Source: Halomonas meridiana
GTDB lineage: Bacteria; Pseudomonadota; Gammaproteobacteria; Pseudomonadales; Halomonadaceae
DNA length: 64,000 nucleotides
Direction: 5' to 3'
NCBI RefSeq assembly: GCF_009846525.1
Contig: NZ_CP024621.1
Span: forward strand, 2,294,001-2,358,000
In this document: positions 1 to 64,000 of the stretch, in pieces
Position numbering within the stretch: the first letter of the stretch is position 1
Layout: each line of letters begins with the position of its first letter
Translations under genes and position numbers: made by a program
Notes under the pieces: generated by a model
Database searches by the model: none
Seen by the model: only the letters and a program-made list of their open reading frames with translations
Told to the model about the DNA's origin: nothing

Positions 1-45
1 GCTAGCCCGATACAGATGGCACTTATGAGAATAAGGAGAAACCGG

Positions 46-1710
46 GTGGAAAACGTTGAACGCGATGTAATGGACTTTGACGTTGTCATCGTCGGCGCAG
101 GCCCATCAGGGCTTGCCGCCGCTTGCCGCTTGATGCAGCAAGCCAACGAGGCCGAGCAAGAACTCACCGTCTGTGTCGTGGAAAAAGGCTCAGAGGTCGG
201 CGCCCACATTCTCTCTGGGGCCGTCTTTGAACCTCGCGCACTGGCGGAGCTGTTTCCCGACTGGGAAGAGCGTGGTGCGCCTCTCACGACCCCTGCCGTT
301 CGCGACGATGTATACCTGCTCAAAGATGCCGACAAAGCGCAGAAGATTCCCAATGCGCTCGTGCCGAAAAGCATGCACAACACCGGCGGCGATTTGACGC
401 GCTACGTGATCAGTGCGGGCAACCTGTGCCGCTGGCTTGCGGAGCAGGCAGAATCGTTGGGCGTCGAGATTTTCCCAGGGTTCGCCGCTCAGGAAGTGAT
501 CGTCGAAGAGGGTGTCGTTCGCGGTATCTTGATTGGCGACATGGGCGTCGGTGCCGATGGCACTCCTAAAGATGGCCACATGCCCGGTATGGAGCTGCGC
601 GCCAAGTACACGCTCTTTGCCGAGGGTGCGCGCGGCCACTTGGGCAAGCGGCTGATCAATGACTTCTCTTTGAATGCAGGCCGTGACCCACAGCACTACG
701 GCATCGGCTTGAAAGAACTATGGGATGTGCCCGCCGACAAGCACGAGCCCGGCTTGGTCGTCCACGGCTCTGGTTGGCCGCTGGATAGCAATACCCACGG
801 CGGCTGGTTCCTTTACCATGCAGAGAATCAGCAGGTCGTCGTTGGGCTGATCATGGATCTTGGCTACCAGAACCCGTGGCTATCACCGTTCGATGAATTT
901 CAGCGCATGAAGCACCACCCGGTGCTAAGCCAATACCTGGAAGGTGGTAAACGCGTGGCCTATGGCGCGCGGGCCATTGCCAAAGGCGGGTACAACTGCC
1001 TGCCGAAAATGACGTTCCCTGGCGGCCTGCTCATTGGCTGTGATGCGGGTACGCTCAACTTTGCCAAGATCAAAGGCCTACATACCGCCATGAAATCAGG
1101 CATGGTCGCAGCCGAGAGCGTCTTCGAGGCCATCCAAGGGGGTGATGAAGGTGGGCAAGAGCTCGCCAGCTTCACCCGCAAATGGGAAGCCAGCTGGGCC
1201 TATCAGGAGCTCAAAGAGAGTGCGAGCTTCGGCCCGGCCATACATAAATACGGCACGGTCGGCGGCGGCGCCTACAACTTCGTGAACCAACTGCTGGGCA
1301 ATAAACTCCCCAACGTTCATGACACCACCACTGACCATGGGGCACTAAAGCCAGCCGCCGAATTCGAGAAAATCGACTATCCGAAGCCGGACGGCAAGCT
1401 ATCGTTCGATAAATCCACCTCGGTGTTTTTATCGAATACGAACCACGAAGAGGATCAGCCTTGCCACCTGCGCCTTGCAGACCCCGATCTACCGATTCGT
1501 GAGAACTTGCCCAAATACGCCGAGCCCGCACAGCGCTACTGCCCGGCCGGGGTGTATGAAGTCGTCGAAGATGATCAAGGCCAGCCGCGCTTTCAGATCA
1601 ACTTCCAGAACTGCGTGCACTGCAAGACCTGCGATATCAAAGATCCAGCCCAGAACATTACCTGGGTAGCTCCTGAAGGGGGCGGTGGTCCCAACTACCC
1701 CAACATGTAA
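46..1710 (+). CDS. Electron transfer flavoprotein-ubiquinone oxidoreductase (ETF-QO)
   Basis: This membrane-associated flavoprotein takes electrons from reduced electron transfer flavoprotein, which is fed by acyl-CoA and related dehydrogenases, and passes them to ubiquinone. The N-terminus has an FAD dinucleotide-binding fold (VVIVGAGPSGLAAA, about residues 13-26). The C-terminus has the cysteines of a [4Fe-4S] cluster (CPAGVYEV, then CVHCKTCDIKDP) and ends in the family-typical GGGGPNYPNM. At 554 residues it is full length. GTG at 46 is preferred to the in-frame ATG at 16 because AGGAG at 34-38 lies 7 bases before it. It stands alone here; the ETF subunit genes would have to lie outside the window. 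It converges on the diguanylate cyclase gene across a hairpin. Confidence 0.95.
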   Translation: MENVERDVMDFDVVIVGAGPSGLAAACRLMQQANEAEQELTVCVVEKGSEVGAHILSGAVFEPRALAELFPDWEERGAPLTTPAVRDDVYLLKDADKAQKIPNALVPKSMHNTGGDLTRYVISAGNLCRWLAEQAESLGVEIFPGFAAQEVIVEEGVVRGILIGDMGVGADGTPKDGHMPGMELRAKYTLFAEGARGHLGKRLINDFSLNAGRDPQHYGIGLKELWDVPADKHEPGLVVHGSGWPLDSNTHGGWFLYHAENQQVVVGLIMDLGYQNPWLSPFDEFQRMKHHPVLSQYLEGGKRVAYGARAIAKGGYNCLPKMTFPGGLLIGCDAGTLNFAKIKGLHTAMKSGMVAAESVFEAIQGGDEGGQELASFTRKWEASWAYQELKESASFGPAIHKYGTVGGGAYNFVNQLLGNKLPNVHDTTTDHGALKPAAEFEKIDYPKPDGKLSFDKSTSVFLSNTNHEEDQPCHLRLADPDLPIRENLPKYAEPAQRYCPAGVYEVVEDDQGQPRFQINFQNCVHCKTCDIKDPAQNITWVAPEGGGGPNYPNM

Positions 1711-1720
1711 CTGCGTCTCG

Positions 1721-1752
1721 CCGTTGGCTGCCCAAACGAGGGCAGCCAACGG
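1721..1752. terminator. Convergent hairpin between the ETF-QO and diguanylate cyclase genes
   Basis: A perfect 13-bp stem (1721-1733 with 1740-1752) closes a 6-base AAACGA loop between two converging stop codons. There is no clean T-run on either side, so it may be a weak bidirectional terminator or an mRNA 3'-end stabiliser. Confidence 0.5.
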
Positions 1753-1775
1753 TGCTCCCTTCTGCATTCGCGCCT

Positions 1776-3284
1776 TTAGCGCGACGGCTCTTCATGAAAA
1801 TACGCGGTGTTCTTTCCCGCCTGCTTGGCGCGATACATGGCGGAATCGGCACGCTTCATCAGCGTTTGCTCATCGGCTCCATCGTCTGGAAACAGCGCCA
1901 CTCCAATACTGACCGAAATCAAACACGTCTGTCCCTGCAACGAGAAAGGCTCTTGAATCGCAGCCACCAACTGCTCGGTGACACGCGTCACGGGCTCCCG
2001 CTGGGTGATGTGTCTTAGCAGAATGACGAATTCATCGCCTCCCAGCCGGGCGACAACGTCGTGTTCACGCACGGAAGATAGCAGCCGTTTAGCCACCAGC
2101 TTGAGCAGCTTATCCCCCGCCTCATGGCCCAACGTATCATTGACGCTCTTGAAGCGATCTAAGTCCAAGAATAGAAGCGCAAAGCCTCCCTCCGTCCCCC
2201 GGTACCGCCCAATCGCGTGATCCACCAAATAGCTAAGATATGCCCGGTTCGGCAACTGGGTCAGCGTATCGTGAAACGCAAGATGTTCGATATAGTGCGC
2301 GTGACGCAGCCGCTCATCCGTCACCCGCTGACGCTCGCGGTGAAGCTGGTGGCTAAGCCGCGCCAGAAGCCCGAGGATCATCAGTGCCGCAAGACTCACG
2401 AAGAGCGCGCGCAGCCAGTAGCGACGTTCCATCGGGTAAGCGCGCGCCAACTGCTCCTCCACGGAGATACCGACCACGATGGACAAAGGGAAATGGAACA
2501 GTGGGCGTACCAGCGTTAGCCGCTCGACATCCTGCCAACGGGTAATGAAGGGCGTGTCGTCACTACTCATGATTTTATCATACGTCGGTAGCGCCATGGC
2601 GATGCTGGAGTACAGCCGAGTACCGCTTCGACCAATGCGGGTGACGTTACTCGCATCCACTAGCGCAAGTAGCCCCTGCTCTCCCAAGGCATTCTCGTTA
2701 TAACCGCTAACGAAGTAGTCAGCGCCGACGGTTAGCGTCACCCACTCGGTCGCATCACGACCATGGCTCAGCATTCTGGCAAACAGCAGCTGCTGTCGCC
2801 CCGCCGACGAAAACGCCTCGACCAGCAGCCCGGGGGCCTCTGGCAGCGCAGGCACACTGTCACGCTGCGTGGCCGGCTCCCAAGCGCCCGTACGCTCTTT
2901 GACCCGTCCCTGTCCGTCTACGATGCTGACCGAAAAAATCACCTCAGGGGGCAACAGGTTACGCTCCGCCAGCGTTGCTAAAATGTCTGAGCGCTGCTGA
3001 CTGGCGACGAAGTCGACGAGCTTCAACGTCGCATCGATCTCCCGCAGCGATCTCAACACCCTGGCTTCGTAGGTGTCCGCCATGTCACCAATCGAGAGTT
3101 CGATTTGGCGCTTGATCGCGGCCTGCTCACGGCTGACCAGATAGTGGGTGCTACTCAGAATGACCAGCACGATCAACACCCCGGCCGCGCCAAAGAGCGT
3201 CAGCGGCTCAGCTAGCCGATGTCGCCATGAGCGCGCGGCATGTTGCGCGTCCAGGCGCAGTACTGGACCTCGGATGTTATTCAA
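1776..3284 (-). CDS. Membrane sensor diguanylate cyclase (GGDEF)
   Basis: Predicted to make cyclic di-GMP from two GTP in response to a periplasmic signal. Order: a transmembrane helix at about 29-48, a periplasmic region of some 240 residues that looks like a Cache/PDC sensor, a second helix at about 289-310, a short linker, and a GGDEF domain. The active-site motif GGDEF is at 415-419. An intact inhibitory RxxD site (REHD, 406-409) sits five residues before it, so product inhibition is expected. There is no EAL domain. The start is TTG at 3284, just after AGGTGG, and overlaps the end of the upstream PstS-like gene by 8 bases, so the two are probably translationally coupled. The sensor's ligand cannot be read from sequence. 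Confidence 0.9.
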   Translation of the reverse strand: MNNIRGPVLRLDAQHAARSWRHRLAEPLTLFGAAGVLIVLVILSSTHYLVSREQAAIKRQIELSIGDMADTYEARVLRSLREIDATLKLVDFVASQQRSDILATLAERNLLPPEVIFSVSIVDGQGRVKERTGAWEPATQRDSVPALPEAPGLLVEAFSSAGRQQLLFARMLSHGRDATEWVTLTVGADYFVSGYNENALGEQGLLALVDASNVTRIGRSGTRLYSSIAMALPTYDKIMSSDDTPFITRWQDVERLTLVRPLFHFPLSIVVGISVEEQLARAYPMERRYWLRALFVSLAALMILGLLARLSHQLHRERQRVTDERLRHAHYIEHLAFHDTLTQLPNRAYLSYLVDHAIGRYRGTEGGFALLFLDLDRFKSVNDTLGHEAGDKLLKLVAKRLLSSVREHDVVARLGGDEFVILLRHITQREPVTRVTEQLVAAIQEPFSLQGQTCLISVSIGVALFPDDGADEQTLMKRADSAMYRAKQAGKNTAYFHEEPSR

Positions 3285-3702
3285 CGGTGACCACCTTCAA
3301 CCGCTCGTCCAAAAATCGAGCGTCAATGTAGCCGAGCGCGTTGGGATCGCGAACGAGCCGCTCTACCACCGCCTGACTATCCGCAAAGGTTTGTGGCGGT
3401 TGACCGCGTCCCGTAAAAATCAGCCTTGCCCAGTGAGCGCGCAACTGGGCCGGTGTTTTTCCAATGTAGTGACGATAAAACTCGCCGCGCTCCCGTGACC
3501 GCTCGGATTGGTCGATAGGCGTGACCACCGCTCGCCCCTGGCGCAGCGTTCGGCTCTCCAAGTAGAGGTCTTTGAGCTCTTGCCGCTGAATCCGGGTCAA
3601 TTCTGCCTCGGCGGATACCACCACGAGCAGATCCGCAACGCCTGTACAAGGAAGTAGAGCGAACAGTAAACAGCAGCACCATCGGGGTAATCGCTTAGCC
3701 AT
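3277..3702 (-). CDS. Small periplasmic PstS-like (phosphate ABC substrate-binding family) protein
   Basis: A 141-residue protein with an N-terminal signal peptide (basic start, then CCCLLFALLPCTGVA). The mature part resembles one lobe of the PstS-like phosphate-binding family: an early DLLVVVSAEAELTRI segment, an R-T-L-R-Q-G-R-A-V-V-T-P-I-D stretch, and a late ALGYIDARFL segment. It is about half the length of a normal PstS, so it is unlikely to be a transport binding protein, and no PstCAB genes are nearby. It lies between a porin and a membrane diguanylate cyclase, suggesting a periplasmic sensing or adaptor role (inference). ATG at 3702 is preferred to GTG at 3708 because GGGAG lies 7 bases before it. 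Confidence 0.75.
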   Translation of the reverse strand: MAKRLPRWCCCLLFALLPCTGVADLLVVVSAEAELTRIQRQELKDLYLESRTLRQGRAVVTPIDQSERSRERGEFYRHYIGKTPAQLRAHWARLIFTGRGQPPQTFADSQAVVERLVRDPNALGYIDARFLDERLKVVTVE

Positions 3703-3713
3703 CGTCACTCTCC

Positions 3714-4943
3714 CTAAAACACAAAGTCGAGCGCAAGGCTGAACAAATTCATGTCGCCACCTGGCTGAAAGCTGGGCTGCTGATTGATCAGCCCACCAGG
3801 CGATCCAGAACGAAAATCGATATGGTCATACTGTACCGTCAACGCCATTCCGGGTCGAAAATCCCATCGCAAACCAAGAGTGCTGCTGTCCTGAGACAGA
3901 CTGGACGACAAGAGCGCATTGAGCGTGCCATTGAGCAATACGGCCGCATCGGACAAAGGAGGCGGATAAAGCGCCGAGGGCAGGCCCGGCTCGAACCGAT
4001 TGCTGAGCACGCGGGCTCGGCCCACCCCTGCATAGGGGGTCCATTGCCCAATGCGGTATCCCGCCGTCATGTGGGCGCTTTCGATAGTACCCAACAACGT
4101 TGACGATGAGAGCCGCGCCCACTCCCCCTCTACGAACCATGAACCCGGGTCGTAGTTTACGCCAACGCTCAAAATACGCACCGGTTTGCCACCCACTTCG
4201 TAGCGGTCGGCCAGCGCCTCTCCAGGCGGTCCAAACAGTCGATACACATCAAAAAACTGGGTCAACTCCTGCGCTCTGACATTGACCTCGCCATAGCTGG
4301 CAAAGAGCGTCGTATCGCCCCAGCGGGTGTGCTGAGAGACTCCCCACGAGTCAGAAGACTCGATATCCCCCGTTTCATATTCAAGGCTACCGCCACCGTA
4401 GCTAAGACGCAGATCGTTAATCGACTCTCCCAGATAGTAGCGATAGCGTAGATCGACGCCATCGAAGTTGGCGACGGGAACCAGACGGTAAATTTCCGCA
4501 GGCGGTCTGACCCAAGGCGTCGCAAAACTCACTTTGCGGTATTCGGAGTTCATAAAGCTGCCTTGCACCATTCGCCCAGCACGGAGGCTGAGCGTCGGCG
4601 TGGCGTCATACTGCAGATACGCCCACTCGATGTCTGGGGAGAAAGAACCATCGAAGCGCTTTTCGCTGACGACCTGTACGGTCGCGGAGAGTGAAGAGGT
4701 GGCGGCTAGCGTCGTTTGAAGTCCCAACCGGCTATCGACTTCAGCACTCCACTCCCCGCTGTAGCCAGCGCCGGAGGACGCCAGTGGGTCGGCGACGAAA
4801 TCGGCATTGGTCACATCGGAATGCACCACGCCCAGCGTGCCAAACCCATTCAGGGTAACGCTAGGCAGTGAGGTGTCGGCCATGGTAGCGCCGCTGTATA
4901 CCGCGAGAGAGATGGCGCAAGACCAGACGAACTGCCTTCGCAT
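3714..4943 (-). CDS. Outer-membrane beta-barrel porin-like protein
   Basis: A 409-residue protein with a signal peptide (cleavage likely after TMA, about residue 22). It has many alternating hydrophobic/polar strands rich in Tyr, Arg and Gly and ends in a terminal phenylalanine (SLALDFVF), the usual sorting signal for outer-membrane barrels. Segments such as VTLNGFGTLGVVHSD, AYLQYDATPTLSLRAGRM and the last strand look like a general porin. It is the first gene of a three-gene operon with the PstS-like protein (11 bases downstream) and the diguanylate cyclase. The substrate is unknown. The start at 4943 gives a normal signal peptide. Confidence 0.82.
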   Translation of the reverse strand: MRRQFVWSCAISLAVYSGATMADTSLPSVTLNGFGTLGVVHSDVTNADFVADPLASSGAGYSGEWSAEVDSRLGLQTTLAATSSLSATVQVVSEKRFDGSFSPDIEWAYLQYDATPTLSLRAGRMVQGSFMNSEYRKVSFATPWVRPPAEIYRLVPVANFDGVDLRYRYYLGESINDLRLSYGGGSLEYETGDIESSDSWGVSQHTRWGDTTLFASYGEVNVRAQELTQFFDVYRLFGPPGEALADRYEVGGKPVRILSVGVNYDPGSWFVEGEWARLSSSTLLGTIESAHMTAGYRIGQWTPYAGVGRARVLSNRFEPGLPSALYPPPLSDAAVLLNGTLNALLSSSLSQDSSTLGLRWDFRPGMALTVQYDHIDFRSGSPGGLINQQPSFQPGGDMNLFSLALDFVF

Positions 4944-5036
4944 GCCGATTACCTGTTGGGTAAATAGTTAACTGCAAAGCATTTAATCGGCCAGATTAGG
5001 TGAAGTCAAACACCATGTGCGCGCGGAGCGTCAACG

Positions 5037-7247
5037 TCAGCTCACGGCGCTGTTCGCAGGCTCCATGATTTCGATAGGCGCGCGGCGCGCGATCAAACGT
5101 CGCCGCCCCGCCTGGGCAAAACGTACGTCGATGACCGGGTCCGAGGGGTTTCCTTCGACGGCCGCGACTTCGCCCTCGCCAAAGACCGCATGCAGCAGTC
5201 GCTGGCCAGGGTAGAAGTGGCTATTGGCTTGGTAGCCGGCAGCGGGTTCTTTCACCTGGGGTGCCGCCAAGGGAATGTCCTCACGCCCCACTTTTGTCAG
5301 ATAGCGCCCCACCAGACTGGGAGAGTTCACCTCAATGGGCTCGCTAGGCGGCCGCGAGTGCGCGAGGCACTCGGCAATGCGCATACCGTCCTGCCAGGCG
5401 CTTTCCGCGATGAAGCGACTCGGCTTATGAGCTCCGCCATCGTGCAGCACGAGCAGTTGCTCCTTGGCACGAGTGATGGCGACATAGAATAGCCGCCGCT
5501 CCTCTTCTAGCCGCTCATCGCTGAGGGGATTGTCGCGGCTGTAGTGAGGAAAGTCTTCTTCATTGACGCCCGCCACCGCGACCAAGGGCCACTCCAATCC
5601 TTTGGCACCGTGCACCGTGCTGATCAGCACGCCACCTGCCTGATTCTCTACGGGACGCTCGAGCAGTTCGATAAACGCATCGGGATCTTGCACGCTCTGG
5701 GCCTGCTCGATCAGCACGTCCAGCAGGCGCACGTCCTCCTCCCCCTTATCGCGTCTCGCCGCGGCGCGCTTCAACGTCTTTTCCGCATCGATAGCTTCGA
5801 CCACGTGGCTAAGCAGTTTTGCCGGTGGCCAAGCACTCAGCGTTGGCAACTCACACAGCAATTCCCAGCGTTTTTTGAGAGTGCGCCGCTGGAGCGGTTT
5901 CAATGAAGCCAGCACGGGTTCATGGCGCTCCGGCCACTGCTGAGTGCTCGCTAGCTGGTGGGCCAAGCGCTGCAAACGCTCTCTGGCAACGAACGGGGTC
6001 GGCTGGGCTAATAGCAGCAGCAGTTGTTCGGGATCGTGTAGCAGTTCAGAACGCCTGGAGAGCTTCAAATAGCCAGCCAGCGCTTGCACCAAAGGCAAGC
6101 GAAATACGAAGCGGTCTTCCCGCAATAGCCGAAAGGGAATGCCCGCCTGAAGCAGTGCGAGCTGGAACGGTACCGACAGTGCCCAACTACGCACGAGCAG
6201 GCTGGCATCGCTCAATGCCCGCCCCTGGGCCTGCCAATCCACGAGTGCATCCAACAGCAAGCGGCTGCCTTGGCCCACAAAGACACGGGTATTGGGATTT
6301 TGGGCGTCCGCCAAACAGAGCTGATCCGGCCGACGCTGATTGGCCATGATGGCGTGATTGGCCGTGAGCGCCAGCGCGTGACCATGACGAAAGGTCATCG
6401 ACAGGGGATAGTCGGTGGCGTCGCCGAAGGTAGCGGTAAAGTTCTCCAGCATCGTATCGGGACGCGCCCCCCGCCACTCATAAATGCACTGATTGGCATC
6501 GCCAACCGCCATGACGTTCGCCGTGGGGCCAGCCAACACGGCAAGCAGCCGCTGCTGAACCGTATTGATGTCTTGATACTCATCGACGATCACATGATCC
6601 AAAAACCCTTCGACACGCTGGCGAAGTGAGGCATCGGCTTCCAGGGCCTGCAAGGGGCGGTAGAGCAGATCCGCATAGCTCATCACTCCCTCCGCCTCCA
6701 GAAGGCGTTCGGCCTCGACGAAGGCGGCAGGAAAGTAGTCCGTGTCTGGCTCGAACTGAAGCCGCTCGTAGAGCGTCTCAGCGGGCAACATTTCCGCCTT
6801 TACCAACCCGCAAAAATGCGCCAGCGCTTCCAACCGGTCGCCCTCTAGCGCAGCGTCGCGGCGCTCCACTTGGTCGGCCAGCACGTTCAAACTGGCCTGA
6901 CGCAGCAAGCGCTCCATCTGCCACTCGGCGGAGAGTAACCGTCGAGGCGCCAGCGCCCCCCAACGACACAAGCTCTGAGTGAGACGATGTCCTAAAGAGT
7001 GAAACGTGCGCACATCAGGCAGCGGCTGCCCCGCAGGCGCCATACTGGCCAAGCGTCGCTGAAAATCCTCTTTTGCGGAGCGGTTGAACATCAGCACCAG
7101 CATCCGCTTGGGAGCAACGCCGCTCGACAACAGATGCAGTACTCGCGCGGCCATGGTCGTGGTCTTACCCGCCCCTGCCACGGCGGCAACACGAGCATGC
7201 CCTTCGCCATGGTGAACCACCGCTTGCTGTTCGGCCGTTAGCTTCAC
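5037..7247 (-). CDS. UvrD/Rep-family ATP-dependent DNA helicase
   Basis: A superfamily 1 3'-5' helicase of 736 residues. Visible motifs: Q motif LTAEQQAVV at the N-terminus, Walker A AVAGAGKTTTMAAR, motif II VDEYQDIN, motif III GDANQCIYEWRGA, motif V STVHGAKGLEWP and motif VI RRLFYVAITRAKEQL. The C-terminal ~100 residues resemble the tail of UvrD-like proteins (FGEGEVAAVEG). Probably acts in DNA repair or replication restart; it is not clearly UvrD or Rep itself. The GTG start at 7247 overlaps the stop of the upstream DUF1285 gene (GTGA), so translation is coupled. It is the last gene of the long minus-strand run. Confidence 0.9.
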   Translation of the reverse strand: MKLTAEQQAVVHHGEGHARVAAVAGAGKTTTMAARVLHLLSSGVAPKRMLVLMFNRSAKEDFQRRLASMAPAGQPLPDVRTFHSLGHRLTQSLCRWGALAPRRLLSAEWQMERLLRQASLNVLADQVERRDAALEGDRLEALAHFCGLVKAEMLPAETLYERLQFEPDTDYFPAAFVEAERLLEAEGVMSYADLLYRPLQALEADASLRQRVEGFLDHVIVDEYQDINTVQQRLLAVLAGPTANVMAVGDANQCIYEWRGARPDTMLENFTATFGDATDYPLSMTFRHGHALALTANHAIMANQRRPDQLCLADAQNPNTRVFVGQGSRLLLDALVDWQAQGRALSDASLLVRSWALSVPFQLALLQAGIPFRLLREDRFVFRLPLVQALAGYLKLSRRSELLHDPEQLLLLLAQPTPFVARERLQRLAHQLASTQQWPERHEPVLASLKPLQRRTLKKRWELLCELPTLSAWPPAKLLSHVVEAIDAEKTLKRAAARRDKGEEDVRLLDVLIEQAQSVQDPDAFIELLERPVENQAGGVLISTVHGAKGLEWPLVAVAGVNEEDFPHYSRDNPLSDERLEEERRLFYVAITRAKEQLLVLHDGGAHKPSRFIAESAWQDGMRIAECLAHSRPPSEPIEVNSPSLVGRYLTKVGREDIPLAAPQVKEPAAGYQANSHFYPGQRLLHAVFGEGEVAAVEGNPSDPVIDVRFAQAGRRRLIARRAPIEIMEPANSAVS

Positions 7248-7804
7248 GGCGCCTCACTTGGCATGCTATCGCTCCATTGGCCAAGCGGGTGCCAGTGTCC
7301 TGCACTGTAGAGCAGGCAAGCCGTGTGCCCTTCGGCGGTTTCGTCGACGCGGGCTTGCTCCACCAAGCGATAGAACACGTTACGATGCAGCCGAGCCGCC
7401 AAGCCAAAGCGAATGGCACACTCGGGTGCTAACTCGCCGTCGGGTGTCATCGACAGCGATAGGGGGTGATCACCGTCCAGACGCACCACATCCTCGAACT
7501 GGGTCGTCAGCCACCAGGCATCGTCGCGAAAATCGGCCTCGACGATCATTAAAGGGCGATCGTCAACGGTCACTCGCCAGCGCTCCGCAGGAGTCACCAG
7601 GCAATACCCGTCCGCATCCCGCCGTAAAAGGCTGGCAAGCAGTTTAGCAATCGCCGGGCGCGGGAAGGGCCTGCCTTCATGCAGCCAAGTGCCATCCGCC
7701 TGGATACGAATGTCTATATCGCCCGATAGCGCGGGCTGCCAAGTGTCGACAGGGGGAATGGTCGCCGAGCCGCCGGATTGCTGAAGTAGCCGATCAATGT
7801 TCAT
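7244..7804 (-). CDS. DUF1285 domain-containing protein
   Basis: A 186-residue soluble protein matching the DUF1285 family from sequence character: an N-terminal IPPVDTWQP segment, then ADGTWLHEGRPFPRPAIAKL and VTPAERWRVTVDDRPLMI. The biochemical role is unknown. ATG at 7804 is preferred because GGGGAG lies 7 bases before it; a TTG at 7819 and an ATG at 7810 are poorer. It sits between the tatD gene upstream and the helicase downstream, overlapping the latter by 4 bases. Confidence 0.85.
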   Translation of the reverse strand: MNIDRLLQQSGGSATIPPVDTWQPALSGDIDIRIQADGTWLHEGRPFPRPAIAKLLASLLRRDADGYCLVTPAERWRVTVDDRPLMIVEADFRDDAWWLTTQFEDVVRLDGDHPLSLSMTPDGELAPECAIRFGLAARLHRNVFYRLVEQARVDETAEGHTACLLYSAGHWHPLGQWSDSMPSEAP

Positions 7805-7830
7805 TGCCATACTCCCCAAAAGACCGCGCG

Positions 7831-8664
7831 TTACACTACCAGTCCAGATTGTGCCAGCGCCTCTTTTACATGGGCAGGCGCATCGGGCGCGGCAGCACGG
7901 AAAAGATGGTAGAAGTTCACCGTCGTCTGCATGGCGACTTCGTCGACGCTGATGCCTCGTTCACGGGCAATGCACTCAGCCACCTCGACGACCCACGCGG
8001 GTTCGTTGGGCTTACCGCGGTGGGGAACGGGTGCCAAGTAAGGGCTGTCGGTTTCGATGAGCAGCCGATCCAATGGAAGCTGGCGTGCCAGCGTGCGTAA
8101 CGACGCGGCATTGCGAAAGGTGATAATACCGGAGAGCGAAATGTAAAACCCCAGCCGCACGGCTTCTCGGGCCATCTCCAGGTCTTCGGTGAAGCAGTGG
8201 ATCACACCTCCCACCTGCGGATTGCTATGCTCCCGCAGTAGCGCCAACGTATCTTCTTTCGCATCACGGGTATGAATGATCACCGGTAGCTCTAGTTCGC
8301 TCGCGGCCATCAGGTGCCGTTTGAAGCGCTCATGCTGGACGCTTAGCGGTACGCTCTCCTGGTAGTGATAATCCAGCCCGGTTTCGCCAATGGCCACCGC
8401 GCCATACTGCTCGGCAGCGTCGACGATCTCGTCGACGCTGGGTTCGTGCGCCGCTTGATACAGCGGATGCAGACCGGCGGAGATCGCAACGTCATGGTGC
8501 TCTCTGGCAATGGCGGCGAGCCCAGGCAGCTCCTCCAGCGTCGTCGAAATCGCGAGAAACTGGCTAACGTTCGCGTGACGCGCAGCGTCCAGGGTGGCCG
8601 CCACATCGCCACCGTGGGTATGTTCCGATAAACGGTCGAGATGACAGTGAGAGTCGACAAACAT
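7831..8664 (-). CDS. TatD-family metal-dependent hydrolase (YcfH-like)
   Basis: A TIM-barrel metallohydrolase of 277 residues in the TatD nuclease family, whose members act as metal-dependent DNases or D-aminoacyl-tRNA-related enzymes. The metal ligands are visible: FVDSHCHLD at the N-terminus, IGETGLDYHY near residue 95, VIIHTRDA, GVIHCFTED and LIETDSPYLAP. Length and motifs are normal. It follows holB and pilZ in the minus-strand cluster, the position of ycfH in Escherichia coli after holB. The substrate is not evident from sequence. Confidence 0.92.
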   Translation of the reverse strand: MFVDSHCHLDRLSEHTHGGDVAATLDAARHANVSQFLAISTTLEELPGLAAIAREHHDVAISAGLHPLYQAAHEPSVDEIVDAAEQYGAVAIGETGLDYHYQESVPLSVQHERFKRHLMAASELELPVIIHTRDAKEDTLALLREHSNPQVGGVIHCFTEDLEMAREAVRLGFYISLSGIITFRNAASLRTLARQLPLDRLLIETDSPYLAPVPHRGKPNEPAWVVEVAECIARERGISVDEVAMQTTVNFYHLFRAAAPDAPAHVKEALAQSGLVV

Positions 8665-8700
8665 GCAGGGCTCTTTGAGTGTAAAGAAAAAAGTGCTGAA

Positions 8701-9036
8701 TTAGAGCGTAAATGAAGGAGGCGCTTTATCGAGCTGGCCCGCCAGCAGCGTCTCGATACGATCGCGAACGGAGTAATCCTGCTGGCTGAAGTGCACGCCA
8801 ATGCCCGGCATACGCCGACCGCTCACGCCTTCGGGAGATATCCAAATCACCTGCCCTGTCACCGAAAGACGCTCACTCTCCCCTGGCAGGGTCAGCAGCA
8901 GCATGACCGACTGCCCAAGGCCGTAGAGTGTTTTCGTCGGTACGAAAATACCTCCACGGTCCAAAAAGGGCATATAGGCGGAAAGCAGCGTCGGCACATC
9001 CGGTATCGTCAAAGAGAGCGCTTTTTGGGCAGCCAT
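8701..9036 (-). CDS. pilZ: PilZ domain protein, type IV pilus type
   Basis: An 111-residue PilZ-fold protein encoded directly after holB, matching the position of Pseudomonas pilZ (recalled from P. aeruginosa), a factor needed for type IV pilus assembly. Visible PilZ elements are the RGGIFVPT segment near the N-terminus and the late GIGVHFSQQD strand. The RxxxR loop that binds cyclic di-GMP is not seen, so it probably does not bind the nucleotide, as reported for Pseudomonas PilZ. ATG at 9036 is preferred to a start at 9096, which would add 20 unrelated residues; GAGG lies 5 bases before 9036. The start is 24 bases past the holB stop. Confidence 0.85.
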   Translation of the reverse strand: MAAQKALSLTIPDVPTLLSAYMPFLDRGGIFVPTKTLYGLGQSVMLLLTLPGESERLSVTGQVIWISPEGVSGRRMPGIGVHFSQQDYSVRDRIETLLAGQLDKAPPSFTL

Positions 9037-9059
9037 CACGACCTCGTTACAACAAGTGG

Positions 9060-10696
<1,637 letters not shown>

Positions 10697-10736
10697 TTAC
10701 TCAATTGAGACACCATCTATGGTCGATGGCGGCGAT

Positions 10737-11741
10737 TTAACGATTACGAATATAGCGATTGACGGCATTATTATGCTCGCGCAAGGTGCGCGAAAAGTGG
10801 TGCGTGCCATCGCCTCGGGAGACGAAATAGAGCGTGTCGCCAGGCAGAGGGTTCACCGCGGCCTCCAGCGCAGCACGCCCCGGCATGGCAATCGGGGTGG
10901 GCGGCATACCGTCGATCACGTACGTGTTGTAAGGCGTCGCTTCCCGCAGGTCTGCACGGGTGATTCGGCCATCATACCGCTCCCCCATCCCATAAATGAC
11001 CGTTGGGTCCGTCTGTAGACGCATGCCACGCTCCATACGCCGCTTGAAAACGCCGGCAATTTCCCGACGCTCTTCCGGCGCACCGGTTTCCCGCTCGATC
11101 AACGAGGCCATGATGAGCGCTTCGTAAGGGGAATCGATCGTGAGATCCTCGTCCCGTTCTGCCCACACCTCCTCCAGAATACGCTCCATCCGCTCCAGCG
11201 ACTGACGCAAGATGTCCACATCGCTCATGCCCAAGTGATAGCGATAGGTGTCGGGAAAGAACCAGCCTTCTGGATACGTACCATCACGGCCCAAGAGCGA
11301 CATGATCTCTTCATCGCTCATGTCGGCCGTGCGGTGCTCAAGCTTGGGAGCCGTATCGAGCAGGGCGCGCATTTGGCGAAACGTCCAGCCCTCAGGCACA
11401 GTCAGCGAGTAGGTCACGACATTGTTACTGCCAAGTAGAGCAATGACCTCCAATCCGCTCATCCCAGGCATGAGACGATACTCACCCACGCGCAGCAGCG
11501 GCACTTGCTCTGGGTCGATGCGAGCCAGCAGCCGATACGCCCAGGCATCCTCTAGCACGCCTTGCGAAGCCAAATCACGTACGACCTGATGAAATCCAGC
11601 ACCTGCAGGTACTTGGTAAAGGGTGGGCTCCTCAAGGGTAATGGGTGCCGCAAGGCGCTGCTGCCAATAGGCATAGCCACCCAGCACGGCGGCCATGGCC
11701 AGCACCACCAATACCCCTAAGACGGCAAATAACCGTTTCAC
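10737..11741 (-). CDS. mltG: Endolytic murein transglycosylase
   Basis: Inner-membrane enzyme that cuts nascent glycan strands and is thought to set glycan length. The 334-residue protein has one N-terminal transmembrane helix (LFAVLGVLVVLAMAAVLGGYAYW), a LysM-like region (YQVPAGAGFHQVVRDL), and the YceG catalytic domain containing the conserved glutamate in ASLIERETG, plus DPTVIYGMG and PTPIAMPGRAALEAA. The gene order pabC-mltG-tmk matches E. coli. It begins 18 bases after the pabC stop. Confidence 0.95.
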   Translation of the reverse strand: MKRLFAVLGVLVVLAMAAVLGGYAYWQQRLAAPITLEEPTLYQVPAGAGFHQVVRDLASQGVLEDAWAYRLLARIDPEQVPLLRVGEYRLMPGMSGLEVIALLGSNNVVTYSLTVPEGWTFRQMRALLDTAPKLEHRTADMSDEEIMSLLGRDGTYPEGWFFPDTYRYHLGMSDVDILRQSLERMERILEEVWAERDEDLTIDSPYEALIMASLIERETGAPEERREIAGVFKRRMERGMRLQTDPTVIYGMGERYDGRITRADLREATPYNTYVIDGMPPTPIAMPGRAALEAAVNPLPGDTLYFVSRGDGTHHFSRTLREHNNAVNRYIRNR

Positions 11742-11759
11742 GTTGATACCTCGATCATG

Positions 11760-12566
11760 TTATGGAAACACGCTTGGATAGCCCAGCAGCCGATGCGCTT
11801 CGGTTTGTAACGGGTCCACTGCAAAACGCGGCCAAGTTGCCAGCTCGCAACCGTGCGCCTCTCTCAATTCACGCACGGGCCAAACCCCTTGCACTGAATT
11901 GCCTACCCAGAGTCGCTCGACGCTGGGTAGGTCGTCGACGGCCAGCGGCGCCTCATGGATGATGCCAGCGTCAAGCAGAGCCGCGCGCAAGGTCCCCGCA
12001 ACACCGCACTGATCGACGCGCGGGGTATACAGGCGTCCCCGTGACGCCCAAAAGAGATTCATGCTGGTGGCTTCCACGACGTTACCTGCTTGGTCCACGA
12101 GAAGCCCTTCGGCGACATGGGGCTCGTGCCACTCCTGACGCGCCAGCACGTTCTCCAGACGATTGAGATGCTTGATGCCTGCGAGTAGCGGCTGGTGCCC
12201 CAACCGAAGGTGGCATAGACGCACGCACACACCATGCTGCCAACGCGATTGATTGGCCGTAAAGGGCGTACGTCGAGCCAACAGTCGTGGTGCTACCTGA
12301 TCAGGTAACGCATACCCTCGACCGCCGCTTCCACGGGTCAAGATCAGCTTGAGAACTTCCAGCGCTGCCTCAGGTGGCGATTGCCACGCCTGAGACAGCT
12401 GCCGAGCAGACGGCAATGGAATATTCAAACGTTGGCAGCCCTTTGCCAATCGGGCGTGATGGTACTCCCACAGCACGGGCTGCCCATCGCGTAGCAAGAC
12501 GGTTTCGAATAGACCATCGCCATACGCCAGCCCGCGGTCATCGAAGGGCACCTGGGGCATCGGCAT
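11760..12566 (-). CDS. pabC: Aminodeoxychorismate lyase
   Basis: PLP-dependent fold type IV enzyme that turns 4-amino-4-deoxychorismate into p-aminobenzoate and pyruvate for folate synthesis. The 268-residue sequence shows FDDRGLAYGDGLFETV at the N-terminus, the presumed PLP lysine in LAGIKHLNRLENVLAR, EATSMNLFW and GVAGTLRAALLDAG. ATG at 12566 is chosen over the adjacent TTG at 12569; the ribosome site is weak. It lies 6 bases after the fabF stop, in the usual fabF-pabC order. Confidence 0.92.
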   Translation of the reverse strand: MPMPQVPFDDRGLAYGDGLFETVLLRDGQPVLWEYHHARLAKGCQRLNIPLPSARQLSQAWQSPPEAALEVLKLILTRGSGGRGYALPDQVAPRLLARRTPFTANQSRWQHGVCVRLCHLRLGHQPLLAGIKHLNRLENVLARQEWHEPHVAEGLLVDQAGNVVEATSMNLFWASRGRLYTPRVDQCGVAGTLRAALLDAGIIHEAPLAVDDLPSVERLWVGNSVQGVWPVRELREAHGCELATWPRFAVDPLQTEAHRLLGYPSVFP

Positions 12567-12572
12567 CAAGGC

Positions 12573-13811
12573 TTATACCTTCTTGAACAACAGCGAGCCG
12601 TTCGTGCCACCAAAACCAAACGAGTTCGACAGCGTTACATCGATACGCATGTCACGAGCAGTATGGGGGACGTAGTCGAGATTGCAGCCCTCTTGGGGGT
12701 TGTCCAGGTTGATGGTGGGCGGCGCCACCTGATCGCGAATGGCAAGAATGCTAAAGACGGCTTCGACAGCGCCAGCCGCTCCCAGCAGGTGACCGATCAT
12801 CGACTTGGTGGAGCTTACGGCCACGTGCTGCGCCGCACTGCCCAGCACTTTCTCGATCGCACGACTCTCAGCCAAATCCCCCGCTGCCGTCGACGTGCCG
12901 TGAGCATTGATATAATGCACGGCCGACGGATCGATGGCGGCATCTTTGATGGCATTGCTCATAGAGAGGGCAGCGCCACGACCATCCTCCGGCGGTGCCG
13001 TCATGTGATAGGCGTCATCGCTCATACCGAAGCCAGCCAGCTCTGCATAGATATGCGCACCGCGTGCTTTCGCATGCTCATACTCTTCCAGTACTAGCAC
13101 CCCCGCACCATCCGAGAGCACAAAGCCATCTCGGTCCGCATCCCAAGGACGGCTGGCCGCCTGCGGATCGTCATTACGCGTCGATAGCGCTCGCGCCGCC
13201 GAGAAACCGCCCAGGCCAAGCGGTGTGGTAGCCATCTCCGCGCCGCCACAAATCATCACGTCCGCATCGCCGTACGCAATGGTGCGAGCGCTATAACCAA
13301 TGTTGTGAGTGCCGGTGGTACAAGCAGTCGTAATGGCGATGTTCGGCCCTTTGAAGCCGTGCTGGATCGCCATGTTGCCCGAGATCATGTTGATAATGGA
13401 GCCCGGTACGAAGAACGGCGACACGCGACGTGCACCGCCTTTGTTGAGCGCATTGTGGTTATGTTCAATCATTGGCAAACCACCAATGCCTGAACCGATA
13501 GCCACACCGATGCGCTCGGCGTTCTCATCGGTGCACTCGATGCCTGAATCCTGAATGGCCTGCGCACCAGCGGCCATGCCGTACTGAATGAACAGATCCA
13601 TCTTGCGTGCATCTTTGGGATTCAGGTAGGGACTAATATCAAAATTCTTTACCGAACCGCCAAACCGCGTATTGAAGCCACTGGTATCGAAGTGCTCAAT
13701 CGGCGCAATGCCGCTTTTACCTGCGACGATGTTCGCCCACGACTCATTGACACTATTACCCACTGGGGTCACCAGGCCTAACCCAGTTACCACTACCCTT
13801 CTTCGCGCCAT
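12573..13811 (-). CDS. fabF: 3-oxoacyl-[ACP] synthase II
   Basis: Condenses malonyl-ACP with growing acyl-ACP in fatty acid elongation. The 412-residue thiolase-fold protein has the Cys-His-His triad: Cys in [13 protein letters not shown], His in [11 protein letters not shown] and His in [16 protein letters not shown]. The C-terminus has [15 protein letters not shown] at 13811 ([12 protein letters not shown]) is preferred because GGAGG lies about 7 bases before it; an upstream in-frame start at 13841 would add 10 unrelated residues. It lies downstream of acpP but is separated from it by a strong terminator, so it probably also has its own promoter. Confidence 0.97.
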
Positions 13812-13879
13812 CAGCTTTCCTCCAGGCATCCATGGTGACACGACCCATCTGGGTCATTTGCTGCAGAAATTTGGTGACT

Positions 13880-13885
13880 AGTATA
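13880..13885 (-). promoter_or_regulatory. Candidate -10 element for fabF
   Basis: On the minus strand TATACT lies about 70 bases before the fabF start and just downstream of the acpP terminator. No good -35 is seen at 17 bases. The call rests mainly on the -10 match and on the need for transcription after the terminator. Confidence 0.3.
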
Positions 13886-13923
13886 ACGGAGTTTGAACGT
13901 TATATTCATTGTGAGCGTAAAGC

Positions 13924-13956
13924 AAAAAAGCCGTCCCCTATCAGGACGGCTTTTTT
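13924..13956 (-). terminator. Rho-independent terminator after acpP
   Basis: A 13-bp stem (A6-GCCGTCC pairing with GGACGGC-T6) with a 7-base loop. It has T-runs in both orientations and lies 50 bases past the acpP stop, between acpP and fabF. Strong by inspection. Confidence 0.85.
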
Positions 13957-14005
13957 AATACGGGCGGGCAACACCCCACCTTGGTTCTTTGCGATAACCG
14001 CGCCC

Positions 14006-14239
14006 TTACTGGTGGGCGTTGACGTAGTCGATCGCTTCTTGAACCGTAGTGATTTTCTCAGCTTCTTCATCAGGAATTTCGGTGTCGAATTCCTCTTCCA
14101 ACGCCATCACCAATTCAACGGTGTCCAGAGAGTCGGCACCCAGGTCTTCAGTGAAAGAAGAGCTGTTCTGGATGTCTTCTTCTTTAACGTTCAGGCGCTC
14201 TGCCACTACTTTCTTTACGCGCTCTTCAATAGTACTCAT
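14006..14239 (-). CDS. acpP: Acyl carrier protein
   Basis: The 77-residue carrier of acyl chains in fatty acid and lipid A synthesis. The phosphopantetheine serine is in [15 protein letters not shown], and the protein is strongly acidic as expected. ATG at 14239 (MSTIEERV) is the family start; GGAG lies upstream. A TATAAA at 14320-14325 on the minus strand with TTGCGT 15 bases before it is a weak promoter candidate. A strong terminator follows, so acpP can be expressed at higher level than fabF. Confidence 0.98.
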
Positions 14240-14363
14240 CAACGTACTCCAGTCGTTCACATTAGCCGTTATAGATAACCAGCTATTTGGAAACCGCAAG
14301 CCAAAAGCTGCGGGGTAGTTTATAGACGCCCTTAGGTTGACGCAACCGCCAAACCCAAGGCCA

Positions 14364-15107
14364 TCAACGCATATTCATACCGCCATTCACATGCAGCGTT
14401 TCACCGGTGATATACCCTGCGGCATCACTCGTCAAAAAGCCCACGGCGGCGGCGATTTCTTCTGGCCCACCCAAGCGTGCCAGAGGAATCTGTTTGAGCA
14501 ACATTTCATGCTGCGCTTCAGGCAGTGCCTCGGTCATATCGGTAGCGATAAAACCGGGCGCAACGGCGTTGACCGTGATGGCACGAGACGCCACTTCACG
14601 CGCCAGTGCGCGACTAAAGCCTTCCATACCGGCCTTGGCCGCCGCGTAGTTCGCCTGCCCCAGGTTCCCCATGGTCGCCACGACAGAGCTGATCGACACG
14701 ATCCGCCCAAAACGCGCCTTGGTCATTCCCCGTAAACAGGCCTTGCTGACACGATAGACGGATTTGAGGTTGGTATCCATGACGGAATCCCACTCTTCCT
14801 CTTTCATCCGCATTAGGAGGTTATCACGGGTAATCCCCGCGTTGTTAACCAAAATCGTTGGCGCACCAAAGCGCTCGCCAATCGTCTTGAGCACCTCATC
14901 GATGCTCGCCTGGTCGGTGACGTTCAGGCACATGCCCGCGCCTTCGATGCCGTTGGCTTTCAAATCGGCATCGATGTTCTCGGCGCCAGCGGGGCTGGTG
15001 GCCGTTCCAATGACGATGCGTCCCTGGCGACCAAGCTCATGAGCAATGGCGCGACCAATACCGCGGCTCGCTCCCGTCACTAGGGCGACACGTTTTTCTT
15101 GCGTCAT
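14364..15107 (-). CDS. fabG: 3-oxoacyl-[ACP] reductase
   Basis: NADPH-dependent reduction of 3-oxoacyl-ACP in fatty acid elongation. The 247-residue short-chain dehydrogenase has the cofactor motif [26 protein letters not shown], and the Ser-Tyr-Lys catalytic set in [20 protein letters not shown] followed by K. AAGGA upstream of ATG 15107 gives a good ribosome site. Operon order fabD-fabG-acpP is standard. Confidence 0.97.
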
Positions 15108-15159
15108 AACACGTTTCCTTCCACTGAACTAAGCAAGGGTAGCTGATATTCGCCGTTTA

Positions 15160-16119
15160 TCACGCATTACCCGCTAATGTTTCGCGCGCAAGCTCGAGTG
15201 CTGCATCCAAACTGTCGGGGTCGTTGACCGCTAACCCCTTGGCACCGCGAACGATACGCTTATTGAGGCCAGTTAGCACCTTGCCCGGACCACACTCAAT
15301 GAAGACATTAGCACCTTGCTCCGCCATGGCTTCAACGCAGGAGGACCACCGCACGGGTTGGTAGAGCTGCTCGATCAAACGAGTACGAAGCGTGTCGACA
15401 TCCGCATGGGCTTGGGCGTCGACGTTTTGAATCACCGTGTAACGGGGGGCACGCAGTTCGATCGACTGCATCGCCTCGGCAAGACGCTCGGCTGCCGGGC
15501 GCATTAACGCGCAGTGGGAAGGCACCGAGACCGGCAAGGCCAGAGCACGCTTAGCGCCTGCCTCTTGGCAAGCCGTTATCGCGCGCTCGACGGCGGCCTT
15601 GCTGCCTGCAATCACGACCTGCCCTGGGGAGTTATAGTTCACGGCGGACACGACATCACCTTGCGCAGCGCTGGCACAGGCGGCCTCTACGGCGGCATCG
15701 TCCAAGCCGAGGATGGCGGCCATACCGCCTTGTCCGGCGGGCACGGCTTCCTGCATCGCTTCGCCGCGCAGGCGAACGAGCTGCACACCTTCGGCAAACC
15801 CCATCACGCCGGCACAGACCATCGCACTGTACTCGCCAAGGCTATGACCTGCCATCACGCTGGGACGGGGACCTTCCAGCTCTTGCCACACACGCCAGAT
15901 AGCCACACTGGACGTGAGTAGCGCAGGCTGGGTGCAAGCCGTGGCATTCAGCGCGTCTTCGGGACCTTCCTGGACGACCTTCCACAGGTCATAGCCCAGC
16001 GCGTCGGACGCTTCCTCAAATGTCGTTCCCACCACACTGTAGCGCTCGGCCAGCTCTCGCAGCATTCCAAGCTGCTGAGAGCCTTGCCCGGGAAAAATGA
16101 GGGCAAGGGGTTGAGACAT
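15160..16119 (-). CDS. fabD: Malonyl-CoA:ACP transacylase
   Basis: Moves malonyl from CoA to ACP to supply fatty acid synthesis. The 319-residue protein shows LIFPGQGSQQLGM at the N-terminus, the catalytic serine in GHSLGEYSAM, VNYNSPGQVVIAG and the catalytic histidine region SVPSHCALM. ATG at 16119 is preferred since an upstream in-frame start (16230) would add 37 unrelated residues; AAAGGTGA precedes 16119. About 150 bases separate it from plsX, with no gene seen there. Confidence 0.96.
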   Translation of the reverse strand: MSQPLALIFPGQGSQQLGMLRELAERYSVVGTTFEEASDALGYDLWKVVQEGPEDALNATACTQPALLTSSVAIWRVWQELEGPRPSVMAGHSLGEYSAMVCAGVMGFAEGVQLVRLRGEAMQEAVPAGQGGMAAILGLDDAAVEAACASAAQGDVVSAVNYNSPGQVVIAGSKAAVERAITACQEAGAKRALALPVSVPSHCALMRPAAERLAEAMQSIELRAPRYTVIQNVDAQAHADVDTLRTRLIEQLYQPVRWSSCVEAMAEQGANVFIECGPGKVLTGLNKRIVRGAKGLAVNDPDSLDAALELARETLAGNA

Positions 16120-16273
16120 GTCGTTCACCTTTGCTCTTGTAGGCATTTGCTCAGTTGAGCGATAGGCGTGGTCATCGGCAACGCTGACGAGCAGCGCAAG
16201 GCATCTCCTACTGCCGCCGATCACCCGCAAAAGTCATACAACGTCATGTGGCACCTTCTCACTTGCCGCGGGC

Positions 16274-17296
16274 TTACGCCCAACGCTTGGCAAGCTGCAT
16301 CGGCAGGTCGTGCTCGACCTCTTGCAAGGCTCGCTGAATAGCATAGTAGAACCCATCTGCCCGGGTACCACCATGACTCTTCACCACAATCCGTTTTAGC
16401 CCAAGTAGGCTTGCGCCGTTATATCGAACGGGATCAAGCTCTTGCTTGAGCCGTTTCAGCACAGGTTTGGCCAGTACACTTGCCAAGCGCCCGCATAGGC
16501 GTGACTCGAACGCCATCTGCACACGCTCTACCAACATACGGGTCAAACCTTCGCTCGCCTTCAACGTCACGTTACCGACAAAGCCATCGCACACCATGAC
16601 ATCAATCTCGCCCTGAAAGATGTCGCCGCCTTCCGCATAGCCTTGATAGGCAAAGGGCAGTGATGATGCCCTCTCCTGAAGCAGGCGATTCGCTTCACGC
16701 ACCACGACACTGCCTTTGGTCGCCTCGGCACCAACGTTCAACAGCGCCACCCGTGGATGCACGACACCATCCACACAGTGCGCCATAGCGGCTCCCAGCA
16801 CGGCAAAATCGACGAGCCGAGAAGCAGGAGAATCCACATTGGCCCCTAAGTCCAACAAATAACAGCGTCGACCGCCTCGCGTTGGAATCGCAGTGCTGAT
16901 AGCGGGCCGTGAAAACCCTGCAATCATGCCTAACTCGCGTCGAGCCAGTGCGACTAGCGCCGCTGTATTACCAGCGCTAACCCCCGCCATGGCACGGCCG
17001 TCCGAGACATCTCGCAGCATGTGCGCCATGCTCGTATCGTGACCATGGCGGAGCGCCCAGGCCGCCGAGGCGTGTTGCGATACCACGCTAGGCGCATCGT
17101 AGGCGACTAAACGTGACGCTGCCGCAGCCAGAGGCTGCGGCAAGCGCAAAAGCTCAGCGGTAATCCGCTGGCGGGGGCCGAACAGAGCGAGCTCAAGGTC
17201 AGGACGTTCGATCACTGCCTTTGCAGAGCCTTCGATAATGGCACGGGGGCCTTGGTCACCCCCCATAACATCAATCGCTAGGCGCATTGCACCCAC
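16274..17296 (-). CDS. plsX: Phosphate acyltransferase PlsX
   Basis: Makes acyl-phosphate from acyl-ACP for phospholipid synthesis, with PlsY acting next. The sequence has the family start RLAIDVMGGDQGP, VSAGNTAALVALARRELG, LDLGANVD and CDGFVGNVTLKASEG. It is about 340 residues. The start is either GTG at 17296 or ATG at 17287 (MRLAID); ribosome sites are weak for both, and homologs favour the shorter form. It follows rpmF by about 30 bases, the usual rpmF-plsX-fab order. Confidence 0.95.
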   Translation of the reverse strand: MGAMRLAIDVMGGDQGPRAIIEGSAKAVIERPDLELALFGPRQRITAELLRLPQPLAAAASRLVAYDAPSVVSQHASAAWALRHGHDTSMAHMLRDVSDGRAMAGVSAGNTAALVALARRELGMIAGFSRPAISTAIPTRGGRRCYLLDLGANVDSPASRLVDFAVLGAAMAHCVDGVVHPRVALLNVGAEATKGSVVVREANRLLQERASSLPFAYQGYAEGGDIFQGEIDVMVCDGFVGNVTLKASEGLTRMLVERVQMAFESRLCGRLASVLAKPVLKRLKQELDPVRYNGASLLGLKRIVVKSHGGTRADGFYYAIQRALQEVEHDLPMQLAKRWA

Positions 17297-17327
17297 GCTG
17301 TTCCGCCACTCGTTAGGATGTTAAGGA

Positions 17328-17498
17328 TTAAACCTCAACGACCTTACGACCACGGTAGAAACCGTCCGGAGAGACGTGGTGACGCAGGTGAGTCGTACCG
17401 GTTTCTTTGTCCTGAGACAGAGTCGGTGCGCTCAGCGCATCGTGGCTACGACGCATACCGCGCTTGGAACGAGTTTTACGGTTCTGTTGAACTGCCAT
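17328..17498 (-). CDS. rpmF: 50S ribosomal protein L32
   Basis: A 56-residue basic ribosomal protein. It begins [20 protein letters not shown] and ends with [12 protein letters not shown], as in gammaproteobacterial L32. ATG is at 17498. It lies 36 bases after yceD and just before plsX, the conserved yceD-rpmF-plsX arrangement, which suggests it is cotranscribed with lipid synthesis genes. Confidence 0.97.
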
Positions 17499-17534
17499 GG
17501 GTGTTTACTCCAAGGTATGTAGGGTAAGTGATGC

Positions 17535-18083
17535 TTACTTTTTGCCTTTCAAAGCGCCACTGCTTTTCAAAGCATTGAGCACCGCGAAAGGGTTCTTGGC
17601 TGAAGCGGACTCGTCCGCCGCGCCTTCGGTCTTGCTGACCAGCTGCTCCGCCGAGACATGGCATTCGGTCTCATCGTGATAGACCACTTGAGGCAAGCTG
17701 AGAATGAGCTCATCCTCAACCACCGTCAGCAAGTCCAGCTGTTCATTTTCCACCAGCACCGGCTCATGACTGGCAGGCAGCTCGGCGGCCAAGGCTTCGT
17801 CGGTAATCATTCCAAGCAGGAAGTCACTAGCAACGTCTTGGCTAAGCGGCACCATACAGCGGCGACAAGGCAGCGCCAGGGTCGCTTGCAAATGGCCACG
17901 AATTTCGCGACGGCCTTGGGCATCCACACCAAACTCGAGCACGACATGACAGTCGCCGGTTTGGTCACCTGCTTCTTCAGCAAGGCGGGGCAGCTTATTC
18001 AGCGCCACTGAGCCTTCGAGTCGTTCGCGGCGGGCTGCAAGCTTATAAGGCTCAACCCGGCTGGGGAGTTGTGAGGTCAACAT
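17535..18083 (-). CDS. yceD: YceD family protein (DUF177)
   Basis: A 182-residue protein of the YceD/DUF177 family, encoded before rpmF in most bacteria; a role in 23S rRNA or ribosome metabolism is suspected but unproven. It has the family CxxC (ALPCRRCMVPL) and the acidic EDELILSLPQVVYHDE stretch. ATG at 18083 (MLTSQLPSRVEPYKL) aligns best with homolog starts; ATG at 18128 would add 15 residues. It is divergent from maf. Confidence 0.92.
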   Translation of the reverse strand: MLTSQLPSRVEPYKLAARRERLEGSVALNKLPRLAEEAGDQTGDCHVVLEFGVDAQGRREIRGHLQATLALPCRRCMVPLSQDVASDFLLGMITDEALAAELPASHEPVLVENEQLDLLTVVEDELILSLPQVVYHDETECHVSAEQLVSKTEGAADESASAKNPFAVLNALKSSGALKGKK

Positions 18084-18242
18084 AGGCGCGCAATGATAGG
18101 CACTCGCCCCCCTGGTGTCAAAGCTCATGGCATAATTCTTCTCGGTTTATCGATGACAATAGCACCATTAGGCATGTCACTACGCTTTCGCTACACTCAC
18201 TACCGGTGCTTATTGCACCCTTCAGGCCACAAGGAGACGACA

Positions 18243-18845
18243 GTGCCGCAAACGCAAAACGCCCCCCTCGTGCTCGCTTCTAGCTCCCGCTTTCGCCAAG
18301 CGCTACTAGACCGACTGCACTTGCCCTACCAGTGCCATTCACCCGACATCGATGAAACGCCCCTCGATGGCGAGTCTCCCCAGGCATTAGTGCATCGTCT
18401 CGCATTGAGCAAAGCCAACGCGGTGGCCGAACGTTTTCCACAGCACTGCATCATAGGCTCCGACCAAATTGCGCTGTTCGAGGGTGACATTCTCGGCAAA
18501 CCGCACACGGCAGAGCGCGCTCGCGCCAACCTGGCGCGCTTTTCAGGACACAAGGTAACGTTTTTGACGGGCCTCGCTTTGGTCGACACACGCCATCAGC
18601 GCCACCACGTGCACATCGAACCGTTCGAGGTCGTGTTCCGCACCTTGAGCGAACAGGAAATCGAGCGTTACGTCACACTGGAAAAACCCCTCGATAGCGC
18701 TGGCAGCTTTCGCATGGAAGGGCTAGGCATCGCGCTCTTCGAGCGCCTCGAGGGGCGTGACCCCAACGCGCTGATCGGGCTACCGCTCATTGCACTCTGC
18801 GACATGCTTCGCCAAGTGGGCATGAACCCCCTTGGCGATGCCTGA
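18243..18845 (+). CDS. Maf-family nucleoside triphosphate pyrophosphatase (YceF-like)
   Basis: Hydrolyses non-canonical nucleotides; the YceF subgroup acts on 7-methyl-GTP. The 200-residue protein has the Maf start LVLASSSRFRQALLDRL, the DIDETPL motif, IIGSDQIALFEG, and LDSAGSFRMEGLGIALFERLEG. GTG at 18243 is chosen because AAGGAG lies 7 bases before it; earlier in-frame starts would add about 50 unrelated residues. It is divergent from yceD and converges within 2 bases on the sppA-like gene. Confidence 0.93.
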   Translation: MPQTQNAPLVLASSSRFRQALLDRLHLPYQCHSPDIDETPLDGESPQALVHRLALSKANAVAERFPQHCIIGSDQIALFEGDILGKPHTAERARANLARFSGHKVTFLTGLALVDTRHQRHHVHIEPFEVVFRTLSEQEIERYVTLEKPLDSAGSFRMEGLGIALFERLEGRDPNALIGLPLIALCDMLRQVGMNPLGDA

Positions 18846-18847
18846 CG

Positions 18848-19963
18848 CTACTGAACTTGAAACTTTATTGGCGCATGACGGGTGTGAACACCCAGCACCT
18901 CGGCCGCCGCCTGAGTAAAGCGACGCGTTAGACGCTCGAAGGGATCCAAGCGCGGCGTGTAGTTCTCCCAGGACGCCTCGCCCACCTGGGCACGAGCAAC
19001 CTGCTCCAGGCTCGCCAACTCGTCGACCAACCCTAAGCCCAACGCCTGCTCGCCGCTCCAGATCAGCCCGGAAAAAATATCCGGGCTGTCACTCAAACGC
19101 TCCCCTCGCCCTGCTTGCACATCGTCGATGAACTGCTCATGGGTTTGGGTGAGCACGCTTTGCCAGAAGCGCGCCACGTCCTCATCCAACGGCTGAAACG
19201 GGTCCAGAAACGCTTTGTTCTCGCCCGCCGTCATGACACGACGCTCCACCCCCAACTCGGCAATGGCCTCTTGAAAACCGAATCCGGCATAAATGACTCC
19301 AATCGACCCTACCAAGCTGGCGGGAGACGCCACGATCTCATCAGCCGCTGCCGCGATGTAATACGCACCGCTGGCACCAATGTCTTCGATCACCGCAATG
19401 ATCGGCTTATCACCCTGCTCACGCAGGCGCATGATTTCGGTGTAGATACGTTGCGACTGAACAGGGCTCCCCCCCGGGCTGTCGATGTGCAGCACGACGG
19501 CGGCGGCACCGGGATTTTCCCACGCTCGGTTCAAACCTTGAATGATGCGCTCCGCATTGGCTGGGGCATCGCTGGCGATGACCCCATGGACTTCCACCAG
19601 CGCCAAATGCTGCTGGGCGGGCACGGCGGCGGTCGGCTCCGCCAAGAACACGCGATAGAGCGTCGTCGTCAGCGAGATCAATACCAGCGCGAGCAGCATG
19701 AGCCGGAAGAACAGTTTCCAGCGGCGACTTCGACGCTGTTCGGTCAGCACACCACCGATCCAACGATCCATCATCTCGAGCTGAGCCAGCCGCTGTCGCT
19801 CTCGCAGCGTCTCGGCGTCGTCCCCTTGCGCACCTACCGGTGCTGACGCCCCCTCTTGAGCAGGTACTTCGGGCCCTTGCGTCCAGCGATCATGGTCACT
19901 CGGCGACGCACGGTCTCCAGGCGCCTGCCCATGACGCTCATCGCGCCGCTGATCATCACTCAT
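18848..19963 (-). CDS. sppA: S49-family signal peptide peptidase (SppA-like)
   Basis: Membrane-bound serine protease thought to degrade cleaved signal peptides. The 371-residue protein has an unusually long charged N-terminal segment (about residues 1-80), one membrane helix (LMLLALVLISLTTTLYRVFL), and an S49 domain with HIDSPGGSP, the catalytic serine in IGASGAYYIAAAADEI, and a likely general-base lysine in AGENKAFLDPF. It is the short single-domain form. It shares an operon with the HAD phosphatase and rluC. Confidence 0.9.
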   Translation of the reverse strand: MSDDQRRDERHGQAPGDRASPSDHDRWTQGPEVPAQEGASAPVGAQGDDAETLRERQRLAQLEMMDRWIGGVLTEQRRSRRWKLFFRLMLLALVLISLTTTLYRVFLAEPTAAVPAQQHLALVEVHGVIASDAPANAERIIQGLNRAWENPGAAAVVLHIDSPGGSPVQSQRIYTEIMRLREQGDKPIIAVIEDIGASGAYYIAAAADEIVASPASLVGSIGVIYAGFGFQEAIAELGVERRVMTAGENKAFLDPFQPLDEDVARFWQSVLTQTHEQFIDDVQAGRGERLSDSPDIFSGLIWSGEQALGLGLVDELASLEQVARAQVGEASWENYTPRLDPFERLTRRFTQAAAEVLGVHTRHAPIKFQVQ

Positions 19964-19972
19964 CGTCGATTC

Positions 19973-20665
19973 CTACGTTGCGTTTCTTGAAGTCTTGACC
20001 TGCCCATCCTGAGACTCGCCGTAAAGCCACTGGAATAGCGACGGTATGTCGTCAGCCACCCATATGGGCTGACTGGCCGCTAAACGGGCGGGCGTGTGCA
20101 CCCCGTATGTCACGCCCACTCGATCCATTCCCAAGGCGCGAGCCATCTCCAAATCGTACTCCGTATCCCCCACCATGACCGCCCGTTCTACCGGCACCTG
20201 CAGCTCGACCAATATCTCATGCAGCATTTGTGGGTGCGGCTTCGAGCGAGTTTCATCGGCAGTGCGGCTCGCGTGAAAAAACTGGCCGCTCCCCGTCTCG
20301 CGAAAGATGCGATCGAGCCCGCGACGGCTTTTACCCGTCGCGACCGCAAGCCGTTGCTGAGGGCGTTCTCGCAATTTAGCCAAGTGCGCCTCCACTCCGT
20401 CGAAAAAGGGCATCGGCGTCGTGTTCCCCTCCACGAAGTGGTGAGAGTAACGCTGGCGCAGCCGCTCGGCCTGCTCCGGAGAAATGCCCGGACACAGTTT
20501 AGCGATCGCTTCGGGTAGCCCCAGCCCAATAATGTCTTCGATGGCCTTCACGTCCAATTCGCCCCATTCGGCATCTGCCGCTGCGGCCTGCATGCAGGCA
20601 ACGATTTTGGGCACGGAATTCATCAACGTGCCGTCCCAATCGAAGATAATCAGCTCGTAACGCAT
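19973..20665 (-). CDS. HAD-superfamily hydrolase (Gph/phosphoglycolate phosphatase-like)
   Basis: A 230-residue HAD phosphatase with motif I FDWDGTLMNS, motif II VATGKSRRGLDRI, motif III lysine in RSKPHPQML, and motif IV MVGDTEYDLEMA. The cap domain places it near Gph/PGMB-type phosphatases. The substrate is unknown. It lies between rluC and the sppA-like gene, 9-10 bases from each. Confidence 0.9.
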   Translation of the reverse strand: MRYELIIFDWDGTLMNSVPKIVACMQAAAADAEWGELDVKAIEDIIGLGLPEAIAKLCPGISPEQAERLRQRYSHHFVEGNTTPMPFFDGVEAHLAKLRERPQQRLAVATGKSRRGLDRIFRETGSGQFFHASRTADETRSKPHPQMLHEILVELQVPVERAVMVGDTEYDLEMARALGMDRVGVTYGVHTPARLAASQPIWVADDIPSLFQWLYGESQDGQVKTSRNAT

Positions 20666-20675
20666 ACCCTTCCCC

Positions 20676-21617
20676 TTATTGACGTGCGCGATTGAGCGTC
20701 TCTTCGAGCGCTTCTGGAAGCGGCGCTTTTACCGTCACCGGCCTGCCATTACCGGGCTCTGGAAACGTCAGCGAACGTGCGTGGAGGAATAGACGACCCA
20801 ACCCTAACTGCTTGGTCAACAAACCGCTGTCACGGGTCGCGTATTTATCGTCGCCTAACAGCGCGTGCCCGGCATGCGCGGCGTGCACACGAATCTGATG
20901 GGTGCGCCCGGTCACGGGCTCCGCTTCGATCAGCGTGACTTTCTCGAACGTCTCCACCACCGAGAAGTGAGTACGCGACACCTTGCCATTGGGGTCTACC
21001 CGTACGCGTCGCTCACCGTTGCCCGCGTCGAAACGGTCTAACCGGGCGCTTTCGTATGTTTTGCGGGCAGGCCAGCGCCCGGCGACCAGCGCCAAATAGC
21101 GCTTGTCCATGCCGTGCTTTTTCAACGCATCGTTGAGGGTAACCAGCGCATCGCGGGACTTGGCGAGTAGCAAACAGCCAGAGGTATCACGATCGAGACG
21201 ATGCACTAGCTCCAGGAACGTCAGATCGTCACGCACTTGGCGCAACGCCTCGATCAAGCCAATCTTGACACCGCTTCCTCCATGGACGGCCAGCCCGGAC
21301 GGCTTGTTCAGCACCATCCAATCGGGGCCTTCCATGATCACGCTCCCCACCAGTAGGTCGCGCAGGTTGTCGCTGACCTCTTTTACCGCCTCCTTAGGCG
21401 CTAGGCGCAGCGGCGGCACTCGTACCAAGTCGCCAGACTGAAGGCGATAATCGACCTTGACCCGTTTTTTATTGACGCGAACTTCCCCTTTACGAACGAT
21501 GCGATAAATCAGTGCGCGGGGAGCGCCTTTCAATCGCGTCATCAAAAAATTATCGATTCGCTGACCTGCTTGTTCCGGGGCGATTTCCACCCACTGTACT
21601 TCACGCCCTTCGGACAT
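20676..21617 (-). CDS. rluC: 23S rRNA pseudouridine synthase (RluC type)
   Basis: Makes pseudouridines in 23S rRNA (positions 955, 2504 and 2580 in E. coli). The 313-residue protein has an N-terminal S4 RNA-binding domain (GQRIDNFLMTRL ... KGEVRVNKKRVK) and the RluA-type catalytic motif with aspartate in VHRLDRDTSGCLLLAK, then EPVTGRTHQIRVHAAHAGH. It is divergent from rne, the same pairing as in E. coli. Confidence 0.95.
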   Translation of the reverse strand: MSEGREVQWVEIAPEQAGQRIDNFLMTRLKGAPRALIYRIVRKGEVRVNKKRVKVDYRLQSGDLVRVPPLRLAPKEAVKEVSDNLRDLLVGSVIMEGPDWMVLNKPSGLAVHGGSGVKIGLIEALRQVRDDLTFLELVHRLDRDTSGCLLLAKSRDALVTLNDALKKHGMDKRYLALVAGRWPARKTYESARLDRFDAGNGERRVRVDPNGKVSRTHFSVVETFEKVTLIEAEPVTGRTHQIRVHAAHAGHALLGDDKYATRDSGLLTKQLGLGRLFLHARSLTFPEPGNGRPVTVKAPLPEALEETLNRARQ

Positions 21618-21696
21618 TGCCGCGTACTCCTGGTGACATTCTTTAACGTCAGGCTAAAAACGGCATTCTAACGTAGACCTAGCGGCATTGCGTCAA

Positions 21697-21725
21697 TTGC
21701 TGGTGGTTGTCTTTACTGTTATATT
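21697..21725 (+). promoter_or_regulatory. Candidate rne promoter
   Basis: TTGCTG (21697-21702) and TATATT (21720-21725) are separated by exactly 17 bases. If used, it would give a leader of about 570 bases, consistent with the long regulated leader of E. coli rne. Confidence 0.45.
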
Positions 21726-21738
21726 CCAAAGCGCTCAT

Positions 21739-21774
21739 CGGCCAACGTGGCCGGGCCGAACGTGGCCCGCTTTT
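21739..21774 (+). promoter_or_regulatory. Overlapping hairpins in the rne leader (attenuator-like)
   Basis: Two hairpins share bases: CGGCC-AACGT-GGCCG (21739-21753) and CGGGCC-GAACGT-GGCCCG (21752-21769). The second is followed by CTTTTA, like a short Rho-independent terminator about 20 bases after the expected start of transcription. They cannot form fully together. Confidence 0.4.
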
Positions 21775-21904
21775 ATCACTTATGTATAGCGAAAGATGGC
21801 CCACGTTTTGCCTTCGCACCTGCCCGACAAACACGCAGGTCAGAGCGAACCAAGTAGCGATTAGTGTACGCACTGCCTACTGATAACGTATTGAAATGTA
21901 GTAA

Positions 21905-21936
21905 CTCTGTCGTTCAACCATCGTTCGACGACAGAG
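21905..21936 (+). promoter_or_regulatory. Stem-loop in the rne 5' leader
   Basis: A 9-bp perfect stem (CTCTGTCGT with ACGACAGAG) closes a 14-base loop. By analogy with the leader hairpins of E. coli rne, it could be a site where RNase E recognises its own mRNA. The rest of 21618-22305 shows no convincing gene. Confidence 0.35.
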
Positions 21937-22305
21937 AACGTCAGGCCCTACCAGCAACGGCGGGCCCGTCATTAAATAAACGTTACGCCCCTGCCAACAG
22001 CCCCTGTTCGTCACAAGGCGCTGCGACGCTGGGGCGCTAAGATCAACGCTGTGCCGATACCGGCGTTGGCGAATCGATGAATGCCAGGTGTGGGCGGTGT
22101 CAGCAGAGCCGGATGGACGTGACAGCCACCGAAACACGTTCTGCCGCCGCCACGTACTCAACGCCCTTTCGGCCGGGTTGGCACGACTGCCTTCCCGGCT
22201 TAATGCGTCAGCATAACCATGCGCCGAGCACAAGCACGCAGCACCCAGCGATTCGCCGACGCTCGCTTTCAAAGCACGTCGGCACGCCATGCTACGTGAG
22301 ACAAC

Positions 22306-25300
22306 ATGAAACGGATGCTAATTAACGCGACCCAGCCTGAAGAGCTGCGGGTCGCACTGGTAGATGGACAGCGCCTGTACGATTTGGATATCGAGTCCGG
22401 CGCTAGGGAACAGAAAAAAGCCAATATTTATCGGGGTAAGATCACCCGCGTAGAGCCCTCTCTCGAAGCTGCGTTCGTGGACTTTGGCGCTGAACGCCAT
22501 GGCTTCCTTCCTTTGAAAGAAATTTCCCGCGAATACTTCATCAAGGACGTGTCTGGTCGCCCTAGCATCAAAGAGGTGCTCAAAGAGGGCCAGGAAGTCA
22601 TCGTTCAGGTCGATAAAGAAGAGCGCGGCAACAAAGGCGCAGCGCTGACCACCTTCATCAGCCTTGCGGGTCGCTTTTTGGTATTGATGCCTAATAACCC
22701 GCGTGCAGGCGGTATTTCACGCCGTATCGAAGGCGATGATCGCAGCCAGCTCAAAGACGCGATGGGTCAGCTAACCGTTCCTGACAAAATGGGGCTGATC
22801 GTTCGTACTGCCGGCATCGGCCGCAGTTCCGAAGAGCTGCAGTGGGACCTGGATTACCTCGTGCAGGTGTGGGAATCCATCACGACGGAAGCAGGCAAAC
22901 GCTCCGCTCCGTTCCTGATCTATCGCGAATCCAACGTCATCATTCGCGCCATGCGTGACTACTTGCGCCAGGATATCGGCGAGGTATTGATCGATAGTCC
23001 CGAGATTCACGCCGAAGCGCTGGCGTTCATTCGCCAGGTCATGCCCTCGTACCAGCAGAAGATCAAGCTGTACGCGGATGAAGTCCCCCTCTTCTCCCGC
23101 TTCCAGATCGAGTCACAAATCGAAACCGCCTACCAGCGGGAAGTGAAGCTGCCGTCGGGTGGTTCGATCGTGATCGACCACACCGAAGCCCTGGTCTCCA
23201 TCGACATCAACTCTGCACGCGCCACGCGGGGCAGTGATATCGAGGAAACCGCGCTGCAAACCAACTCTGAGGCCGCCGACGAGATCGCCCGTCAGCTGCG
23301 CCTTCGGGATATTGGCGGCTTGGTCGTGATCGACTTCATCGACATGGGGCCTGCACGCAATCAGCGTGAAGTCGAAAACCGCATGCGCGACGCGCTGAAG
23401 CTAGACCGCGCACGCGTTCAAATCGGACGCATTTCACGCTTCGGCCTGATGGAAATGTCGCGGCAGCGCCTGCGTCCCTCCTTGGGCGAAACCAGCGGCG
23501 TTGTGTGCCCGCGCTGTAACGGTCAGGGCACCATTCGTGACGTGCGCTCGCTATCGCTCTCCATCATGCGCCTGATCGAAGAAGAGGCCATGAAAGAGCG
23601 CAGCGCCCAGATTCGCGCCATCCTGCCGGTCCCGGTGGCCACGTATCTGTTGAACGAAAAGCGCAGCGTGCTGGCGGATATCGAGTCGCGTCAAGGCGTT
23701 CGGGTCGTCCTGCTTCCCAGCCCTGACATGGACACGCCCCATTACGATGTCCAGCGCCTGCGGGATGATCATTTAGACGAAGATGACAGCCACTCGCTCT
23801 CCAGCTTCGAGCTGTCGACCGACACCGACGTCGGCAAAGAGCCAGACCCAAGCTTTGCGCCGCCGGCGCAGCGTGCCGAAGCTGCAGTGAAGAGCGTCGT
23901 GCATAACGCCCCGGCGCCTGCATCGCTGCAAACCGAAGAAGCGCCTGCTAAAGCCGCTGCCCCAGCGCCCGCCGCCGAACAGCCTAGCGTGCTCGGCCGC
24001 TTCATCCGTGGCTTTGCCAAGCTATTGGGCGGTGATGACAGCGCTCACCAGACGGCCAACGAGGCGGAAGCGCCACGTAAGGCATCCGAGCAGCCAAGCC
24101 GCCCGCCCCGCAACGAGCGACGCAGCAAACCGGCTCAGGAGCGTAACGACAGCACGCCCAAGCAGGAACAGCGCAGCGATAACGCCAAGAGCGATCAGCG
24201 CGGCAACGCGGCGGGGAACACCGGATCACGTAACGAAGATGCCAGCGACAAGCGCAGCGGCCCAAGCCGTACGCGTAATCGCCGCCGCCACCCCCAACAA
24301 GACGATAGCAAAGGCCAAGAGAACGCGAAAAACACGCGTCAACAGAGCCCTAAAGAGAGCGTAAAAGAGAGCCCGAAAGAGACCTCCAAGGAGGAGTCTG
24401 GTAAACCTCAGGAGCCTCGTCGCGACAAGCCACGGGAGAACAAACCCAAGCAGGACAAGCAGGACAAGCAGGAGGAGCGCGCACCTGCAGCGCAGGCCGA
24501 CGACAGCCAGCAGGATGACGGCAAGCCGAAGCGCACCCGCAACAACCCGCGCAACCGCTCGCGTAAACAGGCGCTCAACCCGCAGGCCGAAGCCGAGCAG
24601 TTGAAGCTGCAAGCGGACGCTGCAAAGGCGCCCCAAGCCACTGATGACTCCGCCAGCACAGCCCCCGCAGATGCGGCTCCTAGCGCTGATGCCTCCTCCC
24701 AGGCAGCCGAAGCCCCTCAGGCCACGGCCACCGAGGCGCCGACTGACGCCGAGACGATGCAACGCGAACAGGCCGCCCAACCTGCGGAAGCGAGTCCTGA
24801 AGTGAGCTCTGGAGAAAGCAGTGGAGAAAGCACTGAAGAGAGCACTGAAGAGAGCACTACCTCAGAGCGTGCAGCCAACAGTGGCGACAAAGCTCGCAAA
24901 TCGACGCGCCAGCGCCGTCAATCCAAGCCGGAAGCCGACGCTAAAGACGCAGCGGTACCGGTCACGCCGCAGGCCGAGCCCGCCTCCACGGAAGCAGCTA
25001 GCCCTGCGGAGCCTGACGACGTTACTGCAGCGCGCACGCCCACCGCTGATAGGCAGGAATCGCGTGTAGAGGCGTCAGCAACAGAGGCACCCAAAACCGA
25101 CGCGCCCGATACACGCGTTGCCGAAGCAAGCGATGACCAGGCCCAGCCAGCCGATCATGCCACAGCGCCGCAGTCCACGGATGCGTCTCAAACGCCCGAG
25201 ACCACCCCGGCAGAGGCCGAGGCAAGCAGCACTGCGCCTGACCAAGCACACGCCGAAGCAGCGGAAAACAACGCACAGGCAGCGCCGGTAGCAGACGTCG

Positions 25301-25716
25301 ACACCCAGTCCAAAGCGGAAACGGCGGAAACGGCGGAAACGGCGGAAACGGCGGAAACGGCGGAGCAAGATAACGTTGACACAGCGCCCTCTGCAAAGCC
25401 TGAAGACGCACCGACCTCCGAGGCTACCTCTCCAGCAAGCGAACGAACTGCCGAGAAGACGCCCAGCGATGCCGTCGCCGACGAAGCGACATCCGCGATG
25501 CCCCCTGCGACCGAGCAGGAGCCTGCGGCCACTGCTACGACCGAGCAGGAGCCTGCGGCCACTGCTACGACCGACGAGGTGTCTGCGCCAGCGCCTGCTA
25601 GCGTTGCCACCGACGAGGAAGCGCCTAAACCGCGCCGTCGTCGCCGTCGTGCCCATAACGATCCGCGTGAGCTGCGCAAGCAGCAGAACGCTCAAGGCCA
25701 AAACTCGCAAGAGTAA
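22306..25716 (+). CDS. rne: Ribonuclease E
   Basis: Essential endoribonuclease and scaffold of the RNA degradosome; processes rRNA and tRNA and starts mRNA decay. The 1136-residue protein starts [18 protein letters not shown], as in E. coli. It has the S1 domain near residues 35-120, catalytic aspartates D300 (VSIDINS) and D343 (VVIDFIDM), and the Zn-link CPRC (C401, C404). A likely amphipathic membrane-anchoring helix ([15 protein letters not shown]) lies near 562-576. The C-terminal half is disordered, rich in Glu/Ala/Lys, with Arg-rich stretches and tandem repeats, and ends in [18 protein letters not shown]. Its NDPR motif resembles the partner-binding motif described in Pseudomonas RNase E (recalled). 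It is divergent from rluC behind a ~690-base region. Confidence 0.97.
25315..25359 (+). repeat. 9-bp tandem repeat in the rne tail (five units)
   Basis: GCGGAAACG repeats five times in frame and encodes an Ala-Glu-Thr ladder. Perfect copies suggest recent slippage; copy number may vary between strains. Confidence 0.9.
25510..25569 (+). repeat. 30-bp direct duplication in the rne tail
   Basis: Two identical adjacent 30-base units (25510-25539 and 25540-25569) each encode [10 protein letters not shown]. In frame, in the disordered C-terminal region. Confidence 0.9.
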
Positions 25717-25730
25717 CGGCCAGACACGAA

Positions 25731-25757
25731 AAACCCCGCTCCGGCGGGGTTTTTTTA
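25731..25757. terminator. Rho-independent terminator after rne, shared with murB
   Basis: ACCCCGC-TCCG-GCGGGGT (7-bp stem, tetraloop) is flanked by A's and seven T's. It lies between the rne stop and the converging murB stop; clear for rne and possibly bidirectional. Confidence 0.85.
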
Positions 25758-25776
25758 TGGCAGCAAGAAGCGCGGT

Positions 25777-26796
25777 TTAAACCACACGAGGCTCCGGCTC
25801 TAGCGTCACGGCAAACCGCTCGTGTACGGCGTTTGCCACGCTCTCTGCAAAACGCAGCAGCCCAGGACGGTCGCCTCCCCCAAAGTGCACGAGCACTAGC
25901 GCTTGTCGCTCATGCACGCCAAATGCGCCGTCACGATGCCCCTTCAACCCACACTGATCGATCAGCCATCCTGCCGCCAGCTTGGTGTGCTGATGGGCTT
26001 GAGGAAAGTGCGGCATCTGCGGATATGCTTGCAGAAGTCGCTGCGCGTGTGCATCACTTACCACTGGATTCTTGAAGAAACTACCCGCATTGGCGAGCAC
26101 GGCCGGATCCGGCAACTTCTCTTGACGAATGGCGCAGACCGCCTGAGCGACCGCCAGTGGCGTGGGCGAAGCCGATATGCGGGACGCCAAATCGCCATAG
26201 CCCAGCACGGGACGTGGGTGCTCGGAAAGCCGAAGAGCCAATTGAGTAATCACCACTCGACCCGCCAGTGCCCGTTTGAAGATACTATCGCGATAGCCGA
26301 ACTGACAGGCCTTGGCGCTCAACCAGCGCGCCTCCCCCGTAGCCAGCTCGACCACCTGGACACCTTCCAGCACATCGCTCAGCTCGACGCCGTAGGCCCC
26401 GATGTTCTGTACCGGCGCCGCACCGCAATCACCTGGAATGAGCGCCAGATTCTCCGTTCCCCAAAGCCCTCTGGCCGCCAAGGCCATGACCAGCGAGTGC
26501 CAGTTGACGCCAGCGCCGACGAACGCCACAACGCCCTCTTCCCGGCGCTCCAACCACCAGTGGTTAAGCGCCGGTCGCAGCGCCATGCCCATGAGAGTAG
26601 GCGGCAACAGTACGTTGCTGCCACCGCCGAGCAGAGTGATGGGCCACTGCTGGGCATGGGCATGGTGAAGCGCCGCCTGTAGGTTCGATAGCGTGGTGGG
26701 CGCGGCATAGTGCTCTACCCGACAGGGTAGGCGCAGCGTATTGGCAGCAGACAAATCCACCCAAGCGGCTGATTGGTTCACAGCGTCAGCGACCAC
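25777..26796 (-). CDS. murB: UDP-N-acetylenolpyruvoylglucosamine reductase
   Basis: FAD/NADPH enzyme that makes UDP-MurNAc. The 339-residue protein, of the longer type I family, shows TLLGGGSNVLLP, the NLALIPGDCGAAPVQNIGAYGVE motif (read as two parts), CQFGYRDSIFK, and the proton-donor serine region NAGSFFKNP. The start is GTG at 26796, overlapping the upstream phosphatase gene by 11 bases; GTG at 26781 is possible. It is the last gene of the comEC-murB run and ends at a terminator shared with rne. Confidence 0.94.
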   Translation of the reverse strand: MVADAVNQSAAWVDLSAANTLRLPCRVEHYAAPTTLSNLQAALHHAHAQQWPITLLGGGSNVLLPPTLMGMALRPALNHWWLERREEGVVAFVGAGVNWHSLVMALAARGLWGTENLALIPGDCGAAPVQNIGAYGVELSDVLEGVQVVELATGEARWLSAKACQFGYRDSIFKRALAGRVVITQLALRLSEHPRPVLGYGDLASRISASPTPLAVAQAVCAIRQEKLPDPAVLANAGSFFKNPVVSDAHAQRLLQAYPQMPHFPQAHQHTKLAAGWLIDQCGLKGHRDGAFGVHERQALVLVHFGGGDRPGLLRFAESVANAVHERFAVTLEPEPRVV

Positions 26797-27253
26797 GGGT
26801 TAGCTCGTCGATCAATCCAGCACTGGCCTGCTCGATCATGTCCAACACCTGCTCGAACCCCTCCTCGCCGCCATAGTAGGGGTCGGGCACATCGGTATTG
26901 GGCAACCCGGCATACTCCAACAGCAACCCTGTTTTGGCCTGACTATCGGCGGGCTGTAACGCCCGAATGGCCGCCAAGTTGTCGCGATCCATGCCCAGCA
27001 CGTAATCGAACGCATGGAAGTCGTTCACCGTTAGCTGTCGAGCACGCAAGTGGCTGATGTCGACGCCACGCCGACGTGCGGCCGCCTGGGCGCGCGGGTC
27101 AGGGGCTTTACCCACGTGCCAATCGCCCACGCCGCAGGAGTCGATGTCGATACGTTGAGTGAGCCCTGCCCGCGCCAACGCCTGCTGAAAAACGCCTTCC
27201 GCCGTGGGTGAACGGCAGATGTTGCCCAAGCAAACAAACAGTACGCGTGTCAT
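26786..27253 (-). CDS. Low-molecular-weight protein-tyrosine phosphatase
   Basis: A 155-residue phosphatase with the P-loop CX5R ([14 protein letters not shown]) at the N-terminus and the general-acid aspartate in [12 protein letters not shown]. Homologs act on bacterial tyrosine kinases for polysaccharide export or on small phosphoesters; the target here is unknown. ATG at 27253 overlaps the kdsB stop (ATGA). A longer in-frame start would add about 94 residues of unlikely sequence. Confidence 0.92.
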
Positions 27254-28035
27254 GACTGCCCCCCTTCTACCGCCAACAGCGCTCTGACGCGAGCTAGATC
27301 CTCTTCCGTATCCACACCGGCGGGGTTCACCGCACCGGCCAACGCTACCTGAATCGCGTAGCCATGCTGAAGGGCGCGCAGCTGCTCTAACTGCTCCAAC
27401 TGCTCTAGCGTGGAGGTCGGCAGATCCTGATAGGCTGCCAAAAAGCTTGCCCGATAAGCGTAGATACCGATATGGCGTAGCCATGCGTCGGTGTCCAATA
27501 AGTTGGGGGGATGTTTGAAATGCTCCCGATCCCACGGGATCGGCGCACGCGAGAAATACAGCGCCCGCCCTTGAAGCGAACGCACGACTTTCACCACGTT
27601 AGGATTGAAGAGCGTGTCCACATCCGTGATCGGTTCCGCCAAAGTGGCCATCGCGGCATCGGGATCGTCGGCCAAACGGAGCGCCACCTGATCGATGAGC
27701 ACGGGAGGGATAAGCGGCTCATCTCCCTGGACATTGACTACCAGCGTCTCGTCGCTAAGGCCGAGCGTCTCGGCGACTTCGGCCAACCGGTCCGTGCCTG
27801 ACGGATGGTCGTCGCGCGTCATAATGACGTCTGCCCCGTAGGGCAACATGGCCTCACGAATACGCTCGTCGTCGGTGGCAATGACTACGCGGCTTGCCTG
27901 GCTTTGGCTGGCCCGCCGCCACACATGCGCCACCATCGGCTCTCCCGCAATGTCCAGCAGCGGTTTACCCGGCAGCCGCGAGGAGCCAAACCGGGCGGGC
28001 ACTACGGCGATAAACGGCGTCGACGTATCTGCCAT
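27250..28035 (-). CDS. kdsB: 3-deoxy-manno-octulosonate cytidylyltransferase
   Basis: Activates KDO to CMP-KDO for LPS inner core synthesis. The 261-residue protein has [19 protein letters not shown] at the N-terminus, [11 protein letters not shown], and [12 protein letters not shown], then the leucine/glutamate-rich [13 protein letters not shown] helix seen in the family. ATG at 28035 shares TGATG with the Trm112 gene stop. Order lpxK-Trm112-kdsB is common in gammaproteobacteria. Confidence 0.95.
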
Positions 28036-28244
28036 CACGCCTCCCCGGTACGGCCAGGTGACGTGGACAGCTTCTCGTCGGCATCCATCTGCCGCGCCTC
28101 TTCGGGCAGCATGACAGGAATGCCGTCCTTGATCGGGTAAGCCAACCCGTCGTAATGGCAGCAAAGCTCCTGAGCTTCGCGGTCGTACTTCAGCTTGCCG
28201 TTACACAGTGGGCAAACCAGCATTGCCAGCAGTTCCTTATCCAT
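28035..28244 (-). CDS. Trm112-family zinc-ribbon protein (YcaR-like)
   Basis: A 69-residue protein with the Trm112-like CPLCNGKL, then [20 protein letters not shown]. Members bind zinc and may act as partners for methyltransferases; bacterial roles are poorly known. It overlaps the lpxK stop by 8 bases and kdsB by one base, so it is tightly coupled to LPS genes. Confidence 0.92.
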
Positions 28245-29253
28245 CGGTGCTTCCCCTTTGAGTCAAGTCGGACAGCCTGTCGCGCAGCCAGTCCTCAAAT
28301 GCACGTGGAAGCTGGGCTTCCACCTCCAGTACCCAGCTATCAGGCGGTGCGAACGCCTGACACTTCACGGCGTCTTTCGCCGTCATGATGATGGGGTGCT
28401 TCGATGCAAACCGAAACGTATTGGCATCGAAAGGCTGGTGATCGGCCAACGGATGCATCTCTCCGCTGACACCTAACGTCCGCAGCGTATCGAAAAAGCG
28501 CTGTGGATGACCAATGCCCGCCAATCCGTGAACCGGTAACGAGAAAGGCAGCGGTGCCAGAGGGCGCTGCTCTCCGGAGCTCAGGTGGCGCCAGCGCGTG
28601 GGTACCAGCGTCATGGGCACGCTGTCGATCTTCAACGGGCGCTGCAAAGCTCCATTGACGATCACCGCATCCACGCTCGCTAGCCTAGCCGCCGATTCCC
28701 TCAACGGCCCTGCCGGAAGACAGCGTTGATTACCCAGCCCCCGGGTGCCATCGATCACCACTAATTCAATATCGCGCCCCAGGGCCAAATGCTGCAAGCC
28801 ATCGTCGCTGATCACTATGTCGCAGCCCTGCTGCACTAGCATAGCGGCCCCCCGGGCGCGCTGTGGATCAGCCACGACCGGCACGCCGGTCTGCTGCGCC
28901 AGCATGAGCGGCTCGTCACCACTGTGCTGCGGGTCCGTTGCCGAGGTTACCAGCAAGGGATAGAGCGGCGCTTTGCCTCCATAGCCCCGGGTGACGATAC
29001 CCGGCGAAAACCCTTGGGCCTGCAGCCAGCGGCTGAGCCATGCCACCAGCGGAGATTTGCCGGTGCCGCCTAGCGTGATGTTGCCGACCACGATCACGGG
29101 CACCGGCACTCGCCGTACCATTTGTTGACCAAGCGCATAGCGCGTTGCACGCCGCTTCATAAGATAACGGTATAAATTACCCAGGGGGTAGAGCGGGGTC
29201 AGCCAAGCGCTACCGTCATAGGCAGCTTTCAACCAACGCTCGGCCAAGCTCAT
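28237..29253 (-). CDS. lpxK: Tetraacyldisaccharide 4'-kinase
   Basis: Adds the 4' phosphate in lipid A synthesis at the inner membrane. The 338-residue protein has the Walker A region [40 protein letters not shown] and the later [13 protein letters not shown]. The start ATG at 29253 overlaps msbA (ATGA), so the kinase and the flippase for its product are co-translated. Confidence 0.95.
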
Positions 29254-30986
29254 TCGTTCTCCTGGAACTGCAGTTGATGGAGCGCAGCGTACGCCCCACC
29301 CTTTTCCAGCAGCACCTGATGGGTGCCCTGCTCCACGATTCGCCCTTGATCCATCACCAAAATGCGATCGGCGCGCTCAATGGTAGAGAGGCGATGGGCA
29401 ATCACGAGCGTGGTGCGCCCTTGGCATACATGCTCCAGCGCTTTTTGAATATAGCGCTCGGATTCCGTGTCGAGGGCGGAGGTCGCTTCGTCCAAAATCA
29501 AAATCGGGGCGTCTTTGAAGATTGCTCGTGCAATGGCAAGCCGCTGACGCTGCCCGCCTGAGAGCATGACGCCGTTCTCCCCGACTACCGTCGCATACCC
29601 TTCAGGCAGCTTTTCGATGAACTCGCTGGCATAGGCAGCTTCGGCCGCTGCCTTGATGGCTGCCGGATCGGGGTCTGTCACCCCATAGGCAATATTGTCG
29701 GCAATCGACGCATTGAACAGCGTGACCTGTTGGGAGACCAGCGCAATGTTCTGACGCAGCGGACCTAGGGCGTACTCATCGGCATTCACGCCATCGATCA
29801 AGATACGCCCCTCGCTGGGACGGTAGAAACGCGGCAGCAGGCTCACCAGGGTGGACTTACCGCTTCCCGAGCGGCCCACAATGGCAACCAGCTCGCCTGG
29901 GGCAACGTCCAGATTCACGTGATGCAACACATTTGGCTGGTCGTCCCCATAGCGGAAGCTGACATCCTCGATCATCACATGGCCGGTCAGCTTGCTGGGG
30001 AGTCGGGTGCCTTCGTCTCGTTCCGGCGCAAGGTCAAGTAGGCCAAACAGCTCAGACGCCGCTGCAATCCCTTTTTGAATCTCACCGTTGATTTCGGTGA
30101 GCTGACGTACCGGTTTGATCATCAGCGCAGCGGCCGTAATGAAGGCAACGAACTCGCCCGGCGTCATGTTTTCCATGAGCGAAGGCGCCATGGCCAGCCA
30201 CACCAGTAGCGCCATGGATATCGCTACCAGCATCAGCACGACAGGCGAGCTGACCGCACGTGTCATGGCCTCTTTCATACTTTGCCGACGATTCTCTTCA
30301 CTGACCCGCTCGAAGCGCTGCTTTTCGTAAGCCTCTGCGCCATGGGTCCGCACCACGCGATACCCCGACAGTGCCTCCGACGCCACGTGCGTCACATCGC
30401 CCATGGAGTGCTGAATGCGCTTGGAAATGCGCCGAAACCGCTTGCTCACGTAGCTCACCACACCGGCAATGATCGGGGTAACCCCCAAAAACAGCAGCGT
30501 TAGCATCCAATTGGTCCAAAACAGATAGCCAATAAGACCAATCACGAACAGCCCTTCTCTCAGGATGATCGTAACGGCATTGGTCGCGGCTCCCGCCACC
30601 TGTTCGACATGATAGGTCACTCGAGACACCAAATGGCCGCTGGAGTGATGGTCGAAGAAGCGCCCCGGTAGGTGCAACAAGTGCGCGAACACGTCACAGC
30701 GCAGGGTGTGGATTACATAGCGCCCAACGTATGCCATAAAATAAGTGCTCAAAAACGTTCCTAGACCGCGGGAAGCAAACATGAGCACCACGAACAGCGG
30801 CAGAAAAAAACGGAAAGCGGCATCGGGGTTTTGAATCCCATCGATCAGCCGCTTCATCATCTCCGCCAGCGCGGTGCTCGACGCTGCGTAAATCACGAAA
30901 CCTACCACCGCTAGCGCAAACGCGCGCCAGTGTGGCTTCACGTAACCCAATAACCGCTTATATAACATCCAACCTGAATCAGTCAC
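29250..30986 (-). CDS. msbA: Lipid A flippase, ABC transporter MsbA
   Basis: Flips lipid A-core across the inner membrane using ATP. The 578-residue half-transporter has six helices in the first ~320 residues (for example LTLLFLGVTPIIAGVVSYV) and a nucleotide-binding domain with Walker A VGRSGSGKST, signature LSGGQRQRLAIAR, Walker B ILILDEATSALD and an H-loop in VIAHRLSTIE. The start is GTG at 30986. It sits between comEC and lpxK; in Pseudomonas exbB/exbD-like genes occupy this slot (recalled). Confidence 0.95.
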   Translation of the reverse strand: MTDSGWMLYKRLLGYVKPHWRAFALAVVGFVIYAASSTALAEMMKRLIDGIQNPDAAFRFFLPLFVVLMFASRGLGTFLSTYFMAYVGRYVIHTLRCDVFAHLLHLPGRFFDHHSSGHLVSRVTYHVEQVAGAATNAVTIILREGLFVIGLIGYLFWTNWMLTLLFLGVTPIIAGVVSYVSKRFRRISKRIQHSMGDVTHVASEALSGYRVVRTHGAEAYEKQRFERVSEENRRQSMKEAMTRAVSSPVVLMLVAISMALLVWLAMAPSLMENMTPGEFVAFITAAALMIKPVRQLTEINGEIQKGIAAASELFGLLDLAPERDEGTRLPSKLTGHVMIEDVSFRYGDDQPNVLHHVNLDVAPGELVAIVGRSGSGKSTLVSLLPRFYRPSEGRILIDGVNADEYALGPLRQNIALVSQQVTLFNASIADNIAYGVTDPDPAAIKAAAEAAYASEFIEKLPEGYATVVGENGVMLSGGQRQRLAIARAIFKDAPILILDEATSALDTESERYIQKALEHVCQGRTTLVIAHRLSTIERADRILVMDQGRIVEQGTHQVLLEKGGAYAALHQLQFQENE

Positions 30987-31041
30987 ACGCGCTCCCGGCA
31001 GTAGTGTGCAGTGGGGCGATTCTACCTGATGGTGGCCCGCT

Positions 31042-33306
31042 TCAACACCGCTGATGCCCTCCTGCTAGGGCGCGCATGGGCCGCACCGAGATGGGTTGCC
31101 CAGGCGTGAGCAAAAAACGCAGCGCTCCGTCATGGGCGGTACTCCACAAACAGCTCTGCTGCTGCCGAAAACGCCGCACCACGTCGTCGGCAGGATGCCC
31201 GAACGCATTGTCTCTCCCTGCACTGAACACTACGTGCTGTGGCGTGGTATGACGGACGAATTGAACGCCCGAACTCGTTGCGCTGCCGTGGTGCCCTGCC
31301 ACTAAAACGCTGACTGGACCATCGAGCTGCGTGAGAAGCTGGCGCTCCACTTGCCGGCCTACGTCCCCCGTCAGCAGCAGCTGGTGCTCACCGACCTTCA
31401 CTGCCAAGACGCAGGAGCGATCGTTCGAGGAAAGCGCGTTCTCACCCCTCGGTGGCCACAGAACGCGATAGCGAATGCCATCCATTTGCCAGTGCTGCCC
31501 TTGACGACAGGGCCAGCCCGCGACCGGTAACGCCTCACCCTCGGGTGCCCACCACTGCCCCACCTGATGATCGGCCAATAGCGCGTCGACGCCTCCAGCA
31601 TGGTCAGTATCCGCATGGCTGACGATCACTTGATCGATGACTTGACCGGGAGGCCACAGACTTTGCAGCGGCATGAAGCCACTGCGAAAACGCGGCCCCG
31701 TGTCATAGAGAAAACGACGGTTGGCGCTGCGCAGCTCGACCAGTTGGCCTTGCCCCACGTCATGTACGGTCACACGAAGCTGCCCATCGGCCAGCGCCGT
31801 CTCTCGGGGCCACCCGGGTAGCGTCGCGACGAGCGCCAGCGACGCGATCCCAAGCCAGCGCGGCATGGCAGGCAATCCCCAGCACAGTGACACCAGCACC
31901 AGGCTTCCAGCGAGTGGATAGACCAACGGGGCAGGCGGCTGCCAGAGAGGAGCCGCGTCGACCGCGACACGCAACAGCCAGTGAAAAGCCGCCAACGCCT
32001 GCTCGAAGACCCACCAAGGCAGCATTTCAAGGCCGGGCAGCGGCGAGAACAGCCAGCCAATCAGCGCGCTCGGCACCATGATGGAGCTGACCCAAGGCAC
32101 GGCTAGCAAATTGATCAAAGGTGCAACGGGGGCCACACGCCCAAACGCCAACAGCACGGCTGCCGCCATCAATGGGGCAAGTAACAGTTGGGAGCGCAAC
32201 AATGCCCAGCACCAGCCCTTGATACCGCGAGGCCGAGCGCGCCCCTGCCAAATGATGATCAACCACCCCACTGCCAAGAACGATAGCCACAGCCCTGGTC
32301 GCCACAAGGCAAGGGGGTCGACGATCAGTACCAGCGCAAGCGCGAGCCACCACGCCTGCCAGGGTCCGGGAGCATGACGACCGCTCAACACCCAAAGGCC
32401 TAGTAGCGTCATAATCATCGCACGCATGGCCGGGGGCGCTAATCCTGCCAGTCCGGCATAGGCGACGGCCGCCGCACCGGCTAGCCACCAGGGCCACGTC
32501 CGCAGCCGCCAATGGGTGGGAGAGCTCAAGCGAGCGCTATAGCGCCCTAGCAACAGCACGAAAGAGGCCACCAACCCCACGTGCAATCCGGAGATCACCA
32601 CTAGGTGCGTCGTCCCGGTGGCATTCAGCAGCGCCCAGTCCTCCTGGGTAAGCTGCTCGCTATCTCCTAGCGTGAGCGCCGCTAACCAGCGTTGAGTACG
32701 GGGTGCAAGTGGACGCTGTGCCAACCACGCTGAGGCCCACGGGCGTAACCGAGGAGCGGCAGCGGCCAGCTTTTGCGGCGCAGGGTCCGTACGCACGTAG
32801 CCGGTAGCGTGTATCCCTTCGCGCCAAAGCCACTGCTCGTAGTCGAACGCATGAGGATTGAGAAAGCCAGAAGGCGGCCGCAGTCGCAAGATCATCCGCC
32901 AGCGCTCGCCTGCTTGGAACGTATGACCGTAGGCACTTACCCGAACGCTGCCTAAGCGCTCGCAGTTGGGTACGTGTGCAGGCGCCGTACAGCGCTCGAT
33001 GTGCAAGCGCAGCCGCTGTGCCCCGGGCTGTGCTTGTACATCGACGACTTTGGCGTCAACCTCGAGATCTTGCCCGCTCAACCCAACGGGCAACCTGCGT
33101 GACCACTCCTGCTGAACGCTCAGCGCCACGACTCCCGCGATGAGCAGCCACGGCAGTGCGCTCGGCCGCGATGCCAGGCTCAGCAGGCCGCCCACGCTCA
33201 GCGCCAGCGGCAGTAGCCACGTGCCGCTCTGGGCACCGGTGAATCCTACGACAAGCCCGCCCACCAACGCCGCCAAGGCGGCAGGGATTGCCACCCCCCG
33301 TCCCAT
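31042..33306 (-). CDS. DNA internalization/competence protein ComEC/Rec2
   Basis: Inner-membrane channel for uptake of single-stranded DNA during natural transformation. The 754-residue protein has an N-terminal membrane part, an OB-like DUF4131 region, a central multi-helix competence domain (TTHLVVISGLHVGLVASFVL), and a C-terminal metallo-beta-lactamase-like domain with VSHADTDHAGGVDALL. It appears intact. GGGAGG precedes ATG 33306. It heads the minus-strand envelope operon. Confidence 0.93.
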   Translation of the reverse strand: MGRGVAIPAALAALVGGLVVGFTGAQSGTWLLPLALSVGGLLSLASRPSALPWLLIAGVVALSVQQEWSRRLPVGLSGQDLEVDAKVVDVQAQPGAQRLRLHIERCTAPAHVPNCERLGSVRVSAYGHTFQAGERWRMILRLRPPSGFLNPHAFDYEQWLWREGIHATGYVRTDPAPQKLAAAAPRLRPWASAWLAQRPLAPRTQRWLAALTLGDSEQLTQEDWALLNATGTTHLVVISGLHVGLVASFVLLLGRYSARLSSPTHWRLRTWPWWLAGAAAVAYAGLAGLAPPAMRAMIMTLLGLWVLSGRHAPGPWQAWWLALALVLIVDPLALWRPGLWLSFLAVGWLIIIWQGRARPRGIKGWCWALLRSQLLLAPLMAAAVLLAFGRVAPVAPLINLLAVPWVSSIMVPSALIGWLFSPLPGLEMLPWWVFEQALAAFHWLLRVAVDAAPLWQPPAPLVYPLAGSLVLVSLCWGLPAMPRWLGIASLALVATLPGWPRETALADGQLRVTVHDVGQGQLVELRSANRRFLYDTGPRFRSGFMPLQSLWPPGQVIDQVIVSHADTDHAGGVDALLADHQVGQWWAPEGEALPVAGWPCRQGQHWQMDGIRYRVLWPPRGENALSSNDRSCVLAVKVGEHQLLLTGDVGRQVERQLLTQLDGPVSVLVAGHHGSATSSGVQFVRHTTPQHVVFSAGRDNAFGHPADDVVRRFRQQQSCLWSTAHDGALRFLLTPGQPISVRPMRALAGGHQRC

Positions 33307-33403
33307 GCGCCCCTCCCTGGTGCTTCACCATTCCTGTGCACGCCATAGCCGAAGCCCTGCGCTATATGGATAATAGAAACCACTTATCGCAAGAGTACCT
33401 GAC

Positions 33404-33955
33404 ATGCCGCGCCGTTTCCTGCAGCGCTACATGCCAAAACCCGACACGCTAAAGCGCCAGCGCTCCCTGCGCTTCATGGCACCGCTGATTGCGGACCCGG
33501 GTTTATGGCTACTGACTCGACGCAGCGTGGCCAACGCGTTTAGCGTTGGGCTGTTCTGCGCGATGCTGCCCATCCCCTTTCAGATGGTGGTGGCAGCGTT
33601 GGGCGCGCGACTGAGTCGCTGTAATTTGGCGCTGTCGGTGGGGTTGGTGTGGGTCACCAACCCGCTCACCATGCCGCTGATTTTTTATGCTAATTATCGC
33701 ATCGGCACGTTTTTGTTGGACGCCCCTGCACGGGAGGCGCCTTCACGTATCTCGACACGCTGGGTTGCCGAACAGATGCACGACATTCTGCCGCCCTTAC
33801 TGCTCGGGTCGTTGATCACGGCCATCGTCCTTGCCGCCGTTGCAAACGTCGGCATTCGTCTTATCTGGCGCTGGCACGTCTCTCATAACTGGAAGCGCCG
33901 CCGCCTGAAGAGGCGGCGGCGCAGGGCTCGCATCGAATCAGAGTTTGACGACTAA
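33404..33955 (+). CDS. DUF2062 domain-containing membrane protein
   Basis: A 183-residue protein with the DUF2062 motif (about residues 40-150): SVANAFSVGLFCAMLPIPFQM, LSVGLVWVTNPLTMPLIFYANYRIG and a helix LLLGSLITAIVLAAVANVGI. The tail is very Arg-rich (RRRLKRRRRRAR). Function unknown. It is divergent from comEC and converges within 2 bases on lolD. A perfect 12-bp hairpin lies inside its last codons. Confidence 0.85.
   Translation: MPRRFLQRYMPKPDTLKRQRSLRFMAPLIADPGLWLLTRRSVANAFSVGLFCAMLPIPFQMVVAALGARLSRCNLALSVGLVWVTNPLTMPLIFYANYRIGTFLLDAPAREAPSRISTRWVAEQMHDILPPLLLGSLITAIVLAAVANVGIRLIWRWHVSHNWKRRRLKRRRRRARIESEFDD
33895..33922. repeat. Perfect inverted repeat in the end of the DUF2062 gene
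   Basis: A 12-bp GC-rich stem (33895-33906 with 33911-33922) closes a GAAG tetraloop in the Arg-rich coding tail, 33 bases before the convergent stop codons. No T-run follows. Confidence 0.6.
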
Positions 33956-33956
33956 G

Positions 33957-34658
33957 TCACCCCGCCTGTGCTACCAGGCGTCCTCCATCGAGCTTCATCA
34001 CGCGATCCTGATGGGCCGCAAGACCCACATCGTGCGTAACGATGACGAAGGCGCAGGCGCTCTCTTTGGCCAGCTCATCCATTAGGCCCAGAATGGTAGC
34101 GGCAGTCGTCTGGTCCAGGTTGCCTGTTGGTTCATCCATTAAAACGAGACTAGGATCCGTGACGAGCGCGCGTGCAATCGCGACGCGCTGGCGCTCGCCC
34201 CCTGACAGCTCACCCGGCTTGTGGTCGGCACGGGCTTTCATGCCCACCCGCTCCAGTAACTGCATGGCCCGCTGTTCGGCGGCTTTTTTCGACTGACCAC
34301 GAATGATCAGCGGTAGCGCCGCGTTCTCTACGGCGGTGAACTCCGCTAGCAGATGGTGGAATTGATAGACAAAGCCAATATATTGATTACGAAAGCGGCC
34401 TAGCGCCGCTTCGTTCAGCCCTGACAGCGGCTCACCGCCGATCACCACGCTGCCCGCACTGGGTCGATCCAACCCACCCAACAGGTTCAGCAGGGTCGTT
34501 TTTCCCGATCCAGAGCTACCCACGATCGCGACGCGCTCACCGGCATGCACGGTGAGTTCGAGCTGGTCCAGTACGGTCAGATCCTGCGGGCCTTCGCTGT
34601 AAATGCGAGTCAGCTCACGGCATTCTAGCATGACGGCGTTTGTGTTGGTTGACGTCAT
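33957..34658 (-). CDS. lolD: Lipoprotein-releasing system ATPase LolD
   Basis: ATPase that drives release of lipoproteins from the inner membrane to LolA. The 233-residue protein has Walker A VGSSGSGKTTLLNLLGGLD, signature LSGGERQRVAIARAL and Walker B LVLMDEPTGNLD. ATG at 34658 is chosen because AAGGA lies 7 bases before it and the length then equals E. coli LolD; upstream in-frame starts overlap lolC. It lies 10 bases after lolC. No lolE follows. Confidence 0.94.
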   Translation of the reverse strand: MTSTNTNAVMLECRELTRIYSEGPQDLTVLDQLELTVHAGERVAIVGSSGSGKTTLLNLLGGLDRPSAGSVVIGGEPLSGLNEAALGRFRNQYIGFVYQFHHLLAEFTAVENAALPLIIRGQSKKAAEQRAMQLLERVGMKARADHKPGELSGGERQRVAIARALVTDPSLVLMDEPTGNLDQTTAATILGLMDELAKESACAFVIVTHDVGLAAHQDRVMKLDGGRLVAQAG

Positions 34659-34668
34659 CGGAGCATCC

Positions 34669-35910
34669 TTATTCATAGCGAAGTACATCGGCAGGCTGAA
34701 CCCGAGCGGCTCGCCATGCAGGGTAAAGCGTCGAGAGGAAGGTCAGGCCGAAGGCAGCCAACACGATGTCACGCACATCGCTCCACTCCAGCCGTGACGG
34801 CAGGTCGCTGATGAAGTAAACCCCGGCATCCAGGAACTGAATACCAAAGGCGCTCTCGAACCAGCTAATGAGGTCGGAAATGGTGAGCGCCAACAAAATG
34901 CCCACGGCGACGCCAACGACAATCCCAATCAGCCCGATGGCTAGGCCCTGTACGATGAAAATGCCCATGATCGAGCGCGGCGTGGCGCCAATCGTGCGAA
35001 GAATGGCGATATCGGCACGCTTGTCCGTGACGACCATGACCAGCGTGGAGACGATATTGAAGGCGGCAACGGCGATGATCACCGTGAGCAGCAGCGCGAT
35101 CATGCGCTTTTCCATTTGAATCGCCTGGAAAAGATTACCGTGGGAAAAGGTCCAATCCGTGCCGCGATAGCCCGGGCCCAGCTCGTTCACGATGGCTTGG
35201 GTTTCACTCCCAGCAATGAACAAGTCATCGAGTTCCAGTCGCAGCCCGCCCACCGCATCGCCCAAGCGAGCCAGCGTTTGCATATCCTCAATATTGGCAT
35301 ACGCAAGACTTGCATCGAGATCGGCACCGACGCTGAAAATACCGCTCACAGTAAATCGCTTGAGCCTGGGGAACACGCCCGCTGGCGTAATGGATGCCTC
35401 AGGCACGAGCAGAGTTACGCGGTCACCCACCCCGACGCCTAATCGACGCGCAAGCATCGACCCCAGCACGACGTTCCACTCTCCCGGCACCAGATCGGAC
35501 AGTTCACCCTCGCGCATGTGCTCACCAATGATGGAAACGCGATCTTCCCAATCCGGGTGAATGCCGTTGACCATCGCCCCTTGGTTTCGGCCACCGGCAG
35601 AGAACATGCCCTGCTGCTCCACGTAAGGTGCGGCGCCGATCACTCGCTCGCGCTGCATCAACTGCTCTGCCAGCGACTCCCACTCCACCAACCCTTCCTG
35701 GGATTCGATTTTGGTGTGGGGCACCATGCCCAAAATGCGTGTGCGCAGCTCGTGATCGAACCCATTCATCACCGACAGCACCAGAATCAGTACCGCGACG
35801 CCCAACATCAAGCCCAACATCGACGTCAGGGAAATGAACGAAATAAAGTGGTTCCGGCGTTTAGCGCGCACATAGCGCAGCCCCACCAGAAAAGGCAAAC
35901 GATCAAGCAT
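34669..35910 (-). CDS. lolC: Lipoprotein-releasing permease (LolC/LolE/LolF type)
   Basis: Membrane permease of the lipoprotein-releasing complex. The 413-residue protein has a first helix after FLVGLRYVRAKRRNHFISFISL, a large periplasmic domain (about residues 45-270), and three C-terminal helices (VIIAVAAFNIVSTLVMVV, GIFIVQGLAIGLIGIVVGVA and a final one) ending AWRAARVQPADVLRYE. ATG at 35910 is chosen because AAGGA lies 8 bases before it; a longer start (35958) lacks support. As only one permease is paired with lolD here, it may act as a LolF-like homodimer, or lolE may be elsewhere. Confidence 0.92.
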   Translation of the reverse strand: MLDRLPFLVGLRYVRAKRRNHFISFISLTSMLGLMLGVAVLILVLSVMNGFDHELRTRILGMVPHTKIESQEGLVEWESLAEQLMQRERVIGAAPYVEQQGMFSAGGRNQGAMVNGIHPDWEDRVSIIGEHMREGELSDLVPGEWNVVLGSMLARRLGVGVGDRVTLLVPEASITPAGVFPRLKRFTVSGIFSVGADLDASLAYANIEDMQTLARLGDAVGGLRLELDDLFIAGSETQAIVNELGPGYRGTDWTFSHGNLFQAIQMEKRMIALLLTVIIAVAAFNIVSTLVMVVTDKRADIAILRTIGATPRSIMGIFIVQGLAIGLIGIVVGVAVGILLALTISDLISWFESAFGIQFLDAGVYFISDLPSRLEWSDVRDIVLAAFGLTFLSTLYPAWRAARVQPADVLRYE

Positions 35911-36025
35911 GGCGACATTCCTTAATAATGGGCGTCCATGGTACGGTTTTTTTAGCATGGCTGCATGTGCAAACGCAGCCTTAGAGTCGCGGCTGCGAAC
36001 ACCGTTCCCTTGATGACGGTATCGC

Positions 36026-36054
36026 TTGCAACTTGTGAGGCAACCCCCTAAATT
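36026..36054 (+). promoter_or_regulatory. Candidate aguA promoter
   Basis: TTGCAA (36026-36031) and TAAATT (36049-36054) with 17-base spacing, 55 bases before the aguA start. Each hexamer matches consensus at four of six bases. Confidence 0.35.
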
Positions 36055-36108
36055 GCGCCCGTTCCTCTTGCCCGCTGGGTAAGCTTATTCTGACTAGAGA
36101 GAGCACCG

Positions 36109-37179
36109 TTGACGTTGGCTACCAAGACCCACCGCCTACTGCCCGAGTGGCACCCTCAAGATGGCCTGCAGCTCACCTGGCCCCGCCCTGACGGCGACTG
36201 GGCACCGATGCTGGCGCGTATCGAGGCCACGCTCGAGCGCATCGTACTGGCCGCCGCGCGCTACCAACGCGTCATCATTAGCGTGCCCGACGAGGCGACT
36301 TACCAGCGCCTAACCGCCAGCTTCGAAGCGTACGGCATCCCCAAACAGCAGCTGCTGCTCATTGTCGCACCCACCGACGATACCTGGGCGCGGGATCACG
36401 GGCCGATCACGGTGTTGGACGAAGATGACCAGCCGTTGCTGCTGGATTACACCTTCACTGGCTGGGGCGGCAAGTTTCCTGCCGAACGGGATAACCAGCT
36501 AACGCAGTGGCTGGCAGATGCAGGCGTATGGGCCTGCCCGGTGGCTTCTCGTGACATGGTACTGGAAGGCGGCGCCATCGAAACCGACGGCGAAGGCACA
36601 CTGCTCACCACCGACGCTTGCTTGCTGAATCCCAACCGCAACCCGTCACTCTCCCGTGCCGATGTCGAAGCGAGATTGGCAGACGACTTTGGTGTCGACC
36701 GAGTACTGTGGCTTACGCATGGGCACTTAGAAGGTGACGACACCGACAGCCACGTGGATACGCTGGCACGTTTTTGTAGTCCCACCACCATTGCCTACGT
36801 GCGCTGCGATGACCCCACCGATCCCCACTATGCGGCCCTTCAGGCCATGGAGCAGGAACTGAAAGCGTTTCGTCAGCGTAATGGCGATCCCTACCGGCTC
36901 GTTCCGCTTCCCTGGCCCCAGGCCTGCTTTGATCCTGAAGATGGGCATCGCCTACCGGCCACCTACGCCAACTTTTTGATCATTAACGATGCCGTGCTGG
37001 TCCCTACCTACGGGGATCCTGCGGATGTCACGGCCCTCCAGGCGCTGGCTACGGCCTTTCCCGAGCATACGCTGATTCCCATCGAGTGCGTCAGCGTAAT
37101 TCGACAGCACGGTAGCCTGCACTGCTTAACCATGCAGCTACCCAAAGGTACGCTTGTGCCTGCGACCACTCACTCTTAA
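36109..37179 (+). CDS. aguA: Agmatine deiminase
   Basis: Converts agmatine to N-carbamoylputrescine and ammonia in the arginine decarboxylase route to putrescine. The 356-residue protein has LPEWHPQDGLQLTWPRPDGDW, TWARDHGPITV, LEGGAIETDGEGTLL and the catalytic cysteine near the end (QHGSLHCLTMQ). The start is TTG at 36109 after AGAGAGAG. It is followed by aguB after 10 bases, so the two steps are one operon. Confidence 0.94.
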   Translation: MTLATKTHRLLPEWHPQDGLQLTWPRPDGDWAPMLARIEATLERIVLAAARYQRVIISVPDEATYQRLTASFEAYGIPKQQLLLIVAPTDDTWARDHGPITVLDEDDQPLLLDYTFTGWGGKFPAERDNQLTQWLADAGVWACPVASRDMVLEGGAIETDGEGTLLTTDACLLNPNRNPSLSRADVEARLADDFGVDRVLWLTHGHLEGDDTDSHVDTLARFCSPTTIAYVRCDDPTDPHYAALQAMEQELKAFRQRNGDPYRLVPLPWPQACFDPEDGHRLPATYANFLIINDAVLVPTYGDPADVTALQALATAFPEHTLIPIECVSVIRQHGSLHCLTMQLPKGTLVPATTHS

Positions 37180-37189
37180 GGAGGGCAGC

Positions 37190-38092
37190 ATGTCCCAGAC
37201 ACTCAACGTGGCGGTTGTTCAACAAGCCGCATGGCCAGACAAAGCACGCAGTTTAGCCGAAAGCGAAGCAGGCATTCGCACGGCAGCGAGCCAAGGGGCA
37301 CAGCTCGTGCTATTGCAAGAGCTGCATGCCACCCACTACTTCTGCCAATATGAAGACCCGGCACTGTTCGATCTTGCTGAACCCCTGGATGGCCCCACCG
37401 GCCAGCGGCTAGCAGCACTGGCAAAAGAGTTGGATATCGTGCTGGTAGGCTCGCTGTTCGAGAAACGCGCGGCGGGGCTTTACCACAACACGGCCGTGGT
37501 CTACGACCGCGCTCAGGGGCGGGTGGGTCAGTACCGTAAGATGCACATTCCCGACGACCCTGGGTTCTACGAGAAGTTTTACTTCACCCCTGGCGACGCC
37601 GACGACACTCGCAAAGAGGGCTTTACCCCAATCGATACGTCCGTGGGGCGGTTAGGAATTTTGGTGTGCTGGGACCAGTGGTATCCAGAAGCTGCGCGCC
37701 TGATGGCGCTGGCGGGTGCCGAGCTGCTGCTCTACCCCACCGCCATTGGCTGGGATCCTAACGACGACGACGCCGAAAAGACGCGTCAAAAAGATGCCTG
37801 GACGCTGATTCAGCGTGCCCATGGCGTTGCCAACGGACTGCCTGTTCTGGTGGCTAACCGCGTCGGCTTTGAAGCGGACCACTCCGGCGTGGGCGACGGT
37901 ATCGCGTTTTGGGGCGGTAGCTTTATTTGCGGCCCACAAGGCGAGCTGTTAGCACATGCGGGTGAAGAGACCGAGCAGTTGGTCGTAAGCCTGGATATGG
38001 CGCGTAGCGAAAACACCCGCCGCATTTGGCCCTACCTGCGCGACCGTCGGGTCGACGCGTATGGCGACCTGACCCGCCGCTATCGCGACTAA
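37190..38092 (+). CDS. aguB: N-carbamoylputrescine amidase
   Basis: Nitrilase-family enzyme that hydrolyses N-carbamoylputrescine to putrescine, CO2 and ammonia. The 300-residue protein has the Glu-Lys-Cys triad: Glu in LLQELHATHYF, Lys in YRKMHIPDD and Cys in LVCWDQWYPEAARLM. AAGGAGG lies upstream of ATG 37190; an earlier in-frame start overlaps aguA and lacks a ribosome site. Ends before a shared bidirectional terminator. Confidence 0.95.
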   Translation: MSQTLNVAVVQQAAWPDKARSLAESEAGIRTAASQGAQLVLLQELHATHYFCQYEDPALFDLAEPLDGPTGQRLAALAKELDIVLVGSLFEKRAAGLYHNTAVVYDRAQGRVGQYRKMHIPDDPGFYEKFYFTPGDADDTRKEGFTPIDTSVGRLGILVCWDQWYPEAARLMALAGAELLLYPTAIGWDPNDDDAEKTRQKDAWTLIQRAHGVANGLPVLVANRVGFEADHSGVGDGIAFWGGSFICGPQGELLAHAGEETEQLVVSLDMARSENTRRIWPYLRDRRVDAYGDLTRRYRD

Positions 38093-38116
38093 GCGTAGAC
38101 ACTCGCCCTGAAAACT

Positions 38117-38152
38117 CAAAACGCCTGCCCTGTTACCAGAGCAGGCGTTTTG
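38117..38152. terminator. Bidirectional terminator between aguB and the Nudix/TenI gene
   Basis: A perfect 12-bp stem CAAAACGCCTGC/GCAGGCGTTTTG with an inner 3-bp extension and a TTAC loop. It lies between two converging stops, with short T and A tracts at both ends. Confidence 0.8.
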
Positions 38153-38176
38153 CTATCGGCGATCAGGTAAAAGCGC

Positions 38177-39133
38177 TTACTTCCAGAAATCGCGAATCGA
38201 GGCAATCCCTTGAGCGCCCACTGCGCGCGCGTGGTTGGCATCGAAGCGGGTCATGCCACCTAGCGCGAACACTGGCATACCGGCACGCTCCACCAGCTGC
38301 TGGAAGTCATGCCAGCCCATGGGGGCCACTTCCGGGTGCGACGGCGTCGTACGCAGCGGCGATAGGGTGACGAAATCACACCCTAATACGGCCGCCTGGG
38401 AGAGCTGTTTCTGGTCGTGGGTAGAAGCCGACAGCCACTTGTTTTCGGCAATAGGGCGGCGATCTAGCTGCATCAACCGGGCGCTAGTCAGGTGAATGCC
38501 ATCGGCGTCGACCTGGTCCAGCAGGGTTGGTTCACCGTTGAGCAGCAGTTTCGCGCCGTATTCGCGACACAGCGTGAGGGCGCGTTCGGCACGCGCGACG
38601 TACGCCGCATCATCCAAGCTTTTCGCACGCAATTGAACAAGACGGATGTTGTCTTCGTGCAGTGCGCGCTCCAGCAGCGCTGCGAAACGCTCGTCATCAG
38701 GCTCTTCACCAGTGATCAGGTACTCGGTGGGTAGCATGACGGCTCGGAGGATCGGCAGGTTTGCCGCCGGGAACGGATAGTTCACCAGCTCGTTCATCGG
38801 CACCCAGCGCACCGCCTGACCTTCACGACCAAATGGCTCACCCGCAAACTCGTGTACCTGCCATACATCAAGCAGGATATGTTTGTCAGGGTATTCATGG
38901 TGAACACGAATGAGCGGCTGGGCACGAACGATCTCTACCCCCAACTCTTCATGCAGCTCACGTTTGAGGCCCTCTAGTCCCGTTTCGTAAGGGGCCAGTT
39001 TGCCACCAGGAAACTCCCAAAGGCCGCCGTGATCGACGTTGGAAGGTCGGCGCGCGATCAGCACGTGCTTTTGATCGGCGCTGATCATCGCAGCCGCCGC
39101 AACATGAACCCGTCGTTTTACCATTACACTCAT
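38177..39133 (-). CDS. Nudix hydrolase (MutT-like) fused to a ThiE/TenI-like domain
   Basis: A 318-residue fusion. The N-terminal half has a full Nudix box (G-x5-E-x7-RELHEELG, about residues 43-65), as in MutT, which removes 8-oxo-dGTP. The C-terminal half is a TIM barrel like thiamine-phosphate synthase (IRLVQLRAKSLD, ADGIHLTSARL, SASTH). However, the NDR-type substrate motif is replaced by NGE and the GP-x-TK loop by a TPSH region, so it is probably TenI-like and not an active ThiE (inference). The start at 39133 has a weak ribosome site; ATG 39124 is possible. It lies downstream of argJ. Confidence 0.9.
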   Translation of the reverse strand: MSVMVKRRVHVAAAAMISADQKHVLIARRPSNVDHGGLWEFPGGKLAPYETGLEGLKRELHEELGVEIVRAQPLIRVHHEYPDKHILLDVWQVHEFAGEPFGREGQAVRWVPMNELVNYPFPAANLPILRAVMLPTEYLITGEEPDDERFAALLERALHEDNIRLVQLRAKSLDDAAYVARAERALTLCREYGAKLLLNGEPTLLDQVDADGIHLTSARLMQLDRRPIAENKWLSASTHDQKQLSQAAVLGCDFVTLSPLRTTPSHPEVAPMGWHDFQQLVERAGMPVFALGGMTRFDANHARAVGAQGIASIRDFWK

Positions 39134-39208
39134 TACGTCTTATCCACTTTGTGCGCGCCGCCTTGCTTGCACGGCGCTATCTCGCTGCGTTAGCACGTTG
39201 CCGCAGCC

Positions 39209-40438
39209 TTAGCTGCGGTAATCCGCGTTGATGGACACATAGTCATGGGAGAGATCCGAGGTCCACACAGTGGCCGCCTCGTCACCACGTCCCAAATTAA
39301 TGCGAATTGTGATCTCTTCCTCGGCCATGACGGCACTGCCCGCCGCCTCGGTATAGCTGTTCGCACGGCCACCGTTTTCCACCAAACGCACATCGCCCAA
39401 ATCGATGACGACACGGCTGACATCGAACGACGCCACCGGCGCGCGCCCCACCGCCGCCAAGATACGTCCCCAGTTGGCGTCGGAAGCGTACAGTGCGGTT
39501 TTGACCAGCGGCGAGTGAGCCACGGTGAAGGCGACGTCCAATGCCTCTTGGCGCGTACAGGCCTCGTTCACCTGCAGCGTGATGAACTTGGTCGCCCCCT
39601 CGCCATCGCGAATGATCGATTGGGCCAGCTCGGTCATCACCCGCTGCAGGGCATTACGGAAAACGGCGACGTGTTCGTCGCTTTCGATACGCGCTCCGGT
39701 GCCCGTTGCCGCCAGCATGCAGGCATCGTTGGTCGAGGTATCGCTATCCACCGTGATGCAGTTGAACGAACGATCCACCGTTTCTCGCAGTAGCGTGGCG
39801 AGTAACGGCTGCGCGATGGCCGCATCGGTCACCACAAACCCCAGCATGGTGGCCATGTTGGGCTTGATCATACCCGAGCCTTTGGTAATGCCGTTGATCG
39901 TGACCTGCTGGTCGCCAATCATCACGGTGACCGTGGCCCCTTTCGCGCGGGTGTCGGTGGTGAGAATGCCTTCTCCTGCCTGCTGCCACGCCTGGCTCGA
40001 GTCGGCCAGCGTTGCCAACGCGTCAGGCAAGCCTGCCAGCAGACGAGCCATGGGCAGCGGCTCGCCAATCACGCCGGTGGAGAACGGCAGTACCTGGGTG
40101 GTGTCCACCCCGGCTTGCTCGGCCACCGCGGCACAGCTGGCATAGGCATCCTGCAGTCCTGCCTCACCCGTTCCCGCATTGGCGTTGCCGGTATTGATGA
40201 GCCAGTACCGGGGCGCAAGGCCGCTCTCTGCGCACGCCTCAAGGTGTGACTTGGCCACCACCACGGGAGCAGCACAGAACGCATTGCGCGTGAACACGCC
40301 CGCCACGGTGGCCGTCTCGGGCAGTTCGATCACGACCATGTCGCGGCGGTCCGGCTTCTTGATGCCCGCCTTTGCAGTCCCTAGACGCACCCCGTCAAGG
40401 GGTGGCAATTCCGGAAAGGGAAGATGTCCCACCGCCAT
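39209..40438 (-). CDS. argJ: Bifunctional glutamate N-acetyltransferase / amino-acid acetyltransferase
   Basis: Transfers acetyl from N-acetylornithine to glutamate (and may use acetyl-CoA) in the cyclic arginine pathway. The 409-residue proenzyme shows the self-cleavage site with nucleophile threonine in KPNMATMLGFVVTDAA, LINTGNANAGTGE, and TVDSDTSTNDACMLAATG. ATG at 40438 is chosen because AAGGAGAG lies just before it. It follows secA by 37 bases. Confidence 0.95.
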   Translation of the reverse strand: MAVGHLPFPELPPLDGVRLGTAKAGIKKPDRRDMVVIELPETATVAGVFTRNAFCAAPVVVAKSHLEACAESGLAPRYWLINTGNANAGTGEAGLQDAYASCAAVAEQAGVDTTQVLPFSTGVIGEPLPMARLLAGLPDALATLADSSQAWQQAGEGILTTDTRAKGATVTVMIGDQQVTINGITKGSGMIKPNMATMLGFVVTDAAIAQPLLATLLRETVDRSFNCITVDSDTSTNDACMLAATGTGARIESDEHVAVFRNALQRVMTELAQSIIRDGEGATKFITLQVNEACTRQEALDVAFTVAHSPLVKTALYASDANWGRILAAVGRAPVASFDVSRVVIDLGDVRLVENGGRANSYTEAAGSAVMAEEEITIRINLGRGDEAATVWTSDLSHDYVSINADYRS

Positions 40439-40475
40439 GTTTCTCTCCTTTACGCACACTGACGTATGCGCGTGA

Positions 40476-43199
40476 TTAGCTCAATTTGCCGCAGCACTGC
40501 TTGTACTTCTTACCGGAGCCACATACGCAGGGGTCGTTGCGGCCGACTTTCGGGTTTTCACGACGCAGCGGACGACCATCGGCGCCGGGAGCGGCTTCGC
40601 TCGGCTCGGTATCGGGTGCCTCATGACGGCTAGCAGCCGTCGCCTTCTCACGGGCCAGTTCTTCACGGCGCTTCTGCTCCAGAGCATCGACCTCTTCTGG
40701 CTGACGCACCTGAACGTGGCTGAGAATACGCGTGACATCGGCTTTGATGTTGGTCAACAGATGCTGGAACAGCTCGAAGGACTCGCGCTTGTACTCCTGT
40801 TTGGGGTTTTTCTGTGCATAGCCACGCAGGTGGATACCGCGACGCAAATGATCCATGGACTGCAGGTGCTCTTTCCAGCGGGTATCCAGCACTTGCAGCA
40901 TCACCTGTTTCTCGAAGCGACGAATCAGCGCTTCACCAGCGGACTCGATCTTCGCTTGGTAGGCGTCTCGATGCATGGTTTGCAGACGCTCGCGCAACTT
41001 CTCTTCACTGAAGCGCTCGTCCTCGTCCGCCCACTTAACGACCGGAGCATCGAGATTGAACTCCGTTTTCAGATGCGCTTCCAGACCAGGCAGATCCCAC
41101 TGCTCGGCCAGACTTTGAGGGGGCACGTAGTCGCTAATTGCGTCTTGCATTACCTCCTCTCGAATACCCACCACCGCAGCGGAGACGTCATCAGAGGCAA
41201 GGATTTCATTACGCTGCTCGTAAATCACGCGGCGCTGATCGTTGGCAACGTCATCGTACTCCAGCAGCTGCTTACGAATATCGAAGTTACGCCCTTCTAC
41301 TTTCTTCTGCGCGCGCTCGACCGCATTGGAAACCATCTTGTGCTCGATGGCTTCGCCACGCTCAAGCCCCAGCGCCTGCATCAAGCGCTTCACCCGGTCG
41401 GAGCCAAATAGGCGCATGAGGCTGTCTTCCAGCGAGAGGAAGAAGCGTGTAGAGCCTGGATCGCCCTGACGACCGGCACGACCACGGAGCTGGTTATCGA
41501 TACGTCGAGATTCATGGCGCTCAGAGCCCACCACGTGCAAGCCACCGGCTTCCAGCACCGCATCATGGCGCTTTTGCCACTCGGCTTTGAGCGCATCGAT
41601 TTGAGCTTGCGAGGGGTTGTGCAGCTTAGCGGCCTCAGCTTCCCAGTTACCGCCTAGCATGATATCGGTACCGCGACCCGCCATGTTGGTAGCGATAGTG
41701 ATCGCGCCGGGACGGCCAGCCTGGGCAATAATTTCCGCTTCGCTTTGGTGCTGCTTGGCGTTCAAAACGTTAAATTTCAGCCCAGCCTCACGCATTAGGC
41801 GAGCTAAATACTCAGACGTTTCAATGGAGGCGGTACCCACCAACACCGGGCGACCAGCGTCGGTTTCCGCCTTCACGTCTTTGATGATGGCTTCGTACTT
41901 CTCTTCCGCACTGAGGTACACCAGATCGTTGAGATCCTTACGCGCCAGCGGACGGTTGGTGGGAATGACGATGACATCCAGGCCGTAAATCTGACGGAAT
42001 TCGAACGCTTCGGTATCCGCCGTGCCCGTCATGCCCGACAACTTTTCATACAGACGGAAGTAGTTCTGGAACGTGGTAGACGCCAACGTCTGACTTTCTC
42101 GCTGAACCGTTACTCCCTCTTTGGCTTCGACGGCTTGGTGCAACCCCTCGGACCAACGACGGCCCGGCATCGTGCGGCCAGTGTGCTCGTCGACGATCAC
42201 TACCTGACCTTCGGCGACGATGTAATCCACATCCAGGTGATAGAGATGGCGTGCGCGCAGCGCAGAGTGCATGTGCTGTAACAGGTTGAGGTTTTGCGCG
42301 GCGTAGAGCGACTCGCCTTCGCCCAACAGCCCTTCGGCTCGCATGAGCTCTTCGACTTTGTTGTGCCCCTGTTCGGTCAACTCTACCTGCTTCTGCTTCT
42401 CGTCGAGCACGAAATCGCCGCTTACCGGCGCGTCCTCATCTTCGGAGACTTCTCCCTGCTCGAGCTGCTGGGCGAGGCGGTTGACGATGCCATAGAGGTC
42501 GGTATTTTCATCTACCGCGCCGGAGATGATCAGCGGCGTGCGCGCTTCATCGATCAGGATGGAGTCCACTTCGTCGACAATCGCGTAGTGCAAACCGCGC
42601 TGGACTTTGTCTTCCAGCGAGAACGCCATGTTGTCGCGCAGGTAGTCGAAGCCAAACTCGTTGTTGGTGCCGTAGGTAATGTCACACTGGTACGCGTGAC
42701 GTTTCTCTTCCCCCGTCTGTCCGGCGAAAATAACGCCCACCGTGAGCCCCAGGAATTCATACAGGGGGCGCATCCACTCCGCATCGCGACGGGCAAGGTA
42801 GTCGTTCACGGTCACGACATGCACGCCTTTACGGGTCAGCGCGTTCAAATAGACCGCGAGCGTGGCAACCAGCGTTTTACCTTCCCCGGTTTTCATTTCC
42901 GCGATTCGACCACGATGCAAGGTCATACCACCGACCATTTGCACGTCAAAGTGGCGCATTCCCATGACTCGCTTGCTGGCTTCACGCACCACGGCAAACG
43001 CATCGGGCAGTAGGCTATCCAGCGCTGCCCCGTCGTCTAGGCGCTGGCGCAGTTCTAGAGTTTTCGCTTGAAGCTCGGCATCGCTCAGGCCCGCCAGGGT
43101 CTCTTCCAGCGCATTGATGCTCTGCACGCTTTTCTGCATGCGCTTGACTTCACGGTCGTTCTTGGAACCGACTACTTTACGTAACAAGTTGTTAATCAT
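40476..43199 (-). CDS. secA: Preprotein translocase ATPase SecA
   Basis: Motor of the Sec export pathway, pushing preproteins through SecYEG. The 907-residue protein has Walker [19 protein letters not shown]-like [27 protein letters not shown], and the C-terminal zinc-binding tail [18 protein letters not shown]. The ATG start at 43199 has only a weak GGAA ribosome site. An 118-codon SecM-like reading frame and a hairpin lie immediately upstream, so translational control is plausible. Confidence 0.98.
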
Positions 43200-43217
43200 G
43201 AAATTTCCAAATCATCG

Positions 43218-43242
43218 TGAGCGCCCCATCCAGGTACGCTCA
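43218..43242 (-). promoter_or_regulatory. Stem-loop just upstream of the secA start
   Basis: TGAGCG and CGCTCA form a 6-bp stem with a 13-base loop, ending about 18 bases before the secA ATG and lying between the SecM-like stop and the secA ribosome site. Confidence 0.4.
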
Positions 43243-43277
43243 GGTATCAAGCAAAGAGGGTGATATGAAGCGATGCG

Positions 43278-43634
43278 TTATCGAGCAGGCGGGCCACGGG
43301 GCGTCACGACATCGCGGGCAGCGACGAGCGGGAGCGCGAACGGCAGAAAAGACAAAGGGCGACGGGGGGCCTGGGGCGCTCGCCGCGTTTGACGGTGAAA
43401 CCAGCGGCGAAGCGCGCGCCGTTTCTTCGCGATCCAGTGAGATTGGGCGCGAAGCATAGCAGGCATCCAAAAGCAGATGCAGACGCCACGGTCACTACTT
43501 CTCAGTGCGTCGGATGGGTGTAGACTAGCGGGTAATAAACAGCTCACCAGTAAACCAGCCAACCACCAACGCGCTAGGCCATAGCGTCGAGGACGCCTTG
43601 GCGAAGCAGATTCGATCTGTAACGTTGATGACAT
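43278..43634 (-). CDS. Candidate SecM-like secretion monitor (arrest peptide)
   Basis: An 118-residue reading frame directly before secA, on the same strand, 78 bases upstream. It has a basic N-terminus (RRPRRYGLAR), a hydrophobic segment (WWLAGLLVSCLLPASL, about residues 23-38) like a signal peptide or anchor, a basic middle, and a C-terminus of FALPLVAARDVVTPRGPPAR. In E. coli the gene here is secM, which has a signal sequence and ends with an arrest motif containing R-A-G-P. R-G-P-P two residues before the stop, with a phenylalanine 14 residues before the arginine, is similar in kind. Against: the ribosome site is poor (GGGAG 12 bases before ATG), length is shorter than SecM, and nothing has been tested. 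It may be an untranslated frame. Confidence 0.55.
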   Translation of the reverse strand: MSSTLQIESASPRRPRRYGLARWWLAGLLVSCLLPASLHPSDALRSSDRGVCICFWMPAMLRAQSHWIAKKRRALRRWFHRQTRRAPQAPRRPLSFLPFALPLVAARDVVTPRGPPAR

Positions 43635-43655
43635 GCTGTGGACTGGCTCCCGAGC

Positions 43656-43683
43656 GTGTTAGGCTCTGTCTATTGGCGGTCAA
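43656..43683 (-). promoter_or_regulatory. Candidate promoter for the SecM-like gene and secA
   Basis: On the minus strand TTGACC (43683-43678) and TAACAC (43661-43656) are 16 bases apart. The leader to ATG 43634 would be about 14 bases. The -10 match is weak. Confidence 0.25.
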
Positions 43684-43745
43684 ACACAGGTGCTGCTCGT
43701 AGTTGCCAGTACGACGCCACTCGCAACACCCTAGGAATCAAGTTG

Positions 43746-44222
43746 ATGAGTATAAAGGTTAAGCGTTCTCGCGCACAGCCCATTGCCCAACTGCTGACCA
43801 AGTCAGGCGGCGTTGGCCAGCTCATGCGGCAAACACGCTTGATTGATCAAGCGCAGCGCCATCTTCGCGCTCATTTACCCGACGAGATGCGCGAACACAT
43901 TTTCGTGGGCGGCTTCAGCAGCGGGCGCCTGACTCTCATCAGCGGACAAGCAAGCTGGCTGACGTGGCTACGCTATGAACAGTCGCGACTATTATCGTTA
44001 CTTCATCAGCTCCCTGGCTTTGAAGGGGTAACAGGATTTACCCTCAAAGTACGTCCCGTACGCCCCATCGAATCGCCTAAACGCTTCACGCGAACGCTTT
44101 CCGACGACGCAGGCAAAACCTTGGCCGAATGCGCCAAAGACACCGACAGCCCTAGCCTGAGACATGCCTTAGAGCGCTTGGCCTCTCACGCGCGTTCGGA
44201 AGATACCAAAACGTCACGCTAG
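43746..44222 (+). CDS. DciA-like protein (DUF721), putative replicative helicase loader
   Basis: A 158-residue DUF721/DciA-family protein. DciA loads the DnaB helicase in bacteria lacking phage-derived DnaC/DnaI. The N-terminal domain has SIKVKRSRAQPIAQLLTKSG, LPDEMREHIFVGGFSSGRL and ASWLTWLRYEQSRLLSLLHQL; the C-terminal ~50 residues are polar and probably disordered. ATG at 43746 is preferred; AGGA lies 9 bases upstream. The long in-frame upstream extension to 43638 has no support. It is divergent from the SecM-like gene and convergent with lpxC. Confidence 0.8.
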   Translation: MSIKVKRSRAQPIAQLLTKSGGVGQLMRQTRLIDQAQRHLRAHLPDEMREHIFVGGFSSGRLTLISGQASWLTWLRYEQSRLLSLLHQLPGFEGVTGFTLKVRPVRPIESPKRFTRTLSDDAGKTLAECAKDTDSPSLRHALERLASHARSEDTKTSR

Positions 44223-44241
44223 AAGCGCTTACCCAAAACAA

Positions 44242-44269
44242 ACAAAGCACCGCCGAAGCAGTGCTTTGT
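44242..44269 (-). terminator. Terminator between dciA and lpxC
   Basis: A 9-bp stem ACAAAGCAC/GTGCTTTGT with a 10-base loop. On the minus strand it is followed by TTGTTTTG, so it fits lpxC best; it may also end dciA. Confidence 0.6.
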
Positions 44270-44326
44270 AGATGGGGGACCCTTTCATGATTTCAACTCG
44301 TCCCCAACGTTTTGTTTTTCGGCAAA

Positions 44327-45238
44327 TTACGCCATCGCCGGTGCCGCATAGGAGATAGGGGCCACGGCCTTCTCTTCTTCGAACGTCACGATCTCGTAAG
44401 CATCCGGCTGAGCCATCAGCTCACGGCACAGCTGATTATTCAGGGCATGACCCGACTTCACGCCACGGAATTCGCCAATCAAGCTGTATCCCAGCTGGTA
44501 CAAATCGCCAATGGCATCCAGCACCTTGTGTTTGACGAACTCGTCTTCGTAGCGCAGACCGCCCTCGTTGACGATACGGTAATCGTCGACCACGATTGCG
44601 TTTTCCAGGCTGCCCCCCAAGGCTAAATTGTTGGAGCGCAGGTACTCTAGATCGCGCATGAACCCAAAGGTGCGCGCCCGTGAGACTTCTTTGACAAACG
44701 ACGTGGTCGAAAAATCGATCAGCGCAGTTTGTTTCTGCTGTTCGAAAACCGGATGGTCGAAATCGATGGCAAACGAAACCTTGAAACCTTGATGGGGCAA
44801 AAAGGTGGCTTCTTTATCGCCATCGGTCACGCCAATACGGCGCTTGATGCGAATAAATTTTTTCGCCGCGTCCTGCTCCAGGATACCGGCCGATTGAATC
44901 AGAAAAACGAACGGACTAGCGCTACCATCCATGATAGGCACTTCGGGGGCGCTGATATCGACGTAGGCATTGTCGATGCCCAAACCCGCAAAGGCGGACA
45001 TGAGGTGCTCGACGGTCGCCACTTTGACGCCTTCATGAGAGAGTGCCGTACACAGCGTGGTGTCTTCGACTAGCTCGGCACGGGCAGGTACATGTACCAC
45101 GGGGTCCAGATCGGTTCTGACAAACACAATGCCGGTGTTGGCCGGCGCCGGACGCAAAGCCATATGGACTTTTTTGCCAGAGTGCAGACCCACTCCAGTG
45201 GCGCGAATGACGTTTTGTAATGTGCGTTGTCTGATCAT
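44327..45238 (-). CDS. lpxC: UDP-3-O-acyl-N-acetylglucosamine deacetylase
   Basis: Zinc enzyme for the committed step of lipid A synthesis. The 303-residue protein has [14 protein letters not shown] at the N-terminus, the zinc region [15 protein letters not shown], and a late [14 protein letters not shown] segment that includes the third zinc ligand region. The C-terminal tail ends in APAMA, a small-residue end like that used for FtsH recognition in E. coli LpxC (inference). It follows ftsZ in the standard position. Confidence 0.96.
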
Positions 45239-45329
45239 GGGTAGTGGTCAAGCTCTAATGACGGCGGTTTGCAGCGAATTGCCACAGGGTCCGCAGGGGA
45301 AGAAAGTTATCAAACAGTGTTCACTTTAA

Positions 45330-45370
45330 CAGCAAACGAGCGTTTTAACCAATAAAACTCTCGTTTGCTG
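45330..45370 (-). terminator. Long hairpin between ftsZ and lpxC
   Basis: An 11-bp stem CAGCAAACGAG/CTCGTTTGCTG continues, after one mismatch, as GTTTTA/TAAAAC with a 5-base loop. It lies 25 bases past the ftsZ stop. It probably ends or attenuates dcw transcription; the T-run after it on the minus strand is short (TTAAAG). Confidence 0.5.
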
Positions 45371-45394
45371 CTGCAATGAACCTGATAGCGAGCG

Positions 45395-46578
45395 TTAATC
45401 CGCCTGACGGCGTAGAAACGCGGGGATATCCAGGTAGTCGTCAGCATCCGCTGCGCGACGTTTCTCAGCGCGCGGTTTTGGCGCTGCATCGGGGGCTTCC
45501 GCGCGTGCCGTGGCCTGCTGACGCATCACGGTGGGTTGCTGAAGTTTACGGTAGTCAGAGCCACCGGCCTCTGCCGCTGAACGACGAGCGGGCTCGCGCG
45601 CTGCCGCAGCTTTGGCTTTACTGCCATCGAGTCCCGCCGCAACGACCGTCACACGCAGCTCATCGGACATTTCCATGTCGATGGACGTACCGACCACGAT
45701 CGTCGCCTCTTGGGACGCAAACTCCTGAACCGTGGCACCGACATCGTTGAATTCGCCAATCGAGAGGTCGGGACCTGCAGTGATGTTGACCAAAATGCCG
45801 CGCGCGCCGTGTAGATCGATATCTTCTAGTAGCGGGCTGCGAATGGCTTTTTCAGCCGCTTCGCGGGCACGGTTTTCACCCGTGGCTCCGCCAGTGCCCA
45901 TCATCGCCATGCCCATTTCCGACATAACGGTGCGCACATCGGCAAAGTCGACGTTGATGATGCCAGGGCTGGTGATCAGCTCCGCGATACCCTGGACCGC
46001 GCCCAGCAGTACATCGTTGGCAGCACTGAAAGCCGTCAGCAGCGTGGCATTCTTCCCAAGCACCGACAGCAGCTTTTCATTTGGAATGGTGATCAACGAA
46101 TCGACGTGCTCGGAGAGCTCTTTCATGCCCTCTTCAGCAGCGCGCATCCGCTTAGGCCCTTCGAAGGGGAAGGGGCGTGTCACGACCGCTACCGTCAAAA
46201 TACCCAGCTCTTTGGCTACCTGCGCTACCACGGGCGCACCGCCGGTACCGGTGCCCCCCCCATGCCAGCGGTAATGAAGACCATGTCGGCACCGCTGAGC
46301 AGTTCGGCAATGCGCTCACGATCCTCCATGGCAGCCTGACGGCCCACTTCGGGATTCGCGCCAGCACCAAGGCCTTTGGTGATCTCGCTACCTAGCTGCA
46401 GCACCGTCTTTGCCGATACGCGCTTGAGGGCCTGAGCATCGGTATTGGCGCAAATGAATTCGACGCCTTCGATGTTGCTCTCGACCATGTGGTTGACCGC
46501 GTTACCGCCACCGCCGCCAACGCCCACTACTTTGATGACCGCACTGCTCGAGGGTGCGTTATCTACCAATTCGAACAT
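45395..46578 (-). pseudogene. ftsZ: Cell division protein FtsZ, one-base frameshift (probably sequence error)
   Basis: Tubulin-like GTPase that forms the division ring. As printed the gene is broken: the first ~106 codons (from ATG 46578, [14 protein letters not shown], with AGGAG upstream) run into the wrong frame at a run of eight G's (46254-46261 as C's on the plus strand). Reading resumes as [21 protein letters not shown] and continues to the conserved C-terminal peptide [14 protein letters not shown]. Adding one G restores the tubulin motif GGGTGTG and gives 394 residues, the normal length. As ftsZ is essential, a homopolymer sequencing error is the most likely cause; a real mutation with suppression is less likely. 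Confidence 0.9.
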
Positions 46579-46612
46579 AAGCCCCGTCTCCTGAACCGCG
46601 CTTGCGGCCCTA

Positions 46613-47902
46613 TCAGAAATTTCCTTTGAACCAGCCTTTGATTCTTGCCAGCGCCGAATGGCCATCCTTGATATCACGCCGGGCTAATTCGTTACGTCCT
46701 TTGTGGGCCGCAACGACTCCCCCGTGGCTTTCTAGGCCTTGCCCATGACGCGTTTCCTGCAGTGCATAATGCAGTAAACCAACGCCCGTCGCATAGATAG
46801 GATTGCGAACCACATCTGCCAAGCCTCTGACATTTTGCGGGCAGGCAATACGAACCGGCATGTGAAAAATCTCTTCTGCCAATTCGCTCACACCTTCCAT
46901 GCGCGAGGTGCCGCCGGTGAGCACCACCCCCGCAGCGACCATATCCTCATAGCCGCTGCGACGTAATTCGTCTCTTACCAAGGTAAACAGCTCTTCGTAA
47001 CGTGGCTCGACCACTTCTGCCAGCGCTTGGCGCGATAGGTCTCTGGCTGGACGGTCACCGACACTGGGAACCTTGATCATCTCATCGCTTGCTGCCAATT
47101 GTGTTAACGCGCAAGCGTATTTCACTTTAATCTCTTCGGCGTGCTGAGTCGGCGTGCGCAGCGCCATGGCGATATCGTTGGTAACCTGATCGCCAGCAAT
47201 GGGAATGACCGCCGTGTGGCGAATCGCTCCCTCGGTAAAGATCGCCATATCGGTGGTGCCACCGCCGATATCGACCATACAAACACCCAGCTCACGCTCG
47301 TCCTCAGTCAGCACGGCCATGCTTGACGCCAGCTGTTCGAGAATGATCGCGTCGACATCCAACCCACAGCGGCGCACGCACTTCTCGATATTCTGAACGG
47401 CATTGAGGGCCGCCGTCACCAGATGCACTTGGGCTTCCAGCCGCACGCCGGACATCCCCAACGGCTCGCGAATGCCGCCTTGGGCATCGATCGAGAACTC
47501 CTGCGGCAGCACGTGCAGCACACGCTGGCCTTCGGAAATCGCACGAGCGCGCGCAGAGTCGATCACTCGGTCGATATCGGAAGGCGTGACTTCACGCTCT
47601 TTAATTGCCACGACACCGTCTGAGTTCATCGAGCTAATATGGCTGCCGGCCACACCCACGTACACCGAGTGAATATCGCACCCTGCCATCAACTCCGCTT
47701 CTTCTACGGCGCGCTGAATCGACTGAACCGTCGATTCGATATTGATGACGACGCCGCGCTTCATGCCGCGCGACGGATGTGAACCGATACCGGCAATTTC
47801 AATCCCACCATCATCGGTGGGTTGACCGACTATCGCGACGACCTTGGACGTTCCAATGTCCAGCCCGACAACCATATTGGATGCGTTGGGTGAGCCTGCC
47901 AT
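46613..47902 (-). CDS. ftsA: Cell division protein FtsA
   Basis: Actin-like ATPase that anchors FtsZ to the membrane. The 429-residue protein has [14 protein letters not shown] at the N-terminus, the 1C domain, [37 protein letters not shown] and a C-terminal amphipathic helix [11 protein letters not shown] for membrane binding. AAGGAG lies upstream of ATG 47902. It is unusually far (313 bases) from ftsQ, with a possible promoter in between, and ends 34 bases before the ftsZ start. Confidence 0.95.
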
Positions 47903-48215
47903 GAGTCGGGGAATCTCCTTGCCGTCATTTTAAATAATACGGAAGATACTTTAATTGCCTTAGCAAAAAGAGCAGCTGCCAAATTGAAATTAGTAACGTT
48001 AAACTTGATACGCGATGAACCGTGCTAACCGCTGATAGGATAATAAAAACCCACCCACAGCACCGCTAGGGACATAGTATAGAAACAATAGTCGCAATAC
48101 GACTAGCCCACGCCCACGATAATTGGCTTGAACGGCAATTTAAACCCCATTGACGGGTTTTTCGGCGTTGGCAACCACTCACCTTTACCTACTTTTTGCA
48201 CATTGTCATCGACGG
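47903..48215 (-). promoter_or_regulatory. Intergenic region between ftsQ and ftsA with candidate regulatory elements
   Basis: An AT-rich 313-base stretch without a convincing gene; ftsQ and ftsA usually touch. On the minus strand TATACT (48081-48076) is a good -10, and an inverted repeat TAGTCG-TATTG-CGACTA (48105-48089) covers the -35 zone. A small hairpin AAACCC/GGGTTT lies at 48142-48160 near the ftsQ end. A separate promoter for ftsA-ftsZ is the simplest reading. Confidence 0.45.
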
Positions 48216-48944
48216 TTACTCTGCATTTGTCGATGGTTCACTCTCTTGAAACTCTGTTTCTCCGTGCCAAGCGACCGCGACACCATTAGGGTAGCGCAAA
48301 TCGATGTAGCGAATATGATCGCTGACATTGGCAAGTTCGCGTTGCCAAGAAGCTGACAGCCTCGCCAATCGCTCGCCGTGCTGACGACGGCCCAACATTA
48401 CCCAAGCACCGCTGGATAGCTGTAAACGCCAGGCGCCACGCGGCTCCAATCGTAGCTGAGCGAGCGACAGGGATAACCCAGCGAAGTGCGGCAGCAAACG
48501 CTGATAGTAGGCCAACACTTCTTCGCTGCTCCCCCCAGGGCCTGCCAAGTCGGGCAAGCCTTCAGGAACGGCAAGGGGAGCAAAAGCAAACGGCTCCCCT
48601 TCGGGGTTCAAGAGAAACTCGTCGTTCCAGCGTGCCACCGGCGTTTGCTCGACGAGTTCGAAGACCAGCGCGTTGGGCCACTCACGGGAGATGCGCACCT
48701 CGTTTAGCCACCCAATGGTGAGTGCGCGACGGCGAAGTTCGCCCAAATCAGCCGATAACCAAGTCGCTTCCTGCACCAGCGGCGCTAACTGGGTACGTAA
48801 ATATTCGGCGCTGACGTACTCCCACTCACCGCGGATCGACACTCGCTCGATGGGGCGGTCCAGCCATAACCACAGCGCTCGCCCCCCGGCACCCAGCAGT
48901 AGTGCCAACAGCACAACGCCTAGCCATGCGTTGCGTTTTTTCAT
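48216..48944 (-). CDS. ftsQ: Cell division protein FtsQ
   Basis: Bitopic divisome protein linking early and late division proteins with FtsB and FtsL. The 242-residue form has a membrane helix (WLGVVLLALLLGAGGRALWLWL), then a POTRA domain (IERVSIRGEWEYVSAEYLRTQL) and the FtsQ domain to the end. ATG at 48944 is chosen because AAGG lies 8 bases before it; an in-frame start at 49040 would overlap ddl by 74 bases with unlikely sequence. It follows ddl by 22 bases. Confidence 0.92.
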   Translation of the reverse strand: MKKRNAWLGVVLLALLLGAGGRALWLWLDRPIERVSIRGEWEYVSAEYLRTQLAPLVQEATWLSADLGELRRRALTIGWLNEVRISREWPNALVFELVEQTPVARWNDEFLLNPEGEPFAFAPLAVPEGLPDLAGPGGSSEEVLAYYQRLLPHFAGLSLSLAQLRLEPRGAWRLQLSSGAWVMLGRRQHGERLARLSASWQRELANVSDHIRYIDLRYPNGVAVAWHGETEFQESEPSTNAE

Positions 48945-48966
48945 AACACGCCTTTTACCCAGTCCA

Positions 48967-49905
48967 TCATGACGCAACGCTCGGCGCGATCGCCGTCTGC
49001 AAAATCCGCATGACCAGGGTGTCGAAGTCGATACCCGCATGGGCAGCCGCTTGCGGAACGAGGCTATGATCGGTCATGCCCGGCACCGTGTTCACTTCGA
49101 TGAGCCAAAACTGCCCAGCTTTGTCCCGCATGACGTCGATGCGTCCCCAGCCCTGACCGCCTACCGCGACAAACGCTTCTTTACAGAGCGCTGCCAAAGA
49201 CTGCTCCTCCTCATCGGACAAGCCGCAGGGCAAGTGGTATTGGGTGGTATTGGCGATGTATTTGGCTTCATAGTCATAGAAACCGCCCGGCACCTCGACG
49301 CGAATGGCGGGCAAGACATCATCTCCCAGCAGCGCCACGGTGTACTCATCACCGACGACGAATCGCTCGGCCATGACACGCGCATCGAACTTGGCCGCTG
49401 CCGTATACGCCGATCGCAGCTCCTCTTGGCTTTTGACGATACTGATGCCCAAGGTAGAGCCTTCATGCACCGGTTTGACCATCATTGGCAGGCCGAGCTG
49501 CTCAACCACGGCGGCCCAGTCGGCGTGCTCGCTGAGCATGATGCATTCCGGCGTGGGCAAGCCCACGGCCTGCCACACTTGCTTGGTACGCTGCTTGTCC
49601 ATCCCCAACGCGGAGGCCAGTACGCCGCTGCCGGTATAGGGCAGGCCTAGCAGCTCGAGTGCCCCTTGCAAGGTTCCGTCTTCGCCGCCGCGACCGTGTA
49701 GCGCAACGAACACTGCGCTGGGTGCCAAACGCTCGAGTCCAGCGAGGCCACCCTCTTTAGGGTCGTAGCCGATCGCATCCACACCCTGACGCTTTAGGGC
49801 AGCCAAAATCGCTGCGCCGCTTTTGAGAGACACCTCTCGCTCGGCAGAGGTGCCGCCATACACGACGACGACACGGTCCAAGGAACCGACTTGCCCCCTG
49901 TTCAT
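48967..49905 (-). CDS. ddl: D-alanine--D-alanine ligase
   Basis: ATP-grasp enzyme that makes D-Ala-D-Ala for peptidoglycan. The 312-residue protein has [57 protein letters not shown] and [18 protein letters not shown]. The ATG start overlaps the murC stop by 4 bases. This is the copy in the dcw cluster, equivalent to ddlB. Confidence 0.95.
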
Positions 49906-51371
49906 AGCGCCACCTCGTCTAGCGCCAGCTTGGCCTGAGCCAAACGTAGCGAAATACCGCCCACATCCCCAGCGCCCTGAGTAATCAAGATATCACCCGG
50001 CCGCAGCACGTTAGTCAGCAAGGCGGGCAGTTCATGCTTGTGCTCGACAAAGAGCGGGTCGACTTCCCCGCGCTGTCGGATGGAGCCTGCCAACGTGCGC
50101 CCTTCTGCCCCAGGCAGTACGGCCTCGCCCGCGCTGTACACATCCAGCAGCACCAGCGTATCCACCTGAGAGAGCACGCGTACGAAATCCTCGTATAGAT
50201 CCCGAGTGCGGCTATAGCGGTGAGGCTGGTAGAGCATTACCAGACGGCGGTCGGGCCAGCCGGCTCGCACTGCCTGAATCACCATGTCGACTTCACGGGG
50301 ATGGTGGCCATAGTCGTCCACCAGCATGATCTCGCCGCTCCCCGACGGTGCTGGAAAGTGGCCGTGTACCTGAAAACGGCGCCCCACGCCTGCAAATCCG
50401 GTCAGTCCCCGCTGAATCGCCTCATCGCTGACGCCTGCGTCCGTCGCCACCACGATCGCCGCCATGGCGTTGAGCGCATTGTGTCGTCCTGGCATGGCCA
50501 AGCGAATAGCCAGCGGCGCGGCATCGCCGGGGCGCAGCGCGGTGAACGAGACCTCTCCCCCCTGCTGCGAAAAGTCGACGATGCGATAGTCGGCATCTTC
50601 GTCGAAGCCATAGGTGACGAACTGTCGCTTCACCTGCTCACACAGGCCACGCACGTGGGGGTCGTCGATACACAGCACCGCCAGCCCGTAGAACGGCAGA
50701 TTGTGCAAGAATTCGATGAACGTGCTTTTTAGCCGCTCGAAGTCACCGCCATAGGTCGCCATGTGGTCGGCATCGATGTTCGTCACGATCGAAACCATGG
50801 GCTGCAGGTGCAGGAACGACGCGTCGGATTCATCGGCCTCGGCCACAAGGTAGTCGCCCTCACCCAAGCGGGCGTTGGCACCGGCACTAGTGAGCTTACC
50901 CCCAATCACGAACGTCGGATCCAACCCCCCTTCCGCTAGCAGCGTGGCCGTCAAGCTGGTGGTGGTGGTTTTGCCATGGGTGCCCGCCACGGCAATGCCA
51001 TGGCGAAAGCGCATCAGCTCTGCCAGCATTTCAGCACGACGCACCACCGGCACGCGGTGCTCATGGGCCCAGCGTATTTCAGGGTTGGCATCGTCAATCG
51101 CACTGGACACCACGACCACGTCGGCTCCCTGGACATGCGCTTCCGCATGACCGATCGCCACGTTGACACCGCACTGGCGCAGACGCTCTACCACGGCGGA
51201 CGCTTTCATATCGCTACCGCTGACTTGGTAACCCTGGTTCGCCAATACCTCGGCGATACCGCACATGCCTGCACCACCGATACCCACGAAATGCAGCCGC
51301 TGAATACGACGCATGCCGGGGCCGGCAGGGCGTGCGCCCCGCGGCGACAGGTTAGTCACTGAATCGGTCAC
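49902..51371 (-). CDS. murC: UDP-N-acetylmuramate--L-alanine ligase
   Basis: Adds L-alanine to UDP-MurNAc. The 489-residue ligase has an N-terminal [20 protein letters not shown], the ATP site [12 protein letters not shown] and the C-terminal [14 protein letters not shown]. The GTG start at 51371 overlaps the murG stop (GTGA), so translation is coupled. Standard dcw order murG-murC-ddl. Confidence 0.96.
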
Positions 51372-52465
51372 GCAGTTTCTCCTTGCTTTACCAAACCCAA
51401 ACAGCCGTCGGCAAGACGCTCGGTGGCATCTAAATGAGCAGCCTGGCGCGCCTTCGACGCCATGGTCGCGAGCCTGTCAGGGTCCAATAATTCATCTAGT
51501 AATTGGGTTAAACGCTCAGGCGTCAGCGCGGACTGAACCACACACTGCGCCGCTCCCGCCTTGACCAACACATCGGCATTGACTCGCTGATGGTCATCGA
51601 CGGCAAAGGGAAAAGGCACCAACAGCGCCGGTTTGGCGGCAGCCGCCAACTCTGCCACCGTTAATGCCCCCGCACGGCATACCACCAAATCCGCCCAGGC
51701 ATAGGCCGCTGCCATATCATCAATGAACGGGCTGACATCGGCGACGATGCCATGTTCCGTGTAAGCTTGCGCCGTCGCGACATCGCGCTCTTTACCGGCT
51801 TGGTGGCGAACGTCAGGACGCCGCTCTGGCGGTAGCGCGGCCAGTGCCGGGGGCAGCCGCTCGTTGAGAGCAACTGCTCCCAAGGAGCCACCCACTACCA
51901 GCAGCCTGAGCGGCCGCCCCACCAGATCCGACACCTGCTTGGGATGCTCCCCTAGCGCCGCGATCTCATCACGCACGGGGTTACCAATGACGACAGCCCG
52001 CTGGCCGAACGCATCGTCGAAGGCGGCGTAGGTACGCGTCGCCAGGCGCGACAGCACTTTGTTGGTCAGACCCGCCACGGCGTTCTGTTCGTGAATCACG
52101 AGCGGCACCCGCGACAGCCACGCCGCTAGCCCGCCAGGGCCGCTGGCGAAACCGCCAAGCCCCACGACGACGTCCGGCTTGAAACGCTGAATGATACGCC
52201 GCGCCTGCAATACCGCCTTGGAAAGATTCATGGGCGCTTTGCACCAGCCAACGAGCCCTTTACCTCTTAGCCCTTGAATGGCGATGGTGTGCAGCGGAAT
52301 ACCGGCTTTGGGCACCAACTGATTTTCGATACCGCGCGGGCTCCCGAGCCATTCCACGTCGACACCCTTGGCTTGTAACGCATGCGCTAACGAAAGCGCA
52401 GGAATGACGTGCCCACCGGTCCCCCCGGCCATGATCAATATCCGTCGACGTGAGTTGGTCGCCAC
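51368..52465 (-). CDS. murG: UDP-GlcNAc:lipid I N-acetylglucosaminyltransferase
   Basis: Makes lipid II from lipid I at the inner face of the membrane. The 365-residue GT-B enzyme shows [46 protein letters not shown] and a late [14 protein letters not shown]. The start is GTG at 52465, with AAGGAG upstream. It follows ftsW by 18 bases. Confidence 0.96.
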
Positions 52466-52483
52466 AAACGGCTCCTTGAGTGA

Positions 52484-53680
52484 TTACGATAAACGTGGTT
52501 CTCGACGCGCACGATAAGGGGTCGGCGTACGTCGCGGGCGGTGGCGAGTTTCCGCATCGACCCGTAGCAGCAGCCCGATCATCATACCGGTCACCAAGAG
52601 GCTAGAACCGCCGTAACTGATGAGTGGCAATGTGAGGCCTTTGGTCGGCAACAGACCAGAGCTCACCGCCATATTAATGAACGCTTGAGCAGCGACGATA
52701 AAACCAATCCCATAGCTGACGTAGGCACCGAACAGATGACCTGCCAGCTCTGCCCGACGGCCTACCCACATCGCGCGTACGATGAACAGGGTAAACAGCA
52801 GCACCATGGCAATGGCGCCAATCATGCCCAGCTCTTCGGCCACCACGGCAAAAATGAAATCCGTATGCGCTTCCGGCAAATAGTGAAGCTTTTGGACACT
52901 GTTGCCCAACCCCGTGCCGGTGACGTGGCCACGGCCAAACGCAATCAGCGCCTGGGTCAACTGATAGCCAGTGGCAAACTGATCCGCCCAAGGGTCGAGG
53001 AAGCTGGTCCAGCGCGCCAAGCGGTAAGGCTCCATCACGACCATCATGACCGCGCCAAACCCTAACACGCCACCGCTACCAACCAGCAGCGTCAGCGACG
53101 CACCGCTCATCATCAGCATGCCAATGACACAAACGGTGTAGACCACCATGCCGCCGAAGTCTGGAGCAAGAAATAGCAGACTCGCAGGCACCGCCAGAAC
53201 GGCCAAGGGCCGCCACATGGTAAACGCCCGCTGACGCAACTCGTAGGTAAAACGCGACATAAATGCCGCCATGTAGAAGATCAAACCGATTTTCGCCAAC
53301 TCCGAGACCTGCAAACTCGGTAGCGGTCCTGGCAGTGAAATCCAGCGCTTACTGCCGTTCACTTCCTGACCGATGATCAGCACCACTACCAGCATGAAAA
53401 TACTGACGAGCAGAATGAGCGCCGCATTCTGGCGCCAAAGCTCCAGGGGCACGCACAGCATGAACAGGCAAGCCGCCATCGCCAACACCAAAAAAATGCC
53501 GTGCTGCCGGGAGTAGTGGTAGCTATTCTCCAGAAGTCCTATCGAGGCAGAGCTGACCATGACCCAGCCCAATCCCGCCAGCGCCACGACGGCCAAGACC
53601 AGCCAGATATCACAGGGCAGATGCTGAGTCGTCAAGGCAGCGCGCAAGCGCTGAATACGGCTAACGGACGCATCGCTCAT
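52484..53680 (-). CDS. ftsW: Septal peptidoglycan polymerase FtsW
   Basis: SEDS-family glycosyltransferase that works with FtsI at the division site. The 398-residue protein has about ten membrane helices, including LVLAVVALAGLGWVMVSSASIG, and conserved SEDS segments GSKRWISLPG, EAHTDFIFAVVAEELG and PLISYGGSSLL. The C-terminal tail is basic. The start at 53680 overlaps the upstream murD stop by 4 bases. Confidence 0.96.
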   Translation of the reverse strand: MSDASVSRIQRLRAALTTQHLPCDIWLVLAVVALAGLGWVMVSSASIGLLENSYHYSRQHGIFLVLAMAACLFMLCVPLELWRQNAALILLVSIFMLVVVLIIGQEVNGSKRWISLPGPLPSLQVSELAKIGLIFYMAAFMSRFTYELRQRAFTMWRPLAVLAVPASLLFLAPDFGGMVVYTVCVIGMLMMSGASLTLLVGSGGVLGFGAVMMVVMEPYRLARWTSFLDPWADQFATGYQLTQALIAFGRGHVTGTGLGNSVQKLHYLPEAHTDFIFAVVAEELGMIGAIAMVLLFTLFIVRAMWVGRRAELAGHLFGAYVSYGIGFIVAAQAFINMAVSSGLLPTKGLTLPLISYGGSSLLVTGMMIGLLLRVDAETRHRPRRTPTPYRARREPRLS

Positions 53681-55056
53681 ATCGTCAACTCATTACGTTT
53701 GCGCGCCACCCACTGACGAAAGACATCGCCACGGGCTTGGTAATTCGCGAATTGATCCAGGCTGGCACAGGCGGGAGACAGCAGCACACAATCACCGGGC
53801 TCGGCCATGGCAAAGGCGACTTCCATGGCCTGCGTCAAGTGCTCGACCCGCTCCACGGGCAGTGCCCCTGCCAGCGTTTCCATCAAACGAGGCGCATCGG
53901 TGCCAAACACGATCGCCGCACGGGCACACTCAGCAAGTGGAGCCGTTAGGGGCGTAAAGTCAGCGCCCTTACCCACGCCCCCCGCCAGCAGGATAAGCTT
54001 TCCATCGAGAGTGGGACCAATACCGTTGATGGCCGCCAACGTGGCCCCAACGTTGGTTCCTTTGGAATCATTGACCCAACGGACCCCGTTAATATCGGCG
54101 ATCCATTCGCTTCGATGGGGCAAACCCGCGAATGCTCGCAGGGCACGACACATCTCCTCGCGACCGAAGCCTAACGCGTTTCCCATCGCCAGTGCAGCCA
54201 ACGCATTGGCATAATTATGCCGACCCGCCATCTGAAGCTCGTCAGCCGCCAACCAAGGCGTCTGCCCCTGCATCAACCACCAGCGTCCCTGGCGCTCGTC
54301 GAGCCCCCAGGACTGGCCGGTGGGTGGTTCACTGCGGAAGTAGTCGACGCGGTCGAGCATCGGCTCTGGCCACGTCTGGGCATCGTCTGCGTTCACCACG
54401 GCGTGCGCGGCGCCCAGGAAGATGCGCTGTTTGGCCTGACGGTAACCCGCCAAGTCGCCGTGCCGATCCAGATGGTCGTCGCAAAGATTCAAAAACGCCA
54501 CCGATGCAGCGCCTAGCCACGGGGTCGTTTCTAGCTGAAAACTGGATAGCTCCAGAATGTAGAGGTCAGCGTCAGGCTGCTGCGCCAACAGATCGAGCGC
54601 AGGTGTCCCTAAATTGCCCCCCACCGCGGCCTCGATTCCCGATGCAGCGGCCATCTCGCCGAGCAGCGTGGTGACGGTGGATTTGGCATTCGACCCGGTA
54701 ATCGCGGCAATGGGTGCCTTGACGGCACGCTTGAACAGGGCAATTTCACCCACGAGCATCGGGTCACCGGTGGCCGGATTGTGACGATCCAGCAACCCGT
54801 CCAAACCTGCCGTCCGAGGGTCGACCCCCGGACTGATGACGACCTCGTAAGCCTCGCGCATATCCAGCAGCGTCAAGGCACCACAATGTACGTGGACACC
54901 AGGGTGCGCTTGCTGAAAGGCTTCGAGTCCCGGCGGGGTCTCGCGGGTATCCGCCACCATGAACGGCCTACCCAACTGGGTAAGATGACGGCAAATGGCC
55001 TGACCAGAAACTCCTAGTCCGACGACCACCGTAAATCCGTTGGGTACCTGCACCAT
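53677..55056 (-). CDS. murD: UDP-N-acetylmuramoylalanine--D-glutamate ligase
   Basis: Adds D-glutamate to UDP-MurNAc-L-Ala. The 459-residue protein has VVGLGVSGQAICRHL, ATP site AAITGSNAKSTVTTLLGEM, GGNLGTPALDLL and VNDSKGTNVGAT, with LLSPACASLDQFANYQARG near the end. The length is normal. It overlaps ftsW by 4 bases and follows mraY by 54 bases. Confidence 0.96.
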   Translation of the reverse strand: MVQVPNGFTVVVGLGVSGQAICRHLTQLGRPFMVADTRETPPGLEAFQQAHPGVHVHCGALTLLDMREAYEVVISPGVDPRTAGLDGLLDRHNPATGDPMLVGEIALFKRAVKAPIAAITGSNAKSTVTTLLGEMAAASGIEAAVGGNLGTPALDLLAQQPDADLYILELSSFQLETTPWLGAASVAFLNLCDDHLDRHGDLAGYRQAKQRIFLGAAHAVVNADDAQTWPEPMLDRVDYFRSEPPTGQSWGLDERQGRWWLMQGQTPWLAADELQMAGRHNYANALAALAMGNALGFGREEMCRALRAFAGLPHRSEWIADINGVRWVNDSKGTNVGATLAAINGIGPTLDGKLILLAGGVGKGADFTPLTAPLAECARAAIVFGTDAPRLMETLAGALPVERVEHLTQAMEVAFAMAEPGDCVLLSPACASLDQFANYQARGDVFRQWVARKRNELTI

Positions 55057-55110
55057 GTGGCTCCTTCTGCCTTGTGCTAAAGGCGGGCTTACCGCCTATC
55101 GGGTCTCGAC

Positions 55111-56193
55111 TTATCGCAATTTCAAAGTGGCGAGGCCAAGTAGGACTAGCACCACCGTGATGATCCAGAAGCGTACGATGACCCGAGGCTCTGGCCACCC
55201 CTTTAGCTCGTAGTGGTGGTGCAGTGGGGCCATACGGAAGATACGGCGTCCGGTGAGCTTATAGGAGCCCACCTGCAGGATCACGGAGACAGTTTCCAGC
55301 ACGAAAATACCGCCCATGATGAACAGTACGATCTCTTGACGAACGATGACTGCCACCACGCCAAGCGCCGCGCCCAGCGCCAGGGCACCGACATCCCCCA
55401 TGAACACTTGGGCGGGATAGGTGTTGAACCACAGAAAGCCAAGACCGGCGCCAGCAATGGTGGCGCAAAAGACCGCCAGCTCACCGGTGCCGTGAATGAA
55501 AGGAATATGCAGATAGTTCGCAAACACCGCGTTGCCGCTAGCGTAGGCAAAGACCGACAGCCCCATGGCCACGAGCACGGTCGGCATGATCGCCAAGCCA
55601 TCCAAGCCATCGGTGAGATTGACGGCATTCGAGCTGCCTACGATCACGAAGTAGCTCAGCACGATATAAAACACGCCCAGCGGAAGCGCGACGTCCTTGA
55701 ACATGGGAATGAGCAGGCTGGTTTCTGCAGGCGTGGCGGCCGTTACGTAGAGCACCACGGCCGCTCCAATCCCCACGACCGACTGCCAGAAGTATTTCCA
55801 ACGTGCCGGCAGGCCACGGGGATTCTTCTCGACCACTTTACGGTAATCATCGACCCAGCCAATCGCACCAAATCCGAGCGTCACCAGCAGCACGACCCAC
55901 ACGTAGTGGTTGGTCAAGTCGCCCCAGACCAGTGTACTAATAGCAATTGCCAACAGAATCATGGCCCCGCCCATCGTCGGGGTACCCGCTTTGGAGAGAT
56001 GCGACTGGGGGCCGTCATCCCGCACTGCTTGCCCAATTTGGCCTTCCACCAACCGGCGAATTACCCACGGGCCCAACCAGAGGCAGAGCATGAGTGCGGT
56101 GAGCGCGGCCAAAATAACGCGCAGTGTCAAATAGTTAAAAACTTGAAACGTTGACTGGTATTGGGCTAAGAAATTCGCCAAATGAAGTAACAT
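55111..56193 (-). CDS. mraY: Phospho-N-acetylmuramoyl-pentapeptide transferase
   Basis: Makes lipid I from UDP-MurNAc-pentapeptide and undecaprenyl phosphate. The 360-residue protein has about ten membrane helices and the catalytic regions [42 protein letters not shown] and [17 protein letters not shown] 56193. It follows murF by 9 bases. Confidence 0.97.
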
Positions 56194-56202
56194 GAACGGC
56201 GT

Positions 56203-57558
56203 TTACCTTGTGTCATCCGCGCGCAGTGCAGCGATGACCGTTTCCATGCCAGCACTACGCGACCCTTTCACCAGCAGTGTGGTGTGGGGTGGAAGAGTAT
56301 TAATAACATGACGCACCAGCGTCTCGTGATCGTCAAAATGCTGCCCGCGACCAAAGGCATCCGAGGCGGCCCGGGCTGCCTCGCCGTACGTCAATAGCGC
56401 ATCGATGCCCAGCGACGCCGCGTAGCGGCCAATCTCGGCATGGAGGGCTTGCGATTCGTCCCCCAACTCCCCCATCGCTCCTAACGCGCACCAGCGCGGC
56501 GCTGGAAAGCTGGCCAGGGCATCCAGTGCAGCTTTCACCGCGCCAGGATTGGCATTGTACGTGTCATCCAACAGCGTAGTGTGGCGTAACCCGGCAACCA
56601 CGCTCAGACGCCCGGACAGCGAGGTCAAACCGCTCAACCCGGTCACCACGTCCTGCGGTGGCACGCCCAGCGCCAGTGCCGCTGCCGAGGCAGCCAGGGC
56701 ATTGCTGACGTTATGCCTGCCAATGAGCGGCAGTTGAACGTCGCCGAGAGGCTGACCATGGGCAATAAGCGTGAAAGCATACCGCCCCTGAGAGTCGCAG
56801 GAAAGTGCCCGAGCGTGAACGTCCGCATCCTCGTGTAAGCCATAACTTACACAACGCCGCGGAGCGGCGCAGGCCGACCAAAAAGCGTAGTAATGATCGT
56901 CTCGGTTGATGATGGCCGTGCCATGGGCGTCGAGGCCCGATAAGATCTCGCTTTTGGCCTGTGCAATCTGCCCCATGCCACCAAATTCCCCTACGTGTGC
57001 ACCGGTCACATTCGTCAGGATGGTCACTTGCGGGGCGGTGAGCTGGCTCGTCCAAGCAATTTCGCCAAGATGATTCGCTCCCAGCTCGATCACGCCCGCC
57101 TGATGCTCTTCGGAGAGACGCAGCAGCGTTAGCGGAGCACCGATATCGTTGTTGAGATTACCCGTTGTCGCCAGCACCTTCCCTAACGGTGCCAGCAGGG
57201 CAGCGGTCATCTCTTTCACCGTGGTCTTGCCGCTGTTACCGGTGACCGCCACGAGCGGCAGGCTAAACCGTCTGCGCCATGCTTTGGCCAATAGCCCTAG
57301 CCCCAAGCGGGTATCCGAGCACAACAGTTGCGGCATGGCGCTATCCACACGCCTCTCTACGAGCGCGGCGGCGGCTCCTTGCGCTCTTGCCTGTTCCACG
57401 AACGCATGACCATCGAAGCGCGGCCCCTTCAAGGCGATGAACAAGCAGCCCGGAACGATGTTGCGCGTATCGGTCACGATGGCTGACACCCGCTGCTCTG
57501 CAAGTTCTGGCGGCACAGGGCTCCCCAGCGCGGTAGCCATTTCTGCCAACGTCCACAT
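56203..57558 (-). CDS. murF: UDP-N-acetylmuramoyl-tripeptide--D-alanyl-D-alanine ligase
   Basis: Adds D-Ala-D-Ala to complete the pentapeptide. The 451-residue ligase has ATP site VTGNSGKTTVKEM, the conserved DDTYNANPGAVKAALDAL and a late LVKGSRSAGMETVI. ATG at 57558 overlaps the murE stop (TGATG) and has AGGAG 7 bases upstream; GTG at 57561 is also possible. Confidence 0.96.
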   Translation of the reverse strand: MWTLAEMATALGSPVPPELAEQRVSAIVTDTRNIVPGCLFIALKGPRFDGHAFVEQARAQGAAAALVERRVDSAMPQLLCSDTRLGLGLLAKAWRRRFSLPLVAVTGNSGKTTVKEMTAALLAPLGKVLATTGNLNNDIGAPLTLLRLSEEHQAGVIELGANHLGEIAWTSQLTAPQVTILTNVTGAHVGEFGGMGQIAQAKSEILSGLDAHGTAIINRDDHYYAFWSACAAPRRCVSYGLHEDADVHARALSCDSQGRYAFTLIAHGQPLGDVQLPLIGRHNVSNALAASAAALALGVPPQDVVTGLSGLTSLSGRLSVVAGLRHTTLLDDTYNANPGAVKAALDALASFPAPRWCALGAMGELGDESQALHAEIGRYAASLGIDALLTYGEAARAASDAFGRGQHFDDHETLVRHVINTLPPHTTLLVKGSRSAGMETVIAALRADDTR

Positions 57559-59048
57559 CACGCGGCTCCTCGCGTAGCAAGCGCGTCGCGCACCTGCTCG
57601 TCGTCTTGGAAGGCATGACGTACGCCATCGATCTCTTGATATGCTTCGTGCCCTTTGCCGGCCACGAGAATGACATCCTCTGGCGCGGCCTGATGTACCG
57701 CGTGGCGGATGGCTTGGCGGCGGTCACCGACTTCATCGACCGTGGCACGCCCGGTAAAGCCGGTGAGAATCTGTTGGCGAATGTGCGCCGCCGACTCACC
57801 GCGCGGATTGTCATCGGTCACCACGATCCGGTCTGCCAGCTGCTCTGCCACGCTGGCCATTTCGGCGCGCTTGCCGGTATCGCGCTCGCCTCCACAGCCA
57901 AACAAGCACCATAGCTTACCCTGACTGCCCAAATGGGCACGCAACGCACCCAATGCACTTTGTAGTGCATCTGGGGTATGGGCATAATCCACCACCACAC
58001 TGGGCGCGTGTTCACCACCGAAGCACGCCATACGCCCCGGCACCGGCGAAAGCGTTGTCGCAGCCTCGAACAGAGCGTCCAACGACTCCCCCAACCCGTA
58101 CAGCACGGCGATGGCCAGCAGCACATTGTCCAGATTGAAGCGGCCCATGAGTCCTAGCTGCAGCGCTTTCTCACCGTCTGGAGTCGCAATCAACGCCTGC
58201 TGCCCGAGAGCATGCGGCTGCCAATCCAACACCCGTAGCGTCACGGCTTCATCACTGCCGGTCGCCAACACACGCACGCGCTGATCGCACCCGGCCAGCA
58301 TCAAGCGGGCCAGGGGGTCGTCACCGTTCACAACGGCCAGGGTCAACTCTGTCCGACGAAAGAGCTTGGCCTTCGCCGCCGCATAAGCGGCCATGCTGCC
58401 GTGGTAATCCAAGTGATCCCGAGTCAGGTTGGTAAACACGCCAACGTTCACGTCCACCGCATCCAAGCGCTGCTGATCCAACGCGTGGGAAGAGGCCTCC
58501 AGCGCGACCCGTTTGACGCCCTGGCGTGCCAGTTCACCTAGCGTCGATTGCAGCGCCAGCGGTCCTGGTGTCGTCAACCCGCTCTCCGACAGCTTCCCTG
58601 GACGTCCCACGCCTAAGGTGCCGATCACACCGGCGGGCGTTCCCAAGCGTTCGCTGAGCTCAGCAACGTAGTGGGTCACCGAGCTCTTACCGTTGGTTCC
58701 CGTGACCGCAATGATCTCAAGTCCGCTCGGCACGTCAAATAACGTACGCCCCAGCTCCCCCAGGCGTAGCGACAAATGCGGCAAAAACAGCACGCGCCCG
58801 TCCAGGCTCACGTCGCTCTCTTTGGTATGCGCCAGCACCAGGGTAGCCCCACTGGCCAACGCCTGCTCGATATACGCTCGGCCATCACTCTGACTGCCGG
58901 GCACGGCAACGAACACATCGCCTGCCTGGAGCTTGCGAGAATCGGTGATCAGATGAAGCTGCCGAGGTAGGTCAGGCAGGGCCGGCAGTTCGGCGCTCGG
59001 CCATACGTGGTGCAACGCTTTCCGTAACTGATCTGGGCATATGGTCAT
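57558..59048 (-). CDS. murE: UDP-MurNAc-L-Ala-D-Glu--meso-diaminopimelate ligase
   Basis: Adds the third residue of the stem peptide. The 496-residue protein has ATP site VTGTNGKSSVTHYVAEL and VALEASSHALDQQRL. The specificity motif DNPR (VVTDDNPRGESAAHI) predicts meso-diaminopimelate and not lysine. ATG 59048 has AAGGAGATGGC before it. It overlaps murF. Confidence 0.96.
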   Translation of the reverse strand: MTICPDQLRKALHHVWPSAELPALPDLPRQLHLITDSRKLQAGDVFVAVPGSQSDGRAYIEQALASGATLVLAHTKESDVSLDGRVLFLPHLSLRLGELGRTLFDVPSGLEIIAVTGTNGKSSVTHYVAELSERLGTPAGVIGTLGVGRPGKLSESGLTTPGPLALQSTLGELARQGVKRVALEASSHALDQQRLDAVDVNVGVFTNLTRDHLDYHGSMAAYAAAKAKLFRRTELTLAVVNGDDPLARLMLAGCDQRVRVLATGSDEAVTLRVLDWQPHALGQQALIATPDGEKALQLGLMGRFNLDNVLLAIAVLYGLGESLDALFEAATTLSPVPGRMACFGGEHAPSVVVDYAHTPDALQSALGALRAHLGSQGKLWCLFGCGGERDTGKRAEMASVAEQLADRIVVTDDNPRGESAAHIRQQILTGFTGRATVDEVGDRRQAIRHAVHQAAPEDVILVAGKGHEAYQEIDGVRHAFQDDEQVRDALATRGAA

Positions 59049-59064
59049 GCCATCTCCTTAAACA

Positions 59065-60771
59065 CTATTCGACCTCGTAGTCTGGCGGCACATCCAGCAA
59101 GCGCAGAGCGTTACCGGTGACGCTCGAAAACACCGGAGCTGCCACGGCTCCCCCATAAAACTCACCTGCTTTGGGGTGATCGATCATTACTACCGTCACG
59201 ATACGCGGGTCCGAAATCGGGGCGATACCGGCAAACACGCTGCGGTAAGCATCGGTGGCGTATCCCTGCTGGCCGGTTTTGCGCACCGTGCCGGTTTTAC
59301 CGCCTACGCGATACCCTTCTACCCGTGCCCGTCGCCCCCCGGTGTAAGCCCCTACCGATGTCTCCAAGATGTCGAGCAAGTCGTTCGCAACGCTAGGCTC
59401 AATGGCGGGAATGCCCTGCGGGGGTTCTGACAACCTTAGCAGCGAAGGAGGGAGGCGCTCACCGTCATTGGCTAACGCTGTGTACGCGCTGGCCAATTGG
59501 ACAGCGGTGACGGATAGGCCATAGCCATAGGAAAGTGCCGCGCGTTCACTTCGGGACCATTGCACACGGGCGGGTAAATTACCCGTCGATTCGCCCGGAA
59601 ATCCTGTGCCTGGACTCTGCCCAAGGCCCAGTTGGTTGTACTTTTCCCAAATCGCCGTATCGCTCAACTGCAATGCCAAACGGGACATACCGATGTTGGA
59701 CGACTTTTCGAGAATCCCCGCGAGGTCCAACTCACCATAATTACGAAAATCGCGGATCGTGAACTCATCCAGACGCATCCACCCCGGCGAGGTGTCGACG
59801 ACCGCATCACGACCAACGATGCCACTTTCAAGAACGGCCGCCATCGCGAGCGGTTTCATCACCGACCCCGGCTCGAATACATCGACCAGCGCCTGGTTAC
59901 GCAACCCGCGAGGATCCAACCCGGCCCGATTATTGGGGTTGTAGGAGGGAAAATTGGCCATTGCCAGCACTTCACCGGTGCGTGCATCCATCATCACGAG
60001 CACGCCCCCATCGGCTTGATGCTCGGCCACGGCGGCGCGGAGCTCACGATAGGCCATGTACTGAATACGCTGGTCGATCGCCAATGTTAGCTCTCCGCCG
60101 GGCTGCGCCTCGCGAATGACTCCCAGCTCTCGTACCAGCCGGCCGCGTCGGTCCTTGATGACGCGCCGCTGACCGGGGTGGCCTGCTAGATAAGGCTGAT
60201 ACGCCAACTCCAAGCCTTCCTGGCCAACGTCGTCCACATTGGTGACCCCGAGTATTTGAGCCGCGACTTCACCAGCAGGGTAGTAGCGTTTGTACTCACG
60301 CTGGGGGTAGACACCTGGCGTGCGCAAATCGAGGATGCGTTGTGCCGACTCGGGCGTCATCTGCCGCCGCAGGTACATGAACTCACGGCTGCTGTAGCGA
60401 GCCACGCGAGATTCGAAATCCTCCAGCGTCATGCCTAACGCCTGGGCAAGCATGACGCGCTGGATGGCGTCCGTCGGCAACTCTTGCGGATTCGCCCACA
60501 GCGTCACGACCGGGGTAGAAATGGCTAACGGCTCACCGTTTCGGTCGGTGATCATGCCACGGTGGGCGGGAATGGTTTCATGGCGCAGCGTGCGGGCATC
60601 GCCCTGGCTCTGCAAGAAGGGGCGATCGATGACCTGGAGCAGCGTAATTCGCCCAATCAAAATCGCCGATGCCAAGCCAACGGCCAATAAGATAAAGAAA
60701 AAACGCCCACCGGCAAGCGGCGGCGCAATGGGGTATTGGCGGGACTTCCCTCCCCGACCGTCACGCCTCAT
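59065..60771 (-). CDS. ftsI: Septal transpeptidase PBP3
   Basis: Crosslinks peptidoglycan at the septum with FtsW. The 568-residue class B penicillin-binding protein has one N-terminal helix (FFFILLAVGLASAILIGRITL), a pedestal domain, and the active-site motifs SVMK (in FEPGSVMKPLAM), SSN (KSSNIGMSRL) and KTG (VGGKTGTVRK). It overlaps ftsL by 4 bases and precedes murE by 16 bases. Confidence 0.97.
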   Translation of the reverse strand: MRRDGRGGKSRQYPIAPPLAGGRFFFILLAVGLASAILIGRITLLQVIDRPFLQSQGDARTLRHETIPAHRGMITDRNGEPLAISTPVVTLWANPQELPTDAIQRVMLAQALGMTLEDFESRVARYSSREFMYLRRQMTPESAQRILDLRTPGVYPQREYKRYYPAGEVAAQILGVTNVDDVGQEGLELAYQPYLAGHPGQRRVIKDRRGRLVRELGVIREAQPGGELTLAIDQRIQYMAYRELRAAVAEHQADGGVLVMMDARTGEVLAMANFPSYNPNNRAGLDPRGLRNQALVDVFEPGSVMKPLAMAAVLESGIVGRDAVVDTSPGWMRLDEFTIRDFRNYGELDLAGILEKSSNIGMSRLALQLSDTAIWEKYNQLGLGQSPGTGFPGESTGNLPARVQWSRSERAALSYGYGLSVTAVQLASAYTALANDGERLPPSLLRLSEPPQGIPAIEPSVANDLLDILETSVGAYTGGRRARVEGYRVGGKTGTVRKTGQQGYATDAYRSVFAGIAPISDPRIVTVVMIDHPKAGEFYGGAVAAPVFSSVTGNALRLLDVPPDYEVE

Positions 60772-61103
60772 GGCCGAATCACCTCGACATCATTTACGTC
60801 AGGAATACGCATTTCTAGCCGTTCCGTGGCAATTTGCTCAATGCGGGCGGGTGTAGACCACGCCCCCTCCTCCAACAACAGCTGGCCCCACTCGGTCTGC
60901 AGCTGGTTTTTCTCCTGCTCCAACCGCTGCAGCTCGGCATACTGCATCCGCGTCATGTGCGTTGTCGTCACTACGGCCAAACCGGTCAGCAAACAAGCCA
61001 TGAAAAGCACGATCATCGTGATGGGCCACCAACGTAGGCGCAGTTTAAACGGCCACTCTGCCCTCAATGTGGACGCCCAGTGCCCTAACCGCTCCATGTT
61101 CAT
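60768..61103 (-). CDS. ftsL: Cell division protein FtsL
   Basis: Bitopic divisome protein forming a complex with FtsQ and FtsB. The 111-residue protein has a cytoplasmic N-terminus, a helix (ITMIVLFMACLLTGLAVVTTT) and a periplasmic coiled coil (MQYAELQRLEQEKNQLQTEW). ATG 61103 lies 2 bases after the rsmH stop; ATG 61097 is an alternative. Confidence 0.92.
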   Translation of the reverse strand: MNMERLGHWASTLRAEWPFKLRLRWWPITMIVLFMACLLTGLAVVTTTHMTRMQYAELQRLEQEKNQLQTEWGQLLLEEGAWSTPARIEQIATERLEMRIPDVNDVEVIRP

Positions 61104-61105
61104 GA

Positions 61106-62059
61106 TTAGCCTCGCTTACGAGCCGCCCGCATGACGGCACTACGCGCGCGGGGGTTAGCATCGACTTCCTCGTCGCTCGGACGACTCCCCTTGCCCAACG
61201 CCTCCAGACGGCGATTCAACTGATCGTCCCGAATGGGTACCCCGCGGGGTAAGTGAGTATCTCCCCGCACGTGATGACGAATGAACCGCTTCACGCGACG
61301 GTCTTCCAAAGAGTGGAAGCTGATCACCACGAGGTGCCCACCCGGTGCCAGCGCCTCTAACGCTGCCTCTAAGGCGGCGTCTAATTGCTCGAGTTCCCCG
61401 TTGAGGTAAATTCGTAGCCCCTGGAACGCTTTGGTCGCCGGATGGCGCCCCTTTTCCCACGCCGGATGGGCAGCCTTCAGCACCTCGGCCAGATCCACCG
61501 TATGGGTGAAAGGCTGCTCCACACGACGCTTCACGACGGCATTCGCCAATCGCTTGGCGTAGCGCTCTTCACCATAGGTTTTGAAGACGTTGGCGATATC
61601 GGCTTCGCTGGCGCGGGCTAAAAACTCGGCGGCGCTCTCCCCCTGGGTAGGGTCCATGCGCATGTCCAGCGGGCCGTTACGCATGAAGCTGAAACCGCGC
61701 TCCGGGTCGTCGAGCTGTGGGGAAGAGACGCCGACGTCTAGCAGCACGCCAGAGAGTTTGCCGTAGAGCCCTTGCTCCTTGGCAAATTCCGCCAAATGGG
61801 CGAACTCACGCTGAGTAATGTGGAAACGGGCGTCATCTATTTCAGCCGCGGCAGCAATGGCCTGCGGGTCGCGGTCCATGGCCAACAATCGGCCCTGGTC
61901 GCTCAAGCGCGAAAGAATCAATCGGGAGTGACCGCCACGACCAAAGGTACCGTCCAGATAGACTCCTTCAGGGTCATGGACCAGGGCATCTACCGCTCCT
62001 TCCAATAAAACGCTGGTATGACGAAAGCGGGTGACCTGATCAGCGTCAGCAGAAGGCAT
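61106..62059 (-). CDS. rsmH: 16S rRNA (cytosine(1402)-N(4))-methyltransferase
   Basis: Methylates N4 of C1402 in 16S rRNA. The 317-residue SAM enzyme has [14 protein letters not shown], the SAM motif [36 protein letters not shown] and [23 protein letters not shown] 62059 is preferred; longer in-frame starts would run into the rnpB region. It is the first gene of the dcw cluster here, with no mraZ before it. rsmI, its partner for the same nucleotide, lies just beyond rnpB. Confidence 0.96.
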
Positions 62060-62082
62060 GTTACTCTCACACAAAATTTGGG

Positions 62083-62103
62083 AAGGCGCGCTGGGCGCGC
62101 CTT
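62083..62103 (-). terminator. Hairpin after rnpB
   Basis: A 9-bp stem AAGGCGCGC/GCGCGCCTT with a 3-base loop, followed on the minus strand by CCCAAATTTTG. It is probably the rnpB terminator, 24 bases before the rsmH start. The T-run is imperfect, so read-through into dcw may occur. Confidence 0.6.
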
Positions 62104-62111
62104 TCATGGAA

Positions 62112-62473
<362 letters not shown>

Positions 62474-62478
62474 CGGCA

Positions 62479-62507
62479 AGCATACCAGCGCCCTGCGTTC
62501 GCCTCAA
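62479..62507 (-). promoter_or_regulatory. rnpB promoter
   Basis: On the minus strand TTGAGG, 17 bases, then an extended -10 TGGTATGCT. The -10 ends 6 bases before the predicted 5' end of rnpB. The -35 covers the rsmI stop codon. Confidence 0.65.
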
Positions 62508-63361
62508 TGCTGACCTTTCATTGCCTGCAACCGGGCGTACCACTCCTGCTTGCGCCCGCCCAACATTCGCGCCGCAACCGAGGCCCCCTGCTTGACGCCA
62601 ACACCCTCGGCCAGCAAAGCAGCCAGCAACTCCTCAGCGGCGATGGACTGCTCGTCCTCTCGTACCGCCGGGGGCGCCCCAGAAATCATGACAACGAACT
62701 CCCCGCGACTCTGGTTGGGGTCCTCCGCGAGCTGATCCCGCAGCGCGGCCGGAGCGCCCTGCAAAAACGTTTCGAAGGTTTTGGTCAGCTCCCGTGCCAG
62801 CACCACCGTTCGCTCGGGCATCTGTTCGCAAAGCGCTTCCAGCGTATGGACAATACGATGGGGCGATTCGTAAAACACCAGCGTTTCTTCACGACTCTGC
62901 CACTTCTCCAGCGCTTGTCGGCGGGCACTAGGCTTGGAAGGCAAGAAGCCGCCGAACGTAAAGCGGTCAGTGGGCAGGCCCGCGCCGGACAACGCGGTGA
63001 CTAGCGCACAGGGGCCGGGTAGCGGCACGATATGCCGCCCTCTGGCGCGCAACTCCCGCACCAAGACAAACCCCGGATCGCATATCAGCGGCGTACCCGC
63101 ATCGCTGATCAGCGCGATGCTCTCGCCCGCCAGCAAGTAGCGATCCAGCGTATCGACCCGCTGGGCTTCGTTGTGTTCATGTAGCGACATCATGGGCGTG
63201 TTGACGCCTAAATGAGCGAGTAGGCGCGCGCTGTGACGGGTATCTTCCGCCGCAATGCGCGACACATCGGCTAAAACCCGAGCGGCACGCGGCGTTAAGT
63301 CGTCCAAATTCCCAATTGGCGTAGCAACCACGTACAATGTGCCCGGATGTTGGTGTGTCAT
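62504..63361 (-). CDS. rsmI: 16S rRNA (cytidine(1402)-2'-O)-methyltransferase
   Basis: 2'-O-methylates C1402 of 16S rRNA, the same nucleotide modified by RsmH. The 285-residue SAM enzyme has TLYVVATPIGNLDDLTPRA, EDTRHSARLLAHLG, ISDAGTPLICDPGFVLV and FGGFLPSKPSAR. ATG 63361 is chosen; a longer in-frame start (63541) would run across the lpoA promoter and start. It is divergent from lpoA. Confidence 0.95.
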   Translation of the reverse strand: MTHQHPGTLYVVATPIGNLDDLTPRAARVLADVSRIAAEDTRHSARLLAHLGVNTPMMSLHEHNEAQRVDTLDRYLLAGESIALISDAGTPLICDPGFVLVRELRARGRHIVPLPGPCALVTALSGAGLPTDRFTFGGFLPSKPSARRQALEKWQSREETLVFYESPHRIVHTLEALCEQMPERTVVLARELTKTFETFLQGAPAALRDQLAEDPNQSRGEFVVMISGAPPAVREDEQSIAAEELLAALLAEGVGVKQGASVAARMLGGRKQEWYARLQAMKGQH

Positions 63362-63473
63362 CGTGACTCCCGATTTGTTAATGGCTTGCCCTGACGGTGC
63401 GCTATGCTTGTGGAAAGCCACGCTTACCAGCTGATAGACCGCGACAGCGCAAATGGAAACTAAGGAAGGATAC

Positions 63474-64000
63474 ATGAAACAGTCACTTCGTGGCCTGTTG
63501 GCCACTGCCTTCATGGCACTGCTCATCACCGGGTGCGCCATGCAGCCTCCCAGCGTGGTTGATCGCGTGCCTGACCAGGACGCAGGGCGCTTGCTCGATC
63601 AAGCCGAACAGCAAGCCCCGGAGCAAGCGGCGCGCACGCGCTTGGAAGCGGCCAACATTTTGGCCCGCCAAGGTCAGCGTGAAAACGCCTTCGATGCCGC
63701 CAACAGCATCGACGAGGCGCAGCTCAACGACACCGACCGCGTTCGCTGGGCCATGCTGTTTTCCGAACTTGCCCGTGGCTTGAACGACCCACGCGCGGTA
63801 CTCCGCGCCACCCAGGTCTTGGACGACGAACTGCCCATGCAAGCCAATCAGCAGCAGACCTTAGCCGAACGGCGTCAGTGGGCTCAGCAGGCCATGAATC
63901 AGCAGCCGGATCAGGTGCAGGTCACGCTTCCCGAGCTGGATGGCACCGACGTGCGCCGCATCGTCGTTGCACTGCCGGAGTCTGGCCCGCTGAGCAGCGT
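63474..64000 (+). CDS. lpoA: Penicillin-binding protein activator LpoA (LppC family), partial
   Basis: Outer-membrane lipoprotein that activates PBP1a. Only the first ~175 residues lie in the window; the gene continues past the right edge. It has a lipoprotein signal with the lipobox ALLITGC (lipid-bearing cysteine near residue 21), then helical repeats (LLDQAEQQAPEQAARTRLEA) typical of the TPR-like N-terminal domain. The start ATG at 63474 has AAGGAAGGA before it. It is divergent from rsmI, the usual arrangement. Confidence 0.9.
   Translation, partial: MKQSLRGLLATAFMALLITGCAMQPPSVVDRVPDQDAGRLLDQAEQQAPEQAARTRLEAANILARQGQRENAFDAANSIDEAQLNDTDRVRWAMLFSELARGLNDPRAVLRATQVLDDELPMQANQQQTLAERRQWAQQAMNQQPDQVQVTLPELDGTDVRRIVVALPESGPLSS

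Follow-up and report, generated by a model that had tools for sequence, protein, structure and literature searches.

A predicted RGPP arrest peptide upstream of secA in Halomonas meridiana, with an apparently single origin within the Halomonadaceae

Does the short open reading frame that directly precedes secA in Halomonas meridiana encode a secretion monitor of the kind known from E. coli SecM, and, if so, does it descend from SecM? The question arises in a stretch of 64,000 nucleotides (contig NZ_CP024621.1 of assembly GCF_009846525.1, positions 2,294,001 to 2,358,000; hereafter the window), where an earlier note, made from the sequence alone, had pointed to a 118-codon frame on the secA strand, immediately before secA, as a diverged SecM-like arrest peptide. 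The features of the locus are as follows.

43278–43634, minus strand: predicted arrest-peptide ORF of 118 codons, ATG start and TAA stop, kept in 25 of 25 same-genus genomes.
43647–43650, minus strand: Shine-Dalgarno-like GGAG, 12 nt 5′ of the ORF ATG, read from the sequence.
40476–43199, minus strand: secA, 907 codons, named by reading, the gene predicted to be regulated.
43206–43208, minus strand: putative secA Shine-Dalgarno core GGA, 6 nt 5′ of the secA ATG, with T-G-G-A columns invariant in 35 aligned rows.

The frame was found where it had been placed, on the same strand as secA and 78 nt before the secA ATG, and a dciA-like gene (PF05258, by Pfam) lies upstream of it on the opposite strand. 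A poor ribosome site had been named as the weak point of the candidate, an objection that is answered by the GGAG motif: its distance to the ATG is 12 nt in 75 of 78 loci and 11 nt in two, and one locus lacks it (the count takes in 78 of the best 80 of 164 named loci, L097 being omitted and L118 having no called start); the spacing is long but conserved. The interval that separates the ORF from the divergent dciA-like gene contains, directly before GGAG, a conserved stretch, agagcctaacacgctc (43652–43667, minus strand), which is similar across many of the named loci and is possibly promoter sequence.

The anatomy claimed for the peptide was likewise borne out by the translation. The N-terminus is basic, with five Arg in the first 22 residues, and is followed by the most hydrophobic 16-residue stretch, WWLAGLLVSCLLPASL (residues 23–38), with a mean Kyte-Doolittle value of 1.73; the middle of the protein is basic, and its C-terminus, LVAARDVVTPRGPPAR, ends in RGPPAR-stop, which puts RGPP two residues short of the stop. 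The parts of the peptide on which the argument turns are these.

43530–43571, minus strand: conserved hydrophobic core of the predicted export signal, codons 22–35, RWWLAGLLVSCLLP, from hydropathy and alignment columns.
43287–43325, minus strand: predicted arrest module, the conserved C-terminus, codons 104–116, VAARDVVTPRGPP, from conservation and the codon test.
43287–43298, minus strand: R-G-P-P, codons 113–116, predicted stall motif.

Judged by hydropathy and conservation, the N-terminus is predicted to act as an export signal, and in the alignment of 25 same-genus proteins (A1) the columns of its hydrophobic core are mostly invariant or nearly so. The core, RWWLAGLLVxCLLP (43530–43571, minus strand), is more tightly conserved than we would expect of a signal peptide, and perhaps serves a special function in targeting or chain pulling.

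Conservation was followed in same-genus genomes, named loci, a 20-genus set and a protein collection, sets which overlap. A search of 38 relatives recovered the ORF intact before secA in all 25 sampled same-genus genomes, the window's own included, each with R-[G/A]-P-P at the conserved C-terminus, and gave chance-level matches (E of 0.016 or worse) or none in the 13 genomes from other families. When the 25 same-genus proteins (A1) were used as a profile, a match at E of 0.01 or better was obtained in 185 of 201 sampled family genomes and in 20 of 24 genera. All 28 loci of the 20-genus set (20 of 20 genera) carry R-[G/A]-P-P, as RGPP in 25 and as RAPP in three (all from g20), with the secA start 15–210 nt 3′ of the ORF on the same strand in every one. 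A scan of named genomes yielded 164 loci, the best 80 of which, from records of Vreelandella, Halomonas, Chromohalobacter, Billgrantia, Litchfieldella, Onishia and Halovibrio, were retained for motif and locus counts; in 79 of these 80 the ORF stands before secA with R-[G/A]-P-P near its end (78 RGPP, 1 RAPP). The exception is L097 (Halomonas olivaria TYRC17), in which the match covers residues 1–70 only, the frame then departs and no secA start is called after it; in L082, a related V. olivaria record, the ORF is intact, and the broken frame in L097 may be a sequencing error. Among named records those of Vreelandella, within the Halomonadaceae, are the nearest. RAPP replaces RGPP in genus g20 (L294, L295 and L296) and in Halomonas litopenaei (L131).

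The protein collection contained 210 relatives of the ORF product among 7,991 candidates scored, and RGPP was found in 118 of the 120 relatives among the matches listed, two frames being without it. The readable organism names among the listed matches are Halomonas, Vreelandella, Halovibrio (which likewise belongs to the Halomonadaceae), Litchfieldella, Billgrantia and 'Halomonadaceae', the sole other one being a MAG, Pseudomonadota bacterium. Those listed relatives that bear a protein name are called only 'hypothetical protein' or 'uncharacterized', apart from one 'secreted protein'.

Pairwise comparisons of aligned codons from the 25 same-genus loci show where selection acts. Variation is about twice as frequent at third codon positions (0.576) as at first (0.317) or second (0.269) positions, and this pattern, together with conservation in 25 of 25 same-genus genomes, rules out a chance ORF. 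At the RGPP codons none of 1,200 comparisons is non-synonymous, against 54.7% that are synonymous; their third positions vary (0.547), and their first and second positions are unchanged. Non-synonymous differences amount to 17.4% in the signal region (residues 21–45), 37.8% in a moderately conserved block at residues 46–75, 76.9% in the spacer (residues 76–102), 18.9% in the arrest block (residues 103–116) and 87.0% in the two residues after RGPP, spacer and tail varying freely in both sequence and length. No part of the peptide is more constrained than RGPP, whose complete lack of amino acid change amid synonymous change, next to a variable spacer, shows that the peptide itself is under selection. 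The frame and its C-terminal RGPP, which the earlier note had proposed to follow through close relatives along with an excess of silent changes, were thus kept, RGPP across 20 genera, and the silent excess was found at RGPP. Since the reading as a secretion monitor and arrest peptide came through this test, we regard it as well supported at the sequence level.

Fujiwara et al. (2024) searched more than 30,000 genomes for such ORFs, and the RAPP-like 'RQH' arrest peptides that they describe are a class into which the ORF fits (PMC10987492). It is a short ORF of unknown function upstream of a sec/yidC gene on the same strand, its C-terminal motif is conserved among homologues, and its basic N-region and conserved 16-residue hydrophobic stretch may, by hydropathy, represent the N-terminal secretion signal or TM segment expected of that group. 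From the likely end of the signal, A43 in our reading, to P115 there are about 72 residues, where more than 30 are expected of RQH peptides and the published short SecM class has a median signal-to-arrest distance of 71 (PMC10987492). Toeprints of RQH peptides show a stall with the third motif residue in the P site, and RAPP-like peptides have no overall mutual similarity; of the E. coli and B. subtilis proteins that contain RAPP-like motifs, most of those tested gave no efficient arrest, so the motif alone is no proof (PMC10987492). In 10 major bacterial groups no tetrapeptide is reported to be more under-represented than RGPP; in ApcA and SecM contexts reporter read-through was lower with RGPP than with RAPP or RAGP, and in SecM its arrest was stronger than that of the native RAGP (PMC12992588). 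The R-A/G-P-P core is common to the ORF and to ApdP and ApdA, whose mechanism as seen by cryo-EM, in which the RAP chain end holds the A-site Pro and the peptide bond is not formed (PMC10951233), is the model used here; unlike the Halomonadaceae ORF, ApdA comes from Actinobacteriota and ApdP from Alphaproteobacteria (PMC10987492).

One of the published groups, uA_RQH_Pseudomonadales, is named upstream of secA, and its tested member, R109GPP, whose species is given no name in the main text, arrested both E. coli and B. subtilis ribosomes in PURE with an fAP above 0.9 (PMC10987492). The window ORF has the same motif, RGPP, and the same slot before secA. In the window's genus the motif arginine falls at residues 107–114, and R109GPP itself occurs in Halomonas subglaciescola record P0075, a relative of the window protein among the matches listed. 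In GTDB the Halomonadaceae are placed within the Pseudomonadales. Because no such ORF was found in the one to a few genomes sampled from each other family of the order (see below) and the arginine lies at 107–114, and at 109 in P0075, we infer that the Halomonadaceae ORF family is probably uA_RQH_Pseudomonadales. A full-text literature search retrieved no paper joining arrest peptide, SecM or translation arrest with Halomonas or Halomonadaceae, and the main text of Sakiyama et al. (2021) has no mention of Halomonas or RGPP (PMC7897499). No arrest ORF was seen before secD or yidC in the same genome, the frame before secD reading, to us, like YajC.

Is the ORF then a relative of SecM? The earlier note took it for a diverged SecM-like monitor, and of that proposal the secretion monitor and arrest part is supported by the sequence, whereas kinship to SecM was not upheld. 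Pfam includes a SecM family, and none of the 25 same-genus proteins, the window's included, matched it at E up to 1; the window protein had no Pfam match of any kind at E up to 10 and no NCBIfam match, and six of the 25 same-genus relatives matched DUF4328 weakly (best E 8e-4). The SecM arrest motif, F-x4-W-I-x4-G-I-R-A-G-P (PMC10987492), is absent from the window ORF. With E. coli SecM the ORF has in common the slot before secA, a signal sequence (predicted in the ORF), an Arg-x-x-Pro end and the likely role, but it carries RGPP rather than RAGP and lacks F-x4-W-I-x4-G-I. SecM homology was rejected for lack of a Pfam SecM match, and a separate origin is likely.

The ORF very probably encodes a small peptide, predicted from its N-terminus to be exported, that would arrest its own translation at R113-G114-P115-P116 and would thereby be likely to raise secA when export slows. 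Stalling, release by secretion and secA induction are all proposed by analogy with characterised systems. Following the toeprints of PMC10987492, a stalled ribosome would have P115 in its P site and P116 in its A site. As long as the Sec machinery works, it would pull on the signal sequence and release the stall; when export falters, the stall would be prolonged and the stalled ribosome would alter the mRNA ahead of it in such a way that more secA is translated.

The RNA between the ORF and secA was considered with regard to this last step. One element in it is tentative:

43219–43241, minus strand: GAGCG...CGCTC, possibly an RNA hairpin, in the interval from the ORF to the secA ribosome site.

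The two arms of the hairpin, which directly precedes the secA ribosome site, are GAGCG/CGCTC in the window and GGGCG/CGCTC in the genus. In RNA alignment A2 (35 rows, made up of the window and 34 of the 52 distinct loci listed) the five-pair stem is formed in 92% of cells, more than for slid versions of the whole structure, and covariation over these 35 rows is not above that of shuffles; the hand-drawn hairpin pairs well and was, with covariation no higher than in shuffles, set aside as a consensus RNA structure. A known RNA element was also rejected, Rfam giving one sub-threshold match (15.7 bits against a gathering score of 40). When the stalled ribosome was represented as a mask in a folding model of 78 loci, the secA ribosome site became more open in 26 and less open in 26 (p 0.55); a control mask placed upstream had an opening effect in more loci (36 up, 15 down). 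On average over the 78 modelled loci, then, the stall did not expose the secA ribosome site in the manner of SecM, and, given the control as well, the secA output step has no RNA support here.

Might the conserved C-terminus instead reflect an RNA element, for instance a stretch of GG-CCC codons pairing with GGGC upstream of secA? The only consensus helix returned by RNAalifold, of four pairs, does connect the RGPP codons with that GGGC. The helix draws mostly on bases that are fixed by the amino acids, none of its four pairs is changed on both sides, and the free variation of third positions at RGPP beside unchanged first and second positions is contrary to what such an element would explain; as folding also had no consistent effect on the secA site, we consider this account highly improbable. 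We give equally little credence to a plain translational-coupling leader, in which secA would be opened by ORF translation as such, with no arrest involved. It finds its example in L025 (G009), where the ORF extends 44 codons beyond RGPP and ends in a stop that overlaps the secA ATG (gap of −4), an overlap that suggests translational coupling at that locus; the gaps in the other 24 same-genus loci are 39–104 nt, however, and the invariant RGPP and the signal segment would be left unexplained.

A secreted small protein with its own role outside the cytoplasm, situated before secA by mere circumstance and with a conserved C-terminus serving for binding or processing, is improbable, if somewhat less so. 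Such a protein would account for a signal-like segment as conserved as the arrest block and for the moderate conservation of residues 46–75. On the other hand, its most constrained residues would then happen to be R-G-P-P, a known stalling motif that is avoided in proteomes (PMC12992588), the spacer and tail would be free to vary in sequence and length, and the ORF would nonetheless stand before secA in 25 of 25 same-genus, 79 of the best 80 named and 28 of 28 20-genus loci. An arrest peptide that would act on secA remains the reading we prefer.

As to the origin of this arrest peptide, the slot before secA was surveyed across the order, in which the first 156 residues of SecA had a match in 113 of 115 genomes. 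The survey comprised 126 loci, namely four family genomes with the ORF, 16 without it and 106 from other families (one to a few per family, drawn from 109 with a secA match); L200 and L236 among the 126 are short contig ends. In all 16 family genomes without the ORF (L170–L185; genera g16, g18, g35 and g37) a gene matching M23 peptidases precedes secA, three of these genes when checked in Pfam being Peptidase_M23, and an M23 gene has the same place in 77 of the 106 genomes from other families. No credible RGPP/RAPP ORF was found before secA in those 106 genomes: an 89-aa RGPP/RAPP frame in L229 lies, in our reading, inside an ABC-transporter-like reading frame, and a RAPP frame in L154 ends 326 nt away and is without evident similarity. 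Frames with looser motifs (RSPP and others) were met a few times in the survey.

On a SecA tree of 74 rows (29 of the best 80 named loci and 45 of the 46 loci L140–L185, L182 being too short), built by a quick method with no bootstrap, presence of the ORF needs a single change, at a branch with an SH-aLRT of 99. The family is not one clade in this tree, its rows with the M23 gene are found at two positions, and support is weak for many deep branches. Most simply, the tree is read as one gain in the ancestor of most family genera, with loss of the M23 gene from the slot. Relocation of the M23 peptidase within the window's genome was considered and rejected, with only partial matches at five other places, at 44% identity or less and to the C-terminal part, and by eye the M23 N-terminus shows no evident resemblance to the arrest peptide. 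The lack of a SecM-family match and of the SecM motif, the single change on the tree and the M23 gene in the slot of most relatives outside point to an origin that looks independent of SecM. We put at about even chances the whole scenario, in which a secretion monitor would have been born once in the M23 slot, in the ancestor of most Halomonadaceae genera and independently of SecM, and would have preserved RGPP with hardly any change (RAPP in a few) as the greater part of the remaining peptide diverged, apparently with no conserved stem-loop over the secA ribosome site.

Taken as a whole, the ORF is well supported as an arrest peptide of a known kind that is new for this genome, with a predicted action and, on present evidence, a single traceable origin. 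It would extend secretion-monitor control of secA to the Halomonadaceae, a family in which Halomonas and Vreelandella are used in industry. The ORF family is also a clean example for the history of arrest peptides, in that both the gain and the gene occupying the slot elsewhere can be mapped on one tree. That a four-residue motif outlasts most of the peptide around it fits the published idea of RAPP-like motifs repeatedly seeding arrest peptides.
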